NCBI GenBank assembly: GCA_019339365.1
Contig: CP079859.1
Coordinates: 3,348,001-3,412,000, forward strand
Reading direction: 5' to 3'
Length of the DNA: 64,000 bases
DNA from: Vibrio neptunius
GTDB taxonomy: Bacteria; Pseudomonadota; Gammaproteobacteria; Enterobacterales; Vibrionaceae
The position numbers and the translations under genes were made by a program. Below are positions 1 through 64,000 of the stretch, piece by piece (position 1 is the stretch's first letter; every line of letters begins with the position of its first letter). Below the pieces are notes generated by a model. It was not told the DNA's origin, did no database searches, and worked only from the letters and a program-made list of their open reading frames with translations.

Positions 1-540
1 GGTGCTTATTCTGAGCAAGTTCAGCTGGATCTAATTTATGCTTACTACAAAAACGACGATTTAGCACTTGGCCTTGCAACTATTGAACGTTTCTCTCGCC
101 TCAACCCAACTCACGAAAAGCTAGACTGGGTTTTGTACATGCGTGGCCTAACCCATATGGCACAAGATCGTAACTTTATGCATGACCTATTTAATGTTGA
201 TCGAAGTGATCGAGATCCTGAACCCGTCAAAAAAGCTTTTGCTGACTTCAAAAAGTTACTAGAGCGCCATCCAAATAGCCCTTACGCAGAAGATGCTCAA
301 AAACGTATGTTTGCCCTGAAAAATCGTTTGGCTGACTACGATCTAGCAACAGCTGACTTCTATCTGCGTCGTGAAGCTTGGATAGCAGCCATCAATCGAA
401 CACAAGAATTACAAAAAACTTACCCAGATACAGAAGCAGCACGCAAATCACTTGAGATTCAACTCGAGGCTTACGAAAAGCTTGGTTTGGCCGATTCTGC
501 TAAACATACCGAGCAACTTATCAGGCTAAACCCTCAGTAA
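1..540 (+). CDS. bamD: Outer-membrane assembly lipoprotein BamD, C-terminal part (5' truncated by window edge)
   Basis: The frame is open from base 1 to a TAA at 538-540 and gives about 179 residues. BamD is an essential outer-membrane lipoprotein of the Bam machine that folds beta-barrel proteins; it is built of TPR helices. Visible are the TPR-like stretches typical of the family (YSEQVQLDLIYAY, HPNSPYAEDAQKRM, TYPDTEAARKSLEIQLEAYEKLGL). The signal peptide and lipobox cysteine lie outside the window. An ATG at 133 is internal and not the start. A terminator follows 21 bases after the stop. In vibrios bamD commonly sits next to a transglycosylase gene and raiA, as here. Confidence 0.93.
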   Translation, partial: GAYSEQVQLDLIYAYYKNDDLALGLATIERFSRLNPTHEKLDWVLYMRGLTHMAQDRNFMHDLFNVDRSDRDPEPVKKAFADFKKLLERHPNSPYAEDAQKRMFALKNRLADYDLATADFYLRREAWIAAINRTQELQKTYPDTEAARKSLEIQLEAYEKLGLADSAKHTEQLIRLNPQ

Positions 541-560
541 CGGATTATAAATAAGAATAA

Positions 561-587
561 ACGCCTCTTTATTGAGGCGTTTTTTTG
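561..587 (+). terminator. Rho-independent terminator of bamD
   Basis: A 7-bp stem (ACGCCTC/GAGGCGT) with an AT loop is followed by seven T. It lies just after the bamD stop. Confidence 0.85.
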
Positions 588-649
588 CTTACTTTGCTGA
601 GAGAGTTGTTAAGAACTACCTTTAAAAGATGATCTTTCGAGGGTATTTC

Positions 650-2094
650 ATGAGCAAAATTGTCTTGTTTCTGATCTTGTTCGTCGCCATACAGCAACAT
701 GCCGACGCGCTGTCATTATCACCATTGAAAAAGATCCTTATTTTGGCGATCTGGACGAACTTGAAAGGAAAGGAGCGATACGAGTTCTCGTTTCAGCGGA
801 TCTTGGCTTTTACTATATTGAGGATGGCAAACCAAAAGGTATTCTCGCTGAATTGTTGTACCACTTTGAAAAAGAACTAAGACAACGTTCATCTTACTTT
901 AACCTACAGATCATCCCTGTCCATCGAGATGAACTTCTCCCTTCTCTGGAAAAAGGCTTCGGTGATCTGATTGTCGCCAATCTGACAATGACTTCCTATC
1001 GTTCAAAATATGTCGATTTCAGCATTCCAGTTTTGCAGGTAGTGCGTGAGCTGTTAATCACTCATGATACTAACGTCCCGCCAATTACAGAGTTGAAAGA
1101 AATCAGTGGCCAAGAGATCTGGGTTAGAGCCAGCTCCAGTTACTTTGAAAGCTTACAAAAAGTCAATCAAATGCTTGATGTACATGATTTACAGCCTGTC
1201 ACTATTCGCTTTGTTGAAGAAACTCTTCAAGATATTGAAATTATTGAACTTGTCAATCAAGGTCATATTAATGCTACCGTTCTAGACAGCCATAAAGCCG
1301 AACTCTGGCTTAAGGTTATGGATAACATACTCTTACACGATCAAGCACCTATCAGAGTGGATGGTAAAATTGCTTGGGCAATGCGAAAAAACAGCCCCCA
1401 TTTACAGTCATTTGTAAACCAATATCTAAGGAAAACTCGATCAGGCACTTTGTTGGGTAACGTCATTTATGGCAAATATCTTGACAAAACAGGCTGGTTA
1501 AAACGTATTCTCCACCCTGATCATATTGGCCGCCTTGACTCGTTATCAGGCATCTTTGCCAATTATTCCGAACAATATGACTTTGACCCACTAATGATCT
1601 CAGCGCAAGGTTTTCAAGAATCGGGCTTAGATCAGAGCAAAGTGTCACACAAAGGTGCAGTGGGTATTATGCAGGTGTTACCGAGTACCGCTATGGATCC
1701 TAATGTCGCCATACCCAATATTTATCAAGTCGATAACAATATCCATGCGGGCGTGAAATACATGCGTTTTCTCAAGGACCGCTATTTTAGTGATGATGAC
1801 ATCACGCCCGACAATCAGGTTTATTTTTCCCTTGCCGCTTACAACGCTGGCCCTGCTAATATTCGTAAGATGCGTAATTTGGCCAAGCAGCATGGCTATG
1901 ATCCAAATCGATGGTTCCGGCATGTTGAGATCATGGCAAGACGTAATATTGGTCGTGAGCCAGTTCACTATGTCTCCAACATCAATCGGTATTTTGTCAT
2001 TTACAAGCAGCTCAACGCACTAAAAGAGCAACGTAAACTTCAATCCACTAGCAAAAGCACACCAGATCTCTTCGTTCCTAGTATCGATAAGTAA
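650..2094 (+). CDS. MltF-like membrane-bound lytic murein transglycosylase, frame broken by one base
   Basis: The product combines a periplasmic solute-binding (SBP_bac_3-like) domain with a C-terminal SLT lysozyme-like domain that cleaves peptidoglycan glycan strands. A signal peptide is read from ATG 650 (MSKIVLFLILFVAIQQHADA). The frame then has to shift by one to continue as DPYFGDLDELERKG and on to 2094. Adding one A to the A5 run at 728-732 restores a continuous protein of about 481 residues. The SLT part carries the catalytic Glu in GFQESGLD, then GAVGIMQV and FSLAAYNAGP. The solute-binding half has the usual GDLIVANLTMTSYR stretch. The open frame starting at TTG 853 is only the downstream part. 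The break is probably a homopolymer sequencing error, but a true null cannot be excluded. Confidence 0.8.
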
Positions 2095-2435
2095 CGCAGG
2101 GAAAATATACTCAGACAGAGAACCTGAAAACTATAAAGGGGAATGAGAAGAGAATCACACTGGTAGTTGAGCAACAATTAGCCGAAAGTTTTTATCAGGT
2201 CGAACAAGTGCCCTAAAAAGCAGATGATTTTTAGTATGTTGCCTCTCCCAATCTAGCGATATTTTTTTGGGGTACAAGCTTTTTCAGCGCCAAATAAACC
2301 AAGTATTTGAGATAGATCACGTTTAATTTCAATCTAAAAACACACCACCAAAAAAGTGATTTATATCACATTATTTTAAACTTGGGCGAGTAATCTGAAG
2401 TTAACCCATAAGGGATGCAACAGAGGAATACATCT
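2095..2435 (+). promoter_or_regulatory. raiA upstream region with two CRP-like sites
   Basis: This 341-base gap has no convincing gene. Two CRP-like palindromes are visible: TTTGAGATAGATCACGTTT around 2306-2324, and a nearly perfect GTGATTTATATCAC at 2356-2369. The second lies about 70 bases before the raiA start. CRP activation of raiA is known in E. coli; its operation here is inferred. The stretch 2101-2290 shows nothing else I can identify. Confidence 0.6.
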
Positions 2436-2765
2436 ATGAAAGTAAACATCACTGGTAAAAACATCGAAACCACCTCTGCAATCCGAGCTCATATCGAGAG
2501 CAAATTTAAAAAGCTGGAAAAATGGCAAGTAGACATCATCGGATGTCAGGCAAGCTTCTGTGAGGAGCCAAACAAACAGAAGAAATTTGAAGCTGTTATT
2601 ACCGTCCCTAAAGGTCAGCTTGTGGCGTCTGCAACCAACGAAGATCTTTATATTGCGATCAATGAAGTAGAGCAAAAACTAGAACGTCAGCTAAATAAAC
2701 TTCGTCACAAGCCTGAAGCACGACGTACAGAGAAACCAGAGCTTGAAGAGATAGAAAGCGAATAA
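2436..2765 (+). CDS. raiA: Ribosome-associated inhibitor RaiA / hibernation factor
   Basis: A 109-residue protein of the HPF/RaiA family binds the 30S A/P-site region, stabilises idle 70S ribosomes and blocks translation in stationary phase or stress. The N-terminus MKVNITGKNIETT and the positively charged helix with LERQLNKLRHK fit the family; the length matches E. coli YfiA (about 113). An upstream in-frame ATG at 2415 has no proper ribosome-binding site. The ATG at 2436 has AGAGGA eight bases upstream, so it is preferred. CRP-like sites upstream suggest control by carbon status, and a terminator follows. Confidence 0.93.
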   Translation: MKVNITGKNIETTSAIRAHIESKFKKLEKWQVDIIGCQASFCEEPNKQKKFEAVITVPKGQLVASATNEDLYIAINEVEQKLERQLNKLRHKPEARRTEKPELEEIESE

Positions 2766-2800
2766 TTGTTAACTCATATTGATGAGTTACGGAGGATTTA

Positions 2801-2830
2801 AAAAATAGCGCCGAAAGGCGCTATTTTTTT
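2801..2830 (+). terminator. Rho-independent terminator of raiA
   Basis: AATAGCGCC/GGCGCTATT form a 9-bp stem with a GAAA tetraloop, followed by a T run. Confidence 0.9.
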
Positions 2831-2893
2831 GCTTGACGCTCACTAAGCGGTTGCTTATTGTGTTAGCAGCATCACAACAAAAGTAATAATTTA

Positions 2894-2940
2894 TGACTCA
2901 CAACACCCTGTTCTTTTTTGACTTCTTTTTTCTCCACTAA
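2894..2940 (+). CDS. pheL: Phe-rich leader peptide of the pheA attenuator
   Basis: An ATG at 2894 opens MTHNTLFFFDFFF, with six Phe codons in thirteen. This is the signature of a pheA leader that senses Phe-tRNA charging by ribosome stalling. As I read the T run at 2927-2931 the TAA at 2938-2940 is one base out of frame. With one more T the peptide would end FFFLH at that TAA. Since single-base homopolymer errors recur in this window, the shorter peptide is probable. It is too short for a standard gene call. Confidence 0.7.
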
Positions 2941-3014
2941 GCTTGGAGGCTCTCTCGTTTTCGAAAGAAAAGTCAAAAACGAACAGGAAGCCTCCCAAAC
3001 GGGAGGCTTTTTTT
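2941..3014 (+). promoter_or_regulatory. pheA transcription attenuator
   Basis: The terminator is a stem GCCTCCC (2990-2996), loop AAAC, GGGAGGC (3001-3007) and seven T. An upstream GGAGGC at 2945-2950 can pair with the GCCTCC arm and so form an antiterminator. This, with the Phe-rich leader just before, is the classical layout for phenylalanine-controlled attenuation of pheA. Confidence 0.8.
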
Positions 3015-3029
3015 ATGAAGGAATGCAGG

Positions 3030-4208
3030 ATGACCGAACAAAAATACTCACTCGATGAAATTCGCTTACGTTTAAATGAGCTGGATGACGAACTGTTGAA
3101 GCTCTTATCAGAACGAAGAAAAATGAGTATCGAGGTGGCAAAGAGTAAAGTTCAGACATCTAAACCAGTTCGTGACGCAAGTCGAGAACAACAGTTATTG
3201 GTGAAACTGATTAACGCTGGTCATAACAAGTATGAACTTGATGCTCAGTACATTACTAAGCTGTTCCACACTATTATTGAAGACTCCGTTTTACTGCAAC
3301 AATCTTACCTGCAGAATCTCGCCAACCCTGAATTGAGCCGTAAACCGCTGGCTCGAGTGGCCTTTCTTGGATCTAAAGGCTCATACTCCCACCTCGCTAG
3401 CCGTGAGTATTTCAGCCGTAAAAACACAGAGCTGATAGAGCTCAATTGCGAGCACTTCAAAGAGGTGACACAGACGGTTGAATCTGGTCATGCCGATTAT
3501 GGCGTACTGCCGATTGAAAACACTAGCTCCGGTTCAATCAATGAAGTATACGATCTGCTGCAACATACCACACTGTATATCGTTGGTGAAATGACCCTAC
3601 CAATTGAACATTGCTTAGTTGCAACTTCGGATATTCGTTTAGAAGAGATAAAAACCCTCTACTCACACCCACAACCTCATCAACAATGCAGTGAATTCCT
3701 AAGCCGAATGAAAGGCGTCACACTGGAATCTTGTGCCAGCACTGCCGATGCAATGCAGAAGGTTAAGGAAATGGGTCGCCGCGATGTTGCCGCGATTGGT
3801 AATGCTTCAAGTGGTAAACTCTATGGTTTACAGTCGATCCAAGGCAATATTGCTAACCAAACTGAGAACCACACCCGTTTCATCATAGTAGCACGCAAAC
3901 CCGTGGAGGTTTCCAGCCAGATCCCAGCAAAAACGACACTCATCATGTCAACCTCCCAAGACGCCGGCTCTTTAGTCGCAACTTTACTCGTGCTACAAAA
4001 GTACGGAATCAACATCAACAAATTGGAATCGCGTCCAATTATGGGGAACCCTTGGGAAGAAATGTTTTATGTTGATCTCGAATCTCACCTTGAATCCGAA
4101 GAGATGCAGCAAGCTCTGAACGAGCTAACAAAACTGACTAAACATTTAAAAGTTTTGGGTTGTTACCCAAGCGAAAATGTCAAACCAACAACAGTGAAAC
4201 TTCAGTAA
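3030..4208 (+). CDS. pheA: Bifunctional chorismate mutase / prephenate dehydratase (P-protein)
   Basis: This cytoplasmic enzyme converts chorismate to prephenate and then to phenylpyruvate, the committed route to phenylalanine. In 392 residues it shows an N-terminal AroQ chorismate mutase (LDELDDELLKLLSERRK-type helix), a prephenate dehydratase domain (FLGSKGSYSHLA, ADYGVLPIENTSSGSI) and a C-terminal ACT domain with the feedback-binding ESRP motif (KLESRPIMGNPWEEMFYVD). The open frame extends back through the attenuator. The ATG at 3030 has AAGGA seven bases upstream and gives the family N-terminus. Expression is expected to follow Phe-tRNA through the leader, with allosteric Phe inhibition through ACT. 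Confidence 0.96.
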   Translation: MTEQKYSLDEIRLRLNELDDELLKLLSERRKMSIEVAKSKVQTSKPVRDASREQQLLVKLINAGHNKYELDAQYITKLFHTIIEDSVLLQQSYLQNLANPELSRKPLARVAFLGSKGSYSHLASREYFSRKNTELIELNCEHFKEVTQTVESGHADYGVLPIENTSSGSINEVYDLLQHTTLYIVGEMTLPIEHCLVATSDIRLEEIKTLYSHPQPHQQCSEFLSRMKGVTLESCASTADAMQKVKEMGRRDVAAIGNASSGKLYGLQSIQGNIANQTENHTRFIIVARKPVEVSSQIPAKTTLIMSTSQDAGSLVATLLVLQKYGININKLESRPIMGNPWEEMFYVDLESHLESEEMQQALNELTKLTKHLKVLGCYPSENVKPTTVKLQ

Positions 4209-4239
4209 TTAAACAATGCAGATCAAATAAATTACTTAC

Positions 4240-4315
4240 AAGGACTGACACTAATTATAAATGCACCTAATATTCCGCTTGTTAGTTGCATATTAGGTGT
4301 GTGTCAGTCCTTTTA
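4240..4315 (+). terminator. Long two-tier hairpin after pheA, probable terminator
   Basis: A 12-bp perfect outer stem (AAGGACTGACAC 4240-4251 / GTGTCAGTCCTT 4301-4312) encloses a second 9-bp perfect stem (CACCTAATA 4264-4272 / TATTAGGTG 4291-4299). A short T run follows. It probably ends pheA transcription, though it is much longer than an ordinary terminator. Confidence 0.65.
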
Positions 4316-4374
4316 ACATATCACTCTGATAGGCGTTATCCATTCATGGGTCAAAAGGCCACTTTCTAGCTGAT

Positions 4375-5418
4375 ATGAAATCACTATTTCTACTTACCTT
4401 CGCACTTTTAGTGCCGAGTTTTTCTACTCACGCTAATCCTCCGCTCAATGTCTACATGTGGGAAGATACGCTCTCACCGAATGTCATTGAAAGTTGGCAA
4501 TCGAGCACAGGTACTCCGCTGAAGCTATCCCATTTTGACAATGACGATGAACGTAGCTTGTTGATGATGAAAGGTGTTCAGTTACCTTTTGATCTCGTGG
4601 TTTTAGATAATGTTTCAGCACAGATATATGGACGTTTAGGCTCGTTTGAAAATCTTACCCAGCTGAAAAATCGTCATCATAACGACGAAAAATGGCTCCA
4701 GGCCTGTGGTGAATACGCCGTCCCTTACTTTTGGGGAACAGTGGGCATTGCCTATCGTAAAGACATAGTGAAAAGGCCCCCAACCAGCTGGCAAGAATTT
4801 GTCCATCCACCAAAAGTTCTGGAAGGGCGTATTGGGATGATCAACGACAGCGTTGAAAGCTTTCTGCCGGTATTTTATAGCTTGGGGATCTCTCCAATAG
4901 AAGAACAAGAATCGCTCTTCCAGCAAGCCTACCCCGAATTGCAATCTTTCAGCGCCAAAGTACTCACCTACGAGTACATACTCAGCTACATCCGCAGTAA
5001 TAGGAATGCTGAAAAGCTGGCAATGGCTCTCGCTTATAGTGGTGACCAATATTCATTAAACCGCTACTACACAGATAATCATTGGGACTTCATCGTTCCT
5101 GAAGGTGAGTTGTTTTTATGGGTTGACTGTCTGGCGGTCAGTAGTCATTCAACCAATAAAGGAAGCGCGAAAGCCTTCCTTGAGTACCTTATGGATCCCA
5201 CTATTGCTGCAACAAATGCAACAGACATCAAAGCTGCAACGCCAAACTTAACGGCGTTAAAACAGATGCCTGATTGGTATCTAGATGATGCATCATTGTT
5301 TCCAGAACAACAGCGAGTCGAGCAAGGACGCGTAGATAGCGAACTCTCGGCATCCAATATCAGCTTACGAGCAAAAATAATAAATCGCATTCTGAAACGT
5401 CATGAAGCTCAGTACTAG
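4375..5418 (+). CDS. nspS: Periplasmic norspermidine/spermidine-binding sensor NspS (PotD-like)
   Basis: A 347-residue PotD-type solute-binding protein with a signal peptide (MKSLFLLTFALLVPSFSTHA, cut before NPP). It has no transporter genes beside it. Instead it overlaps by 17 bases the gene for a membrane GGDEF-EAL protein. This is the nspS-mbaA pair of V. cholerae, where NspS bound to norspermidine or spermidine acts on the periplasmic domain of MbaA and so sets c-di-GMP and biofilm output. Family features visible: NVYMWEDTLSPNVIESW at the mature N-terminus, AVPYFWGTVGIAYR and VPEGELFLWVDCLAV. The name rests on family and neighbour; ligand choice cannot be read from the sequence. Confidence 0.88.
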   Translation: MKSLFLLTFALLVPSFSTHANPPLNVYMWEDTLSPNVIESWQSSTGTPLKLSHFDNDDERSLLMMKGVQLPFDLVVLDNVSAQIYGRLGSFENLTQLKNRHHNDEKWLQACGEYAVPYFWGTVGIAYRKDIVKRPPTSWQEFVHPPKVLEGRIGMINDSVESFLPVFYSLGISPIEEQESLFQQAYPELQSFSAKVLTYEYILSYIRSNRNAEKLAMALAYSGDQYSLNRYYTDNHWDFIVPEGELFLWVDCLAVSSHSTNKGSAKAFLEYLMDPTIAATNATDIKAATPNLTALKQMPDWYLDDASLFPEQQRVEQGRVDSELSASNISLRAKIINRILKRHEAQY

Positions 5419-8245
5419 AGTTCTGTTGCTAGTTTCCCCAGTCATCCTAACCAGTGCTGCGTTTTCTAGCTACGGCATATATAACAACCAAAAAGATGCG
5501 TTAATTAAACGCGAAAACAGCTACCTTCAATTAACAATGGAAAAGCTCGCAGGCCACTTTCGTCAATCAGTGGCTCTGCTGAACAGCTATTCCCTGACCT
5601 TAACAAAGAGTGACATTATCCGTCATTACTTTGGTCAGCAGGCTAACCCGTATAGGGAGATGGAGCTGATCGACAACCTGCAGACGACGATTGAGAATCT
5701 TCAAGCGAATAAGCAAAACGATATTGCTGTCGCGATTCTGAATCATAATCGCGCTCCGCAGTTCTATGCTGATAATCAGTCCGATCCTTTTTCTAAGCTC
5801 GACCAGAATGTATTCCGTTTTGTCGATCGAACCTATCGCCGTACGGGTAATACGTCCTACACTGGATTCACGCAAAACCACCAAGGACAGAGCATTTTGG
5901 TACGCTACGATGTCCTCGATACCAATACGCTGATCTCTCCACTTAGCTACAATACCGACCAAGTCTTTTTTATCGTAGTGTATCTATCTTTGGATAAATT
6001 TGATCAACTTAAACACATTCTCGAATTCGACAATGACAGCAGCATATTTTTCGCTGACCAACCGATCATTAAATCAGGATTAACCCATTCAGTTGAACTC
6101 AAACCAAACCTTTATGCGGTGTTGGATCCTGCCCAATATCTGCTGGACGAAAAGCTGCACAAAATCGAACAAAGGCTGTTGTTGTTCTTTGGCGCTTCCA
6201 CTGTAGCCACAATCCTGATCCTACTATTTCTGCTCCATCGTCGCGTCATCAGCCCAATTACTCGCCTTGAACACCAACTTCAGCAAGTCGAGAAACATAA
6301 GCGTCATAACATTGAACGACTCAGTAGCGACGACGAAATTGGTCGTTTATCCGCTCGTTTTTATGACATGTACAAAGAGCTCAATTCAAGTTATCAAAAA
6401 ACCAAGGCCATGGCGGAGAACGACCATCTAACACAACTGGCCAATCGCCATCAGTTTCAAGTTTATGTCGAACGTACAATTGCCAACAAATTACTCCACA
6501 CCCACGCTTGGATCCTGTATATCGACTTGGACAACTTTAAGTACGTTAATGACAAATACGGACATCACCTAGGTGACTCGTTGCTGGTAAACTTCGCCGA
6601 CCATATCCGTGAAATCTGTCATCAGTATGAATTGTCTTATGGCGTCAAGTGTATCGCTTCAAGATTGTCTGGCGATGAATTTGCCATTTTCATAGCGTCC
6701 GCATGCGAGAATAATTACCCAGACAAGATCGCCCAAGCGGTTTTGGAACCTATTCAAGACCCTCAGTGTTCACCTCTGGGTAGCTTTCCTATCACTGCCA
6801 GTATCGGTGTCGCGAGCTACCCTCAAGACGGACAGGACTTAGCTAAGCTGCTGTCTAATGCTGATACCGCGATGTATCAGGCCAAACGTGCAGGAAAAAA
6901 TCAGGTCGCACGATATTCACAAGCACTGGATCACATTGTTCGCCGCCGTACCCAGATTGAGCGAGCATTGAGAAATGGTGAATTCGACAATGAATTTCAT
7001 TTGATGTACCAGCCTTATTTTGACCGTTCAGGTAAGACCATTGTTGGCGTCGAAGCTCTATTGCGCTGGGATTCACCCAAAATGGGCAAGGTGAATCCGG
7101 GAGAATTTATCCCGATCTCAGAAAAAACCGGCCTGTTTGGTAAGATTGATCGCTGGGTCATACTTCGAGCGTTTAAAGATTTTGTCACACTACAAAGCTG
7201 TTTTGATCATCCGATTCAGTTGTCCATCAATCTCTCTTCTGCGGAGCTCGACTCATTGCAGCTCGCGCGAGACATACAACACGCCGCCAAACAGTTTGAT
7301 GTCGTCCCTGGCTTAGTGGATTTTGAGATAACAGAAACCTTTGCCACAGACTCACAAAGCTACTCATTGTTACATGAACTATCATTGATGGGCTTTAAGC
7401 TAGCGATTGATGATTTTGGTTCCGGCTATACATCTATCTCTCAGCTTGTAGAATATCCGGTACAGAAAATTAAGCTCGACCGTGAGTTTCTTACCGCGCT
7501 GATCAAAACCAATAATCAGAAGGTGGTGAAACCACTGGTGGATTTGTGTCACTCACAATCAATGATAGTGACCGCTGAAGGCATAGAGTCACAGGAAATG
7601 CACCAATGGTTGGCGGAGAATCAATGCGATTACATGCAAGGTTTTTTCCTGTCTCCCCCATTTCACTCCATGAGCTCAAACACCTCGATTTATTCACACA
7701 AGGAAATCAACATGTCGGTGAAGAAAGTTATTGTCGCTTCGCTTAACCCAGCCAAAATCAATGCTGTCAAAAGCGCATTTCAGGCAGCCTTTAACTCAAA
7801 AACGTTTGAGTTTGTCGGTGTGAATGTCGCTAGTGAAGTGGCCGCTCAACCAATGTGCAATGAAGAAACGCATACCGGTGCGCTAAACCGAGTTCGTAAC
7901 GCTAAGATGTCCTACCCTAATGGCGATTACTATGTGGGTTTAGAGGCTGGTATTGAAAGTAATGTCACGTTTGCATGGATGGTAATTGAATCCGAGACAC
8001 AACGAGGAGAATCTCGGTCTGCTAGCTTAATGTTGCCACCCGTTGTGATTGAAAAACTAACTAAAGCTAATGAGTTGGGTGATGTGATGGACGAAGTATT
8101 TGGCACTGAGAACATTAAGCAAAAAGGGGGCGCCATTAGCTTGCTGACCCAAGACCAATTGACGCGCAGCAGTGTGTATCATCAGGCCTTGATATTGGCA
8201 TTAATTCCGTTTACTAATCCAGAACATTTCCCCGCTAATCTCTAG
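5402..8245 (+). CDS. mbaA: MbaA-type GGDEF-EAL polyamine-responsive c-di-GMP enzyme, read through into YjjX
   Basis: The open frame is 947 residues. MbaA part: TM about 5-27, periplasmic sensor about 28-255, second TM about 258-280, HAMP, GGDEF from about 340 with the variant SGDEF near 422, then EAL from about 530. The EAL domain keeps GVEALLRW, INLSSAEL, FEITETF, DDFGSGYTS and AEGIES, so phosphodiesterase residues look intact. V. cholerae MbaA also carries SGDEF and switches between synthesis and hydrolysis of c-di-GMP under NspS. From 7712 the same frame is the complete YjjX protein. Adding one C to the C5 run at 7655-7659 instead gives an MbaA tail SPPISLHELKHLDLF and a stop at 7744-7746, overlapping yjjX. 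That is probably the true arrangement. Confidence 0.88.
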   Translation: MKLSTRVLLLVSPVILTSAAFSSYGIYNNQKDALIKRENSYLQLTMEKLAGHFRQSVALLNSYSLTLTKSDIIRHYFGQQANPYREMELIDNLQTTIENLQANKQNDIAVAILNHNRAPQFYADNQSDPFSKLDQNVFRFVDRTYRRTGNTSYTGFTQNHQGQSILVRYDVLDTNTLISPLSYNTDQVFFIVVYLSLDKFDQLKHILEFDNDSSIFFADQPIIKSGLTHSVELKPNLYAVLDPAQYLLDEKLHKIEQRLLLFFGASTVATILILLFLLHRRVISPITRLEHQLQQVEKHKRHNIERLSSDDEIGRLSARFYDMYKELNSSYQKTKAMAENDHLTQLANRHQFQVYVERTIANKLLHTHAWILYIDLDNFKYVNDKYGHHLGDSLLVNFADHIREICHQYELSYGVKCIASRLSGDEFAIFIASACENNYPDKIAQAVLEPIQDPQCSPLGSFPITASIGVASYPQDGQDLAKLLSNADTAMYQAKRAGKNQVARYSQALDHIVRRRTQIERALRNGEFDNEFHLMYQPYFDRSGKTIVGVEALLRWDSPKMGKVNPGEFIPISEKTGLFGKIDRWVILRAFKDFVTLQSCFDHPIQLSINLSSAELDSLQLARDIQHAAKQFDVVPGLVDFEITETFATDSQSYSLLHELSLMGFKLAIDDFGSGYTSISQLVEYPVQKIKLDREFLTALIKTNNQKVVKPLVDLCHSQSMIVTAEGIESQEMHQWLAENQCDYMQGFFLSPPFHSMSSNTSIYSHKEINMSVKKVIVASLNPAKINAVKSAFQAAFNSKTFEFVGVNVASEVAAQPMCNEETHTGALNRVRNAKMSYPNGDYYVGLEAGIESNVTFAWMVIESETQRGESRSASLMLPPVVIEKLTKANELGDVMDEVFGTENIKQKGGAISLLTQDQLTRSSVYHQALILALIPFTNPEHFPANL
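7712..8245 (+). CDS. yjjX: Inosine/xanthosine triphosphatase YjjX (non-canonical NTP cleaner)
   Basis: The last 177 residues of the long frame match YjjX, which hydrolyses ITP and XTP to keep deaminated purines out of nucleic acids; E. coli YjjX is of similar length. Seen: VIVASLNPAKINAVKSAF at the N-terminus, GALNRVRNA and YYVGLEAGIE in the middle, and KGGAISLLT near the end. An own start is well supported: ATG 7712 with AAGGA six bases upstream. It is therefore listed separately although, as read, no stop separates it from the GGDEF-EAL gene. A repeat element begins directly after its TAG. Confidence 0.9.
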   Translation: MSVKKVIVASLNPAKINAVKSAFQAAFNSKTFEFVGVNVASEVAAQPMCNEETHTGALNRVRNAKMSYPNGDYYVGLEAGIESNVTFAWMVIESETQRGESRSASLMLPPVVIEKLTKANELGDVMDEVFGTENIKQKGGAISLLTQDQLTRSSVYHQALILALIPFTNPEHFPANL

Positions 8246-8508
8246 GGCCTGTTGACCTTTTGCGGTTAAATTTTGTTCGAGATAAAAGCGTTTTAGTCGC
8301 GGCGAGAGGTTTGTCGCCTAGTGACCTAAGCAAAACACCTCTCAACAAAGAGTAAAACGCTTTTAGCCGAACCCTCTGGGCAGCGTTTGTGGTTCCTTTC
8401 TACTGCGTTATCGGCTTATCAGGTAGGGCAACTACGTTTCAAATCCTCTGCCTTGTATAAAGAACCCACAAACTGCTGCAAAAATCAGCTCAAAAGGTCA
8501 ACAGACCT
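8246..8508. repeat. MITE-like palindromic element, about 262 bp
   Basis: The ends form terminal inverted repeats: CTGTTGACCTTTT at 8249-8261 and its perfect complement AAAAGGTCAACAG at 8492-8504. Inside is a second perfect 12-bp inverted pair (AAAAGCGTTTTA 8284-8295 / TAAAACGCTTTT 8353-8364). Between those, GAGAGGTTT and AAAACACCTCTC pair again. No coding frame is seen. From memory similar ends recur in Vibrio genomes; copy number cannot be judged from one copy. Confidence 0.65.
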
Positions 8509-8509
8509 A

Positions 8510-8538
8510 ATAAAAATAAAGGTGCCGAGGGCACCTTT
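8510..8538 (-). terminator. Terminator of slt-trpR
   Basis: AAAGGTGCC/GGCACCTTT form a 9-bp stem with a GAG loop that reaches into the last bases of trpR. On the minus strand it is followed by an AT-rich tail. Confidence 0.8.
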
Positions 8539-8833
8539 ATTTAGGTTCAAGTAAGGCTGAGATATCAGCCTTTTCTGCTTCACTCTTTGACTTCAGTTCA
8601 TTAGATCCGCGAGTTATAGTTGCGACACCCACCCCTAACATCTGACTGATTTGTCGCTGAGACAGTTCACCTTTAAGCAGTTCACGGCATATATTGACCC
8701 TTGCGATCAAAGATTCACGCTCATCGGGTGTGAGCAGCATGGTCAACAACATTTCGTGTTGGTTGGACTCGCTGCTCGTTTTAATCAAATCTAAGATCTG
8801 TTGCCAGTCGGTGTACTCAGGTTGTGTTGCCAT
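8537..8833 (-). CDS. trpR: Trp operon repressor
   Basis: TrpR is a small homodimeric helix-turn-helix repressor that binds trp operators when loaded with L-tryptophan. The 98 residues show the family core LTPDERESLIARVNICRELL and the DNA-reading helices QRQISQMLGVGVATITRGSNELK. E. coli TrpR is 108 residues. The gene follows slt with only 29 bases between, so the two are probably cotranscribed, as in E. coli where slt also precedes trpR. Confidence 0.95.
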   Translation of the reverse strand: MATQPEYTDWQQILDLIKTSSESNQHEMLLTMLLTPDERESLIARVNICRELLKGELSQRQISQMLGVGVATITRGSNELKSKSEAEKADISALLEPK

Positions 8834-8862
8834 TTGCTCTCGCTGCCTAGAACGTCATAAAA

Positions 8863-10818
8863 CTAGTATCTGGTGTCGATCTCATTCTGATTGAGAAACG
8901 CTCCATCGACCCCCAAAAGGTTACGGTAATAGGTTTCAAACATCAGAATGTTCTGCACATAACCACGGGTTTCCTTAAATGGAATCGCTTCAATAAATGC
9001 GTAAGCATCCAGTTTACCTTGGGTACGTTCACGCCAAGTTTTCACTCGATGCGGTCCTGCATTATACGCAGCAAGCGCAAAAATTCGATTATTATCGTAT
9101 CGCTCTAGCAAGCCTTTTAGATAATGACTGCCTATCTCAATGTTTTTACCGACCTCGTATAAGTCATTGCTACTACGATATGACAGCTGATATTTACGCG
9201 CAGTGTACTTAGCTGTTGATGGCATAATTTGCATAATACCTCGAGCACCAACTGGAGAACGCGCTTCAACATCCAACCCGCTCTCTTGTCTCGCCAAAGA
9301 CATGAGCGTGATAGGGTCGATGCTGTGCTTTTCGCCATAAAAGTTAAACCACCAGCGATGGGCTACTGGAAAACGCAGCTCAAGGTTGTCCCACATTTTG
9401 GCCTTGATACTCGCCGTAACCGTTAAGTGAGACCATTCTTTATAGGAAGCATAAGCCGCTAACATCTCTTTCTGCTCAGCATTAGCTCGATTAAGCAACC
9501 AACGCCATTCATTCTTCGCAGCGGCAATTTTATCTCGCTCTATCAACTCTTCGATACGGACTAAAGCCGTCATAAACGGTTTTACCGTTTGGTGTTCATA
9601 AGAGATGGTAGAGACGGGATAGTTTATTGAGCGCTTGATCTCTTTCGCCGCAGCAACGCTGTAGAAGTTTCTCTGGCCAAGCATATTTTCAAGACGCTGG
9701 CTGCCTTTCATGATATCGCCCAGCGCCACTTCACTGCGTCCTAACCAATATTGCCAACGCAGACTTTGCTGAGCAGTCTCGGGGAGGTGGCCTATCCAGT
9801 TTTCCACATCACGCCAGTCGGCTTCTTGAATCGCCAAACGAATTCGACGCTCAATCAAAGCAATATTGCTGGATGTTCCAATCTTTTTATCTCGCCATTT
9901 AGCCAAAGATTCTGAATCCGTATTAATCAGACGGAAAGCAATATAGTCAGCCAGCTTCTGAACCTCACTGGCAGGCATTTTCTGTGCAGAGGTTGCTTGG
10001 TCAAATACGCTTTGTGCCTTATTGGCATCTTTTCTTGCCAGCTTTTTCAATGCAAGCCCTGTCTGAGAACGATTAAAATCACTTGGGGTATGCTGACGAG
10101 CAAATGCAACAACGTTTTCTGGCCGATTAAACAAGGCCTTCATATCGGAAGCTTGCTGGCGGGATCGATCAGAGTTGAGGAGCCTCTTGAGGTAATTCAT
10201 TAACGAACCATTGCGTTCTTCAAATGCTAGCAGCATACGCTCAAGGATTTGTTGATCGGTTCTCAGCCCAGCTCTGTCCCATGCTTCAAATAGAGGATCA
10301 CAAGCATCAGCAATACTCTGTCCGGAATGCCAAAGTTTGTTTGCCCCGTCAAAAGCCTGATCTTTCTGTCCCGTTTGATAGAGCGCATGGTAGTAGTGGC
10401 ATTGATAAGTTTCACCACGAGGTTCCACTGTCTGGAATTCTGCCAACTTTTGCCATTCCTTCTGTCTGGCAAGGCTGTCGATATATGGCGCTCGAATGCG
10501 AGCTGAAAATGGCAGCGAACGATAAGTATCAATAAACGCTTCCACTTCCGCCGGTGATCGTTGCCCTATATCGACTAAAAAAGCGCGGTAGTCTGTATAA
10601 GGGGTCAGAGGATAACCTTTGATTTTACTGCGAATTTTTTGGTATTGGGTGACTTGATTGTTGTCTAGGTATTCTTGTGCTTGATCATAGATTTTCCGTT
10701 GTTGCTGGAGCTCACTTGCCATTGCTGAAGTGGCTAAACTTGCGCTGCAAACCATCGAGACCCAAGTCAAAATCGATGAAGGAATGCGATGCAGCGACTT
10801 TGAAAACGTCAGCATCAT
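8863..10818 (-). CDS. slt: Soluble lytic murein transglycosylase Slt70
   Basis: A 651-residue periplasmic enzyme that cleaves the MurNAc-GlcNAc bond with formation of 1,6-anhydroMurNAc; E. coli Slt is 645. A signal peptide ends near ATSAMA. A long alpha-helical superhelix (U and L domains) fills residues about 35-480. The C-terminal catalytic SLT domain has the active Glu in ARQESGLD, then GARGIMQIMPSTA and FALAAYNAGPHRV. It feeds the recycling enzymes NagZ and AnmK encoded 9 kb away. trpR follows in the same direction. Confidence 0.95.
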   Translation of the reverse strand: MMLTFSKSLHRIPSSILTWVSMVCSASLATSAMASELQQQRKIYDQAQEYLDNNQVTQYQKIRSKIKGYPLTPYTDYRAFLVDIGQRSPAEVEAFIDTYRSLPFSARIRAPYIDSLARQKEWQKLAEFQTVEPRGETYQCHYYHALYQTGQKDQAFDGANKLWHSGQSIADACDPLFEAWDRAGLRTDQQILERMLLAFEERNGSLMNYLKRLLNSDRSRQQASDMKALFNRPENVVAFARQHTPSDFNRSQTGLALKKLARKDANKAQSVFDQATSAQKMPASEVQKLADYIAFRLINTDSESLAKWRDKKIGTSSNIALIERRIRLAIQEADWRDVENWIGHLPETAQQSLRWQYWLGRSEVALGDIMKGSQRLENMLGQRNFYSVAAAKEIKRSINYPVSTISYEHQTVKPFMTALVRIEELIERDKIAAAKNEWRWLLNRANAEQKEMLAAYASYKEWSHLTVTASIKAKMWDNLELRFPVAHRWWFNFYGEKHSIDPITLMSLARQESGLDVEARSPVGARGIMQIMPSTAKYTARKYQLSYRSSNDLYEVGKNIEIGSHYLKGLLERYDNNRIFALAAYNAGPHRVKTWRERTQGKLDAYAFIEAIPFKETRGYVQNILMFETYYRNLLGVDGAFLNQNEIDTRY

Positions 10819-11077
10819 AAATTCTCGTCCTGTTGAGAATAATTAGTAGGGTAGATAATTTATGCTTATTGTAAGCGGCCATGTAAAGGGTATAGATGCA
10901 AATAATAATAAATTCACACAACTGTGACATAAGTTGCACCTCTACAAATGTATTGCTCACTTATCCATCAACAAAGTCAATTAGTTGTCCATACTCCTTA
11001 TTTCGAAGGTAACAAAGCACCCCATCTTGGTATAAAATGCCCCTTTACGTGAATTGAAATTTTAGGAACGATCGGCA

Positions 11078-12745
11078 ATGGCTGAATACGTATATACCAT
11101 GTCGCGGGTGAGCAAAATCGTGCCACCTAAGCGTCAAATTCTGAAAGACATCTCGCTAAGCTTTTTCCCTGGTGCCAAGATCGGTGTTCTAGGTCTGAAC
11201 GGTGCGGGTAAATCCACCCTACTACGTATCATGGCGGGTATTGATACTGATATCGATGGTGAAGCACGTCCACAACCAGGCTTGAATGTCGGCTACCTAC
11301 CGCAAGAACCTGTATTAGACGAGTCTAAAACCGTACGTGAAATCGTTGAAGAAGCGGTATCGGACGTTGCAGGTGCGATGAAGCGTCTTGATGAAGTATA
11401 CGCTGCGTACGCAGAACCTGATGCTGATTTCGATGCTCTCGCAAAAGAGCAAGGCGAACTGGAAGCACTTATTCAAGCCAAAGACGGCCACAATCTAGAT
11501 AACACGCTTGAGCGTGCTGCAGATGCACTGCGTCTTCCGGAGTGGGATCAGAAGATCGAACATTTATCAGGTGGTGAACGTCGCCGTGTGGCTATCTGTC
11601 GCCTGCTACTTGAGAAGCCAGATATGTTGCTTCTGGACGAACCAACCAACCACTTGGATGCAGAATCTGTTGCTTGGCTGGAGCGATTCCTGGTTGACTA
11701 TACTGGTACTGTTGTTGCAATCACACACGACCGTTATTTCCTAGACAATGCAGCAGGCTGGATTCTAGAACTTGACCGTGGTGAAGGGATTCCATGGCAA
11801 GGCAACTATACCTCATGGCTAGAGCAAAAAGACGCACGTTTACAGCAAGAAGCCTCTCAGGAAAAAGCGCGTCAGAAAACCATTGAGAAAGAACTTGAAT
11901 GGGTTCGCCAGAATCCAAAAGGGCGTCAGGCAAAATCAAAAGCACGTATGGCACGTTTTGAAGAGCTTCAAAGCGGTGATCACCAGAAACGCAATGAAAC
12001 TAACGAGCTATTCATCCCACCAGGCGAGCGCCTAGGTGATAAAGTTATTGAAGTAAATAACCTAACTAAGTCGTTCGACGGCCGTGTTCTCATTGACGAC
12101 CTTTCATTCAGTATGCCAAAAGGTGCCATTGTCGGTATCATCGGCGCGAACGGCGCAGGTAAGTCTACCCTCTTCAAGATGCTGAGTGGCACAGAACAGC
12201 CAGATTCAGGCTCTATTGAGATGGGTGATACTGTTAAGCTAGCGTCTGTCGACCAGTTCCGTGACAGCATGGATGACAGCAAAACTGTCTTCCAGGAAAT
12301 ATCTGAAGGCGCAGACATCATCAAGATCAACAACTTTGAAATTCCTGCGCGCGCTTACTGCTCTCGCTTTAATTTCAAAGGCTCGGACCAACAAAAGATC
12401 ATCGGTGAACTATCTGGTGGTGAACGCAACCGTGTCCACCTTGCTAAGCTGCTCAAAGCTGGTGGCAACGTACTGCTACTCGATGAACCAACCAATGACC
12501 TTGATGTTGAAACGCTGCGTGCACTAGAAGAAGCCCTGTTGGAATTCCCAGGTTGTGCCATGGTAATCTCGCACGACCGTTGGTTCCTAGACCGTATCGC
12601 CACACACATCATCGACTATCGTGATGAAGGTCAGGTGAACTTCTACGAAGGTAACTATACTGAGTATATGGAGTGGCTGAAGAAGACCTTAGGTCCGGAA
12701 GCAGCAGAACCGCACAGAATCAAATACAAGCGTATTACAAAGTAA
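11078..12745 (+). CDS. ettA: Energy-dependent translational throttle EttA (ABC-F ATPase)
   Basis: The 555-residue ABC-F protein binds the ribosomal E site and gates the first elongation steps according to ADP/ATP ratio. Two ATPase domains are clear: Walker A GLNGAGKST and GANGAGKST, signatures LSGGERRRVA and LSGGERNRVH, Walker B MLLLDEPTNHLD and VLLLDEPTNDLD. A P-site tRNA interaction linker lies between them (QNPKGRQAKSKARMARFEEL). No membrane segments are present. The gene stands alone, divergent from slt, with its own terminator. Confidence 0.97.
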   Translation: MAEYVYTMSRVSKIVPPKRQILKDISLSFFPGAKIGVLGLNGAGKSTLLRIMAGIDTDIDGEARPQPGLNVGYLPQEPVLDESKTVREIVEEAVSDVAGAMKRLDEVYAAYAEPDADFDALAKEQGELEALIQAKDGHNLDNTLERAADALRLPEWDQKIEHLSGGERRRVAICRLLLEKPDMLLLDEPTNHLDAESVAWLERFLVDYTGTVVAITHDRYFLDNAAGWILELDRGEGIPWQGNYTSWLEQKDARLQQEASQEKARQKTIEKELEWVRQNPKGRQAKSKARMARFEELQSGDHQKRNETNELFIPPGERLGDKVIEVNNLTKSFDGRVLIDDLSFSMPKGAIVGIIGANGAGKSTLFKMLSGTEQPDSGSIEMGDTVKLASVDQFRDSMDDSKTVFQEISEGADIIKINNFEIPARAYCSRFNFKGSDQQKIIGELSGGERNRVHLAKLLKAGGNVLLLDEPTNDLDVETLRALEEALLEFPGCAMVISHDRWFLDRIATHIIDYRDEGQVNFYEGNYTEYMEWLKKTLGPEAAEPHRIKYKRITK

Positions 12746-12764
12746 TCTTGCTTGAAATTTGTGC

Positions 12765-12792
12765 AAAGGCCGCTATCATTAGCGGCCTTTAT
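12765..12792 (+). terminator. Terminator of ettA
   Basis: A 10-bp stem AAAGGCCGCT/AGCGGCCTTT is followed by an AT-rich tail. Confidence 0.85.
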
Positions 12793-12913
12793 TATATATT
12801 GATTCAAAAAAGCCACCACATATATCGAGGCTTTAATCAATAGTGCGAACGAGCGCGCATAGTAGTCACTTCTGATTTGATAGCCTTATAGGATACCTTT
12901 AAGAGAGACAACT

Positions 12914-13285
12914 ATGATCGAACGCCGTCGATTTTCGCGCATTGTTTACCAGACACAAGCATTGCTATCTCAACAAAACAGAGTGGTGAAATCCTCTTTG
13001 TGTGATTTATCCCTGCATGGACTGCTGCTGACGTCAGATGACGCAGATTCGCTTGATGTCGACAGTATGGTAGATGTAGAGTTTTCGCTTCAAGACAGCG
13101 ATATCACGATTGAGCTAGTCGGCAAAATTGTGGGTCTCAATAACAATGTGATCCGTATAAGTATTGATCATATTGACATTGAGAGTATCGGACATCTGAA
13201 GCGGTTAATTGAATTGAATGTCGGTGACGATGAACTCCTACACAGAGACATTGAGCACCTGTCAGATTTGGGTGAATACACCTAA
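12914..13285 (+). CDS. PilZ-domain c-di-GMP receptor protein
   Basis: A 123-residue single-domain PilZ protein. Both ligand motifs are intact: RxxxR at residues 5-9 (within ERRRFSR) and DLSLHG, which fits [D/N]xSxxG. Such proteins bind cyclic di-GMP and pass the signal to motility, adhesion or envelope targets; its partner cannot be told. By position (between ettA and the tyrA region) it may be the counterpart of V. cholerae PlzA, but this is from memory of gene order. It is followed after nine bases by a periplasmic peptidase gene, so the two are probably cotranscribed. Confidence 0.85.
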   Translation: MIERRRFSRIVYQTQALLSQQNRVVKSSLCDLSLHGLLLTSDDADSLDVDSMVDVEFSLQDSDITIELVGKIVGLNNNVIRISIDHIDIESIGHLKRLIELNVGDDELLHRDIEHLSDLGEYT

Positions 13286-13294
13286 CTAAGCAGT

Positions 13295-14284
13295 ATGTCC
13301 AACAAGATAACAATCTCTATCCCCTCTTCATCTGGGGAGCAACAGTTTCACCTGTCAAGAAAAGCCCTTCTTATTGCTATTGCAGGTTCAATCAGTGTGA
13401 TTGCCCTCAGTGCGACTGCCACTTATTACAGCTGGCAGCAGCAGAATTCTTCCCAAGCCCAAGTCGTTCAACTGCGTAATCAACTTGCTCAAGCCGAGCA
13501 ACAATACCAACAGCAGGTCAATGAAACCCATACTTTGTCTCAAGAACTGGAAGAGAAGCGCGACCAAATCCATACCCTAGGCAAGCGAGTTTATGATGTG
13601 GAGTCAGTACTTGGTCTTGCTGACGATACACAGGCTGAAAAGTACAACTTGGCGAATCGTATTGATGCCGCAGCGGTCGATTCTGCCGTGCGAGCCACCA
13701 TGTTTCGCATGATCCCGAACGATACGCCGATGAACTATCTGCGCATCTCTTCACCTTATGGACGACGGATTAATCCAATCACAGGCAAACGTCACACTCA
13801 TACGGGTATCGATTTGACCTGTAAACGCGGCGAAGCGATTTACGCCCCAGCCGATGGCGTTGTGGAGACAGTTCGACCAAGCTCAAAAGGCTTTGGCAAC
13901 TTCCTGACTTTGAGACATTCGTTTGGCTTTATGAGCTCATACGCCCACCTAGCGAAATTTAAAGTGCGCAGTGGTCAGTTTGTGAGTAAGGGAGAACTGA
14001 TTGGGACATGTGGTAATTCTGGAAACTCTACCGGACCTCATCTTCATTATGAGATTCGATTTCTTGGCCGAGCGCTTAACCCTCAATATACCATGGATTG
14101 GACACCAGAGAACTTTAACTATTTGTTTGAAAAAGAGAAGAACGTGAAATGGGCACCTTTGGTTGAATTGATAGACAATACGGTCAGATTACAGGTCAAC
14201 CTCACTAACCATCCTTATCAAGATGCACCGGTAAATACGGTAAAGCGTGACGAAAACCTATCCGATACTCTCACCATACAATAA
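13295..14284 (+). CDS. M23-family (LytM) peptidoglycan endopeptidase, membrane-anchored
   Basis: The 329 residues begin with a single membrane anchor at about 25-47 (ALLIAIAGSISVIALSA). A Gln-rich coiled coil follows (about 50-110, QLRNQLAQAEQQYQQQ), then the LytM domain. Zinc ligands are visible: H and D in HTHTGIDLTC and the HxH in GPHLHYEIRF, so an active metallopeptidase is likely. Family members such as MepM cut peptide cross-links to let the wall expand. Which paralogue this is cannot be decided. Convergent with tyrA; a shared terminator lies between. Confidence 0.88.
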   Translation: MSNKITISIPSSSGEQQFHLSRKALLIAIAGSISVIALSATATYYSWQQQNSSQAQVVQLRNQLAQAEQQYQQQVNETHTLSQELEEKRDQIHTLGKRVYDVESVLGLADDTQAEKYNLANRIDAAAVDSAVRATMFRMIPNDTPMNYLRISSPYGRRINPITGKRHTHTGIDLTCKRGEAIYAPADGVVETVRPSSKGFGNFLTLRHSFGFMSSYAHLAKFKVRSGQFVSKGELIGTCGNSGNSTGPHLHYEIRFLGRALNPQYTMDWTPENFNYLFEKEKNVKWAPLVELIDNTVRLQVNLTNHPYQDAPVNTVKRDENLSDTLTIQ

Positions 14285-14310
14285 AAAGAGCTGCTTAAAG
14301 CAGCTCTTAA
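14283..14310. terminator. Bidirectional terminator between the M23 gene and tyrA
   Basis: AGAGCTGCTT and AAGCAGCTCT form a stem with A-rich and T-rich flanks on the two sides. It can serve both convergent genes. Confidence 0.8.
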
Positions 14311-14333
14311 AACATCAAATTAGTAGTGATATG

Positions 14334-15461
14334 TTAGCTACGATGGATGGAATCATTCGCTTGCTTCAGTAGATTCTGGCTTTCATGCATAAACTGCTGA
14401 GAATAGTCACCAAACCATTCGCTGACTTTATTGAAGCTTGTGACAAACGCTTGCTTATCTTTACCATCTAACACTTTCAGTGCTTCGCCAAAACATTGAT
14501 GGAAGCGCTTTATCATATCGATGTTTTCTTCAGAAGAAAGGATAATATCACCGTATAAGTTCGGATCCTGACCGAAAAGACGCCCCACCATCGCCAACTC
14601 CAACCGATAGATTGGTGAGCTTAGTTTCAACAGCTTATCAATGTTTGGGTTCTCACGGCTCAAATGCAGGCCGTAAGCAAAAGACGTAAAGTGGCGTAAC
14701 GCCTGTATCAAAGTCATCCCGTGATCGTGCTCTGAGGCATCAATCTGGCACAAACTCGCTCCCCAAATAGAGAACTGTTTCAGTAACCACTGGTAGTGTT
14801 CTTCACCACGACCATCGCAGTAAACAATAACCTGCTTAGCTAAGCTCGGCACATCAGGGCCAAACATTGGATGCAGTCCGACAACGGGCCCTTGATGCAC
14901 ATTGAGCATACTTTGCAGCGGTTTAGACTTGATCGAGGTTAAATCACACAAAATGCAATCTTTTGGCAGTTTGCCTAGCTTCTCAATCACGCCCTGAGTA
15001 AGATGAATCGGAACAGTAACTACCACTAGGCCTGCGTCCACCAGCATTTCATCCGCTTTATCCCAGTCTTTGCTGCCAAGTACTTTGACATCATAACCAG
15101 ATAGTTTGAACATTCGACCAAACAAACCACCCAGTTGGCCATTACCACCTACAACCACCACAGAACGCAATTCTGGATTCAAACACTTAAAGCCAGAATC
15201 GTTCTCACTCGCGTAAGACTCACGCATGGTACGACGAAGAATGTCTTCAATCAGCTGAGGCGGTACGCCTTTCTTTTCCGCTTCTTCGCGACGTGACGCT
15301 AACATGGCCGCTTCACGATCTGGCGCATAAATCGGCAGACCGTGTTCGCTTTTTACTTCACCAACTTTCTCTACCAGAGACAGTCGTTGTGCCAATAAAT
15401 CCAGAATTTGTTTGTCTACTGCGTCAATTTGATCACGCAATTCATTCAATTCTACGGCCAT
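14334..15461 (-). CDS. tyrA: Bifunctional chorismate mutase / prephenate dehydrogenase (T-protein)
   Basis: This 375-residue cytoplasmic enzyme makes 4-hydroxyphenylpyruvate for tyrosine. The N-terminal AroQ chorismate mutase ([21 protein letters not shown]) is joined to an NAD-dependent prephenate dehydrogenase with a Rossmann motif ([17 protein letters not shown]) and [10 protein letters not shown]. The length matches E. coli TyrA (373). It lies 22 bases after aroF on the same strand, the E. coli aroF-tyrA order. It is expected to be under TyrR through sites upstream of aroF. Confidence 0.96.
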
Positions 15462-15483
15462 GATGTTCCTTGTTACTCTTTTC

Positions 15484-16557
15484 TTAACCTTTCAGACGAT
15501 CTTCCAAGAATGGGACCAGTTCTGAGTGTGCATGACGCAATAGTGCCTCAGTTGTATCCCAATTGATACAGGCATCGGTAATTGAAACACCATATTGCAT
15601 TTCGTTGAGAGGAATATCGGATGGCTGATTACCTTCATTAATATGACTCTCAATCATCAGACCAATAATCGATTTGTTGCCTTCACGAATTTGGTGAATC
15701 ACATCTTCAGCAACCAAAGGTTGGCGGCGGAAGTCTTTACGCGAGTTAGCATGGCTACAATCGACCATCAGAGAGGCATCCAGACCCGCTTTTGCCATAT
15801 CCTGTTCACACTCAGTGACTGACACTGAATCGTAGTTGGTTTGTTTACCACCACGCAGAATAACGTGACCATTTGGGTTACCTTGAGTGGTCAGTAGCGC
15901 TACCTGACCTTCACGGCTGATACCCATGAAGCGGTGGCTTGAAGACGCTGCCTGCATCGCATTGATGGCTGTTGCCAAGCTTCCATCAGTACCATTCTTA
16001 AAGCCAATCGGCATAGATAGACCACTCGCCATTTCACGGTGAGTCTGAGATTCTGTCGTACGTGCGCCAATTGCTGCCCAGCTGAATGTATCCGCTAGGT
16101 ATTGAGGGCTGATCGGATCCAGCGCTTCAGTCGCCAGTGGAATCTCCATCTCTGCTAGTTCAACTAGCAGTTTGCGCCCTACGTGCAGACCGTGCTCGAT
16201 ATCGAAAGTACCATCTAGGTGTGGGTCATTAATCAAACCTTTCCAACCCACTGTGGTACGTGGTTTCTCGAAGTAGACGCGCATAACAATGTAAAGCTGG
16301 TCGCTGAGCTGCTCAGACAATGCTTTAAGACGCTTAGCGTACTCTTTCGCTGCGTCCAGATCGTGAATTGAGCAAGGACCACATACAACCAATAGGCGAT
16401 GATCTTTTTTATGAATAATGTTAGCGATAGTCTGACGAGACTCCTGAATAAAACGACGAGCGTTATCACTCAGCGGTATCTTGGCTTTCAGCTCTTCAGG
16501 TGTAATTAGAACTTGTTCTTCACTAATATTAATGTTGCTCAATTCGCTTTTTTGCAT
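15484..16557 (-). CDS. aroF: 3-deoxy-7-phosphoheptulonate (DAHP) synthase, Tyr-sensitive type
   Basis: It condenses phosphoenolpyruvate and erythrose 4-phosphate, the first step of the shikimate pathway. In 357 residues it shows the class I DAHPS motifs [30 protein letters not shown] and VDCSHANS with metal-binding residues. The Phe- and Tyr-sensitive isozymes look alike; the AroF assignment rests on linkage with tyrA and on TyrR-like boxes just upstream. Start ATG at 16557. Confidence 0.92.
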
Positions 16558-16567
16558 AACTCAAACC

Positions 16568-16692
16568 TGTATATATATTTTTACACCCAATTTTAACCAT
16601 CTTTACTGGGCTGGATTAATCATAAAATAACAGCCTAAAAACAAATTTCAAGCTGTACACATAAAAAAACACAATGTAAATATTTATATACA
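16568..16692 (-). promoter_or_regulatory. Three TyrR-box-like operators upstream of aroF-tyrA
   Basis: Three 18-bp TGT-N12-ACA sites fit the TyrR box form TGTAAA-N6-TTTACA: TGTATATATATTTTTACA (16568-16585), TGTACACATAAAAAAACA (16654-16671) and TGTAAATATTTATATACA (16675-16692). The first and third are strong. The two distal ones are nearly adjacent, a spacing suited to TyrR hexamer binding. Repression by tyrosine is inferred from E. coli aroF. Confidence 0.7.
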
Positions 16693-16796
16693 CAACTATA
16701 TTTTGAGCGAGTTAGTTGAAAAACTTCGACTCATGCATGTTTTCTTCAACTTATCTTTTCTAAAATAAGCCTATAGCCCAGCATATTATTTCACTC

Positions 16797-18473
16797 ATGG
16801 ATCTCATTCTTTCCTTACTTCAGCAAATGTGTGTCTACTTAGTCCTTGCTTATATGCTAAGTAAAACCCCTATTTTCCTGCCATTGCTGAGTATCTCTAA
16901 TCGCCTAACGCACAAACTCAGTGTCTACGTCCTGTTTTCCCTATTCTGTGTTATGGGCACGTACTTCGGCTTACAGATCAATGATGCGATTGCCAATACC
17001 CGTGCCATCGGAGCCGTGATGGGGGGATTATTTGGTGGGCCTATAGTTGGCTTCTTTGTCGGGTTAACCGGTGGTTTGCATCGTTACTCGCTTGGCGGGT
17101 TTACCGATCTGGCTTGTGCTATCTCGACCACCGCAGAAGGCCTGATAGGTGGCTTATTACACACTTATCTGCTCAGGCGAGGGAAAGGTGCCCAACTGTT
17201 TAACCCAAGCGTAGTATTTGCGGTCACCTTGGTAGCGGAAATCGCCCAGATGGCGATCATTCTGATCGTCGCTAAGCCATTTGATCAGGCGTATTCATTA
17301 GTCTCTGCGATTGCTGCCCCAATGATCATCGCGAACTCCGTCGGCGCAGCGCTGTTTATGAGCATACTGCAGGATCGAAAAACTATCTTTGAAGAGTATT
17401 CCGCCACCTTCTCACGCCGGGCATTGAATATCGCCGAACGGTCCGTTGGCATCCTCGTTTCTGGTTTCACCACGAAAAATGCGGAGAAGATTGCTCGAAT
17501 CGTTTACGAAGAAACCAATGTGGGCGCCGTGTCGATCACTGACAATGAGAAAATCCTCGCCTTTGTCGGCATTGGTGACGATCACCATGAGCCGGAAACA
17601 CCGATCTCTTCGCAAAGTACACTCGATGCCATCTCACGTAATGACATTATCTACCTCGACGGCAAAGACAAACCTTATCAGTGTTCAATCTCAAAAAGTT
17701 GCAAACTGGGTTCCGCACTAATTATTCCTTTGCACTCAGGAGATAAAGTAATTGGCACCATTAAGCTGTACGAGCCGAAACGTAAGCTGTTTTCGACCAT
17801 CAATATGTCGATGGCCGAAGGGATAGCGCAGCTGCTTTCCAGTCAGATCCTATTTGGTGACTACCAACAGAAACGCACTTTACTTTCTCAAGCAGAGATA
17901 AAATTGCTGCATGCGCAGGTAAATCCACATTTTCTGTTTAACGCGCTGAACACCATCAGTGCTGTCATTCGTCGCGACCCTCCTAAAGCTCGTGAGCTGA
18001 TTCAGCACTTATCACATTTCTTACGCAGTAACCTCAAACAAGACGTAGAAACAGTGACTCTTAAGGAAGAATTAGCGCACGTTAACGCATATCTTACCAT
18101 CGAGAAAGCACGTTTCACCGACCGATTAGAAGTGGACATTGATATTGATGCCGCATTGCTGGAGCGTAAGCTGCCGACCTTTACCCTACAACCTTTGGTA
18201 GAGAACGCCATTAAACATGGCATATCAAATCTACTGGAGGGAGGAAAGATCCGCATTTACAGCCAGAAGCTTGAGCTGGGTTATCAGCTGTGTGTAGAAG
18301 ATAACGCAGGCAGTTACACACCACCAGCCAATAATCATCAGGGGCTAGGGATGCAAATTGTCGATAAGCGGTTGACCAATAAGTTTGGTCAGATGGCATC
18401 ACTGTCTATCGACGTAACACCAAACCAACTGACGAGAATGAGCTTCCTCATTCCGGAAAAGACAATGGGTTAG
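16797..18473 (+). CDS. btsS: Pyruvate-sensing histidine kinase BtsS (LytS/YehU family)
   Basis: The 558-residue membrane kinase is strongly like E. coli BtsS (YehU, 561) along its length. A 5TMR-LYT sensor occupies about 1-195 (LLQQMCVYLVLAY, IANTRAIGAVMGGL, GLTGGLHRYSLGG). A GAF domain lies at about 215-345. The HisKA_7TM-type kinase core follows, with the phospho-accepting His in QVNPHFLFNALNTI near 378 and the ATPase region LVENAIKHG. E. coli BtsS senses extracellular pyruvate and signals to BtsR. Its regulator gene follows nine bases after the stop. Confidence 0.92.
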   Translation: MDLILSLLQQMCVYLVLAYMLSKTPIFLPLLSISNRLTHKLSVYVLFSLFCVMGTYFGLQINDAIANTRAIGAVMGGLFGGPIVGFFVGLTGGLHRYSLGGFTDLACAISTTAEGLIGGLLHTYLLRRGKGAQLFNPSVVFAVTLVAEIAQMAIILIVAKPFDQAYSLVSAIAAPMIIANSVGAALFMSILQDRKTIFEEYSATFSRRALNIAERSVGILVSGFTTKNAEKIARIVYEETNVGAVSITDNEKILAFVGIGDDHHEPETPISSQSTLDAISRNDIIYLDGKDKPYQCSISKSCKLGSALIIPLHSGDKVIGTIKLYEPKRKLFSTINMSMAEGIAQLLSSQILFGDYQQKRTLLSQAEIKLLHAQVNPHFLFNALNTISAVIRRDPPKARELIQHLSHFLRSNLKQDVETVTLKEELAHVNAYLTIEKARFTDRLEVDIDIDAALLERKLPTFTLQPLVENAIKHGISNLLEGGKIRIYSQKLELGYQLCVEDNAGSYTPPANNHQGLGMQIVDKRLTNKFGQMASLSIDVTPNQLTRMSFLIPEKTMG

Positions 18474-18482
18474 GACACGGAT

Positions 18483-19205
18483 ATGATTTCTGCTTTAGTC
18501 ATAGATGACGAACTGTTTGCGCGTGAAGAGTTGACCGAACTGCTTGAAGAATCAGGCAAAATCACTGTGATAGATCAGGCCAGTAATGCGATTGAAGGCC
18601 TGAAAAAGATTAACCAGCTAAAACCCGATGTGGTCTTTCTCGATATTCAGATGCCACAAATCACCGGCATTGAGCTACTCGGGATGCTGGACCCGGAAAC
18701 CATGCCAAAGGTTGTGTTTGTCACCGCCTACGATGAATTTGCTATTCAGGCGTTTGAAGACAACGCATTCGATTACTTATTGAAACCGGTAGATACCTGT
18801 CGGTTGGACAAAACCATCAAACGCCTTCTTAAGTCAGCCAACAGTCACACTCAGGAGCAAGTCACAGCAATCACCCCATCCAGCCTAGATCAAGTACCTT
18901 GTATTGGCTTGAATCGGATTGTCATCATTCCGACACAAGATGTGGAGTTTGCTTACAGTGATATCAGTGGTGTTCATGTCCAGACAGGAGACCAGAAAGC
19001 CACATCTCAACTGACACTCAAAATACTCGAAGAAAAAACATCTCTGGTGCGCTGCCACCGTCAGTTTCTGGTTAACATAAAAGCGATTAAAGAAATCAAA
19101 TTGCTAGAAAATGGATTAGCAGAAATTGTCACTGTCAGTGATCAAACGATTCCGGTCAGCCGTCGCTACCTGAAAACACTGAAAGAAATGCTTGGATTCC
19201 ATTAA
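18483..19205 (+). CDS. btsR: LytTR response regulator BtsR
   Basis: The 240-residue regulator has a receiver domain (acidic pocket VIDDELFAREE, phospho-acceptor Asp in VVFLDIQMP near 54, YLLKPVD Lys) and a C-terminal LytTR DNA-binding domain (about 135-237; LVRCHRQFLVNIKAIKEI, PVSRRYLK). E. coli BtsR (239) activates a pyruvate transporter gene of the CstA family. A CstA-family gene lies 4.2 kb downstream with a matching direct repeat at 23312-23339. A terminator follows. Confidence 0.92.
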   Translation: MISALVIDDELFAREELTELLEESGKITVIDQASNAIEGLKKINQLKPDVVFLDIQMPQITGIELLGMLDPETMPKVVFVTAYDEFAIQAFEDNAFDYLLKPVDTCRLDKTIKRLLKSANSHTQEQVTAITPSSLDQVPCIGLNRIVIIPTQDVEFAYSDISGVHVQTGDQKATSQLTLKILEEKTSLVRCHRQFLVNIKAIKEIKLLENGLAEIVTVSDQTIPVSRRYLKTLKEMLGFH

Positions 19206-19232
19206 AAAGAGCCGCAACTGCGGCTCTTTTTT
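19204..19232 (+). terminator. Terminator of btsSR
   Basis: AAAAAGAGCCGC / GCGGCTCTTTTTT with an AACT loop. It may also work for nagZ on the opposite strand. Confidence 0.88.
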
Positions 19233-19249
19233 GCTCATTACTTTTCAAC

Positions 19250-20233
19250 TCATCCAACAACACGTTTCATCGCTTCGGATGTCAGCTTCCACTCATCACT
19301 ACTACGCAACTCAGACAAGGTAAACGACTGTTTCTTCAATAACGCGGTCGCTTGTGGCGTTTCCATCACTGGTAGGTTGTCCAACACTTCAATCTGCGCA
19401 TCACGCTTATTGCATACCAACACCATGTCACAACCCGATACCAGAGACTGATGCGCACGTTCAGCTGGCCCCCCCATCACAGACGCACCTTCCATCGTCA
19501 AATCATCAGAGAAAATAATGCCATTGAAGCCCAACTGTTTTCTTAACACAGCCTTGAGCCAAAATTCAGAGCCACTGGCTGGCTGATCGTCGTAATGAGG
19601 GAACACCACATGCGCCGGCATCATCGCATCCAATAGCCCCGCCTCGATCTGAGCTTTAAAAATCGCCATATCCTGTTCAAAGATAGTGTCTCGCTGATCG
19701 TAGGGCGTTTCCAAGTGAGAATCCGCAATCACACCACCATGACCGGGGAAATGTTTGCCCGTCGTTGCCATGCCAACCGCTTTCATACCGCGCATGTAAG
19801 CATTGCTGTGACGGATGATACTATCAACATCTTCGCCAAATGAACGGCTACCAATCGCCTTACATTCATGACCTTTATCCAGCACCGGAGCAAAGCTCAG
19901 ATCAATATCGTGAGCCATCAGTTCCGCTGCCATTAGCCAACCACCTTGCTGCGCCAGCTTTTCTCCATTCGCTTGCTTGGCATAAGATTCTGCCGCAGGG
20001 ATAAGTGAGAAACCTTCCTTGAAGCGTTGAACTCGACCACCTTCTTGATCAACGCCAATAAGAATCGGACGTTTCGCAGCCTGGCGAATGGCTTGGTTCA
20101 AGGCGAGTAACTGTTCATTGTCGTGATAGTTGCGAGTAAACAGAATCACGCCCCCGACGGTTGGGTGTTCAAGAATTTCTCTATCTTCCGTGGTCAGTTC
20201 GCAACCTTCTACATCAACCCATAAAGGTCCCAT
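19250..20233 (-). CDS. nagZ: Beta-N-acetylhexosaminidase NagZ (GH3, peptidoglycan recycling)
   Basis: This cytoplasmic GH3 enzyme removes GlcNAc from GlcNAc-1,6-anhydroMurNAc peptides and so shapes AmpC-inducing muropeptide levels. The active-site loop [14 protein letters not shown] and the substrate motif [11 protein letters not shown] are intact. Two ATGs compete: 20239 directly abuts the AAGGA ribosome-binding site, while 20233 has it six bases upstream and gives the usual [10 protein letters not shown] start (327 residues). The second is chosen. A 34-codon open frame ends ten bases upstream. Works with AnmK and MurQ, encoded next on the other strand. Confidence 0.95.
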
Positions 20234-20242
20234 AATCATTCC

Positions 20243-20347
20243 TTACTGTTTCAAAGCCGCAACAGCGGATTCACGTTGTTCAATTAATTGGTTAACGCTT
20301 TCTTCCTGCAGAGGTAACAGCGTGCGAATTCGAGCTAAACCTTTCAT
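20243..20347 (-). CDS. Small 34-residue protein upstream of nagZ, unknown function
   Basis: ATG 20347 is preceded by a strong GAGGAG six bases upstream and opens 34 codons. The product starts MKGLARIRTLLPLQEE and ends SAVAALKQ. It is charged, helical in appearance, without membrane segment. The stop lies nine bases before the nagZ start, with the nagZ ribosome-binding site directly after it, so translation may be coupled. The frame stays open upstream to 20434, but only the inner ATG has a good binding site. No family is recognised. Confidence 0.55.
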   Translation of the reverse strand: MKGLARIRTLLPLQEESVNQLIEQRESAVAALKQ

Positions 20348-20785
20348 ATTCAACTCCTCTATTTGATTTGCAGTGTACTCAGCCTCGTGAAACTGGGGAA
20401 TAGTTAATCCTGTACGAACGTAAATTTGGAACAAACGAACGCATGAACTGAGAACAGGATCATAGAATCGATATGGTTGTTATTTCACAACACAATGAAC
20501 TTAGGAATGAATTACCCATATCAGCACGCTGACAAAAGCGATAAATAACGCCCCCTTTAGGCCACACGTATTAAGTCTGCCCAGTGCGCCATGAGATCCT
20601 TAGGCGTCGGCAAAATCATATTGATGAGCTTGTGACAAAGTACAGTGAAAATAATGAGTGAGATATCGCTTTTTTAGGAAGTTTGGGCGCATACTAGCAA
20701 CAACATATCGGTGATTAGTTCACGCCAAAAAGGAGGCGCACTGACGGTGCTACTCTATCAGCCGGAGAACAGGTGGAAATTCGCA
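20348..20785. other. Divergent intergenic region between the nagZ unit and anmK
   Basis: About 440 bases without a convincing gene. It must hold the promoters of nagZ (minus) and anmK (plus). I see no clear operator, riboswitch or hairpin terminator. Confidence 0.4.
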
Positions 20786-21895
20786 ATGGATAAAGAGCTT
20801 TATATTGGCATCATGTCTGGCACCAGTCTAGACGGTATCGATGTCGCCCTAGTAGAGGTAAGGGACGAGCACATTCAGTTAATCGACCATAGCGATTACC
20901 CAATACCTTCGATAATTAAAGAACAAGTACTCGATATCTGTCTCGGCCAACAAACCAACTTAAAGCAGATAGGCACACTGGACCATCAGCTGGGGCACTT
21001 GTATGCTGATGCAGTGTTAGCCTTACTTGAAAAAACAGGCCAAAGTAAGGAGCAGATTACCGCAATCGGTAACCACGGTCAGACGGTTTTCCATCAACCT
21101 ACGGGTGACGCGCCGTTTACTACTCAGCTCGGTGATGCCAATATCATTGCAACGCGAACAGGCATTACAACCATTGCCGATTTTAGACGTAAAGATATGG
21201 CATTGGGCGGGCAAGGCGCACCACTGGTTCCAGCCTTTCACAGGTCGCTGTTTCAATCAAATACATCGAGCATAGTAGTGCTCAATATTGGCGGGATTGC
21301 CAACATCTCCGTGCTTCGCCCTGATCACCCTGTCATCGGTTACGATACCGGACCGGGCAACATGTTGATGGATGCTTGGTGTCACCAGCACCAAGGCCAG
21401 CCTTTTGATAGAGACGCCTTGTTCGCACAACAAGGCCATATCGATACAGCACTGCTCAACGCTCTACTTCAAGAGCCTTACCTCGCACAAAAAGCGCCAA
21501 AGAGCACAGGTCGAGAGCGGTTTAACTTGCCTTGGTTAGAGGCTATTCTAAGCAACCATAACTGCTCTGCTGAAGATGTTCAGCGAACATTGTGCGAATA
21601 CACTGCGCAAACCATCAGCTTAGAGGTCGAAAAGTACTCGCTGGGGGAGCAGCCGCAATTATTAGTTTGTGGCGGTGGCACCTGTAATCCACTGCTGATG
21701 AGCCGCCTGAAAGCATTACTTCCAGCATGGTCTGTCGACTCTACAGATTCACAAGGTGTTGATAGTCAGAACATGGAAGCGATGGCATTTGCTTGGCTTG
21801 CCTATCGCCGCATTCACAATCAGCCAAGCAATTTGCCAGAAGTCACCGGAGCGAGCCATCCTGCTTCTCTTGGTGTGATGTATTTTGCCGATTAA
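20786..21895 (+). CDS. anmK: Anhydro-N-acetylmuramic acid kinase AnmK
   Basis: AnmK phosphorylates and hydrolyses 1,6-anhydroMurNAc to MurNAc-6-phosphate. The 369 residues equal E. coli AnmK in length. Motifs: GIMSGTSLDGID (phosphate loop), IGNHGQTVFHQP, DTGPGNMLMDAW and LLVCGGGTCNP. An upstream in-frame ATG at 20711 would add 25 residues unlike the family. ATG 20786 with AGGTGG nine bases upstream is preferred. murQ follows after 12 bases, so product and substrate are made from one operon. Confidence 0.95.
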   Translation: MDKELYIGIMSGTSLDGIDVALVEVRDEHIQLIDHSDYPIPSIIKEQVLDICLGQQTNLKQIGTLDHQLGHLYADAVLALLEKTGQSKEQITAIGNHGQTVFHQPTGDAPFTTQLGDANIIATRTGITTIADFRRKDMALGGQGAPLVPAFHRSLFQSNTSSIVVLNIGGIANISVLRPDHPVIGYDTGPGNMLMDAWCHQHQGQPFDRDALFAQQGHIDTALLNALLQEPYLAQKAPKSTGRERFNLPWLEAILSNHNCSAEDVQRTLCEYTAQTISLEVEKYSLGEQPQLLVCGGGTCNPLLMSRLKALLPAWSVDSTDSQGVDSQNMEAMAFAWLAYRRIHNQPSNLPEVTGASHPASLGVMYFAD

Positions 21896-22831
<936 letters not shown>

Positions 22832-22835
22832 CAAT

Positions 22836-22864
22836 AAAGGCTTGGTAGATACCAAGCCTTTATT
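22836..22864. terminator. Bidirectional terminator after murQ
   Basis: AAAGGCTTGGT/ACCAAGCCTTT stem with A-rich and T-rich flanks, between murQ and a convergent lipoprotein gene. Confidence 0.85.
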
Positions 22865-22866
22865 AT

Positions 22867-23214
22867 TTAATATTCGTTCGCATGTTCATCCCAGCCACGC
22901 TTCCATTCCATACGAAATTTCTGCGCTTCTGCCGTGCCTTCACACACACCTTCATAATACTGCCCCGTTAAACCAATCTGATAAGCAAAGTTGGGGTTGC
23001 AGTACTCTTGGATTCCTATCAGATAACCTTGCTCATAATCTCCCTGCATCGCACTGCCTAAACTGGCTAACTCTTTAAAAGAGCGCTGAGAGTGGCCACG
23101 AATACCATCTCGATATCCAATCTCATACCAATCTCCTTCGTGAGCCAGTTGCTCAGTACTAGCAGTACACGCCATTAACGTAGATACCAACATCAGAAAA
23201 ATGAGTCTTCTCAT
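22867..23214 (-). CDS. Small DUF2799-type lipoprotein
   Basis: The 115 residues start with a lipoprotein signal (MRRLIFLMLVSTLMAC, lipobox LMAC with Cys 16). The mature part has short Gly/aromatic repeats (WYEIGYRDGIRGH, YEQGYLIGIQEYC, YQIGLTGQYYEGVC) typical of DUF2799. Two further Cys may form a periplasmic disulfide. The function of this family is not known. It is convergent with murQ. Confidence 0.75.
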   Translation of the reverse strand: MRRLIFLMLVSTLMACTASTEQLAHEGDWYEIGYRDGIRGHSQRSFKELASLGSAMQGDYEQGYLIGIQEYCNPNFAYQIGLTGQYYEGVCEGTAEAQKFRMEWKRGWDEHANEY

Positions 23215-23311
23215 TGTTTTTCCTTGTTTTTATTGAAGGTCTCTTAATCAAAACACTAAATGCCCGACTTTGCCACTGAGATGCACTAAAAACCGCTTAA
23301 CAGTGCCAATT

Positions 23312-23339
23312 ACCACTCAGCCTGTCATATGACCACTCA
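23312..23339 (+). promoter_or_regulatory. BtsR-type direct repeat upstream of the CstA-family gene
   Basis: Two identical ACCACTCA copies (extended identity ACCACTCAGC) lie at 23312-23319 and 23332-23339, 20 bases apart start to start, thus on one face of the helix. They fit the E. coli BtsR/YehT motif as I recall it, ACC[G/A]CT[C/T]A repeated with a spacer of about 13 bases. They sit 83-110 bases before the transporter start; btsSR is 4.2 kb upstream. Confidence 0.7.
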
Positions 23340-23421
23340 GCTGAGATTTGAATGAGAATGGTCATCGAGAAGCGTAACATTGAAACTGAACTTATTAAAT
23401 CTTGACTAAGGAACAAGTGCT

Positions 23422-24907
23422 ATGTTGTGGTTTCTAACCTGTGTTGCTGCTCTGATAGGCGGATACTTCCTCTACGGGTCATTGGTTGAAAGAATCTTCG
23501 GTATTAATGAAAAGCGCCAGACACCGGCTCATACGAAGGCGGACGGTGTGGATTTTGTTCCAATGTCGACTAAGAAAGTCTATCTGGTTCAGCTTCTGAA
23601 CATCGCTGGTGTTGGGCCTATCTTCGGTCCCATTATGGGCGCACTGTATGGCCCTGCGGCAATGCTTTGGATTGTTGTCGGTTGTATTTTCGCTGGCGCA
23701 GTGCACGATTACTTCTCAGGTATGCTGTCGGTACGTAACGGTGGAGCTTCTGTGCCAACAATCACAGGTCGCTATCTAGGCAATGGTGCAAAACACTTTA
23801 TGAATATCTTTGCCATTGTTTTATTGTTACTTGTAGGTGTCGTCTTTGTTTCTGCACCAGCAGGTATGATCACCAATCTAATCAATGAACAAACCAGCAT
23901 CTCTGTCAGCATGACATCAATGGTTATCGCTATTTTTGCTTACTACATTATCGCCACTATTGTTCCTGTCGACAAAATCATTGGCCGCTTCTATCCACTC
24001 TTTGGCGCACTGCTTATTTTTTATGTCGGTTGGCCTGATGACAGCAGTTGCGCTATCAAGCGAGCACACGGTAATGGGTGATTTTCAGATAACGGATATG
24101 TTCACCAACCTGAACCCGAACGACATGCCACTATGGCCCGCTCTATTTATCACCATTGCCTGCGGTGCTATCTCTGGTTTCCATGCTACTCAGTCACCTT
24201 TGATGGCTCGTTGTATGGAGAATGAGAAGAACGGTCGCTTCGTTTTCTACGGTGCCATGATTGGTGAAGGTGTGATTGCGCTTATCTGGTGTGCGATTGC
24301 GCTGTCTTTCTTCGGCAATCTCGACGCGCTCTCTGAAGCCGTGAAAAACGGCGGGCCTGGTAATGTGGTCTACAGCTCTTCGTTTGGCCTACTTGGCGTA
24401 GTTGGTGGTGTGATTGCCTTCTTAGGCGTTGTTATCTTGCCCATCACATCTGGTGATACTGCGTTCCGCTCTAGCCGTTTGATCTTAGCCGAATACTTCA
24501 ACATGGAGCAGAAGACTCTGCGTAATCGCCTACTGATGGCAGTCCCTCTTTTCGTGATTGGTGGCATCCTAACTCAAGTAGACTTCGGTGTTATCTGGCG
24601 TTACTTCGGCTTCGCTAACCAGACAACCGCAGTCATGATGCTGTGGACAGCTTCAGCTTACCTGCTTCGTCACAACAAACTGCACTGGATCACGACGATT
24701 CCAGCCATCTTTATGACGACTGTCGTGGTGACCTTTATCCTTAACAACAGCACGCTAGGATTTGGGCTACCAATGAACGTGTCGACCATCGCTGGCATCT
24801 TGTTCTCGCTCGCGACAACGGCCTACGTCATCCAAAAATCTAGAGGCAAAGGGGAAACTGACCTAGAGGATGAAAACGAAACCAAAGTGGCAACTGAAAC
24901 CGCTTAA
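23422..24907 (+). CDS. cstA: CstA-family pyruvate/peptide transporter, frame broken by one base
   Basis: A polytopic inner-membrane protein of the CstA/BtsT family, about 494 residues once repaired; this is the shorter form without the extra C-terminal part of E. coli CstA (701). The first frame covers 23422 to about 24022 (LIGGYFLYGSLVERIFGI, GPIFGPIMGALYGP, FAGAVHDYFSGMLS). The second continues from ATG 24024 (MSVGLMTAVALSS) to 24907. Removing one T from the T6 run at 24017-24022 joins them as GALLIF-MSVG. A BtsR-type repeat upstream suggests activation by pyruvate through BtsSR. Substrate is inferred. Confidence 0.85.
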
Positions 24908-24931
24908 GCCAATTGATTGGCATATTGAATA

Positions 24932-24955
24932 GGGCTCCTTAGGGAGCCTTTTCTT
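24932..24955 (+). terminator. Terminator of the CstA-family gene
   Basis: GGCTCC-TTAG-GGAGCC followed by TTTT. Confidence 0.75.
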
Positions 24956-25032
24956 TGGTCTAAAAACTGTCACGCTAGGTCTATAGCAAAAACTGAGTTC
25001 AAAACCTGCTAACTGGATTTAAACGGGATCTA

Positions 25033-25062
25033 AAAAAGGCGACTTAATGTCGCCTTTTTACC
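25033..25062 (-). terminator. Terminator of ispH
   Basis: AAAAAGGCGAC/GTCGCCTTTTT stem, 11 bp, loop TTAAT; gives a T tail on the minus strand. Confidence 0.88.
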
Positions 25063-25073
25063 CTTTCAAATCG

Positions 25074-26039
25074 CTAGTCAACTTGTTTAATCTGTAACTC
25101 TTTTGGTACTTCAAAGAACATGTTTTCTTCACGACCTAGAACTTCTTCTACTGAACGGGTGCCAGCGAGCTCTTTGATGCGTTCCAAAATCTGGTTAACC
25201 AGCTCTTCTGGCGCGGATGCTCCCGCCGTTACACCCACTTTTACTTTATCGTTAAACCACTCTGGTTGAATGTCTTCCGGGCAATCTGTTAGATACCCTG
25301 GAGTACCTAACTTCTCAGCCAGCTCTTTCAGACGAGTTGAGTTAGATGAATTCTTAGAACCGACAACAATCACAACATCAACGTCCGTTGCCATCTCGCG
25401 CACCGCATCCTGACGATTCTGCGTGGCATAACAAATATCGTCTTTACGTGGGCCCTGAATTTCAGGGAACACACGTCGAAGTTCGTTAATCACATCTGCA
25501 GTTTCATCTACCGACAATGTTGTCTGACTTACATAATGAAGGTTGCTCGGGTCTTTGACTTTCGCTTTGAGAGTAACCACATCTGTTGGCGTCTCAACTA
25601 GGTACATACCACCTTGTTCACTGGCATACTGGCCCATTGTACCTTCTACTTCGGGATGCCCTGCATGACCAATCAAAACCACTTCCATATGACGGCGGCT
25701 TGCACGAGCCACTTCCATATGGACTTTAGTCACAAGTGGACAAGTTGCATCAAAAACGGTCAAGTCACGTTCTTTCGCTTCTTTGCGTACAGCCTGAGAC
25801 ACACCATGAGCAGAGAAAATCACAATATTGTCATCAGGCACTTCATGAAGCTCTTCGACAAAGATAGCGCCTCTTTGTTTGAGGCCTTCGACCACAAATC
25901 GATTGTGCACGACTTCATGACGAACATAAATCGGTGGTTGATACATTTCCAATGCACGTTCGACAATGCTGATCGCACGATCAACACCTGCACAGAAGCC
26001 ACGTGGGTTGGCTAAAAGAATTTTCATTTCATTGCTCAT
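25074..26039 (-). CDS. ispH: 4-hydroxy-3-methylbut-2-enyl diphosphate reductase IspH
   Basis: The last MEP-pathway enzyme, a [4Fe-4S] protein that makes IPP and DMAPP. Three cluster cysteines are visible in [23 protein letters not shown] and [18 protein letters not shown] and the SSNSTRL and [11 protein letters not shown] motifs are also present. The 321 residues match the family. Start is taken as ATG 26039; ATG 26027 ([10 protein letters not shown]) is the start used in many homologues and neither has a good binding site. It follows fkpB with 26 bases between. Confidence 0.96.
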
Positions 26040-26065
26040 AGTGATTATTTTATCGCTTCAGGCGG

Positions 26066-26497
26066 CTATTCTACTGACAAAATTTCAACTTCAAAAGTCA
26101 CATCTTGCCCTGCTAGAGGGTGGTTGAAATCCACTGTCACTGAATCACCCGCAATTTCGGTAATAATGCCAGGTATTTCCATACCATCAGGGCCAGAGAA
26201 AGCCATGATGGTTCCCACTTCAACGTCTGCATCACCGACAAATCTTGCACGATCCATATGATGCACATTGTCTGGGTTCGGAGCGCCAAAGGCATCTTCG
26301 GCTTTCAGTTCAATCGCCTTTTTCTCACCCACTTCAAGTCCTAGCAAGCATTGCTCAAAGTTTTCACTTAGGCTGCCATCACCAATCACGAGCTTGGCAG
26401 GTTTACCCATGTTATGCGTGCTATCAGCAACAGAGCCATCTTTAAGTTTGATAGTAAAATGCAGCGTTACTGCGGATTCCTGGACAATAGTGGTCAC
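26066..26497 (-). CDS. fkpB: FKBP-type peptidyl-prolyl isomerase (SlpA-like)
   Basis: A 143-residue cytoplasmic FKBP/SlyD-type isomerase: an FKBP fold (VTLHFTIKLKDGSVADST, LLGLEVGEKKAIEL) with an inserted flap. It catalyses cis-trans isomerisation of prolyl bonds during folding. The start is a GTG with AAGGA upstream. Gene order lspA-fkpB-ispH is the standard gammaproteobacterial arrangement. A hairpin between lspA and this gene suggests partial independence. Confidence 0.93.
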   Translation of the reverse strand: MTTIVQESAVTLHFTIKLKDGSVADSTHNMGKPAKLVIGDGSLSENFEQCLLGLEVGEKKAIELKAEDAFGAPNPDNVHHMDRARFVGDADVEVGTIMAFSGPDGMEIPGIITEIAGDSVTVDFNHPLAGQDVTFEVEILSVE

Positions 26498-26556
26498 AAT
26501 ACGTTTCCTTGTTATTGGAGAGCTTGGCTTCTATTCAATAGAGGCTTCGTTATATT

Positions 26557-26590
26557 AAAAAGCGCTCTCTGAATCAACAGACAGCGCTTA
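26557..26590 (-). terminator. Hairpin between lspA and fkpB
   Basis: AAGCGCT/AGCGCTT arms with further pairing inside. On the minus strand a T run follows, so it can end or attenuate transcription from lspA. Confidence 0.6.
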
Positions 26591-26612
26591 GGGTTATTCG
26601 ATCATTATGGGC

Positions 26613-27119
26613 TTACACTTCGGTTCCAGCGCCTTTTTTACGAAATCCGTCAAGGATAATCATTGCAGCGCCAATACAAATGGTGCTGTCAGCCAAATTA
26701 AATGCTGGCCAGTGGTAGTTACCCCAGAAAAAGTCTAAGTAATCGACAACATAACCGTGTACCACACGATCAAATACGTTACCCACTGCACCACCGATGA
26801 TCATGGCATAAGCCACATTGTTCCATTTCTCTTTTGCTGGCAGTTTACTCATCCAGTAAGTCAGCATAGCGGTTACGGCAAAAGCGATCCCCGTAAACAA
26901 CCAACGTTGCCAGCCAGCCTGATCGCTCAGGAAGCTAAATGCAGCACCGTAGTTATGTACGTAAAGTAGATTAAAGAAAGGCAGTACCTCAATACGGTTC
27001 GCCCAGCCATAACCCATGTTATCCATCACAAACAGCTTGATGCCGATATCTGCTAGAAAGATAACCAATGCTAGCCAAAGCCAGCGTACACCTGATTGTT
27101 TTAATGGCATATTACTCAT
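26613..27119 (-). CDS. lspA: Lipoprotein signal peptidase (signal peptidase II)
   Basis: An inner-membrane aspartyl protease of 168 residues that cleaves prolipoproteins before the lipidated Cys. Four membrane helices are visible. The catalytic Asp pair lies in [18 protein letters not shown] and [11 protein letters not shown]. It acts after Lgt, which is encoded at 37829-38650, and serves lipoproteins here such as NlpI and BamD. Lies downstream of ileS as in E. coli, but a repeat-bearing gap of 306 bases separates them. Confidence 0.96.
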
Positions 27120-27156
27120 TAAAGTTCCTATAAAATCATGAACTAGACACTACGGT

Positions 27157-27260
27157 AAGAGATCCCCAACTCGGTCGTTCCTCCCTCTTGAGGATGACAC
27201 GGGGCTATCATTACAAAATCGTCATTCCTTAGAGCGAAGAATGAGTGAGTAAGGAATCTC
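27157..27260 (-). repeat. Two partial copies of the 103-bp palindromic repeat, in permuted order
   Basis: Bases 27157-27197 are the complement of the left half of the repeat seen at 36544, 36676 and 62131 (AGAGATCCCCAACTCGG...GAGGATGAC). Bases 27221-27260 are the complement of its right half (GTCATTCC...GGAATCTC). In one inverted copy the order would be the reverse, so these are the facing ends of two truncated copies, 23 bases apart. The rest of the 27120-27425 gap holds only the ileS terminator. Confidence 0.7.
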
Positions 27261-27357
27261 AACAAGCTTACTGTGCACTTATCGAAGTATTGCCTACACA
27301 TTCAAGCCCTACGGTTAAGTGACGGCAAGTTCTTGGTAATTTATGTAAAACAGCAGT

Positions 27358-27386
27358 TAAAAATAACCCCAGTATGTACTGGGGCT
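27358..27386 (-). terminator. Terminator of ileS
   Basis: CCCCAGTA/TACTGGGG stem; T run on the minus strand after the stem. Confidence 0.78.
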
Positions 27387-27425
27387 ATAATATTTCAATA
27401 AAGTTCAACTTCTAGCTGAGCTAAA

Positions 27426-30255
27426 TTAAGCGAATTTGCGTACTTCGCCTTCACCATCAACGTTAGACACACAACGGCCACAGATCTTCTCGTGACCTTC
27501 GGTTGTGCCAACATCTGGAGTGTGGTGCCAGCAGCGGTCGCACTTCTCGTTTTCAGTTGCTTTCACTTCAACGAATAGGCCTTCGACATCTGTTGCTTGC
27601 GCCGCTTCTGACTTCTCGCTTAGAGGCTTAACAACCGCTGCTGAAGTTAGTAGTGCAAAGCGTAGCTCATCTTCCAGCTTGCTTAGCTTGGCCGCTAGTG
27701 CATCATCAGCGTAAAGCGTCACTTCTGCTTGCAGAGAACCACCAATAGTCTTCTCTTTACGAGCGTCTTCTAGCAGTTTGTTTACACCACCACGAACCGC
27801 TTGGATTTCAGCCCAGAATTCGTTGTTAAGTTCTTCGCCTTCAGTTAAGCCGAACAGACCCTGGTACCACTCGCCTGTGAAAACAAACTTATCTCGCTCG
27901 CCTGGCATCTCGTTCCAGATCTCGTCTGCAGTGAACGACATGATTGGTGCCATCCAACGAACAAGCGCTTCTACGATGTAGTAAAGTGCAGTCTGACAGC
28001 TACGTTGAGCGTGACCACCAAGTTTCGCTGTGTACTGACGGTCTTTAATCACGTCTAGGTAAAATGAACCCATTTCGATAGAACAGAACTGCATTAAGCG
28101 CTGTGTTACAGCGTGAGTATTGTACTCACCGTACGCTTTCACAATCTCTTCTTGTGCCGCTAGTGCACGACCGACAGCCCAACGGTCTAGAGCCACCATT
28201 TCTTCAGCAGGAACAAGGTCCGTTGCTGGGTTAAAGCCGCTTAGGTTCGCAAGGAAGAAACGCGCAGTGTTGCGGATACGACGATACGCATCTGCAGAGC
28301 GTTTTAGGATTTCATCAGAAACCGCCACTTCACCCGTGTAGTCCGTTGAAGCAACCCATAAACGCAGGATATCTGCACCTAGCTTGTTAGTCACATCTTT
28401 TGGCGCAACCACGTTACCGATAGATTTCGACATTTTACGGCCTTGACCGTCAACCACGAAACCGTGAGTAAGTACTTGCTTGTACGGCGCTTCGTCTTTC
28501 ATCGCGATTGATGAAATGAGCGAAGACTGGAACCAACCGCGGTGTTGGTCAGAGCCTTCTAGGTATAGAATCTGCCGACGCGCCGTTGTACTCTTCACGA
28601 GCATCAACCACTGAGTAGTGCGTCACACCTGAGTCGAACCATACGTCTAGCGTATCAAGTACTTTCTCGTACTTATCGGCCTCTTCACCTAGTAGGTCAG
28701 AGATTTCTAGATCCCACCAAGCTTGAATGCCTTTCTCTTCAACTAGCTGAGCCACTTTCTCAATCAGTTCTAAAGTGTTTGGATGAAGCTCTGCCGTTTC
28801 TTTATGAACGAATAGAGCGATTGGCACACCCCAAGTACGTTGACGAGAGATACACCACTCTGGGCGACCTTCAATCATACCTTCGATGCGGCTTTGGCCC
28901 CACTCTGGCATCCACTCAACACCTTTGATTGACTCTAGTGCTTTTGCACGTAGGCCAGCTTGGTCCATAGAAACGAACCATTGTGGTGTTGCACGGAAGA
29001 TGATTGGAGTTTTGTGTCTCCAACAATGCGGGTAGCTGTGCTCGTAAGCGTGGTGATGTAGCAGCGCGCCTTTCTCTTTTAGCGTTTCCACTACTGCATC
29101 ATTAGCCTTGAATACGTGTTGGCCAGCAAATAGCTCAGTATCCGGCAGGTAAACACCATTTGAACCAACTGGGTTAGCCACTTCTAGGTTGTATTTGTTA
29201 CCGACTGCAAAGTCTTCTTGACCGTGACCAGGTGCTGTGTGAACCACACCAGTACCAGAGTCAGTGGTTACGTGATCGCCAAGGATCGCTGGAACCGTGA
29301 AGTTGTAGAATGGGTGGTTAAACTGTGAAAGCTCAAGGTCGCTGCCTTTTGCAAAACCAAGGTTATGGAAGTGCTCGATACCGGCACGATCCATCACGTC
29401 TTTCGCGAGTTCAGAAGCAACGATGATACGTTCTTTCGACTCACCTTCTACTTGGATTAATACGTACTCTAGATCATCACGTAGACATACTGCGCGGTTT
29501 GCTGGCAGTGTCCATGGTGTGGTTGTCCAGATAACGATTGAGATATCGCCTTCGCCTTCATGACCTTCGTTCAATGAGAACTTAGATAGAAGCACTGCTT
29601 CATCGGCAGCTTTAAAGCGTACGTCGATAGATGGAGAAACTTTATCTTTGTACTCTACTTCTGCTTCCGCAAGTGCAGAGCCACAGTCTGTACACCAGTG
29701 AACAGGTTTGAAACCTTTAAGTAGGTGGCCATTATCAGCAATCTTACCTAAAGCTCGAATGATGTTTGCTTCAGTCGCAAAATCCATAGTACGGTAAGGC
29801 TTGTCCCACTCCCCCATAATACCTAGGCGTTTGAAACTCTCTTTTTGACCTTCAACCTGGCCAGCAGCATAATCACGACATTTCTGACGGAACTCAGCCG
29901 CTGTCACTTTTTGACCCGGCTTACCAACCTTTTTCTCTACCATTAATTCAATAGGTAGACCGTGGCAGTCCCAGCCAGGAATGTAAGGCGCATCAAAACC
30001 TGAAAGTGTTTTGGATTTAATAATAATGTCTTTAAGAATCTTGTTTAGTGCGTGACCAATATGAATGTCACCGTTGGCGTATGGAGGGCCATCGTGTAGA
30101 ACGAAAGATTTTTTGCCTTTCTTCGCTTTACGGATTTCACCGTAAAGGTCTTCTTTATACCAACGCTTAAGCATTTCTGGCTCGCGGTTCGCCAGATTGC
30201 CGCGCATCGGAAACCCTGTTTCAGGAAGGTTCAGGGTATCTTTATACTCACTCAT
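27426..30255 (-). CDS. ileS: Isoleucyl-tRNA synthetase, frame broken by one base
   Basis: A class Ia synthetase that charges tRNA-Ile and edits valine. The N-terminal frame (from ATG 30255) has HIGH as [19 protein letters not shown] and the CP1 editing domain ([12 protein letters not shown]). It reads to the sequence GASAD and then goes off frame. The other frame resumes at [12 protein letters not shown] with KMSKSIGNV and the C-terminal zinc site ([15 protein letters not shown]). The two meet at about 28569-28570, where removing one base joins them into about 942 residues. The gene is essential, so a sequencing error is by far the best explanation. Confidence 0.95.
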
Positions 30256-30319
30256 CGATTCTTAATTCCGTTGTGTTGGGCGAATGTTAGACATTATGCC
30301 AAACGGTGGACTAGACCGT

Positions 30320-31255
30320 TTAGCGATTACGCTGACGCAGCCACACCCTTGCTGCTTCAGCATCCAATTCAATTTGTTGTTTCAATGCTTCAAATGAGTC
30401 AAATTTATGCTCATCACGAAGCTTATGTAATAGTACGATTTCTAGCTGCTTGCCATATAAATTGGCTTGGAAGTCAAATAAATGGACTTCTAGTTGCTGG
30501 CGGACCCCGTTCACGGTCGGTCGGTTGCCAATATTTGCTACGCCCCCAATCGGTTTACCTCCAAGGCCTAAAGCCTCAACGACGTAAACGCCCGATACAG
30601 GTGACACGCAACGCTTCAGTGGGATATTCGCGGTAGGAAAACCAATCGTTCTTCCTAACTTACGGCCGTGTGATACTCGACCACTGATGCTGTAATTTCG
30701 ACCCAGCATTTCTGCTGCTGAGTTTACCTCATCGCTTGCCAATGCTTCGCGTATCGCAGTACTGCTGACACGCAATTGCTCAAGACAGAAACTTTGTGTA
30801 CTGACGACCTCAAAGCCATGTTTTTTACCGGCCTCTTTGAGCATTTGGAAATTGCCTTTTCGGCCTTTTCCAAAGCAGAAATCATCACCAACGACGAGAA
30901 ACTTAACACCCAATCGCTTCACCAACAAGTCGCTAATAAACTCGTCCGGAGTCTGATTAGCAAAGCGCTTGTTGAAATTCACACAAAGTAAGCGTTCTAT
31001 GTTCAATTTTCTCAGTTGAACAAACTTGTCTCTTAACCGAGTTAATCGTGCTGGTGCTTTCTCTTTTGCAAATAATTCCAAAGGCTGAGGTTCAAAAGTC
31101 ATGACCGTGGCAGGTAAACCTAATTTAGCTGCCTGCTCAGACACTTGACGCAGCACTGCTTGGTGACCCAAATGCACACCGTCGAAGTTTCCTATCGTCA
31201 GGACACACCCAGAATGGTGTGCTTTGATATTGTGAATACCTCGGATCAATTCCAT
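30320..31255 (-). CDS. ribF: Bifunctional riboflavin kinase / FAD synthetase
   Basis: The 311-residue enzyme converts riboflavin to FMN and FAD. The N-terminal nucleotidyltransferase domain carries GNFDGVHLGHQAVL, FVVGDDFCFGKGRKG and SSTAIREAL. The C-terminal flavokinase domain has GRTIGFPTANI. Lies upstream of ileS in the order murJ-ribF-ileS-lspA on one strand, as in E. coli in part. Confidence 0.96.
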   Translation of the reverse strand: MELIRGIHNIKAHHSGCVLTIGNFDGVHLGHQAVLRQVSEQAAKLGLPATVMTFEPQPLELFAKEKAPARLTRLRDKFVQLRKLNIERLLCVNFNKRFANQTPDEFISDLLVKRLGVKFLVVGDDFCFGKGRKGNFQMLKEAGKKHGFEVVSTQSFCLEQLRVSSTAIREALASDEVNSAAEMLGRNYSISGRVSHGRKLGRTIGFPTANIPLKRCVSPVSGVYVVEALGLGGKPIGGVANIGNRPTVNGVRQQLEVHLFDFQANLYGKQLEIVLLHKLRDEHKFDSFEALKQQIELDAEAARVWLRQRNR

Positions 31256-31327
31256 TGGCAGCTTCTAATTCCTGTCTCTTTTATTATTAGCAAAGCGTGA
31301 AACCGACGGATTATATACTAATCCTAC

Positions 31328-32890
31328 TTATTCTGTCGCTGCTTTTAAATCTTTTAAGCGCACACCCATGATGATGAGCGATATCAGGTAAACACCTGCA
31401 CCTAATCCAATCAAAGCTAGCAGCGACATCACTCGTTCAAACAAGCTCCAAGTCAACCACACCGACATATCTTCTAACTGCCAAAGAATTGCTGCTACCA
31501 TCAGTCCTCCTGAAACAGCAAGCTTAATCACAAAAAAAACCGTGCGGCGCGTTAGCTTGTAAACACCCGCCATATGTAAGCCTCGGTACAATAAAGACAT
31601 ATTAACAAACGCTGATAATGCTGTTGCGATTGCCAAACCAACATAGCCATAGAACCAAGCAAAAATGGCGTTAAAGACCATATTGGTCACCATGGCGATA
31701 ATGCCATATTTGACTGGGGTTTTCGTGTCTTGGCGAGAGTAATATCCCGGCGCAAGCACTTTGATCAACATAAAATTGAGCAAGCCAGAGGCATAGGCTA
31801 CCAGAGACATCGAAGCAAAGTGAACGTCCTGTGGGCTGAACTCACCGCGCATGAACAGCACCATCAGCATAGGCTTTGCCAACACCATTAAACCGAGCAT
31901 CGCGGGAATACCGAGCAATGTCACCATGCGGACTCCCCAATCCATCGTATGTGAAAAACCGTCACTATGGGAATCAACATGTTTACGTGATAGGGCTGGC
32001 AAAATAACCGTTGCAATAGCAATACCAAACAATCCAAGCGGAAATTCCAATAGACGGTCAGAATAATAGAGCCAACTGATAGAGCCCGTTTGAAGGAAGC
32101 TGGCAATAAAAGTATCAAACAGCAAATTGATCTGGCTGACCGATACACCGAACAAAGCTGGAATCATTAGGGTACGGATTTTCACTACCCCAGGGTCACG
32201 CCATCCCCATTGAGGCTTAACCATGACGCCGGCTTTAATAAGGAAAGGGATCTGAAAAAAGAACTGAACCAAACCGCCAAGAAACACCCCAATAGCAAGA
32301 CCAATTTCAGGTTGAGCCATATTCGGCGAAATAAACCATGCCGAGAGGATGATCATGACGTTGAGAAATACTGGAGTGAAAGACGACACCGCAAATTTAC
32401 CCATGGTATTGAGAATCGCACCAGATAACGCGACAAAAGTAATAAACCATAAGTAAGGAAAGGTAATTTTGAGAATGAAGCTCGCCAGCTCAAACTTTTC
32501 AGCCGATGGTCCCCCGTTCATCCAGTCAAGAAACCAGCCAAAGCCAAACAGTGCCGTGACCACACCAGAGCCTAAAACGCCTAGGACTGTAACTATAGAA
32601 ACAAGCACACCTAAAGTACCCGCTGCTCTGGCAATCAACTGACGGGTCTTATCCATATCGCCTGCGGCATGGTACTCCGTCAATACAGGTACAAACGCCT
32701 GAGAAAACGCACCTTCGGCAAACAAACGGCGTAAGAAATTTGGAATTTTATTGGCAAAAAAGAAGACGTCAGCACTAGCGCCCGCCCCCATCAAATTCGC
32801 CACTACTACATCGCGCACTAAACCAAGCACACGAGAAATCAAAGTCATAGCACTAACAATCATGCCTGACTTGAGCAGACGTTTACTCAC
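31328..32890 (-). CDS. murJ: Lipid II flippase MurJ
   Basis: A 520-residue MVF-family protein with about 14 membrane helices that moves lipid II across the inner membrane for peptidoglycan synthesis. The N-terminus MSKRLLKSGMIVSAMTLISRVLGLVRD and NKIPNFLRRLFAEGAFSQAFVPVL are family hallmarks. Start is a GTG at 32890 with GAGG upstream. Divergent from rpsT, as in E. coli relatives. Confidence 0.96.
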   Translation of the reverse strand: MSKRLLKSGMIVSAMTLISRVLGLVRDVVVANLMGAGASADVFFFANKIPNFLRRLFAEGAFSQAFVPVLTEYHAAGDMDKTRQLIARAAGTLGVLVSIVTVLGVLGSGVVTALFGFGWFLDWMNGGPSAEKFELASFILKITFPYLWFITFVALSGAILNTMGKFAVSSFTPVFLNVMIILSAWFISPNMAQPEIGLAIGVFLGGLVQFFFQIPFLIKAGVMVKPQWGWRDPGVVKIRTLMIPALFGVSVSQINLLFDTFIASFLQTGSISWLYYSDRLLEFPLGLFGIAIATVILPALSRKHVDSHSDGFSHTMDWGVRMVTLLGIPAMLGLMVLAKPMLMVLFMRGEFSPQDVHFASMSLVAYASGLLNFMLIKVLAPGYYSRQDTKTPVKYGIIAMVTNMVFNAIFAWFYGYVGLAIATALSAFVNMSLLYRGLHMAGVYKLTRRTVFFVIKLAVSGGLMVAAILWQLEDMSVWLTWSLFERVMSLLALIGLGAGVYLISLIIMGVRLKDLKAATE

Positions 32891-33150
32891 AGCTACCTCG
32901 GGAATCCTGCAATACTTTCAATAGGGCTCTACTCTATGACAGGAATGTCAGGGCTAGAGCAGATTAGTATTAGCAATGAAAAAAAAATACTGATAGAATC
33001 CCCGCCATCTTAACCGTGAAGACCTATCTAATCCAAAATTTGTTTGGTCCCGATTGGTTTTTACACAAATCATTTGACATTTAAGCGTAAATGAGGGATA
33101 TTCCTCGCCCTTAAATTGTCACCGAACCTAAGTTTTTGGGAGTTAGACCC

Positions 33151-33411
33151 TTGGCAAATAGTAAATCTGCTAAGAAGCGCGCTATCCAAGCTGAGAAACG
33201 TCGCCAGCACAATGCTAGCCGTCGTTCAATGATGCGCACTTACATGAAGAAAACTGTTGCTGCTATCGAAGCAGGCGACAAAGCTGCTGCAACTGAAGCA
33301 TTTGCTACAGTTACACCAATCCTAGACCGCATGGCGACTAAAGGCCTTATTCACAAGAATAAAGCTGCACGTCACAAGTCTCGTTTCGCTGCTGCAATCA
33401 AAGCTCTTTAA
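33151..33411 (+). CDS. rpsT: 30S ribosomal protein S20
   Basis: An 86-residue basic helical protein binding 16S rRNA ([20 protein letters not shown]). The start is TTG 33151, with GGGAG eight bases upstream; E. coli rpsT also uses TTG, which belongs to its translational autocontrol. An in-frame TTG at 33136 lies inside the binding-site region and is rejected. Promoters must be in 32891-33150. A strong terminator follows. Confidence 0.97.
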
Positions 33412-33432
33412 TAGAACTCTGATTTATCAGTG

Positions 33433-33461
33433 AAAAAAAACCGGCTCAAGCCGGTTTTTTT
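33433..33461 (+). terminator. Terminator of rpsT
   Basis: AAAAACCGGCTCAAGCCGGTTTTTT, a GC stem with A and T flanks. Confidence 0.9.
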
Positions 33462-33511
33462 ATATCTCAACGTCAAACAGTGAGCATTTCAGCTCTAACC
33501 ATAATGAATCA

Positions 33512-33817
33512 TTAGTCCATTACTTCGCTGCAGTATAGGCTGTGTAGCAAGTGGATCATTGATTTCACTTCTTCACTACTTAACGTATAAAACACCGTTT
33601 GTGCTTCTTTACGTGTATTAACCAAGCCATCACGGCGTAACCATGCTAGGTGTTGCGATAAAGCAGACTGACTCAGCTCCAATTTGCTACATAACTCCCC
33701 AACAGAGAGTTCTTGGTTATGCAATAAACATAAAATCTGCAAACGTCTCTCATTCGCCATCGCTTTAAGTAGCACCACCGCTTTGGCAGAATTCTTTTCC
33801 ATTTCTTGTAAGTTCAT
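33512..33817 (-). CDS. hlyU: Transcriptional activator HlyU (ArsR/SmtB family)
   Basis: A 101-residue winged-helix protein nearly identical to Vibrio HlyU in its core (LLKAMANERRLQILCLL, LELSQSALSQHLAWLRRDGLV, EAQTVFYTLSS). HlyU relieves H-NS silencing and activates haemolysin/RTX toxin genes in several vibrios. The metal-binding motif of true ArsR members is not apparent. Position between rpsT and nhaR matches V. cholerae. Its targets are not in this window. Confidence 0.93.
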   Translation of the reverse strand: MNLQEMEKNSAKAVVLLKAMANERRLQILCLLHNQELSVGELCSKLELSQSALSQHLAWLRRDGLVNTRKEAQTVFYTLSSEEVKSMIHLLHSLYCSEVMD

Positions 33818-33946
33818 CGGCTAGTACCCCTTGAAACAACAAAACATCAACAAATCTCAGCCTGCAATTTATAAATTGATACATTTATAGCTGATACTAA
33901 TCTATTTGCACTCAGTAATCTATTTGTAGAAATCAAAAAAAAGTGT

Positions 33947-34837
33947 TCACTGAAAGAGATTCGTGAAGTCTGCATCACAGACGTTCTTCACAGCAGGGTG
34001 TTGAATCATTCTTTCGGCGAAAATAACGTAGTATTCCTCTTTAAGTTCATCAATATGACCAATCAACTGCAAAGGCAAGTCACTTTCTACTTCTGATAAA
34101 TATAAAGAAGGGGCGAGAAAAATAACATCGTGGTGATAGCGCGCGAAAGACTTCATTAGAGCGACATCATCAAACTCCCCAAGAACGTTCGGTTGAAGCC
34201 CTTGTCGATCAAACCATTGGAGAACTTTTCGTCCCATTGCGGTTCGGCTGCCAGGTATCAACAATTTCCGTTGTTCAAGCACTGAAGGAAATGTGGCTTG
34301 TGCAACGCTGCTACTAGAGAAGAAACTCATATTGCACTCACCTAGCTTTTTACTGTACAAACCAGGGCTTTGACTGGAGTCGACTGGGCAATCGGACAAA
34401 ATCATATCCAGCTTATGCTGAGACAACTGCTCAAGCAACATCTCATGGGTCGATTCAAAACAGCGTAAATGGATACTGTTGTCAGGAGGTACTGTGGTCA
34501 TCAAAATTTTACTGACTAGACGCTTTGATAAGGCATCCGCGACACCGACATCAAACAGGATATTTGAGCGCTGGCTATAGTTGACAATATCCAGCATTTC
34601 GTAGCTCAAACCAAACATGCGATCCGCATATTTAAACACCAGTTGGCCAAGTTCTGTCGGCTCAATACTTCGGCCATTCCTTTTAGTCAACTTCCCATCC
34701 ATTCGCTCTTCAAGCGCCTTGATCTGCCCTGTTACAGTCTGAGGGGTCAGAAACAGAGCATCGGCAGCTTTGGTCACTGAGCCTTGTTTACACACCATCC
34801 AAAAGTAATATAGATGGTTGTAGTTTAAGTGCGACAT
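33947..34837 (-). CDS. nhaR: LysR-type regulator NhaR
   Basis: The 296 residues have an N-terminal LysR helix-turn-helix ([39 protein letters not shown]), characteristic of NhaR, and a periplasmic-binding-like effector domain. NhaR responds to sodium and activates Na+/H+ antiporter genes; in E. coli it also activates the pga operon. Divergent from the Na+/phosphate cotransporter nptA. No nhaA lies in the window. Confidence 0.9.
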
Positions 34838-35242
34838 GAAAATTTTCTCTGTATTACATATGGCTATGTTTATAGCAGAAGCTTTAAATCACCACAATAA
34901 TTCGGAAAAACTTAACTTTTCATCAATAAAAATCAATTTTACCGAAAAAAAATAAGCGAATTATGACAACTCACGTTCATACAGACTGATACAAGGCTTG
35001 AGTTTCGTGAACTGCGTCGACTTTCTCACAGTCTATTAAAACATTTTAAAATATAAAAAATAACTATATTTCAACAATTTAAAACAAATTAAAATCTCAA
35101 TTCACAAAGCTAATCTTCATATCCAAATAAAAAAAAATCCATTACACACAACTGTAATATTAATGAAATATTTCCCATCTACTATCGCCCACAGTTTCAA
35201 CAACCGACCAATACAAATTTATACGGTCCACGGAGAAAAATT
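34838..35242. promoter_or_regulatory. AT-rich divergent promoter region nhaR/nptA
   Basis: These 405 bases hold no gene. The part 35020-35160 is very AT-rich with A and T tracts, the type of DNA bound by H-NS or curved at promoters. No clear operator was found. Confidence 0.4.
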
Positions 35243-36388
35243 ATGAACCAAGCTACTACTGCAGCGGCACCTATCTCGAGCACAACTCGCTGGTTACGCT
35301 GGGCTAACTTGGCATTCATGTTATATCTACTGCTTCTAGCAGTATCTATGGTAGGCAGTGGCTTTAAATGGGCAACAGGCGATCAAGCGAAAGTGTTGTT
35401 CGAATTTGCTTCACACCCGGTCGCAGGTCTAATGATCGGTCTTGTCGCCACCGCTCTTATTCAGTCTTCTAGTACAGTGACCTCTATAATCGTTGGTCTT
35501 GTGGCTGGCGGCTTACCTGTGGAAACCGCGATCCCGATGATCATGGGTGCAAACATCGGCACTACGGTAACCAATACATTGGTTTCTCTGGGACATATTC
35601 GTAACAAAGAAGAGTTCAAACGTGCGTTTGCAAGCGCGACGATTCACGACTTCTTCAACCTTCTGGCGGTTGCTATTTTCCTACCACTGGAAATGATGTT
35701 TGGCATTCTAGAAAAGATTTCTCACTGGTTGGTTTCACCATTCCTAGCAACGGGTGACATGAGTATGAAAGGTCTAAACTTCATTAAACCAATCACTAAG
35801 CCTGTTGTAAGCGCAGTGAAAGAGCCTCTTGCTACATTTGGTGATACTGTCGGCGGCGTGCTACTTATCGTTCTTGGTATCGCCACTATCTTCGTCGCTA
35901 TCACTGTAATGGGCAAACTGATGAAGAGCTTAATGGTTGGCCGTGCTCGTGAAATTCTAAAGAGCGCAATTGGCCGTGGCCCAATTCACGGTATTTTCTC
36001 TGGATCTGTGGTTACCGTACTGGTTCAGTCTTCATCAACAACCACCAGCCTAATGGTTCCACTTGTTGGCTCGGGTGTATTGAAAGTTCGTGACGTATAC
36101 CCATTCACTCTAGGTGCAAACATAGGTACATGTATTACTGCACTACTGGCGGCAACAGCTGCATCAGGTGAGTTCGCAGTATTCGCTCTACAAATTGCTT
36201 TGGTGCACTTAGCATTCAACATACTAGCCACCGTCTTTATTTTTGGTATTCCGTTCTTGCGTGAACTACCAGTTAAAGCTGCAGACATCATCTCCGATAT
36301 GGCAGTGAAGAACAAAGCTGTAGTGGCTGGTTACCTTGTTGCAGTATTCCTTGTACTACCAGGTAGCATCCTAGCGCTGACGGCTTAA
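35243..36388 (+). CDS. nptA: Na+/phosphate cotransporter NptA
   Basis: A 381-residue SLC34-type membrane protein with an internal repeat. The two copies of the QSSS signature are visible: ALIQSSSTVTSIIVG and LVQSSSTTTSLMVP, each followed by GANIGT. About nine membrane segments are seen. V. cholerae NptA drives sodium-dependent phosphate uptake at alkaline pH; its place next to nhaR and hlyU agrees. Start ATG 35243 with GGAGAA upstream. Confidence 0.92.
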   Translation: MNQATTAAAPISSTTRWLRWANLAFMLYLLLLAVSMVGSGFKWATGDQAKVLFEFASHPVAGLMIGLVATALIQSSSTVTSIIVGLVAGGLPVETAIPMIMGANIGTTVTNTLVSLGHIRNKEEFKRAFASATIHDFFNLLAVAIFLPLEMMFGILEKISHWLVSPFLATGDMSMKGLNFIKPITKPVVSAVKEPLATFGDTVGGVLLIVLGIATIFVAITVMGKLMKSLMVGRAREILKSAIGRGPIHGIFSGSVVTVLVQSSSTTTSLMVPLVGSGVLKVRDVYPFTLGANIGTCITALLAATAASGEFAVFALQIALVHLAFNILATVFIFGIPFLRELPVKAADIISDMAVKNKAVVAGYLVAVFLVLPGSILALTA

Positions 36389-36412
36389 TTGGCAAGACCA
36401 TCGCTTATGCAA

Positions 36413-36442
36413 GGCCCGTAACTTAGGTTGCGGGCTTTTTTG
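36413..36442 (+). terminator. Terminator of nptA
   Basis: GCCCGTAAC-TTAG-GTTGCGGGC with one T-G pair, then TTTTTT. Confidence 0.85.
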
Positions 36443-36543
36443 CGTTTAGGAAGAGGGATATGGGAACGGGCTTCGCCCTACGGAGAGCTGGAGAACTTAA
36501 AGGGTTGGCACAATATACATATCAGCCTTTTGTTTTTATTACC

Positions 36544-36646
36544 GTCATCCTCAAGAGCGAGGAACGAGAGAGTTGGGGATCTCTTATAGCAAGTTGAAAA
36601 CCATGAGAGATTCCCTACTCGCTCCTTCGTCACTCTATGGGATGAC
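36544..36646. repeat. 103-bp palindromic repeat, copy A
   Basis: Begins GTCATCCTCAAGAGCGAGG, contains GTTGGGGATCTCTTA and ends CACTCTATGGGATGAC. The ends are complementary and the whole can fold as a long imperfect hairpin. Same length and end sequences as copies B and C. Confidence 0.85.
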
Positions 36647-36675
36647 CGCTCATACATCAAAGCATAACAAACCAT

Positions 36676-36778
36676 GTCATCCTCAAGAGTGAGGTACGAA
36701 CGAGTTGGGGATCTCTTAAAGCGAGTTGATAGCTTAAGGAGATTCCCTACTCGCTCCTTCTTCACTCTATGGAATGAC
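36676..36778. repeat. 103-bp palindromic repeat, copy B
   Basis: Same orientation as copy A, 29 bases after it. Begins GTCATCCTCAAGAGTGAGG and ends CACTCTATGGAATGAC. Differences from A are scattered substitutions, without length change. Confidence 0.85.
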
Positions 36779-36920
36779 CCAATATTGCATTGGTCTCCTC
36801 AATCTGGACAAAGCTCGCCCGTCCCTACATCCCAAAGGCGCAGCGTTCCGTAGGGCGAAGTCCGCTCCCGATCTCCAGTAGCGAAGAGTTCCATAGGGCC
36901 CAGCCCGTTCTATTTCTCAC

Positions 36921-36948
36921 AAAAAAAGCCGCCCTGTGCTAGGCGGCT
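36921..36948 (-). terminator. Terminator of thyA
   Basis: AGCCGCC/GGCGGCT stem with seven T on the minus strand, downstream of thyA. Confidence 0.85.
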
Positions 36949-36967
36949 CTTTCACAACTTGTGTTTA

Positions 36968-37819
36968 TTATACCGAAAACGGATACTGGATCGGATCGTG
37001 ATGCTCGTAACCTTCAACCCAGAAATCATCGAGCGTAACCCAAGTTTCCAAATCTTCTAGTGACTTAATCTCAGGGTTAATATGGAACGTAGGTACTGCT
37101 AAAGGCTCACGCTTCAACTGTACATCACGCATTAACTCAAGTTGATCTTCATAGATATGAGCATTCACTATCTTGTGGTAAGCCAATCCCGGCTTTTTGC
37201 CTGTTATCTGAGCCATGATTGCCAAGAATACGTAAACCTGAACCATATTGAAATTCAGACCAAGAGGCACATCACATGAACGCTGAGTGCTGTTTAAATA
37301 AAGCGTATCACCTAACAAAGAGAAATGATGGCTATACATGCAAGGGCGTAAACACCCCATATGAAACTCACCAGGGTTGTAGAAATTGAGGATTTCGCCA
37401 CGATCATCAACACCACGAGTTAAATCATCAACAATCTTGCGTAGCTGGTCGATATAACCACCGTCAGGTTTAGCCCATGCACGCCCTTGAACACCATAAA
37501 CACGCCCCATATCATCTTCACCTTTACGGTAAGGATTATTAAGCCACGCTTCGTTGAGGTTGGCGTTCGCATCCCAGGTTTTGGTGCCTAGCTGGCGAAA
37601 ATCTTCCGCACTGTCGTAACCACGAATGTAACCGAGCAGCTCAGCCACCGCAGCTTTCCAAAAGCTTTTACGCGTTGTCACTAATGGGAACTGGTTGCTG
37701 CCAACATCGTAAGTCAGATCAGCGTTGATAACCGTCAGGCAGCGTTTGCCTGTACGCTCATTTTCAATCCACTCACCTTGCTCAACAATTCGCTGACAGA
37801 GTTCTAAATACTGTTTCAC
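36968..37819 (-). CDS. thyA: Thymidylate synthase
   Basis: It methylates dUMP to dTMP with methylene-tetrahydrofolate. The 283 residues carry the catalytic Cys in [23 protein letters not shown] and the C-terminal family end. This is the longer ThyA subtype common in vibrios rather than the 264-residue E. coli form. It follows lgt with nine bases between; the run rppH-ptsP-(permease)-lgt-thyA is one direction and probably one transcription unit. Confidence 0.94.
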
Positions 37820-37828
37820 ACCGGTTCC

Positions 37829-38650
37829 TTACTTCATTTGTTGTGGGATTTCATCTTTGTAATGACCACGCTGGTAAGCCCATACCATCATAAGGAGCCC
37901 AACGATAACCATAGGTAGAGAGAGGATCTGTCCCATTGAGATAAATCCACCAAATAAACCAAGATGGGCATCGGGCTCACGAACGTACTCAACGAGGAAA
38001 CGGAATGTACCATATCCTGCTAAAAATAACCCTGACACCGCACCTAGAGGACGTGGCTTTTTGATGAACCAATTAAGAATGAAGAACAACACAACACCTT
38101 CAAGAAGCATTTCATACAATTGAGATGGGTGGCGAGGCAAAGGACCGCCATTTGGGAAGACAATAGCCCACGGCACATCAGTAACACGCCCCCACAGCTC
38201 ACTGTTCATAAAGTTACCTAAGCGCCCCATACCTAGACCGAATGGCACAAGTGGTGCGATAAAGTCGGCAACACCAAAGAAAGTCCGTCCATTTTTCTTT
38301 GCATACCAGAACATCGCCGTAATCACACCCAATAGACCACCGTGGAACGACATTCCACCAGTCCATACTTTAAACAAATAGAGTGGGTCCTGAAGGAATA
38401 GGTCAAAATTATAGAAAATTACATAGCCTACTCGACCACCAATCACAACACCAAGAAAACCTGCGAACAATAGGTCCGAAACCTGTTCTCGTGTCCATCC
38501 ACTGTCTGGCTTATCGGCACGGCGATTCGCTAACCATAATGCGAAGGCAAAACCAACCAAATACATCAGTCCGTACCAGCGAATTGATAGTGGACCAATC
38601 GAAACCAGAACGGGATCGATATTAGGAAATTCAAGATATCCCTGAGACAT
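37829..38650 (-). CDS. lgt: Prolipoprotein diacylglyceryl transferase
   Basis: An inner-membrane enzyme of 273 residues with about seven membrane helices. It moves diacylglycerol to the lipobox Cys, the first step of lipoprotein maturation before LspA. The Lgt signature [16 protein letters not shown] and the H-x-GGL motif (MSFHGGLLG) are present. Confidence 0.96.
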
Positions 38651-38695
38651 AAAACTATTACTCTTTTGGCATTCAGATAATTAGGTGAGAGTCCG

Positions 38696-39486
38696 TTACA
38701 GCAACATAGTTCCAGCAACAAAGAGTAAAAATACTGCAAAGATTTTTTTCAATGTTGCGGTTGGTAATGATGTAGCTAATTTTGCACCGATACGCGTCGT
38801 GAGCATAGAAGTCGACGCAATTGCGATAAGCGCTGGCACATAGACATACCCTAAGCTGTAAGATGGTAATGATTGTGCCTGATAACCATGGAAGATGAAA
38901 CCTATCATACCAGCAATAGCAATAAAGCAGCCACAAACAGATGAAGAACCAACCGCTTTACGCATTTCAATACCATGTCGGTTCAAAAATGGTACAGACA
39001 AAGACCCTCCGCCTATTCCTGCAAGACTTGATACCATGCCAATTCCAGTCCCAATCGACAATGTTGCACCATTGCCAGGCATGCTTCTATGGCTATGCCC
39101 CCTAATTGAAAAAAGCATTTGTATCGCCAAACATAACACGATAACACCGAACACTTTAGGTAAATACTGCGAGGGATCCATTCAGCTACATTCGCTCCAA
39201 GAAAGCCACCTACCACCACACCCGGCATCAACCATTTCACCACATACATATCCACATTACCGAGTTTAAAATGGTTAAGTGCAGAGGAACCAGAGGTAAC
39301 AATAATAGAAGCAAGAGAAGTCGCCAAAGCGATTTGCATGCTGATAGCAGGATCAATACCTGCCATCGGAAGCAGAAAAAGCAACGCGGGCACAACAATT
39401 AAGCCACCACCGATGCCGAGAAGTCCCGCCATTACCCCTACAACACTGCCAAGAAGGAGCAGCAAGACCAAAAATTCAATATTCAC
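38696..39486 (-). CDS. TauE/SafE-family membrane permease, frame broken by one base
   Basis: The protein has eight membrane segments in two halves, each with the Gly-rich motif (LLGIGGGLIVVPALL, LAGIGGGSLSVPFL). Members export sulfite, sulfoacetate or related anions; no substrate can be given. The first frame (from 39486) ends at GANVAEWIP and the second continues SQYLPKVFGVIVL. Adding one base to the CCC run (plus strand 39173-39175) joins them into about 263 residues. The break is probably a sequencing error. It sits between ptsP and lgt, where E. coli has no gene. Confidence 0.82.
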
Positions 39487-39494
39487 ATTTTTCC

Positions 39495-41741
39495 TTATCG
39501 TTTACCTGCGCGGATAAAGCCCGCGAACCCTTTCTCTTCAAAGAATGTTTGCATCATTGTATAAATATTATTGCCATAAGGCTGCATTAAAGCATTGTCA
39601 GCAAGTTGTCTTAGTTCCCTACTGTCGGTATGGCGCAGCAAGTATTTCACCTTAGCAACATTGGACGTGTTCATACTCAAACTACGATAGCCCAACCCAA
39701 CCATCAGAAGCGCACCGATAGGGTCACCCGCCAGTTCACCACAAATACAAACGGGCAGTTGCAGTTGCTGGCAAGTTTGCTGGATATGAGCCAGTGCCAT
39801 TATCACCGCTGGGTGCATCGACTCATAGACATCAGCAACCCGTGCGTTGTTACGATCAACGGCTAATAAGTATTGTGTCAGATCATTCGTACCAATAGAG
39901 ACAAAATCAACCTTTTCAGCAATCAGCGGCAAAAGATAAATCATCGATGGTACTTCAATCATCACTCCAATGGCTGGCATTTTCACTCGTTCATCCAATT
40001 CTGCGACTTCTTGATGAGCACGATCAATCAAATCAATCGCATCATCCAATTCTTGAGCCCCTGACACCATTGGCAGCAAAATACTCAGATTATCGTGCTC
40101 GGCACTGGCTCGCATCATGGCGCGAATTTGCATCAGAAAGATATCTGGATGATCAAGGGTAAATCGAATACCACGCCAACCGAGAAAAGGGTTGTCTTCC
40201 TCAATAGGCAGATAAGGCAGCGCTTTATCTCCACCAATATCAAGCGTACGCATGACGACGCGCTTATCGGGGTATGTCTTCAGCACTGATTGATACTGAA
40301 GAGTTTGTTCATCTTCAGAAGGGAAGCGATGTTGGAGTAAAAAAGAAATCTCGGTCCGATAGAGACCTACTCCATCGACCCCTTGATTGACAGCAATGTT
40401 CGCATCCGCACTCAGACCAGCGTTGAGCAAGACCTCGATACGCACATCATCGCTGGTGCATGCAGGTTCAAGAATTCGCTGGTTGACCATGGTCGCCAAC
40501 TCGCTCTCTTGATGCGCCAGTTCACGATACTCTTTGAGTAGCTGCTTACCCGGAGAGACAAAGATCTTTCCGCTGTATCCATCAACGATACCACGCTTAC
40601 CATTAATCGGTTTAGGATTAAGTGTCACCCCCATCACCGCTGGAATACCCAAAGCACGAGACAAAATTGCAGCGTGAGAGTTTGCAGCCCCTTCAAGAGA
40701 AACGACAGCAAGGAGCTTTTCCTTAGGAATAGAAGCAAGCAAGGTTGCCGTTAACTCGCGCACAACCAATATCACCGGCTTTTCAATCGATGGCTTATCT
40801 TTCTCGGTATTGTGGAGAAAAAACAATAAACGTTGACCCAATTCTTTTATATCTTGAGCCCGCTCTCTGAGGTAAACATCTGACATACGAGCAAATCGAT
40901 TAGAGTAGCTTTCAACGACTTGCCTCAGTGCCCAATCAGCGCGATCACCTTTTTGGATTTGCGTTTTTAGGTCCTTACGCAACATTGGATCATTAAGCAG
41001 GTGTGTAAATAGGTCAAATATCGCCAATGTATCTTTGTTGATTTCACTGTCGAGCTTTTTTCGCATCCGTCGAAAATCGCTCAACGCATCTTCAACCGCT
41101 AATAGTAGCCACTCTTGTTCACGCTCAACGTCCAACGTTGATGCTGGATATACATCTGTCAAATCCGGCTGGGTGTCATCCCACCAGAACTCGCCAATAG
41201 CAACACCAGAAGATGCAGGAATGCCTTTGATTGCGTGTTGCTTTTTCTCTAAGCGCCAATGTCCCTGCGTTTGCGCATGCGCAATAATCACCGCAAGCTG
41301 AGCCGCTAAGGTTACTAGAAAAGATTCTTCGATCTCATCAAACTGACGAGGCTGTTTTTGTTGTACAACCAACACCCCCAATACTTGCTTGCGATAAATG
41401 ATCGGAGTACCAAGAAAACTTTGATACACCTCTTCGCCTAACTGGGAAAAATATTTAAAACTAGGATGCCGAGAAGCTTCGGCGAGGTTAAGGGGTTCAG
41501 CACTACGCTTGACCAAACCGACCAAACCCTCACTGAAATTGATATGAATTTTTTTACCTTTGAAACGCAAGCCTTGAGTTGCCATCAACTCAAGACGCTG
41601 CATTTCTTCATTCGCAAGATAGACAGTGCAGCACTCCGTGTTCATTGCGCTGCATGTTTGCTTTACTAAAACTCTGAGTGCCTGATGCACATCATCAACT
41701 TTAGATACCTGTTCAACTATGTCCCTTAGTTGAGAAAGCAT
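39495..41741 (-). CDS. ptsP: PEP-protein phosphotransferase PtsP (enzyme I-Ntr)
   Basis: The 748 residues start with a GAF sensor domain (about 15-150) followed by an enzyme I. The phosphorylated His lies in GAANSHAAILSRALGIPAV. The PEP-binding barrel has GVGLYRTEISFLL and the motif FVSIGTNDLTQYLLAVDR. PtsP starts the nitrogen-PTS relay to NPr and EIIA-Ntr, which links nitrogen and potassium status to regulation. Three bases separate it from rppH upstream, as in E. coli. Confidence 0.95.
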   Translation of the reverse strand: MLSQLRDIVEQVSKVDDVHQALRVLVKQTCSAMNTECCTVYLANEEMQRLELMATQGLRFKGKKIHINFSEGLVGLVKRSAEPLNLAEASRHPSFKYFSQLGEEVYQSFLGTPIIYRKQVLGVLVVQQKQPRQFDEIEESFLVTLAAQLAVIIAHAQTQGHWRLEKKQHAIKGIPASSGVAIGEFWWDDTQPDLTDVYPASTLDVEREQEWLLLAVEDALSDFRRMRKKLDSEINKDTLAIFDLFTHLLNDPMLRKDLKTQIQKGDRADWALRQVVESYSNRFARMSDVYLRERAQDIKELGQRLLFFLHNTEKDKPSIEKPVILVVRELTATLLASIPKEKLLAVVSLEGAANSHAAILSRALGIPAVMGVTLNPKPINGKRGIVDGYSGKIFVSPGKQLLKEYRELAHQESELATMVNQRILEPACTSDDVRIEVLLNAGLSADANIAVNQGVDGVGLYRTEISFLLQHRFPSEDEQTLQYQSVLKTYPDKRVVMRTLDIGGDKALPYLPIEEDNPFLGWRGIRFTLDHPDIFLMQIRAMMRASAEHDNLSILLPMVSGAQELDDAIDLIDRAHQEVAELDERVKMPAIGVMIEVPSMIYLLPLIAEKVDFVSIGTNDLTQYLLAVDRNNARVADVYESMHPAVIMALAHIQQTCQQLQLPVCICGELAGDPIGALLMVGLGYRSLSMNTSNVAKVKYLLRHTDSRELRQLADNALMQPYGNNIYTMMQTFFEEKGFAGFIRAGKR

Positions 41742-41743
41742 GT

Positions 41744-42262
41744 CTATCCTCTTCTGTGTTTGCGTTTACCCTTCGCTTTGCGCTCTTTAAACGGCATTGC
41801 GACAGAAGCAAATTCCTTCATCGCTCGACGATAAACGTCTCGCTTAAAGGACACGACTTGCCTGACTGGATACCAGTAACTCACCCAACGCCAACCATCA
41901 AATTCAGGGGAATTTCCTCGCTGCATATCAATTCGTGATTCATCACAATCCAGACGAAGAAGGAACCATTTCTGTTTTTGTCCGATACAGACAGGTTTCG
42001 AATCCCAGCGCACTAATCGTTTTGGTAGTTTGTACCTTAACCAATGACGGCTAGTCGCTACAATCTTTACGTCTTTTTTAGTAAGACCGACCTCTTCGTA
42101 TAGTTCCCGAAACATTGCCTGTTCAGGAGTTTCGCCATCATCCATTCCCCCTTGAGGAAATTGCCATGAATGTTGCCCGTATCGTTTAGCCCAGAAGACC
42201 TGACCATGGTTGTTACAGATTACAATTCCCACATTTAAGCGGTAACCATCGCCATCTATCAC
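41744..42262 (-). CDS. rppH: RNA pyrophosphohydrolase RppH (Nudix)
   Basis: RppH removes pyrophosphate from mRNA 5' ends and so triggers RNase E decay. The Nudix box is visible: [23 protein letters not shown]. The best start is GTG 42262 with AGAGG seven bases upstream, which gives the usual [13 protein letters not shown] start and 172 residues. The frame is open back to 42325, but that N-terminus has no family likeness. It is divergent from mutH across a 622-base gap full of DnaA boxes. Confidence 0.92.
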
Positions 42263-42297
42263 TGGCCAACCTCTAATTAAATTCTTAATTACAGTGA

Positions 42298-42777
42298 TTT
42301 TTCCACATATCCCCAGATGTAGCAAACTTACTAGTGTGACTAATACGTAAATTATGGCGCAACTCAGTCTTTATGGATAACTTTTAATCCAAAACACGGT
42401 TATTCACACAAAGGTGAGACATAGTCCACATTTATTCACCTTTTCTGTGCATAACCATGTGCAGAATCCTAGAGAAAGTGATCATTCTTTATCCATGAGA
42501 ACATCACATTTAATACAAGATTTTAAAAGAATAAAATAAAAACCTTTAAAATCAGAATTATAAAAAAATAGAATTTTAAAAATTGCCAAAATAGCAATCC
42601 ATAAAACACCCCTCACTCAGATCGGTCAAAGATCCACCAGACAGACTTTTATCCACATCACCAACTCAACAAGGCAAGTTATGACCAAAAACTCAAGCAA
42701 ATTATTGGCCTTAAAACACTGTTTATTCATACACTCCTGATAAAAATTCGTCTTATCTCAACAACACCTGTGGATAA
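42298..42777. promoter_or_regulatory. DARS2-like DnaA-box cluster between rppH and mutH
   Basis: Four perfect TTATNCACA DnaA boxes: TTATTCACA 42400-42408 (+), TTATGCACA 42446-42454 (-), TTATCCACA 42649-42657 (+), TTATCCACA 42769-42777 (-). Several one-mismatch copies accompany them (around 42298, 42371, 42432, 42723). An AT-rich stretch fills 42515-42600. In E. coli the DnaA-reactivating sequence DARS2 lies in this same mutH-ygdP(rppH) gap. The gene context is not that of a chromosome origin. Confidence 0.72.
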
Positions 42778-42884
42778 CCCCTTAATTGATGATCTTTTAG
42801 ACACTAATATCCACTTTCAACCAGTCACATTTGGATCAATTTCAGCTACAATAACGGCAACGTTTGACCACCCTGACGATCCTC

Positions 42885-43549
42885 ATGAAGCCCGAACCTA
42901 AATCAGAAACCGAATTGCTCAAGCGAGCGAGAGATATTGCTGGCGTGAGTTTTAAGGAACTGGCAGATGAGGCAAACCTAATGGTACCGCCCGACCTAAA
43001 AGAGATAAAGGTTGGGTCGGCCAACTGTTGGAATGGCACCTAGGTGCACTCGCGGGAAGCAAACCCCAACAAGATTTTGAGCAGCTTGGAATCGAACTCA
43101 AAACGATCCCGATTGGCCATACGGGCAAACCTTTGGAAACCACCTTTGTCTGTGTCGCTCCACTGATTGGAGTACAAGGACTGACTTGGGAAACCAGTCA
43201 CGTACGCAACAAGCTATCAAGAGTGCTTTGGGTTCCTGTCGAAGGGGAACGTGAGGTCCCACTTGCTGAACGTCGCGTGGGGTCACCTTTAATATGGTCA
43301 CCAAGTGAAAACGAAGAGTTGCAGCTCAAAACGGATTGGGAAGAATTAATGGAATTGATCGTGCTAGGACACGTGGAACAAATTACCGCTCGCCATGGTG
43401 AAGTCCTGCAATTGCGACCAAAAGCCGCGAATAGCAGAGTATTGACTGAAGCGTATGGAGCGAGCGGCAAGCCTATAATGACATTACCGCGAGGGTTCTA
43501 TCTTCGAACTCAATTTACGGCTCAGATCCTTGAGCAAAACTTTGTTTGA
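42885..43549 (+). CDS. mutH: DNA mismatch repair endonuclease MutH, frame broken by one base
   Basis: MutH nicks the unmethylated strand at hemimethylated GATC during mismatch repair. The frame from ATG 42885 gives [20 protein letters not shown]...PPDLK and then needs one extra A in the A4 run at 42998-43001 to continue [21 protein letters not shown]. The repaired length is about 221 residues (E. coli 229). The nuclease residues D...E.K are seen in [17 protein letters not shown]. The core [16 protein letters not shown] is intact. The open frame from 43028 is only the downstream part. Confidence 0.93.
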
Positions 43550-43550
43550 T

Positions 43551-43862
43551 CTAATGTGTGGTTAATGACAGTTCGACATCATGATAAAGTGGACCATCTC
43601 CAGCGCCACATTCATCATAAGCATTGTGTAACCTTAGGTAAGCCCTTTCAACGCCCAAACGTAGTAGCTCTTCTTTGACAGAGTCGAGAGACTCAAAATG
43701 AATCGGCTTATCATCTTTTTTGATTGGTTCCAGTCTATGTTTGTACTCCACTGCGAGAAGGTAGTGGGAGAGATCTGAACACCCAATGACAAACACCTTG
43801 GGTGGTTGGTAGTTATCTTTGTGATGTCCATGGATCCATTTATCTAATTGTTTTTTTTGCAT
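43551..43862 (-). CDS. Small DUF6482-like protein
   Basis: A 103-residue acidic/basic soluble protein ending two bases beyond mutH, convergent. It shows HFESLDSVKEELLRLGVERAYLRLHNAYDECGAGDG, which resembles the end of the DUF6482 group as I remember it. It has no signal peptide or membrane segment. Function unknown. An alternative frame of the same stretch is only a shadow. Confidence 0.6.
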   Translation of the reverse strand: MQKKQLDKWIHGHHKDNYQPPKVFVIGCSDLSHYLLAVEYKHRLEPIKKDDKPIHFESLDSVKEELLRLGVERAYLRLHNAYDECGAGDGPLYHDVELSLTTH

Positions 43863-43988
43863 AGCACACCTCCAATTTAATTTTAGTTAACTATGCAAAT
43901 TTTGCGAAATTGTTATCGAGCACCATTCCTTCTAATGTAGCGATGCCCTATATTGAGATAACAAAGAGAAATTGAGTAAGGAAGTTCA

Positions 43989-45023
43989 ATGCAATACAAC
44001 AAGTTACCTAATTCCACTCTTGAAATTAGTAAAATCTGCCTTGGCACCATGACCTTTGGTGAACAAAACTCGGAGCAAGACGCTTTCAGTCAACTTGATT
44101 ATGCACTCGAGCGTGGTGTGAACTTCATCGATACTGCCGAAATGTACCCTGTCCCTCCTAAAGCGGATACCCAAGGTTCTACCGAGCAATACATCGGTAA
44201 TTGGCTGAAGAAATCAGGGAAGAGAGAAAAAGTCGTACTGGCGACCAAAATTGCAGGGCCGAGAAACGTCCCTTATATTCGTGACAACATGCGTCTAGAT
44301 AGGCGCAATATCCATCAAGCGATAGACGACAGCTTGCAGAGACTACAAACTGACTACGTTGACTTGTACCAACTGCACTGGCCTCAGCGCAAAACAAACT
44401 GTTTTGGCCAACTCAATTATCCATACCCAGATGAGCAGGAAGAAGTCACACTCATTGAGACCCTAGAGAGCTTGGCCGATCTCATTAAAGCAGGCAAAGT
44501 GCGTTATATCGGTGTTTCCAATGAAACACCTTGGGGGGTAATGACACTGCTGCGCCTAGCGGAGAAGCATGAACTACCACGCATTATTTCGATTCAGAAC
44601 CCGTACAACCTACTTAATCGCAGCTTTGAAATCGGTTTGTCGGAAATCAGTCATTATGAAGGTGTTCAGTTACTCGCCTACTCACCATTAGCATTTGGCT
44701 GCCTGAGCGGTAAGTATCTCGACAAAGCACGTCCAGAGGGGGCGAGATGTTCATTGTTTGAGCGCTTTGTTCGTTATTTTACTCCGCAAGGAATACAAGC
44801 GACACAAGCGTACGTCAACCTAGCTAGACAGCATGGACTCGATCCAGCTCAGATGGCCTTGGCTTTTGTCAATCAACGGCCTTTTGTTGGTTCCAACATT
44901 ATAGGAGCAACGAATCTGGAACAGCTCAAATCTAATATTGACAGTCTTGATGTCGTATTAAGTGAAGAATTGCTCCAGGGACTTCAGGAAATTGGCACGA
45001 CTTACTCCAACCCTTGCCCTTAG
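43989..45023 (+). CDS. tas: NADP(H)-dependent aldo-keto reductase Tas
   Basis: The 344-residue TIM-barrel oxidoreductase has the aldo-keto reductase tetrad in NFIDTAEMYPVPPK (Asp, Tyr), KIAGPRN (Lys) and LYQLHWPQR (His). The N-terminus MQYNKLPNSTLEISKICLGTMTFGEQN is that of E. coli Tas, whose gene also lies close to mutH. Its natural substrate is not known. It has its own start at 43989 with AAGGA upstream. Confidence 0.92.
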   Translation: MQYNKLPNSTLEISKICLGTMTFGEQNSEQDAFSQLDYALERGVNFIDTAEMYPVPPKADTQGSTEQYIGNWLKKSGKREKVVLATKIAGPRNVPYIRDNMRLDRRNIHQAIDDSLQRLQTDYVDLYQLHWPQRKTNCFGQLNYPYPDEQEEVTLIETLESLADLIKAGKVRYIGVSNETPWGVMTLLRLAEKHELPRIISIQNPYNLLNRSFEIGLSEISHYEGVQLLAYSPLAFGCLSGKYLDKARPEGARCSLFERFVRYFTPQGIQATQAYVNLARQHGLDPAQMALAFVNQRPFVGSNIIGATNLEQLKSNIDSLDVVLSEELLQGLQEIGTTYSNPCP

Positions 45024-45030
45024 TGAAAAA

Positions 45031-45055
45031 CCAGCTACTGCATCAGTAGCTGGCT
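45031..45055. terminator. Terminator hairpin between tas and the DUF1127-like gene
   Basis: CCAGCTACTG/CAGTAGCTGG 10-bp stem. A second hairpin (GGACCAGT/ACTGGTCC) follows at 45066-45089 and may serve the minus-strand gene. Confidence 0.65.
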
Positions 45056-45094
45056 GATAAATTTCGGACCAGTGAAGCAAACTGGTCCTATCCA

Positions 45095-45346
45095 TTACGT
45101 AGATATTCGCACACTGAGAACTCGACGAAGATGACGAATACGACGCTCAGCTTTTACGCTATCAGGTTCTGAATGACCAACAGGGCGGCCATCGTTTTCC
45201 AAACCAATGTCACGAAGTAAACGTTCGTTTTCCCATGGGATATGGAAAGCACTACGCCTGATTCGACGTTTCCAATCACGCTCTTCACGACGTAAATCAG
45301 CTTTAACCAAAAGAGTAGCAAGTTTTAGATAGACAGAATGACTCAT
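45095..45346 (-). CDS. Small DUF1127-like protein
   Basis: An 83-residue very basic protein starting MSHSVYLKLATLLVKADLRR. Its core ENERLLRDIGLENDG resembles the L-x-D-I-G-L motif of DUF1127. Some DUF1127 proteins affect phosphate, carbon and RNA metabolism, but no function is known here. ATG 45346 is preceded by TGGAGA; the upstream in-frame ATG would add a poor N-terminus. Confidence 0.6.
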   Translation of the reverse strand: MSHSVYLKLATLLVKADLRREERDWKRRIRRSAFHIPWENERLLRDIGLENDGRPVGHSEPDSVKAERRIRHLRRVLSVRIST

Positions 45347-45463
45347 GATAAATCTCCAGTTGAATGAGAAACAGCTGGGGAAAATCAACGAATAGACCGA
45401 AAAATAAAGACATTTTTAATTCGCTGCTTCCCGCAGCCAATTAAAAAAATGGGTACGGACTAA

Positions 45464-45580
45464 TTACAATATTTGGGTAGAACGGCGATCACACGACGCA
45501 GGCTTGCTTTGTTTAGCCACCATGTTCGAAGCTTGATCACAAGACGCAGTCATCAATGAATTGACGTTGAAATGTTTCAT
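45464..45580 (-). CDS. Possible 38-residue small protein with repeated ASCD motif
   Basis: ATG 45580 has a near-ideal GGGAGG upstream with a six-base spacer. The 38 codons end at TAA 45464 and include ASCDQASN and ASCDRRST, a short internal duplication with one Cys each. No homologue is recognised. Upstream (45581-45850) is AT-rich and carries only the vpsR terminator. Confidence 0.45.
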   Translation of the reverse strand: MKHFNVNSLMTASCDQASNMVAKQSKPASCDRRSTQIL

Positions 45581-45800
45581 TGTGCGCCTCCCAGTAATGT
45601 ATTAATCCAATAGAAAAGTGTTTCGATATGTGAGCTTATACTCACGATTAAATTTTATGCATAAGCGATGACATTTCAACCATTATTTTGCATAGAATTA
45701 AAATACAATGTTTTAACCTAAAAATAACCGCACCAAACTCATGATTATAAGATATTCCACTAGGTGATATAACCTTCAGCGATTTATTCTCTATGTAAAT

Positions 45801-45832
45801 AGAAAAGCCACACGGCTTAAAGTGTGGCTTTA
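45801..45832 (-). terminator. Terminator of vpsR
   Basis: AAAGCCACAC/GTGTGGCTTT 10-bp stem just downstream of the vpsR stop. Confidence 0.85.
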
Positions 45833-45850
45833 TTTAGATAAAACAAATAA

Positions 45851-47185
45851 TTACACTGTTGTATCACTGATTAAGTTATGCTTATTAAGTAATCTATACA
45901 TAGTAGCACGTGATACACCCAGTTCTTTCGCTGCCATTGATACCTGACCAGAATGAGACTCGAGCACCAATAAAAGCGCATCACGTTCACTTCGTTCACG
46001 GATACTTTTTAAACTGCGTTTGCCATCGCTTCGTTTAGGTAAATCGAGGTGTTCTTCATCCAGCATCACTGTCTCAGACATCAGAACAATACGCTTGATC
46101 TGATTCATCAATTCACGCACATTACCCGGCCAGTGATAACGAGTCAGAGCTCGTGTGGCTTCTTCGGTGTAACTACGAGCCTGTGCGTTGTATTCCTTGG
46201 AGTATTCCTGAAGGAAATGTCGCGCGAGTATTGCGATATCCCCAGCGCGCTCTTTTAAGCTTGGAACATTGATGCGCAACACATTAATGTAGTGGTAAAG
46301 CTCTTCATTGAAATCACCATCAATCAAAGCTTTTTCAATATCGGCCGAATTGGCAGCTAGGATCCGTACATCGATTTCCTGACGACCATTCGCTGTCTCA
46401 ATAGTGCCTTCTTGAAGAAATCGCAATAGATTCAATTGCTGAGACTTAGGTAAGGTCAGGATATCGTTAAGCAATATCGTACCACCATCTGCTTTTTCAA
46501 GAATCGAAGGCTCAGAGGTTTCATCTCGGTTAACACCGAATAAGTCACTCTCAAGGCGCCTCTCTGACATCGCGCGACAATTGACAGAAATGAACTCTTT
46601 CTGCGCACGAGAAGAGGTTTTATGCACAGCACGAGCTACGGTCTCTTTACCAGTGCCACTCTCACCGTAAATGAGAATGCTCACGTCAGTTGGACCGATA
46701 CGTTTTATCTGATCACGCAGACGCTTCATTGGGATCGATTCTCCAATCAGCCCCATGTCATTATTACTGCCATAGTGTGGCCAGACTTTTTTCTCTAACT
46801 TGAGCATACCAAGTTGATGGCCAATGGTGCTGAGAAGCTGAGCATCTGGAATTGGCGCAGTGAAAAAGTCGATACAAAAGTTAACAATAAATTGGCAAAT
46901 AGTATCTGAACTTAACTGCGATTCGCGGATAAATGCGAGCCAGCGTACTTGCTTATGATTACTCACCAAATTCGCAATACCATTGAGACTAAACTCGTCA
47001 TGACTAAGGTCGACAATGCCAATGCATGGTCCTGTTTCGCTGAACAAAGCGTCTGCTTTGCGTAAATCTGCACACTGAGTGCAACGCCATCCTACTTGCT
47101 CTAACACCGACAGCCAGGGCTCATACGTACCACCGACAACGATAAGTGAACCAGGAATGGAGTCCATTCGGAACTGACTAGCCAT
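45851..47185 (-). CDS. vpsR: VpsR, c-di-GMP-dependent activator of biofilm genes
   Basis: The 444 residues equal V. cholerae VpsR and match it almost throughout. A receiver-like domain (about 1-140) is followed by an AAA+ enhancer-binding domain (Walker A GESGTGKETVA, Walker B GGTILLND) and a Fis-type HTH (MAAKELGVSRATMYRLLNKH). The GAFTGA loop for sigma-54 contact is missing: after DLFG the sequence is VNRDETSEPS. This agrees with VpsR acting with sigma-70 RNA polymerase. It binds c-di-GMP and drives vps and matrix genes, so it is a natural output for NspS-MbaA signalling encoded 40 kb away. Confidence 0.95.
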   Translation of the reverse strand: MASQFRMDSIPGSLIVVGGTYEPWLSVLEQVGWRCTQCADLRKADALFSETGPCIGIVDLSHDEFSLNGIANLVSNHKQVRWLAFIRESQLSSDTICQFIVNFCIDFFTAPIPDAQLLSTIGHQLGMLKLEKKVWPHYGSNNDMGLIGESIPMKRLRDQIKRIGPTDVSILIYGESGTGKETVARAVHKTSSRAQKEFISVNCRAMSERRLESDLFGVNRDETSEPSILEKADGGTILLNDILTLPKSQQLNLLRFLQEGTIETANGRQEIDVRILAANSADIEKALIDGDFNEELYHYINVLRINVPSLKERAGDIAILARHFLQEYSKEYNAQARSYTEEATRALTRYHWPGNVRELMNQIKRIVLMSETVMLDEEHLDLPKRSDGKRSLKSIRERSERDALLLVLESHSGQVSMAAKELGVSRATMYRLLNKHNLISDTTV

Positions 47186-47488
47186 GAAATGTATCCCTAT
47201 TGATTCAAATTTTAATGCTGTGCCTCTAGAGGCACCAAAACTTAGCCGTTACATTATAGAGACTCGGCAAGATAATCTGTCTCATTACTAAGACTAGCTA
47301 GTGAATTATATAAATACCAAACAACAATTCGATCAACATTCGGCACGAGTATGCATCTCTCGACACAAAACGAGACATAGTGCTAAAACTCTACTACAAC
47401 AATTTCAGACATTACACCTATGCCAGATAAGAAAAATCCGGTACAAGCGTTACCTATACCGGATCCCATTTAAAATAATGTTTACATG
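47186..47488. other. Intergenic region with vpsR promoter and MATE terminator
   Basis: These 303 bases have no gene. The left part must hold the vpsR promoter. The right part has the hairpin at 47436-47464. Nothing else is evident. Confidence 0.4.
47436..47464 (-). terminator. Terminator of the MATE efflux gene
   Basis: ATCCGGTA/TACCGGAT stem followed on the minus strand by TTTTTC. Confidence 0.7.
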
Positions 47489-48838
47489 TTATGCCAATGC
47501 TTGCTCGGATGGCTGTGTGCTATAACGTTGAATGTCTTTTAGTAACATCATCGCCACGATAATACTCAACGCGATATTTGATAACGGGTAAGCAATCCAA
47601 ATGCCCGGAACGCCTATTAGTTTAGGCATTATGTATAAGAAAGGTAATTGGATCAGCATATTACCTACAGTAACGAACATGGCTTTGCTGCCTTTATTGA
47701 TCGCCTGATAATAGGCTCCAGCTACAACAAGGAATCCATCCAATGCAAGCGCAAACATATGCAATCGAATGCCAAGAATCGTATTATCAATCAGTTGAGT
47801 ATCCGATGAATTGAATACCGAGACAAACTCAAGTGGGAAGAGATTCAGCAAAAGAACAAACACCATTCCGATGACTACTGAACTGACCATCGCCACTTTG
47901 ATCAACTTACGAATATTAATCTGATGACGTGCGCCATGGTTATAGCTAACCAAGGGTTGCATGCCGTTGGCGATCCCCTCGGCAGTCAAGTAATATACAG
48001 TGACGATATAGCCCAAAATGGCATAGGCACCAATCAAAAGCTGATCACCGTATTGAGCAAACAAGCTATTGTGTAATGCCACCATAATCGAACCATAGGC
48101 GTACATAAAAAAGCTCGATGTACCGATGGAAAATATCTCAGGCACCAAGGCTAACTTAAGTTTCAACTCATCAATTTGTAAGCGAAGTTTGGCTCTTGGT
48201 GAGAAGAAGTACACTAATCCAAATAAGGTAACAACCATCTGAGCAACCCCGGTCGCAATCGCTGCACCAGTCAGCTCCCAACCTAGCCAAGCAATAAACA
48301 GGTAGTCGAGCACTATGTTGATCACCGCTCCCACGACCATCAATATCGTCGCTAAATTTGGGCTGTCGTCATTACGCAGTAAGAACGGCATGGCAATCGA
48401 GCCGAGGGTAAATACGCTGGCACCTATCAAGATATGCAGATACTGTAGCCCTAAATCAAACACTCGTCCTTCAGCACCCTGCCAACGTAAGAAATCATCA
48501 GAGAAGAAAAGCAGAACCCCTGATACTACAGGAGTTAATACCAATAGAAGTACCAGACCTGTCGCAAGAGTTTGTTTCGCGCCTAGTGTGTCTTTTTCAC
48601 CTTGGCGGATCGACACCATTGCTCCTGTCCCTACCCCCACAAGCATGCCAATTCCTAAAATTGAGCCGATCACAGGCCAAGCAACATTGATTCCTGCAAG
48701 CCCATCAGCGCCAACATAACGGCCAATAAATACGCCATCAACCACCTGATACAAGCCATTGACTAGCATGGCTGCGACGGTTGGAATTGTGTATTGCCAA
48801 AACTGTTTATATATGGAAGTTTGCATAACTCTTTCCAT
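47489..48838 (-). CDS. MATE-family multidrug efflux protein
   Basis: A 449-residue membrane protein with about 12 helices and two MatE repeats (VNGLYQVVDGVFIGRYVG; SIGTSSFFMYAYGSIM). Members expel cationic drugs against Na+ or H+; no substrate is predictable. Two starts are possible: ATG 48838 lies directly after an operator palindrome, while ATG 48826 has GGAAAG upstream. The MarR gene just upstream and the shared palindrome indicate control by that regulator. Confidence 0.88.
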   Translation of the reverse strand: MERVMQTSIYKQFWQYTIPTVAAMLVNGLYQVVDGVFIGRYVGADGLAGINVAWPVIGSILGIGMLVGVGTGAMVSIRQGEKDTLGAKQTLATGLVLLLVLTPVVSGVLLFFSDDFLRWQGAEGRVFDLGLQYLHILIGASVFTLGSIAMPFLLRNDDSPNLATILMVVGAVINIVLDYLFIAWLGWELTGAAIATGVAQMVVTLFGLVYFFSPRAKLRLQIDELKLKLALVPEIFSIGTSSFFMYAYGSIMVALHNSLFAQYGDQLLIGAYAILGYIVTVYYLTAEGIANGMQPLVSYNHGARHQINIRKLIKVAMVSSVVIGMVFVLLLNLFPLEFVSVFNSSDTQLIDNTILGIRLHMFALALDGFLVVAGAYYQAINKGSKAMFVTVGNMLIQLPFLYIMPKLIGVPGIWIAYPLSNIALSIIVAMMLLKDIQRYSTQPSEQALA

Positions 48839-48839
48839 C

Positions 48840-48856
48840 AGTTAGCTAGGCTAACT
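48840..48856. promoter_or_regulatory. MarR-type operator in front of the MATE gene
   Basis: AGTTAGC-TAG-GCTAACT is a perfect 7-bp inverted repeat with a 3-base centre. The same palindrome stands before the marR gene at 49315-49333. Confidence 0.75.
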
Positions 48857-48884
48857 AAATAGTTAAATGAAAGGTTGGAACCCA

Positions 48885-49298
48885 TTAATCCTTTAGTGAT
48901 TTTTCCAACAGAGATACAAGCTGCCCTGCTTCTTTTTTAGTCAATTTATTGCTCATCGCTTGTGCGATATGCTGATAAACTAACTGTTCTTTCGATAAAT
49001 CCTTTAACACCTGCTCACTCAGTATGACTCGCTTTGAACGTGCATCCTGGAGACATGAGATACGTGAAACTAAGCCTTTATTTTGCAACCGTGCGACCAT
49101 ATTCGACGCGGACGGTTTGGTTACTTTCATCTCATTGGCTAGGTCGGTGATGCGAATTCCTTCAGGAAATTCGTCGATAACCCTCAAGTAGTCATATTCG
49201 TTAAAACTCAGTAGAGATAAAGGATCTTCTTTAGCATGAACTCGCCACGCTTTGGCACAAAAACGTTCCAATTCAATCAGACAATTTTCCAGAGCCAT
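48885..49298 (-). CDS. MarR-family transcriptional regulator
   Basis: A 137-residue winged-helix protein (IRITDLANEMKVTKPSASNMVARLQNKGLVSRI, then a wing with QDARSKRVILS). It probably represses itself and the following MATE gene: identical palindromes lie before both. Ligand unknown. The two genes are 46 bases apart on the same strand. Confidence 0.88.
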   Translation of the reverse strand: MALENCLIELERFCAKAWRVHAKEDPLSLLSFNEYDYLRVIDEFPEGIRITDLANEMKVTKPSASNMVARLQNKGLVSRISCLQDARSKRVILSEQVLKDLSKEQLVYQHIAQAMSNKLTKKEAGQLVSLLEKSLKD

Positions 49299-49314
49299 AA
49301 AATCTCAGCCTAAT

Positions 49315-49333
49315 TAGTTAGCAAGGCTAACTA
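49315..49333. promoter_or_regulatory. MarR-type operator in front of the regulator gene
   Basis: TAGTTAGC-AAG-GCTAACTA, an 8-bp perfect inverted repeat 17 bases upstream of the regulator start. Confidence 0.75.
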
Positions 49334-49362
49334 TTTTAATGTCAGTAGAAATAGATGGCAAT

Positions 49363-49388
49363 AAAAAACCGCTGCGAGGCAGCGGCTT
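49363..49388 (-). terminator. Terminator of nlpI
   Basis: CCGCTGC-GAG-GCAGCGG stem with six T on the minus strand. Confidence 0.85.
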
Positions 49389-49407
49389 CAATCACAATAG
49401 TCACTGG

Positions 49408-50330
49408 CTACTTTAAACGGGCCTGTTTATTTGGAGAATGAGTCATCCCTTTTTGATGCGCTGCATCATAAATGCCCTGTAGTTCGAGAAAGGCGTAGCG
49501 ATGTTCAACATATTCAAAGACATTGAAAGAAATGGCCAATTTATAGAATGAAATCGCTTTGGCTAGATCTTCATCGGTTCCTTGAGCTTGGTAACGTTTA
49601 CCTAAATAGAAATAAACTTCCGTCAAACGCTGGGCCAAAACAGTGCGTTCACTACTGGTTTCCATGATGGTTTTAAAAGCCTCTCTCTCGGAAACCTCAC
49701 CTAAAATAATCCCTACTAAAAACCATCCCCACTGGTTATCACGGGCCGCATATCTAGCAAGCAACTCTTCTTTTGCAACATGGGGGAAACTTTAGACTTG
49801 ACGATATACAGCCAAAGAGCTCGGAATGAATCACTGGGATCTTGTTCGTAATGTAACTGCATATCTTCAAGCGCTAGTTCAATACGATCGCCATAGTACA
49901 AAGCAATAGCACGATTTCTTGCTGCGTATGAGTTCTCAGGAGCCAACTCTAAAGCAGAATCAAATGCATCATAGGCAGCATCAAAGTCTCTATTTTCTGT
50001 GAAATAGACGCCTAACAAATTGAAGAGATCCGCCTGAGCAGGGTAGATTGCCAATGATTGTTCATAATCTAATCGAGCTAAGTTTCTGAGGCCAACATTA
50101 TCATAATGATTTCCCCTTTCGTTCAGCATTTTAGCTCTCGTTTCGTTGGGTAAATCGGGGCGTTGTAGCAGCTGGCTTAATCTGGCTATCTGTACTTCTT
50201 GTTGCAAAGTGGGCTGTAACGCTTCAACCATCGGCGGCAATATCCAATCAGGCTGCTGATCGAATATAGACGCACAACCGCCCGTCACTAACAAAGCCAT
50301 ACTAAGTGTTGCGGTTTGAAACCATTTCAC
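49408..50330 (-). CDS. nlpI: TPR lipoprotein NlpI, frame broken by one base
   Basis: NlpI is an outer-membrane lipoprotein of TPR repeats that adapts peptidoglycan hydrolases to the protease Prc. The signal MKWFQTATLSMALLVTGGC ends at the lipid Cys. TPR stretches follow (LDYEQSLAIYPAQADLFNLLGVYFTENRDFDAAYDAFDSAL is one pair). The frame from 50330 goes wrong after LYIVKSKV; the other frame continues HVAKEELLARYAARDNQWGWFL. Adding one base at the G5 run (plus 49782-49786) joins them into about 307 residues. Location downstream of pnp is the E. coli order. Confidence 0.88.
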
Positions 50331-50378
50331 AAATAAATACTCCTGTTGCTGAGCCTTTAACCCAGACTGGTCCGCATT

Positions 50379-50406
50379 AAAAAAGGGAGCGTGATGCTCC
50401 CTTTAT
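50379..50406 (-). terminator. Terminator of pnp
   Basis: AAAGGGAGC/GCTCCCTTT stem with a T run on the minus strand. Confidence 0.88.
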
Positions 50407-50468
50407 AACATGCTTTTAGCAAAATAGGCTAATACACAACACCAGCCTACTTAGCGATATCCGCAGCA

Positions 50469-52601
50469 TTATGCGTCTGTTGCTGGTTTCTCTTCAGAAA
50501 CCGCTTCTTCAGTCTTTTCAACTGCTTCTTTCATGCTTAGACGTACACGGCCCTGACGGTCGATTTCAAGGACTTTAACTTGAACTTCTTGACCTTCAGC
50601 TAGGTAGTCAGACACTTTTTCAACACGCTTGTCTGCGATTTGAGAGATGTGTACTAGGCCATCTTTACCTGGCAGGATAGTTACGAATGCACCAAAGTCT
50701 GCTAGACGCGCTACTTTACCTGTGTAGATGCGGCCAACTTCAACTTCTGCCGTGATCTCTTCGATACGACGGATTGCTTCTTTCGCAGCTGTACCTTCAG
50801 TTGCAGCAATCTTGATTGTACCGTCGTCTTCGATTTCGATAGTTGTACCCGTCTCTTCAGTAAGAGCACGGATAACTGCACCACCTTTACCGATAACGTC
50901 TTTGATCTTCTCAGCGCTGATCTTCATTGTGTGAATACGCGGAGCGAACTCAGAGATATCTTCACGAGCGCCAGAGATAGCTTCATCCATTACAGATAGG
51001 ATGTGCTTACGTGCACCTTGAGCTTGGTTAAGCGCAATTTGCATGATCTCTTTAGTGATACCTTCGATTTTGATATCCATCTGAAGTGCAGTGATACCAG
51101 TGTTAGTACCTGCTACTTTGAAGTCCATGTCACCTAGGTGGTCTTCGTCACCCAGGATGTCAGAAAGAACAACGAAATCATCGCCTTCTTTAACAAGACC
51201 CATTGCGATACCCGCAACAGAAGACTTGATTGGCACACCAGCATCCATAAGCGCTAGAGACGTACCACATACAGAAGCCATTGAAGAAGAGCCGTTAGAT
51301 TCAGTGATTTCTGATACCACACGTACTGTGTATGGGAACTCGTCTACAGATGGCATTACTGCAGCAATACCACGCTTAGCTAGTTTGCCATGGCCGATTT
51401 CACGACGCTTAGGAGAACCTACAAAACCAGTCTCACCTACACAGTATGGAGGGAAGTTGTAGTGCAGTAGGAAGTGATCTTTACGCTCACCCGTTAGCTC
51501 GTCGATGATTTGAGCATCACGCTGCGTACCTAGAGTCGCAGTTACAAGCGCCTGAGTTTCACCTCGAGTGAATAGCGATGAACCGTGAGTACGTGGAAGA
51601 ACACCAGTGCGTACGTCTAGCGCACGAACCATATCTTTTTCACGACCGTCGATACGTGGGTTACCAGCGATGATGCTGCGACGTACCACTGTCTTCTCTA
51701 GATCGTGGAAGATAGTGTGGATTTCTTTTGTGTTTGCTTCTGGATCTTCAGCAAGAAGAACTTCGTTTACTTCACCAGCAATCTCGTGGATGCGGTCGTA
51801 ACGAGCCATCTTCTCAGTGATTTGGTAAGCTTCAACTAGCTTAGCTTCAGCAAGTTCAGCGATCTTGTTTACAAGCGTTGTGTTCTCTTCTGGAGCAACC
51901 CAATCCCAAGCAGGAGTAGCCACTTCCGCTTTGAATTCGTTGATCGCATTGATCACAACTTGCTGTTGATCGTGACCGTAAACAACAGCAGATAGCATCT
52001 CTTCTTCAGTTAGGTTGTCAGCTTCTGACTCAACCATAAGAACAGCGCCTTCAGTACCCGCAACAACTAGGTCTAGTTTAGATGTTTCTAGTTCAGTGGT
52101 GCTTGGGTTAAGAACAAGTTGACCGTCGATGTGACCAACACGTGCCGCACCGATAGGACCGTTGAACGGGATACCAGAAATAGCAAGTGCCGCTGACGTA
52201 CCAATCATAGTTACGATGTCAGGTTGAACGTCTGGGTTTACAGACACAACTGTCGCGATAACTTGAACTTCGTTTTTGAATGCATCTGGGAAAAGTGGAC
52301 GGATTGGACGGTCGATTAGACGAGCCGTTAGCGTTTCACCTTCAGAAGGGCGACCTTCACGTTTAAAGAAACCACCAGGGATTTTACCCGCAGCGTAAGT
52401 GCGCTCTTGGTAGTTAACCGTTAGAGGGAAGAAGTCTTGACCTTCTACCGCTTCTTTTTTACCTACAACAGATACGAATACCGCAGTATCATCCATTGTT
52501 ACCATAACTGCTGCTGTAGCTTGACGTGCAATAACGCCAGTTTCTAGAGTAACTGTGTGGTTACCGTACTGGAACGTTTTAACAACTGGTTTTTCGAACA
52601 T
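50469..52601 (-). CDS. pnp: Polynucleotide phosphorylase
   Basis: A trimeric 3'-5' phosphorolytic exoribonuclease, part of the RNA degradosome. The 710 residues hold two RNase PH domains ([31 protein letters not shown]), a KH domain ([20 protein letters not shown]) and an S1 domain ([31 protein letters not shown]). ATG 52601 with AAGGA six bases upstream gives the family start. A hairpin in the leader (GCAGGCT 52659-52665 / AGCCTTGC 52682-52689) may be the RNase III/PNP control element known from E. coli. rpsO, its usual upstream neighbour, is displaced 9 kb away. Confidence 0.96.
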
Positions 52602-53009
52602 GAAAATTCCTTGTTGGATTTTGAGTGAATCCACCACTACCAATCGCGACTAGTGAAAGCAGGCTACCCCACCTCCCATTGAGCCTTGCCAAAAGAAAGA
52701 CCAATAGAAAGTTAACCAACTTTTAATAGCCGCGACCATTTGGTCGACTTACGTGACTGTAGTTAGTGGACAAAAATGCCGCTATTCAGAAACCTATCGC
52801 AAGGTTACTAAAATAGCGGCACGATTATAGACTAGTTCGAGGGGTAAATCCCGTAGAATTTATTGAAACTGTTCAACGCAAGAGGGACCGCAAAGGGCGA
52901 ATATCTGAAAGCGAAATAATAACCATCATTATTGCTTTTCATACATCACATCAACGCAACTTTAAGAATTTTTATCTTAGTCTCATTTAAAACCACACCA
53001 CTCATACCC
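52602..53009. other. pnp leader/promoter and left edge of the accessory island
   Basis: The part near pnp holds its leader hairpin. A 9-bp stem GCCGCTATT (52778-52786) / AATAGCGGC (52812-52820) with a T tail on the minus strand probably terminates the island operon. From about 52840 to 53009 I see no gene and no direct repeat that would mark an insertion site. Confidence 0.5.
52774..52820 (-). terminator. Probable terminator of the LRR-BRCT operon
   Basis: Nine-base-pair stem with a long loop, followed on the minus strand by ATTTTTG. It insulates pnp from the upstream island genes. Confidence 0.55.
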
Positions 53010-55854
53010 TTAAACGTCCTCTAGAATTTCACAGTCTGGGAACGCATCGCGGAATTTTTGCGGAGCTCTAATCGACTCATAGCCCTGCTCTGCGTCATAG
53101 CCCCAGCGGTACAAAGGCTCTGCCGCACGACGCAAGTCAAGCTTCTTCAGTTTTTTTAGCTTGAACAGCACCTTGGGAAACTCAGTAAAGTGGTTAAAGG
53201 AGAGATCCAGCTCCTCCAACTCAGTCAGCTCAGCCAATTTCGGCGGCAACTTTTCCAAATGGTTGAAGCTCAAGTTGAACTTCTTCACCTGCAGGTAACG
53301 TTCGAAATTAGCAGGCAACGCATTCAAGTAGGAGTTGTGCAGGTCAAGCTCAGTGATCCGCGTCTGCTCGGGCAGCGCTTGTGGCAAGCGGGTCTTCGGC
53401 TTACCCAGCTCAAAGCTGTTCTGCATGTAGATGTCTGGAGAGCCATGGCAGTTGATCAAACGCTCCTCATCGGCATCTTTCACCATCAGTTCAAAGCCAC
53501 AGGCTCTGTTCCAGTTGAGGCACTCACCTTCCACGAACGAGGTGGGTGATGGCTTGGCGGCGCTCACACTCCTCTTTCTGGGTCAGCAGCCACAACAGCC
53601 CCTCGCCATAACGGTCAAAATAGGCTTTGGAGAAATCGATACACAGAGGACGCCCCCAACGTTTGGTCAACCCCTTAAGCTTCTTAAACATCGGCCCTTC
53701 ACCGGTTGGGTTGCCCTCCCAGTTGAGGCCTCGCAGGTCCGACTCGAAGAAGATGCGATCTTTTACCGCCAACTGGAACAGGTCGTCCCCCTTACCGGCC
53801 AGCAATTGCTGAATCGATTTGCGCAGAGCCTTATCGCTGGTGGTTTTCAGAATCAGGAATAGTGGCATCCACATCACTTCGGTGACACCCCCTTGAGTTA
53901 ACATCTCCACCGCCACTTGATGGGAGGCTTCATCTGGAGAGTTCAGCATGGTCATCACGGTATCAACCATGCCGCTGTCTACGGCTTGCTCCTGCTGCAA
54001 AAACTGCGGCGCCGCCTGCTCAAACCACTGACTTAGGGCAGTGTCGTCGATCAGCAGATGATGCTGTAAATCCAACAGTTCGGTCTGCTTCGGATTGGCG
54101 CCGACCAACACGTGGGTCACGCTGTCGTCCAATGTCTTGCAGATGCTAAATCCCAGCTCCTCAGCCTTGGCCTTGAGCTCAGTGACCTTAAACCCACTCT
54201 TACCGCACACAAACAGCACTGTATCGCTGCCTAGGGCTCGACGAGTTAACGCCTGCTCAGCGTTGGCTCTCAGCCACGCGTGGGCGTGTTTCTTAAATGG
54301 AGAGTATTTCGCTTCGAGGAAGGTCAGGTGGAAACGACCATCCATCTCGGGCAAATCCCTTGGCTTTGGCGCATGATACAGTTGTTGCCAGTAGGTTTGG
54401 CGCTGCTCAAGAGTCAGGGGAGCATTCAGCAAAATCCGCCGCTGTTTGTTCAGAGCTTCACTGCGGGCCACCTGATCGTAGATGCCAAACTCCACCTCAA
54501 TCTCTGGAGGCATGCACATCAAGAAGTCGGTGCGATCGCCGCTTTGTGCCGTCAGGTTGAGAACCAGACGCTTCAGCGATGGTGCGGTCAGCAGTTGTTC
54601 CAATGCCGGCAGTGCGGTGCATGGGCCATGATGGCTAAACTGCTCGATTCGAATCTCGGTAACGCCAGTCATGGCGCTCAGATCCCCAAGCTGCTCGGTA
54701 GGGCCATTGCTCACTCGCAATCGAGTGAGGCCAGAATGCTGACGCAGCGTTAACGGCAGCTCGGCATCGGTAAAACCTTCCAGCTGCAGGTATTCCAAAT
54801 TAGTTAGGGCGCTAAGCACCTTGGCCTCGCCCAAATCTCCCGAGTCACGCAGCTCCAATTTCGTCAGCTGTGGTGAGTTTTTCAGGCCGTCCAGTTGTGC
54901 AAATGGCACACCGGTGGCAAACAGATGATCCAAGTGCGGCAAGTTAAGATCGCCAACTACCCCTTTGCCCTCTGAGAACAGATAGATAGAGGCTAAGGAT
55001 TGCAGCGGCGCCACCAGTTCCGTCAGGTTATAACTGGCGTTGTGAGGCAGGAAGATCAAACGCTCAGCGCTGCCCAGCTGGCAAAACAGATCGCTGGCAA
55101 CCTCTGTGCCATTTCGCCCCACATTGAGGTGCAGCTCCTTCACTGATTTAGCTCGAATCAAACCACCGGGAGCCACAATTAACTTATCGGCCTCCAGTCG
55201 CATCTCATCAAGTTCAGCGTTTCCAGCATCGATAATTCGCTCTATCTGCATCTGACAGTGAGGAGAGATAGAGATCTTCTTGATTGAGTCGGGCAGCAGC
55301 AGTTGCTCCACCTGCATCGTATAAGACTCACCATTGTAATGGCGACAATAGAGGTGAAGCTCATTCAGCTCCTTGGCCCCAGAGAGGTTTAGGGCCAGTC
55401 GATCCACTTCATCGACCCGAAGATGTAACGTTTGGAGGCGGCTTCCTTCAGGCAGCTCCAGAACCAAAGAGCCCTTCTCCACCTCAAGGTAGATCTCGGT
55501 TAGCGCCTGACAGTGTTTGAGATAACCCAATTGGTTGGCTTGGGTAACCACCGCTCCCCGAATCGCCCTAAGGTTTTTAACCATCTCCGGCTCAACGTCG
55601 GAGAGCTCCAGCGGATTGGTTTCGCAGTTGAGAATCTTGAGATTCGGAAACGCACTGAACATCTCGGCATCAATCGGGCGCAGAGGCTCCAGATAGCTAC
55701 CAAAATAGAGCTGTTCAACATTAGGGAAAGCTCGGCCGATCTTGTTCCAATCAGGGGCAACGTCACTCACGCGGTAGCGCAGATTGGTGACGTCCGGGTG
55801 GACCTGTTTCAACTGTTCCAGATCATACTCATACAAAGAAGCTTTTTTTGTCAT
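53010..55854 (-). CDS. LRR-BRCT-LRR protein 2 of the island, frame broken by one base
   Basis: Two overlapping frames, 55854-53524 and 53567-53010, align end to end with the intact upstream paralogue, so they are one gene of about 947 residues with one extra base near 53533-53541. N-terminal half: degenerate leucine-rich segments (LTKLELRDSGDLGEAKVLSALTNLEYLQLEG). About 540-605: BRCT-like (VLFVCGKSGFKVTELKAKAEELGF, DDSVTHVLVG). About 635-740: HEAT-like helices (SPDEASHQVAVEMLTQGG). C-terminus: canonical LRRs (ELDLSFNHFTEFPKVLFKLKKLKKLDLRRA). No signal peptide is seen. Twenty-one bases separate it from the paralogue. GC content is well above the flanks. Function unknown; the neighbours suggest a MoxR-VWA-associated system. 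Confidence 0.8.
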
Positions 55855-55875
55855 CGAAAAGTGTATCCTAACTCA

Positions 55876-58683
55876 TTAATCCTGAAGCACTTCGCAGTCT
55901 GGGCAGGCTTCTAAAAATGCCTGCGGTACCTGCAATTTGTGATAGTTCGAACCATAATCCTCATCCAGCCCAGGACGGGTGGCTCGGCGAAAATCCAGCT
56001 TCTTCAGCCAAGGCATCTTCAACAACACCTTGGGAAATTCACGGAAGTGGTTAAAGGAGAGGTCCAGCTCCTCAAGCTGAGTGAACTTAGTCATCGCGCT
56101 TGGCAGGGAGTCCAACATGTTGTGGGCCAAGCTTAAGCTGGTGATCTCGGTAAATTGGTCGGCACCTTTTGGCAGCGTACTCAATAAGCAGTTGCCCAGA
56201 TCCAGACGACGAATAGTACGCCCGCTGGCCAACTCCTTTGGAATCTCGATTTTCACTGCGCCCAGTAGGTTATCGTTATTGAGATAGAACATCGGATGCC
56301 AGTGCAGGTTAATCTGGGATTCCTTGTCCCAGAACTCCTGAATCTGATCCATCCCCATGCCTCGACGCCAGTTAAGACAATCACCTTCAACCAGTGATTC
56401 CAGCATTGACAAACGCAGCTCAGCTGGGGTCTTTTGCAGCATCACGTAGATAAGGCCTTCGCCATAACGCCTAAAGAACAGCTGCGCAAACTCCATGCAC
56501 AGCACGTCGCCCCACTTTCTACGCTGCTTCTTAAGCTTATCTACCATCACGCCCTGCCCCTTGAGGTTGCCGTAATCGTCGAGGCCACGGCAGTTGTGGA
56601 ACAGGATGCGATCGTTCACTGCCAGTTGAAAAGCTTCATCCCCCATGCCCGCCAGCAGATGTTTGATCTGCTTACGAAAGCCATTGTCGGCGGTGGTTTT
56701 CAAAATCAGGAACAGCGGCAGACGCATCGCTTCGGTCACCCCACCCTGTTCCAACATCTGTACGGCAACCTTGTGGGACGCTTCATCGGGAGAGGCCAAC
56801 ATCTCCAATACACTGGCCTCCATCGATTCGCCGCCCTCCTGCTGCAGAAACTTAGGCGCATTGACTTCGAAGCACTGCTGCAGCACCGAATCATTAATGA
56901 TGGCATGGCGCTCAAGGTCGAAACTATCGGTGTTCTTAGGAGCACTGCCCAGCAAAATGTGAGTGACCTTGTCATCCAGTTTCTTGCTGAGACTAAAGCC
57001 CACCTCCTCGGCTTTAGCTTTGAGTTCAGTGGCTTTAAAGCCACTGCGTCCGGAAACAAACAAAATACTGTCAGCACCAAAAGGTCGCTGCTGCTGATTG
57101 TGCTGAGCCAATTGGCTTAGCCACGTTTTGTGCTGCGCCTTAAAGCGGTTGTACTTAGCCGCCATCATCGTCAAATGGAAATTGGCCGGCATCGTTGGCA
57201 GTTCAGCGGGCTTATACACAGGAGCCAAGATATTCAGGTAGCCCAAAGACTCCTCATCACTTAAGTGAGAGCGCTTCAAGATCTGCCATTCCGCCGCCAA
57301 TTTTTCGTTGCTGATATCCAGCTCCAATTCCGCATTTAAGTTTATCCAGGCGGGAGCAAACTGCTTCAGTTCGATGTCTAGACGCAGCGATTTTAGAGCG
57401 GGAATGGTGACCAAGTCCTGCTGTTCTGGCAGTGACGCTTGCTCATGACGCCAAGGCTGAATCCACACGTCAGCAAGAGCCGTCATCTGGCTCATGTCCC
57501 CAAGTCGAGGCAAGGTAACTGACAGCAAATTAAGACGCTCAATAGTGCTACTGCTCAGTACCGACGTAGGTAACTGATCCAGTTCCCCTCCTCGCAGGGT
57601 CAAACTGGTAAGCGTCGGCAGCTCTGGCATCTGCGACACTTTGCCCTTTAGTAAAAAATTACAGTCGTTCAGTTTCGGGCTGTAAGCCAACCAATCCAGT
57701 TGATCGCCGTTCAAACCACAAATCCACGCCCGAGTCAGCTCTGGCAGTACCAACTCATTGGCTTTCTCTAGCGCCCCACTGGCATTGCTGTAATTAAACT
57801 CCTCCACCACCACTCCATGAGGCAGCAGTAGTTCTGGGATCTGGGTCTGTTCGCACTTGAGTTCAAACTTAGTAGCTCGAGTCAGCTTGGCAAATAGAGC
57901 CGGAGGCAAGGGCGGTGTCGGCTCGGTTAAGGTCAGGGTAAGTCGGTTCAACTCCTTAAGCTCGCCGAGAAGGTCCTCCGCAAGCTCAGCGGAGCCCAAA
58001 TTCAGAGTTAGCTGGTTTAGGCTTTGGTTGGCACCCAAGACAGCGCCGGGCAGTTTTCCGACACAATAGGCATCTAAGGTGAACTCTTGCAGTGAACTTG
58101 GCAAACAAAGCTGATTCACAGAAAGAGCTGCTGGGCCATCATCATAGTAATCCAGTTGCCCCAGAACCACAGAGGTCAGTTGGCTGCTCTCAAGGTCACA
58201 ACTGAGCGCCCTCACCTGAGGCTCAAGCCCCACCTTAAGTACCTTCAAAGAGGATTGGTCACTGATGGCAACCTTAACGCTGGACTGGTAGAGGCGCACT
58301 GTCAACTCAGTCAACTTAGGCAGGCTTGAGAGCAACGCCAAATCCTCATCTCGGCATTGGCTCAGTTTCAGTTTTTCCAAATTGACCAGATGCTCCGGAT
58401 TAACGTTCTCCAACCTCACCGACAGCTTATCGCGACTTCGAATCGGCATCTCCAGTTCAGACAAGTTGGGGAACTGCTGGAAAAACTCCGCATTGATCTC
58501 TTTGCGACCATCGACGCGGCCAAGATCCTCAAAAGTCAGCTTACGAAGTCGAGGGAAGGCTCGGCTGAGCTGCTGCCAACTCTCCATCGGCTCATCACTA
58601 TCATAAAACAAATGCTCGACATCAAGGTGTACCGATTCCAACAGGGAGTCGTGATTGTAATCTTCCAGTTCCACACTCTGCAT
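55876..58683 (-). CDS. LRR-BRCT-LRR protein 1 of the island
   Basis: An intact 935-residue paralogue of the next gene. ATG 58683 has a strong AAGGAGG four bases upstream. N-terminal leucine-rich segments run to about 460 (LPKLTELTVRLYQ, LPTLTSLTLRGGELDQLP). The BRCT-like domain is at about 533-605 (SILFVSGRSGFKATELKAKAEEVGFSL, DDKVTHILLG). The HEAT-like part is at about 640-740 (SPDEASHKVAVQMLEQGG). Canonical LRRs close the protein (TSLSLAHNMLDSLPSAMTKFTQLEELDLSFNHFREFP). BRCT domains usually bind phosphopeptides or DNA ends, LRRs bind proteins; a sensor or scaffold role is inferred. First gene of the minus-strand operon, divergent from the VWA-MoxR pair. Confidence 0.82.
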   Translation of the reverse strand: MQSVELEDYNHDSLLESVHLDVEHLFYDSDEPMESWQQLSRAFPRLRKLTFEDLGRVDGRKEINAEFFQQFPNLSELEMPIRSRDKLSVRLENVNPEHLVNLEKLKLSQCRDEDLALLSSLPKLTELTVRLYQSSVKVAISDQSSLKVLKVGLEPQVRALSCDLESSQLTSVVLGQLDYYDDGPAALSVNQLCLPSSLQEFTLDAYCVGKLPGAVLGANQSLNQLTLNLGSAELAEDLLGELKELNRLTLTLTEPTPPLPPALFAKLTRATKFELKCEQTQIPELLLPHGVVVEEFNYSNASGALEKANELVLPELTRAWICGLNGDQLDWLAYSPKLNDCNFLLKGKVSQMPELPTLTSLTLRGGELDQLPTSVLSSSTIERLNLLSVTLPRLGDMSQMTALADVWIQPWRHEQASLPEQQDLVTIPALKSLRLDIELKQFAPAWINLNAELELDISNEKLAAEWQILKRSHLSDEESLGYLNILAPVYKPAELPTMPANFHLTMMAAKYNRFKAQHKTWLSQLAQHNQQQRPFGADSILFVSGRSGFKATELKAKAEEVGFSLSKKLDDKVTHILLGSAPKNTDSFDLERHAIINDSVLQQCFEVNAPKFLQQEGGESMEASVLEMLASPDEASHKVAVQMLEQGGVTEAMRLPLFLILKTTADNGFRKQIKHLLAGMGDEAFQLAVNDRILFHNCRGLDDYGNLKGQGVMVDKLKKQRRKWGDVLCMEFAQLFFRRYGEGLIYVMLQKTPAELRLSMLESLVEGDCLNWRRGMGMDQIQEFWDKESQINLHWHPMFYLNNDNLLGAVKIEIPKELASGRTIRRLDLGNCLLSTLPKGADQFTEITSLSLAHNMLDSLPSAMTKFTQLEELDLSFNHFREFPKVLLKMPWLKKLDFRRATRPGLDEDYGSNYHKLQVPQAFLEACPDCEVLQD

Positions 58684-59070
58684 GGAGCCTCCTTACGGTT
58701 CTGTTCTGGGGGGATGCGACAAAGGCACGGCAGCAAGGGTGACCAACGAGAATCACCTCTAAAATTCGATATAGGTTCGACTTCGAAGCGCTGGGTAGCA
58801 GCAGAAATTGATTCGCTCAGTCGAGCATGGTGGATAGGTTTCCAGATCGGTACTGCGAGGTTTTGTCTGTGTACGATTACTGCGCGTACCGGGCTTTACG
58901 TTAAAATCACCAGTCATCGCTTTCAACGAAATGCTCCTAAAGCCCTTACTATTAAAATCGAACGTGGATTGACCACCTGAGCATTATATGGATAATTCAT
59001 TTTAAATCATATAGTTAATCTGGATAACGCTATAAACAACGCCAATCTGTCACGAATCCTAGTCAAACTG
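58684..59070. promoter_or_regulatory. Divergent promoter region of the island
   Basis: These 387 bases separate the two island operons. Apart from the strong ribosome-binding site of the minus operon I see no operator palindrome. The frame of the plus-strand VWA gene is open back to 58996 without ATG, so its true start may lie here. Confidence 0.45.
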
Positions 59071-60262
59071 ATGCTCAATGAGCCCTTTTACGGCCATTAT
59101 CTGAGTAGTTTTCATAAGGCTACCCTAGAGCGAGGCGACGAAGAAACCGCTCCTCTTGAGATAAAACTAAAAGAAAACAGTAACATTCAGTTCATATGCC
59201 ACTTTGCACCTTGGGGCGCATTGAGTGAGCCTCAACAGCTGGGGGCACTGAAACATGAAGCCCTGCACTTGGTCTTAGGGCATCCCTTCGGCCGCCACCA
59301 ATACGCAGACTCAGCCCGTTTTGATCTGGCGGCAGATCTGGTGGTGAATCAATATCTCAGCCCTGACCAATTGGCCCCAAATGCCCCAACTATCGAACTG
59401 GTAAACCAGTGGCTGACCGGATTAGGCGCTCCAGAGTTAGAGCCCCATCACGAACTGGGTTACTACTATCAACGACTGCCCCAAAGCAACCAATTCCCGA
59501 GCTATCAGGGTTTTAACGGCGCAGGGCTTGGGCACCAAAGCTGGAACGCACTGGGCCAGCTCGATGAAGCCCATCGCTCTCTGGTGAGTCAGCAGCTAGA
59601 CAGTAAGCTGGAGGAAAGCGCTCAACGCACCGAGCAGGTAAACGCCAGAGCGCGAGGCCTTTTGCCCGCCAGCGTACTAGAAGCGCTTACTCAGGCCATT
59701 GCTCGTCGTCGCCCTACAGTTAACTGGCGACGTATACTAAGATTATTCGCCTCTAGCGCTCGGCGCACCTCAGTAAAAAACACCCTACGACGACCTTCTA
59801 AACGCTACGGTACCACTCCCGGAACCCGCATTCAGCCTCATCAACACATTCTGGTCGCTATAGATACTTCGGCCAGTGTCGATGACCAACAGCTCAAGCG
59901 TTTTTTTTGAGGAGCTACACCATATCTGGCGTGCCGGCGCCGAACTCACCATCGTTGAATGCGATACCGAGATTAAAAGTCAATACCGTTACCGTGGTGA
60001 ACCGCCGAAAGCGATCAGTGGACGCGGAGGCACCTGCTTTGACGCACCCATTGAAATGGCCAATCGACTGCGGGTTGATGCCACCATCTACTTCACCGAC
60101 GGTGATGCGCCGCTGCCGGAGATTTCGGCGCGGGCACCTATTCTGTGGCTTATCCACAACGACAGAACTTCGATAAAAAACACACCTCTTCGCCAATGCG
60201 GTCGGGTGATCCCCATGGCCGATACCAATACCATCACCGAAACCAGCACGAGACATTCATGA
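59071..60262 (+). CDS. DUF2201-type metallopeptidase-like/VWA protein, frame broken by one base
   Basis: The N-terminal part has HEALHLVLGH (H62, E63, H66, H71 from ATG 59071), a zinc-peptidase HExxHxxxGH motif, and FDLAADLVVNQYL, both typical of the DUF2201 N-terminus. The C-terminal VWA-like domain has the MIDAS DTSAS (AIDTSASVDD), a Thr in GRGGTCFD and YFTDGDAPLP. The frame breaks at a T8 run (59901-59908); with seven T it reads LKRFFEELHHIW and runs to TGA 60262, about 397 residues. Homology seems to extend upstream (LSRILVKLMLNEPFYG), so the start is uncertain. The stop overlaps the next ATG as ATGA. VWA partners of MoxR ATPases usually receive or recruit their substrates. Confidence 0.8.
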
Positions 60263-61365
60263 CACATAGCCACAACTACAGCTACTACGGTTTAACCTGC
60301 CAAGCGCCGGAAGTGCGCAGCTTCATCGAGCATCTGCTACCTAAATCAGGTCAGCGCAGCGTTCCTGTCTGCATCTGGGGCCGTCACGGCATAGGTAAAA
60401 CCCAGATGGTGGAGCAGATCGCCAAAGAGAGAGGAATGCAGTGGCGCACCATTGCTCCAGCTCAGTTTGAGGAGATGGGGGATCTGTTGGGAATGCCTCA
60501 GGTAACCCAAAATGAACAGGGAGAAAACGTAACTCAATTTGCCGCTCCCCACTGGGTGCCGACCGAACCCGGACCAGGTATCCTACTGATTGATGACGTT
60601 AACCGCGCCGACGAGCGCATCCTTCGAGGCATCATGCAGCTGCTGCAAAACCATGAACTCATCAGCTGGGCACTGCCTGAAGGCTGGCAAATTGTGCTTA
60701 CCGCAAACCCAGATGGTGGCGATTACTCGGTCACGCCAATGGACGACGCCATGCTGACCCGCATGATGCACATCACCATGGAGTTTGATGCGAAAGCGTG
60801 GGCATTGTGGGCAGAAGGTGCCAACATTGACCCTAGAGGCATCGACTTTGTGTTGACTTACCCCGAGCTGGTCAGCGGCGAGCGCACCACCCCTCGCTCT
60901 CTGGTGCAGTTCTTCCAAGCCATTGCGCCAATTGAGGATCTTAAGTCGCATCTGCCACTAGTGAACATTCTCGCTCGCTCCTGTTTAGATGAAACCACCT
61001 GCGCCGCCTTCATCGCCTTTGTGGAACAGAACCTGAGTAAGCTGGTTTCGCCTCAGGCGATGGTGGAGGCCAAATCCTTCGATAAGGAGATCGCTCCGCA
61101 AATTGAGCGCATCGCCGGCGGTGCCGCACCACGAATAGACATTCTGGCCACTCTGTGTACCCGCCTGTACCACTATCTGAAAGTCAGTGGCGTTAAGCTT
61201 AAACCAGCTCAAATTGGCAATGTGCAGGCGTTTCTTAAGCTAGGCTTCCTACCAAACGATCTGCGTCTTGGACTGATGCAGGATCTGATGAACAGCGGCA
61301 ATGCTTCGGTGAAAGGGGTATTAGCAGATGCGGAACTGGCTAAGCAGTTCCTAAGTAACGCTTAA
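60259..61365 (+). CDS. MoxR-type AAA+ ATPase of the island
   Basis: A 368-residue AAA+ protein: Walker A GRHGIGKTQMV, Walker B GILLIDDVNRAD, sensor 1 VLTANPDGGDYSV, arginine region DAMLTRMMHI. This is the MoxR/RavA-like branch, which pairs with VWA proteins as remodelling chaperones. ATG 60259 overlaps the stop of the VWA gene (ATGA), so translation is coupled. An earlier in-frame ATG at 60145 lies inside that gene and is less likely. No membrane segments. A strong terminator follows, then rpsO on the other strand. Confidence 0.88.
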   Translation: MTHSHNYSYYGLTCQAPEVRSFIEHLLPKSGQRSVPVCIWGRHGIGKTQMVEQIAKERGMQWRTIAPAQFEEMGDLLGMPQVTQNEQGENVTQFAAPHWVPTEPGPGILLIDDVNRADERILRGIMQLLQNHELISWALPEGWQIVLTANPDGGDYSVTPMDDAMLTRMMHITMEFDAKAWALWAEGANIDPRGIDFVLTYPELVSGERTTPRSLVQFFQAIAPIEDLKSHLPLVNILARSCLDETTCAAFIAFVEQNLSKLVSPQAMVEAKSFDKEIAPQIERIAGGAAPRIDILATLCTRLYHYLKVSGVKLKPAQIGNVQAFLKLGFLPNDLRLGLMQDLMNSGNASVKGVLADAELAKQFLSNA

Positions 61366-61387
61366 CCTTGTTGCCACTTCCCTAAAG

Positions 61388-61423
61388 AAAAATGCCAGTT
61401 CGCTTAGCGAACTGGCATTTTTA
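61388..61423 (+). terminator. Terminator of the VWA-MoxR operon
   Basis: AAATGCCAGTTCGCT/AGCGAACTGGCATTT, about 15 bp, followed by TTATTT. Marks the right edge of the island genes. Confidence 0.85.
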
Positions 61424-61496
61424 TTTAAGGCGATTGATCACTTACTTTTCAGCAAGGATATAACAAATAGAACTGTCAATTTATGAATTTCAGATA

Positions 61497-61525
61497 CAAA
61501 AAAGGGGCATATCGCCCCTTTTTCG
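61497..61525 (-). terminator. Terminator of rpsO
   Basis: AAAAAGGGGC/GCCCCTTTTT stem; T tail on both strands. Confidence 0.85.
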
Positions 61526-61550
61526 ACAAACTGTTCTATGCAGTCGCTTA

Positions 61551-61820
61551 TTAGCGACGTAGGCCTAGACGCTTGATTAGGTCGTGGTAACGATCTAGAT
61601 CTTTACCTTTAAGGTAATCTAGAAGCTTACGACGACGAGAAACCATACGTAGAAGACCACGACGGCTGTGGTGATCGCCTTTATGCGCTTTGAAGTGACC
61701 TTGTAGGTGGTTGATAGAAGCTGTAAGTAGAGCTACTTGTACTTCTGGTGAACCAGTGTCGCCTTCGCCACGTGCGTAATCTGCAACGATTGTTGCTTTA
61801 GTTTCTGCATTCAGAGACAT
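61551..61820 (-). CDS. rpsO: 30S ribosomal protein S15
   Basis: The 89-residue S15 ([33 protein letters not shown]...[11 protein letters not shown]) binds the central domain of 16S rRNA and represses its own translation in E. coli. It is normally followed directly by pnp on the same strand. Here an 8.6-kb accessory segment with its own terminators lies between, so rpsO and pnp must be transcribed separately. Confidence 0.97.
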
Positions 61821-61969
61821 AATTCTCTCCTAATAAGAGTAGGTTAAACGTTGTGCCAGCCAATCTCTGATTCAGCCGACACGAGGAGCGCGAATTATAG
61901 GGGATGTACATAGGTTAAGCAATAGGTAATTGCGCGGGATACGGGAGGCGGGAGCGGACTTCGTCCTAT

Positions 61970-62078
61970 GGAAAACTGGAAAACTGGAAAACTGGAAAAC
62001 TGGAAAACTGGAAAACTGGAAAACTGGAAAACTGGAAAACTGGAAAACTGGAAAACTGGAAAACTGGAAAACTGGAAA
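61970..62078. repeat. 8-bp minisatellite (GGAAAACT), about 13.6 copies
   Basis: Perfect tandem repetition of GGAAAACT over 109 bases with no substitution that I can see. It ends in GGAAAG. Because 8 is not a multiple of 3, all frames read the same eight-residue period (LENWKTGK), which explains spurious open frames. Confidence 0.95.
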
Positions 62079-62130
62079 GTTTTTGAGGGTTGGCATAGCG
62101 TGTCAAACCTTTTTTTCAATACATAACGTT

Positions 62131-62233
62131 GTCATCCCCGAGAGCGAGGCACGAGCGAGTTGGGGATCTCTTACAGCAAGCAGAAAGCTTTATGAGATTC
62201 CCTACTCCTTCCTTCGTCAGTCTATGGAATGAC
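62131..62233. repeat. 103-bp palindromic repeat, copy C
   Basis: Same length and orientation as copies A and B: GTCATCCCCGAGAGCGAGG at the start, GTTGGGGATCTCTTA inside, TCTATGGAATGAC at the end. Confidence 0.85.
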
Positions 62234-62441
62234 AGTTTACCTCTCAAAGGACGCTGTCCACCTTAGATTTTCAACGCGTAGCACTCCAGCAGGGCGAAGC
62301 CCGATCCCGTTTTCCCGAAACGACGTGTTCCATCGGACAAAGTCCGTTCCCAACTCCATAGGGCGCAGCCCGTTCCCATCCTTCCCTTTTCTGTTACACT
62401 TAGCGGATTAAAGCTACCTAATTGAAATAACAGGATTCCTT

Positions 62442-63140
62442 ATGAAAATCGGCATCATCGGCGCAATGGAGCAAGAAGTCTCTATTCTTAAGCAAGCTAT
62501 TGAAAACTGCCAAGAAGTCTCGAAAGCAGGTTGTACTTTCTACGCGGGTAAGCTTAATGGTGTAGAAGTCGTGCTCCTTCAATCAGGTATCGGCAAAGTT
62601 GCTGCTGCGATAGGCACAACTATGCTTCTTGACGAGTACCAGCCTGATGTTGTGATTAACACAGGTTCTGCAGGTGGCTTTGACTCAAGCCTAAACCTTG
62701 GCGACGTTGTTATTTCAACTGAAGTACGTCACCACGATGCAGACGTAACTGCATTTGGTTATGAAATGGGCCAAATGGCCCAGCAACCAGCGGCTTTCTT
62801 AGCTGATGAAAAACTGATGGATGTGGCTGAAAAAGCACTGGCGCAAATGGAAGACAAGCACGCCGTCCGCGGCCTGATTTGCACTGGAGATGCTTTTGTC
62901 TGCACCGCTGAGCGTCAAGCGTTTATCCGTACACATTTCCCATCGGTGATTGCCGTTGAAATGGAAGCCTCTGCGATTGCTCAGGCTTGTCACCAATTTA
63001 AAGTACCGTTTGTTGTCGTTCGTGCCATTTCAGACGTAGCTGACAAAGAGTCACCAATGAGTTTCGAAGAGTTTCTACCGCTAGCGGCAAAGAGCTCTTC
63101 TGAAATGGTCTTCAAAATGGTTGAGTTGCTTAGAGCATAA
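62442..63140 (+). CDS. mtnN: 5'-methylthioadenosine/S-adenosylhomocysteine nucleosidase
   Basis: Also called Pfs. It cleaves MTA, SAH and 5'-deoxyadenosine and provides the ribosylhomocysteine that LuxS turns into autoinducer-2. The 232 residues equal E. coli MtnN. Motifs: [27 protein letters not shown], the catalytic Glu region [15 protein letters not shown] and [11 protein letters not shown] with the catalytic Asp. ATG 62442. The next gene starts 23 bases later. Confidence 0.97.
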
Positions 63141-63163
63141 TCGAAATCAAGTGACTGATAATC

Positions 63164-64000
63164 ATGGAAGAGACTTTTAATCAGTTATATTCAAACGGAG
63201 CGCTTCTAGTGTTATGGGGCGCTTTATTGTTTCATCTTATCCTCCCTTTTCCCCGTGAAGCGCACCCAGCTATTCTCTGGCACAAATTTGCTGAGCAACT
63301 GGCCGACAAGGTCAATACCAATTCCAGTTATTCACAAAGTATGATCTCTGGCACTCTGGCATGGTTGCTGATGATCACGCCTATGCTGATCGTGCTGCTC
63401 GCCTTAAAGCCTCTGGTTTGGCAGACCCAGCTGTTTGAGCTTGCCCTGTTATTGCTCGCTATAGACTGGCGTAATACCGATAAATTCACTGCACACTTTG
63501 TCGAAGCACTGGCGAGAGAAGATAAAGAGCACGCTAAAATGCTGCTCAAGCCAATGGTAAACCGTTCAACCCAATCGCTATCCCTTCTCGGCTTAGGGAA
63601 AGCCGGCACAGAAACGCTAATCATGTCTTACGGTCGCAACGTGGTCGCTGTACTGTTTTGGTACGCCATCGCAGGCGGAATTGGTGCTTTCATTTATCGA
63701 ATGACTGTTGAGCTAGCTCGTGCTTGGTCTCCATCTCGCGAGAAATTCTCTCCTTTTGGCCTGCCAGTCATTCGTGTCGTGGCGGTGTTAGACTATATCC
63801 CTCTGCGCCTATTTGCACTAATGATTGCATTGGGAAAACGCACCCGTGAAGTGTTTGCACTATTCAAGCAACAAGCGAGTAGTTGGCCGCTACCAGGTCC
63901 ATCATGGTTGATCATAGCTGTCGGTGCGAAACAAGAACTTTCTCTCGGAGGGCCTGCTATTTATGACGGTAAGAAATCGGTGCGCAGCAAGCTGGGAGGA
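63164..64000 (+). CDS. cobD: CobD/CbiB-family cobalamin biosynthesis protein, 3' truncated by window edge
   Basis: From ATG 63164 the frame is open to the window end (279 codons). The product is a polytopic membrane protein with PREAHPAILWHKFAEQL near the start, LARAWSPSREKFSPFG in the middle and GGPAIYDGKKSVR near the visible end, which fit CobD/CbiB (adenosylcobinamide-phosphate synthase). Vibrios often carry it beside mtnN. Enzymatic role in cobalamin assembly is inferred from family. Confidence 0.82.
   Translation, partial: MEETFNQLYSNGALLVLWGALLFHLILPFPREAHPAILWHKFAEQLADKVNTNSSYSQSMISGTLAWLLMITPMLIVLLALKPLVWQTQLFELALLLLAIDWRNTDKFTAHFVEALAREDKEHAKMLLKPMVNRSTQSLSLLGLGKAGTETLIMSYGRNVVAVLFWYAIAGGIGAFIYRMTVELARAWSPSREKFSPFGLPVIRVVAVLDYIPLRLFALMIALGKRTREVFALFKQQASSWPLPGPSWLIIAVGAKQELSLGGPAIYDGKKSVRSKLGG

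Follow-up and report, generated by a model that had tools for sequence, protein, structure and literature searches.

A site between pnp and rpsO in Vibrio neptunius was found to hold an accessory island of about 8.7 kb, which carries two LRR-BRCT-helical-LRR paralogues on one strand and, on the other, a metallopeptidase-VWA gene and a MoxR ATPase gene. The cluster is of the MoxR-vWA kind, with a partner class that is absent from the literature searched. From sequence comparison, we consider it possible, at a probability of roughly 45%, that the island encodes a horizontally moving, adaptor-guided AAA+ remodeling or protease machine with BRCT-LRR proteins as its adaptors. Such a machine would probably act on proteins at DNA. 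The features of the island are given in Table 1, with positions in the 64,000-nucleotide stretch of DNA that was analyzed (the window).

The island and its condition in this strain

When seven relatives with an empty site were aligned to the window, homology stopped at 52761 and restarted at 61495/61496. In 26 of 30 retrieved rpsO loci, pnp and rpsO were separated by 231-339 bp. The preliminary description had proposed that about 8.6 kb of inserted DNA parts these genes and differs in base use. Both points were borne out, with a G+C content of 51.7% in the island vs 44.8% in the rest of the window, and the hand counts given there (35/60 and 20/60) were exact. Base composition is less telling than it seems, since the same genes also exceed their flanks in G+C in Photobacterium (L005) and Ferrimonas balearica (L007). 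The unit shared with Ferrimonas aestuarii is 91% identical in DNA although the PNPase of Ferrimonas is only 73% identical, which indicates recent transfer between Ferrimonas and Vibrio. Together, the empty-site alignment, the composition and the Ferrimonas comparison support horizontal acquisition, and the genes, carried by 4 of 227 Vibrio genomes, are not near-universal in vibrios.

Table 1. Features of the island and its surroundings in the window.
Feature	Positions	Strand	Basis
Accessory island, pnp leader to rpsO terminator	52762..61495	.	Alignment to empty-site relatives
Hairpin then T run, 3' of LRR-BRCT pair	52770..52830	-	-26.1 kcal/mol, z -6.0
Stretch common to window and Ferrimonas aestuarii (L004), transferred unit	52983..61431	.	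blastn 91.3% DNA identity, 8,472 columns
Second LRR-BRCT-helical-LRR paralogue, frame-broken at about 53.54 kb	53010..55854	-	ORFs 53524-55854 and 53010-53567
First LRR-BRCT-helical-LRR paralogue, 935 aa, intact	55876..58683	-	ORF, Pfam
C-terminal LRR arm, about residues 813-898	55990..56247	-	Pfam LRR_8 and LRR_4
Helical (HEAT/ARM-like) domain after BRCT, about residues 618-762	56398..56832	-	Structure model; slowest-evolving part
BRCT domain, first paralogue, about residues 535-610	56854..57081	-	
N-terminal LRR arm, first paralogue, residues 1-500	57184..58683	-	Pfam; fastest-evolving part by region identity
Divergent intergenic region between gene pairs	58684..59070	.	95% mean column identity with L001-L004, Ferrimonas included
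Metallopeptidase-like (DUF2201_N) and VWA (DUF2201) gene, frame-broken at about 59.90 kb	59071..60262	+	ORFs 59071-59910 and 59876-60262
HExxH motif (HEALH)	59254..59268	+	Motif in aligned relatives
VWA MIDAS motif DxSxS	59863..59877	+	37/37 aligned relatives
MoxR-type AAA+ ATPase, 368 aa	60259..61365	+	Pfam AAA_5
Terminator-like hairpin 3' of VWA-MoxR pair	61380..61428	+	-25.3 kcal/mol, z -8.7

The two gene pairs are divergent, the LRR pair running in the same direction as pnp and the VWA-MoxR pair converging on rpsO. A strong hairpin follows both pairs, in line with the proposal that each operon has its own terminator, but neither hairpin was listed by a simple pattern-based terminator scan.

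Two of the four genes are split in this strain, giving ORFs of 776 and 185 aa for the second LRR-BRCT gene and of 279 and 128 aa for the VWA gene. A four-base tandem duplication was considered as the break of the LRR gene and rejected, as the alignment shows a one-base length difference. Two frame breaks among four genes could mean that the module is decaying cargo, a functionless relic in this strain. Several results make this quite improbable. Both broken genes are intact in four related loci (L001-L004), one-base differences likewise leave at least four ORFs beyond the island shorter than their counterparts in a second genome of the species, and dN/dS for the intact paralogue was 0.10-0.18 against four relatives. 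As both genes are whole in relatives and breaks also affect other genes of the window, the frame breaks are likely to be assembly errors.

Domains of the four proteins

Pfam found LRR, BRCT, DUF2201_N with DUF2201 (VWA), and AAA_5 domains, with BRCT and some LRR scores near the cut-offs; NCBIfam LRR-family matches for the C-terminal LRR arm were all far under cut-off. Two tandem LRR-BRCT-HEAT-LRR paralogues had been described. The LRR and BRCT assignments held, but only one of the genes is open, and a Pfam scan of the window proteins gave no HEAT match in the LRR-BRCT proteins. The structure model has an all-helical array after the BRCT domain (pLDDT 90.6, helices at model residues 119-263). 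The BRCT domain was recognized by both sequence profile and fold, and its nearest BRCTs were those of DNA ligase and RFC. It resembles the BRCT domains of LigA and RFC1 but comes without a ligase or clamp-loader domain and is fused to the helical domain and LRR arms. Among 10 partner proteins, seven had Pfam BRCT matches, one of which reaches the Pfam cut-off; one of the 10 also has WGR and TPR domains. Binding by BRCT domains need not involve DNA, as they also recognize proteins and phosphopeptides.

Sequence identity by region showed that the N-terminal LRR arm changes fastest and the helical core slowest. In the core of the intact paralogue, dN/dS was 0-0.02 in three of four comparisons and 0.12 in the fourth. 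For the BRCT-helical core, none of the Foldseek matches reached E 0.001. Fold comparison barely covered the helical part of the partner or the metallopeptidase-like N-terminal part of the VWA protein, and this weak coverage is not evidence of new folds.

Pfam confirmed both domains of the coupled DUF2201/VWA and MoxR pair described earlier; the VWA gene is split, however, and encodes an extra N-terminal HExxH metallopeptidase-like domain (DUF2201_N, 49.3 bits, cut-off 23.2). All 37 aligned relatives of the VWA protein keep HxxxH. Its second residue is glutamate in 32 and glutamine in five, so proteolysis would not be universal. No effector domain was found C-terminal to VWA in the 37 aligned relatives or the structure model, as the proteins end shortly after VWA. 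The best solved-structure match of MoxR was midasin (E 1.1e-13). To our knowledge, the MoxR-VWA pairs NorQ-NorD and RavA-ViaA have neither a metallopeptidase-like domain nor an LRR-BRCT partner. The pair could nevertheless be an assembly chaperone that matures a protein complex as they do, without proteolysis, with the LRR-BRCT proteins as clients or scaffolds. We regard this as doubtful, given the HExxH glutamate kept in 32/37 relatives and the lack of an obvious client gene recurring nearby (among the first 25 of 159 neighbor families, and the first 25 of 105 on viral contigs).

Linkage, distribution and viral relatives

The same four of 227 Vibrio genomes carry both MoxR and the BRCT-helical core. 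Across 80 MoxR loci, the core was found in 39/49 with a VWA neighbor vs 2/31 without one (Fisher p 4.6e-11, the loci not being independent). The match to the core was full in 35 of the 39 and partial in four, and the two core-carrying loci without VWA both lie on contigs cut at MoxR. The core was absent in 10/49 VWA loci, of which L014 ends 98 bp after MoxR and the other nine have more room. This linkage and the co-occurrence in Vibrio support the earlier proposal that the LRR-BRCT proteins form one set with the VWA-MoxR pair. The three gene kinds stay together in Bacteroidota and Pseudomonadota, and no clear case of an LRR-BRCT gene lacking the pair was seen in a survey that was anchored on MoxR outside Gammaproteobacteria. 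The pair itself is common without such partners, since 109/369 Gammaproteobacteria matched the VWA family and 1/369 the helical core of the partner. In a tree of the VWA proteins, the core-carrying rows do not form one clade (at least nine changes, four forced by well-supported branches), so partners were gained or lost more than once. Up to five core genes occur within one locus, two of them partial. Plasmid records gave only remote LRR matches to the first LRR-BRCT protein, in two records.

Relatives of the VWA protein with MoxR in the same locus also exist in viruses. The VWA profile was found in 80/80 viral loci and a MoxR profile match also in 73/80. Three of the 80 loci have a short partner with the shared helical motif. 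In named phages, MoxR matched 257 records, all below 60% identity, with the best places listed at 23-26%. According to the passage on group 2.2 jumbo phages (Iyer et al. 2021, PMC7824862), a vWA protein with an N-terminal metallopeptidase domain adjoins MoxR; no third partner is named there, and the role proposed is virion assembly. On 15 viral contigs here, replication and nucleotide families were the commonest neighbors, those most often matched including the thymidylate synthase, DNA ligase, exonuclease, primase, Sak4 and DnaB families (no control).

Known systems and possible function

Ternary conflict systems combine MoxR-vWA with a VMAP, iSTAND, FtsH or beta-propeller third component (Kaur et al. 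2020, PMC7159879), and include the iSTAND2 and TERNS3 types (PMC8195603). As the relevant passages of these papers describe them, they share with the island adjacent MoxR AAA+ and vWA genes, a large variable third protein encoded together with them, and a patchy distribution. In the island, the third protein is instead LRR-BRCT-helical-LRR, and the vWA protein carries a metallopeptidase-like domain at its N-terminus but lacks a C-terminal effector. Pfam scans of the window proteins and the 10 partner proteins found no VMAP, STAND, FtsH or beta-propeller domains. The suggested kinship with these systems holds for a MoxR-VWA pair with a large repeat partner, but the cluster is not a described type, as the third-component domains and the effector are absent. 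The main text of PMC7159879 lacks the words BRCT and leucine and has LRR only inside a reference title. Two of the papers searched, PMC8195603 and PMC11090510, mention MoxR along with leucine-rich repeats. No paper with BRCT, leucine-rich repeat and MoxR together was found in a search that covered mainly open-access journal papers, in agreement with the preliminary description, which knew of no type with LRR-BRCT effectors.

The parallel in architecture with the systems of PMC7159879, as far as its passages go, raises the possibility of an anti-phage or anti-mobile-element system. The LRR arms would sense an invader protein, MoxR-VWA would be the switch, and the metallopeptidase domain or release of BRCT-LRR would be the effector. 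Mobility, patchiness, duplicated proteins with a variable LRR arm, the presence of up to five core genes in one locus and caspase genes near some loci fit this reading. However, PADLOC matched neither the LRR-BRCT nor the VWA ORFs and gave one weak AAA-model match for MoxR (12 bits, E 0.02). PADLOC hits do occur among neighbors of the loci, but these scans were run without a control and do not establish defense, and the same pair is carried by viral contigs themselves. A partnership with caspases was kept only as a lead: caspases made up 8/718 genes in VWA loci vs 1/396 in those lacking VWA, and few of the loci are independent. We rate this reading of the defense role suggested earlier as possible but rather unlikely.

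The ligase/RFC-like BRCT, the WGR domain in a relative, and the replication and recombination families near the pair on viral contigs also fit a DNA-damage or replication-stress module. At breaks, nicks or stalled complexes, a BRCT adaptor would then recruit the metallopeptidase machine to clear bound or cross-linked protein. This seems unlikely, as the divergent region has no convincing LexA box and a role in core repair does not account for presence in 4/227 Vibrio genomes. LexA control of the divergent promoter was rejected: the region has one single-mismatch site (58867-58882), and the window has 24 such sites vs 25.8 in shuffles. In a short scan of other gammaproteobacterial loci, the single-mismatch sites of L007 and L010 were different ones, and L005, L006 and L009 had none.

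For the adaptor-guided machine, we propose that the VWA protein docks onto the ring formed by MoxR, in the manner of other MoxR-VWA pairs, and that the BRCT-helical core of the large protein would couple substrates to this engine. The fast-changing N-terminal LRR arm may select the substrate, in which case tandem paralogues would widen the repertoire. The engine would remodel or cleave proteins, most likely those assembled on DNA in replication, repair or phage nucleoprotein complexes. Its likeliest use may be conflict with phages or other mobile DNA, which is the least supported step. The domain content argues for this machine, as do the linkage of core and VWA with their shared presence in Vibrio, the affinities of the BRCT domain and the WGR relative, the contrast in rate between LRR arm and helical core with low dN/dS, the Ferrimonas-Vibrio transfer, and the uncontrolled viral replication-type neighbors with the short helical-motif partners on three contigs. 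Against it stand the glutamine in 5/37 HExxH motifs, DNA-independent binding by BRCT domains, the frequency of the pair without this partner, the lack of the core in 10/49 VWA loci, the scatter of core-carrying rows over more than one clade of the VWA tree, the single BRCT match of seven at the Pfam cut-off, and the lack of a control for neighboring defense-family hits.

A broader and more speculative idea, which we hold to be improbable, is that of a DNA-directed AAA+ metalloprotease in three parts, common to bacteria and phages, with a BRCT-helical adaptor that delivers the MoxR-VWA engine to DNA-bound protein. LRR arms would make the bacterial adaptor an interchangeable recognition array against invading replication complexes, and some phages would retain a pared-down adaptor as part of a replication module of their own.

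The LRR-BRCT partner would be a further third-component class for MoxR-vWA systems, combining a DNA-repair-type domain with eukaryote-style LRR arms. This partner class is seen in Bacteroidota and Proteobacteria, with a reduced form on viral contigs, and the common helical motif offers a handle for finding it in viruses. The adaptor-guided machine would also give a testable claim on what MoxR and metallopeptidase-vWA pairs, which are frequent on viral contigs, act on.

A four-gene module between rpsO and pnp

The preliminary description placed a four-gene island between pnp and rpsO. The genes are there, but two of them are split and one encodes a metallopeptidase-like domain in addition to VWA (see table). 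Pfam matched leucine-rich repeats (LRRs), DUF2201_N, DUF2201 and AAA_5 on the island proteins, and BRCT was scored at 22.8 and 24.2 bits against a cut-off of 21.3. The HEAT segment previously assigned to the LRR-BRCT proteins was not supported, as no HEAT family was matched by Pfam. A hairpin was found 3' of both gene pairs, in agreement with a terminator for each operon, but neither hairpin was in the pattern-scan list. The reported difference in base use was confirmed, with a G+C content of 51.7% in the island compared to 44.8% in the remaining window, and both of the earlier hand counts were right.

Genes of the island and its borders (window positions)
Feature	Position	Strand	State
pnp	50469-52643
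First LRR-BRCT gene		minus	935 aa, intact
Second LRR-BRCT copy		minus	split, ORFs of 776 and 185 aa
Metallopeptidase-VWA gene		plus	split, ORFs of 279 and 128 aa
MoxR gene		plus
rpsO	61551-61820

All 227 Vibrio genomes searched contained rpsO. Thirty rpsO loci were fetched: the window's and those of 29 other genomes, chosen for the most similar rpsO. The distance between pnp and rpsO was 231-339 bp in 26 of these; the other four comprised two with the island, one being the window's own genome, and two with different cargo. From alignment with seven empty sites, the insert spans about 52762-61495 and separates the rpsO terminator from the pnp leader; both host genes therefore retain their own signals. 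Three fetched Vibrio loci, from V. neptunius S2394, V. sp. LaRot3 and V. intestinalis, carry the module at this same place. Insertions may recur in the rpsO-pnp interval.

Two other Vibrio genomes, G222 (locus L121, 1193-6487) and G223 (locus L122), also have an enlarged interval, of about 5.6 kb and 7.4 kb, respectively. The G222 interval comprises a gene for a 1269-aa protein with PAAR and VasX_N domains, of the sort seen in type VI secretion cargo, and then two ORFs (239 and 234 aa). Upstream of rpsO in the window, at 61969-62078, the 8-base unit TGGAAAAC is present in 13.8 perfect copies; none of ten related loci examined, including three from the other genome of this species, had tandem copies.

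Transfer and frame breaks

MoxR was found in 4 of the 227 Vibrio genomes, including the window's. The unit at 52983-61431 is 91.3% identical in DNA to that of Ferrimonas aestuarii, while the PNPase of this species is 73% identical, and sequence comparison thus indicates that the module was recently transferred between Ferrimonas and Vibrio. The region matches its flanks in base composition in F. aestuarii (0.536 compared to 0.530), whereas it is unlike them in the three Vibrio loci (0.514-0.518 compared to 0.462-0.465). This hints that Vibrio was the recipient. A G+C excess over the flanks is also seen in Photobacterium (0.482 compared to 0.427) and Ferrimonas balearica (0.632 compared to 0.585) and, therefore, the difference is partly intrinsic to the genes.

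When the window was aligned with the second genome of the species, both split island genes showed single-base length differences. Beyond the island, at least four ORFs (near 24.0, 28.6, 39.2 and 49.8 kb) are also split by one-base differences, and each is longer in the second genome, which suggests indel errors in the window's assembly. A possible explanation for the island breaks is genuine decay of the split genes in the window's strain. Since similar one-base splits occur elsewhere in the window and both genes are unbroken in four related loci (L001 to L004), assembly error is the simplest explanation.

Association of the VWA-MoxR pair with the LRR-BRCT protein

A MoxR query gave 200 relatives in GTDB genomes, and the best 80 of the 200 loci were kept. 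The core was located by a profile grown from the BRCT-helical part of the large protein. It was found in 39 of the 49 loci with a VWA neighbor (35 full and 4 partial: L008, L023, L024 and L077) and in 2 of the 31 without one, both on contigs that begin at MoxR (Fisher p 4.6e-11, for loci that are not independent). Many of these 31 loci, which include L018, L022 and L027, are from Saprospiraceae and relatives. In Vibrio, the core and MoxR occur in the identical four genomes.

By sequence search, the pair is common without the LRR-BRCT partner. The VWA family was detected in 109 of 369 sampled Gammaproteobacteria (E 1e-8 or better) and the helical core in one, the window's own genome (E 1e-6 or better); MoxR lay within the locus in all five gammaproteobacterial VWA loci fetched. 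Two of 345 genomes of the window's order had the core, one weakly (38 bits); this weak match is an LRR protein, and the pair is absent from the 11 kb of its contig that were read. The partner was not clearly seen in the absence of the pair, in a survey that beyond Gammaproteobacteria was anchored on MoxR and is blind to such cases.

The Flavobacterium limi partner (L069, 3528-6998) combines WGR, TPR, LRR, BRCT and LRR in a single chain. Caspase-family genes occur in some MoxR loci (L011, L020, L031, L037, L053, L072 and, without VWA, L030); L011 has three, one directly 3' of an LRR-BRCT gene.

PADLOC gave no direct match for the four island genes beyond one weak AAA match. For neighbors, without a control, it counted 5 families among 60 gammaproteobacterial proteins and 46 families among the 127 other proteins. 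Passages on MoxR-vWA ternary conflict systems name VMAP, iSTAND, FtsH and beta-propeller (PMC7159879) and iSTAND2 and TERNS3 (PMC8195603) as third components, whereas that of the island is an LRR-BRCT protein. The main text of PMC7159879 contains neither the word BRCT nor leucine, and LRR solely within a reference title. A literature search found no paper that brings BRCT, leucine-rich repeat and MoxR together.

Viral relatives and predicted role

When viral contigs were searched with VWA, 110 relatives were obtained and 80 of their loci kept; the VWA profile matched all 80 and the MoxR profile 73. Three viral loci (L165, L166 and L167) encode the helical motif of the core in a protein of 299 or 344 aa (E 6e-8 to 4e-5 among 3764 ORFs). 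L166 and L167 are probably one virus because their protein scores are equal. With hhalign, the short proteins took the first three ranks among the 207 ORFs of 15 viral loci, with probabilities of 91.8, 78.8 and 78.8 (next, 17.4). A profile of eight relatives of the L167 protein matched the core with a probability of 88, compared to 0.4 for an unrelated control; the reverse search gave four matches among 1114 genes, all core proteins and all weak (E 0.0008-0.006). The helical-motif gene directly adjoins MoxR in L167; in L165 it precedes the VWA gene by about 2 kb. On another viral contig, L164, MoxR-VWA has as its neighbor an LRR protein of 1367 aa whose BRCT match is below threshold. Viral rows require four changes in the VWA tree, and some sit among bacterial rows.

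Directly upstream of the viral VWA, L165 (4632-5507, 292 aa) and L171 (5090-5941, 284 aa) have similar-looking genes with a CxxxCxxC stretch, a radical-SAM-like pattern.

Virion assembly is proposed for the metallopeptidase-vWA/MoxR pair in the jumbo-phage account of PMC7824862. The commonest families among 138 neighbors on the 15 viral loci, counted without a control and with two or three members each, were thymidylate synthase, HNH endonuclease, DNA ligase, PhoH, exonuclease, primase, Sak4 and DnaB. None of the 25 listed of 105 neighbor families was a virion protein by description, 4 of the 25 being undescribed. The neighbor families speak for a putative function of the viral pair in DNA metabolism over virion assembly.

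Composition, linkage, transfer and conservation of the module are evident from the sequence analyses. Of the predicted roles, that of the large LRR-BRCT protein as an adaptor has the best support, and next to it comes a choice of substrates by the LRR arm. More tentatively, the target may be located on DNA and, with the least support, the role of the module might be one in conflict.
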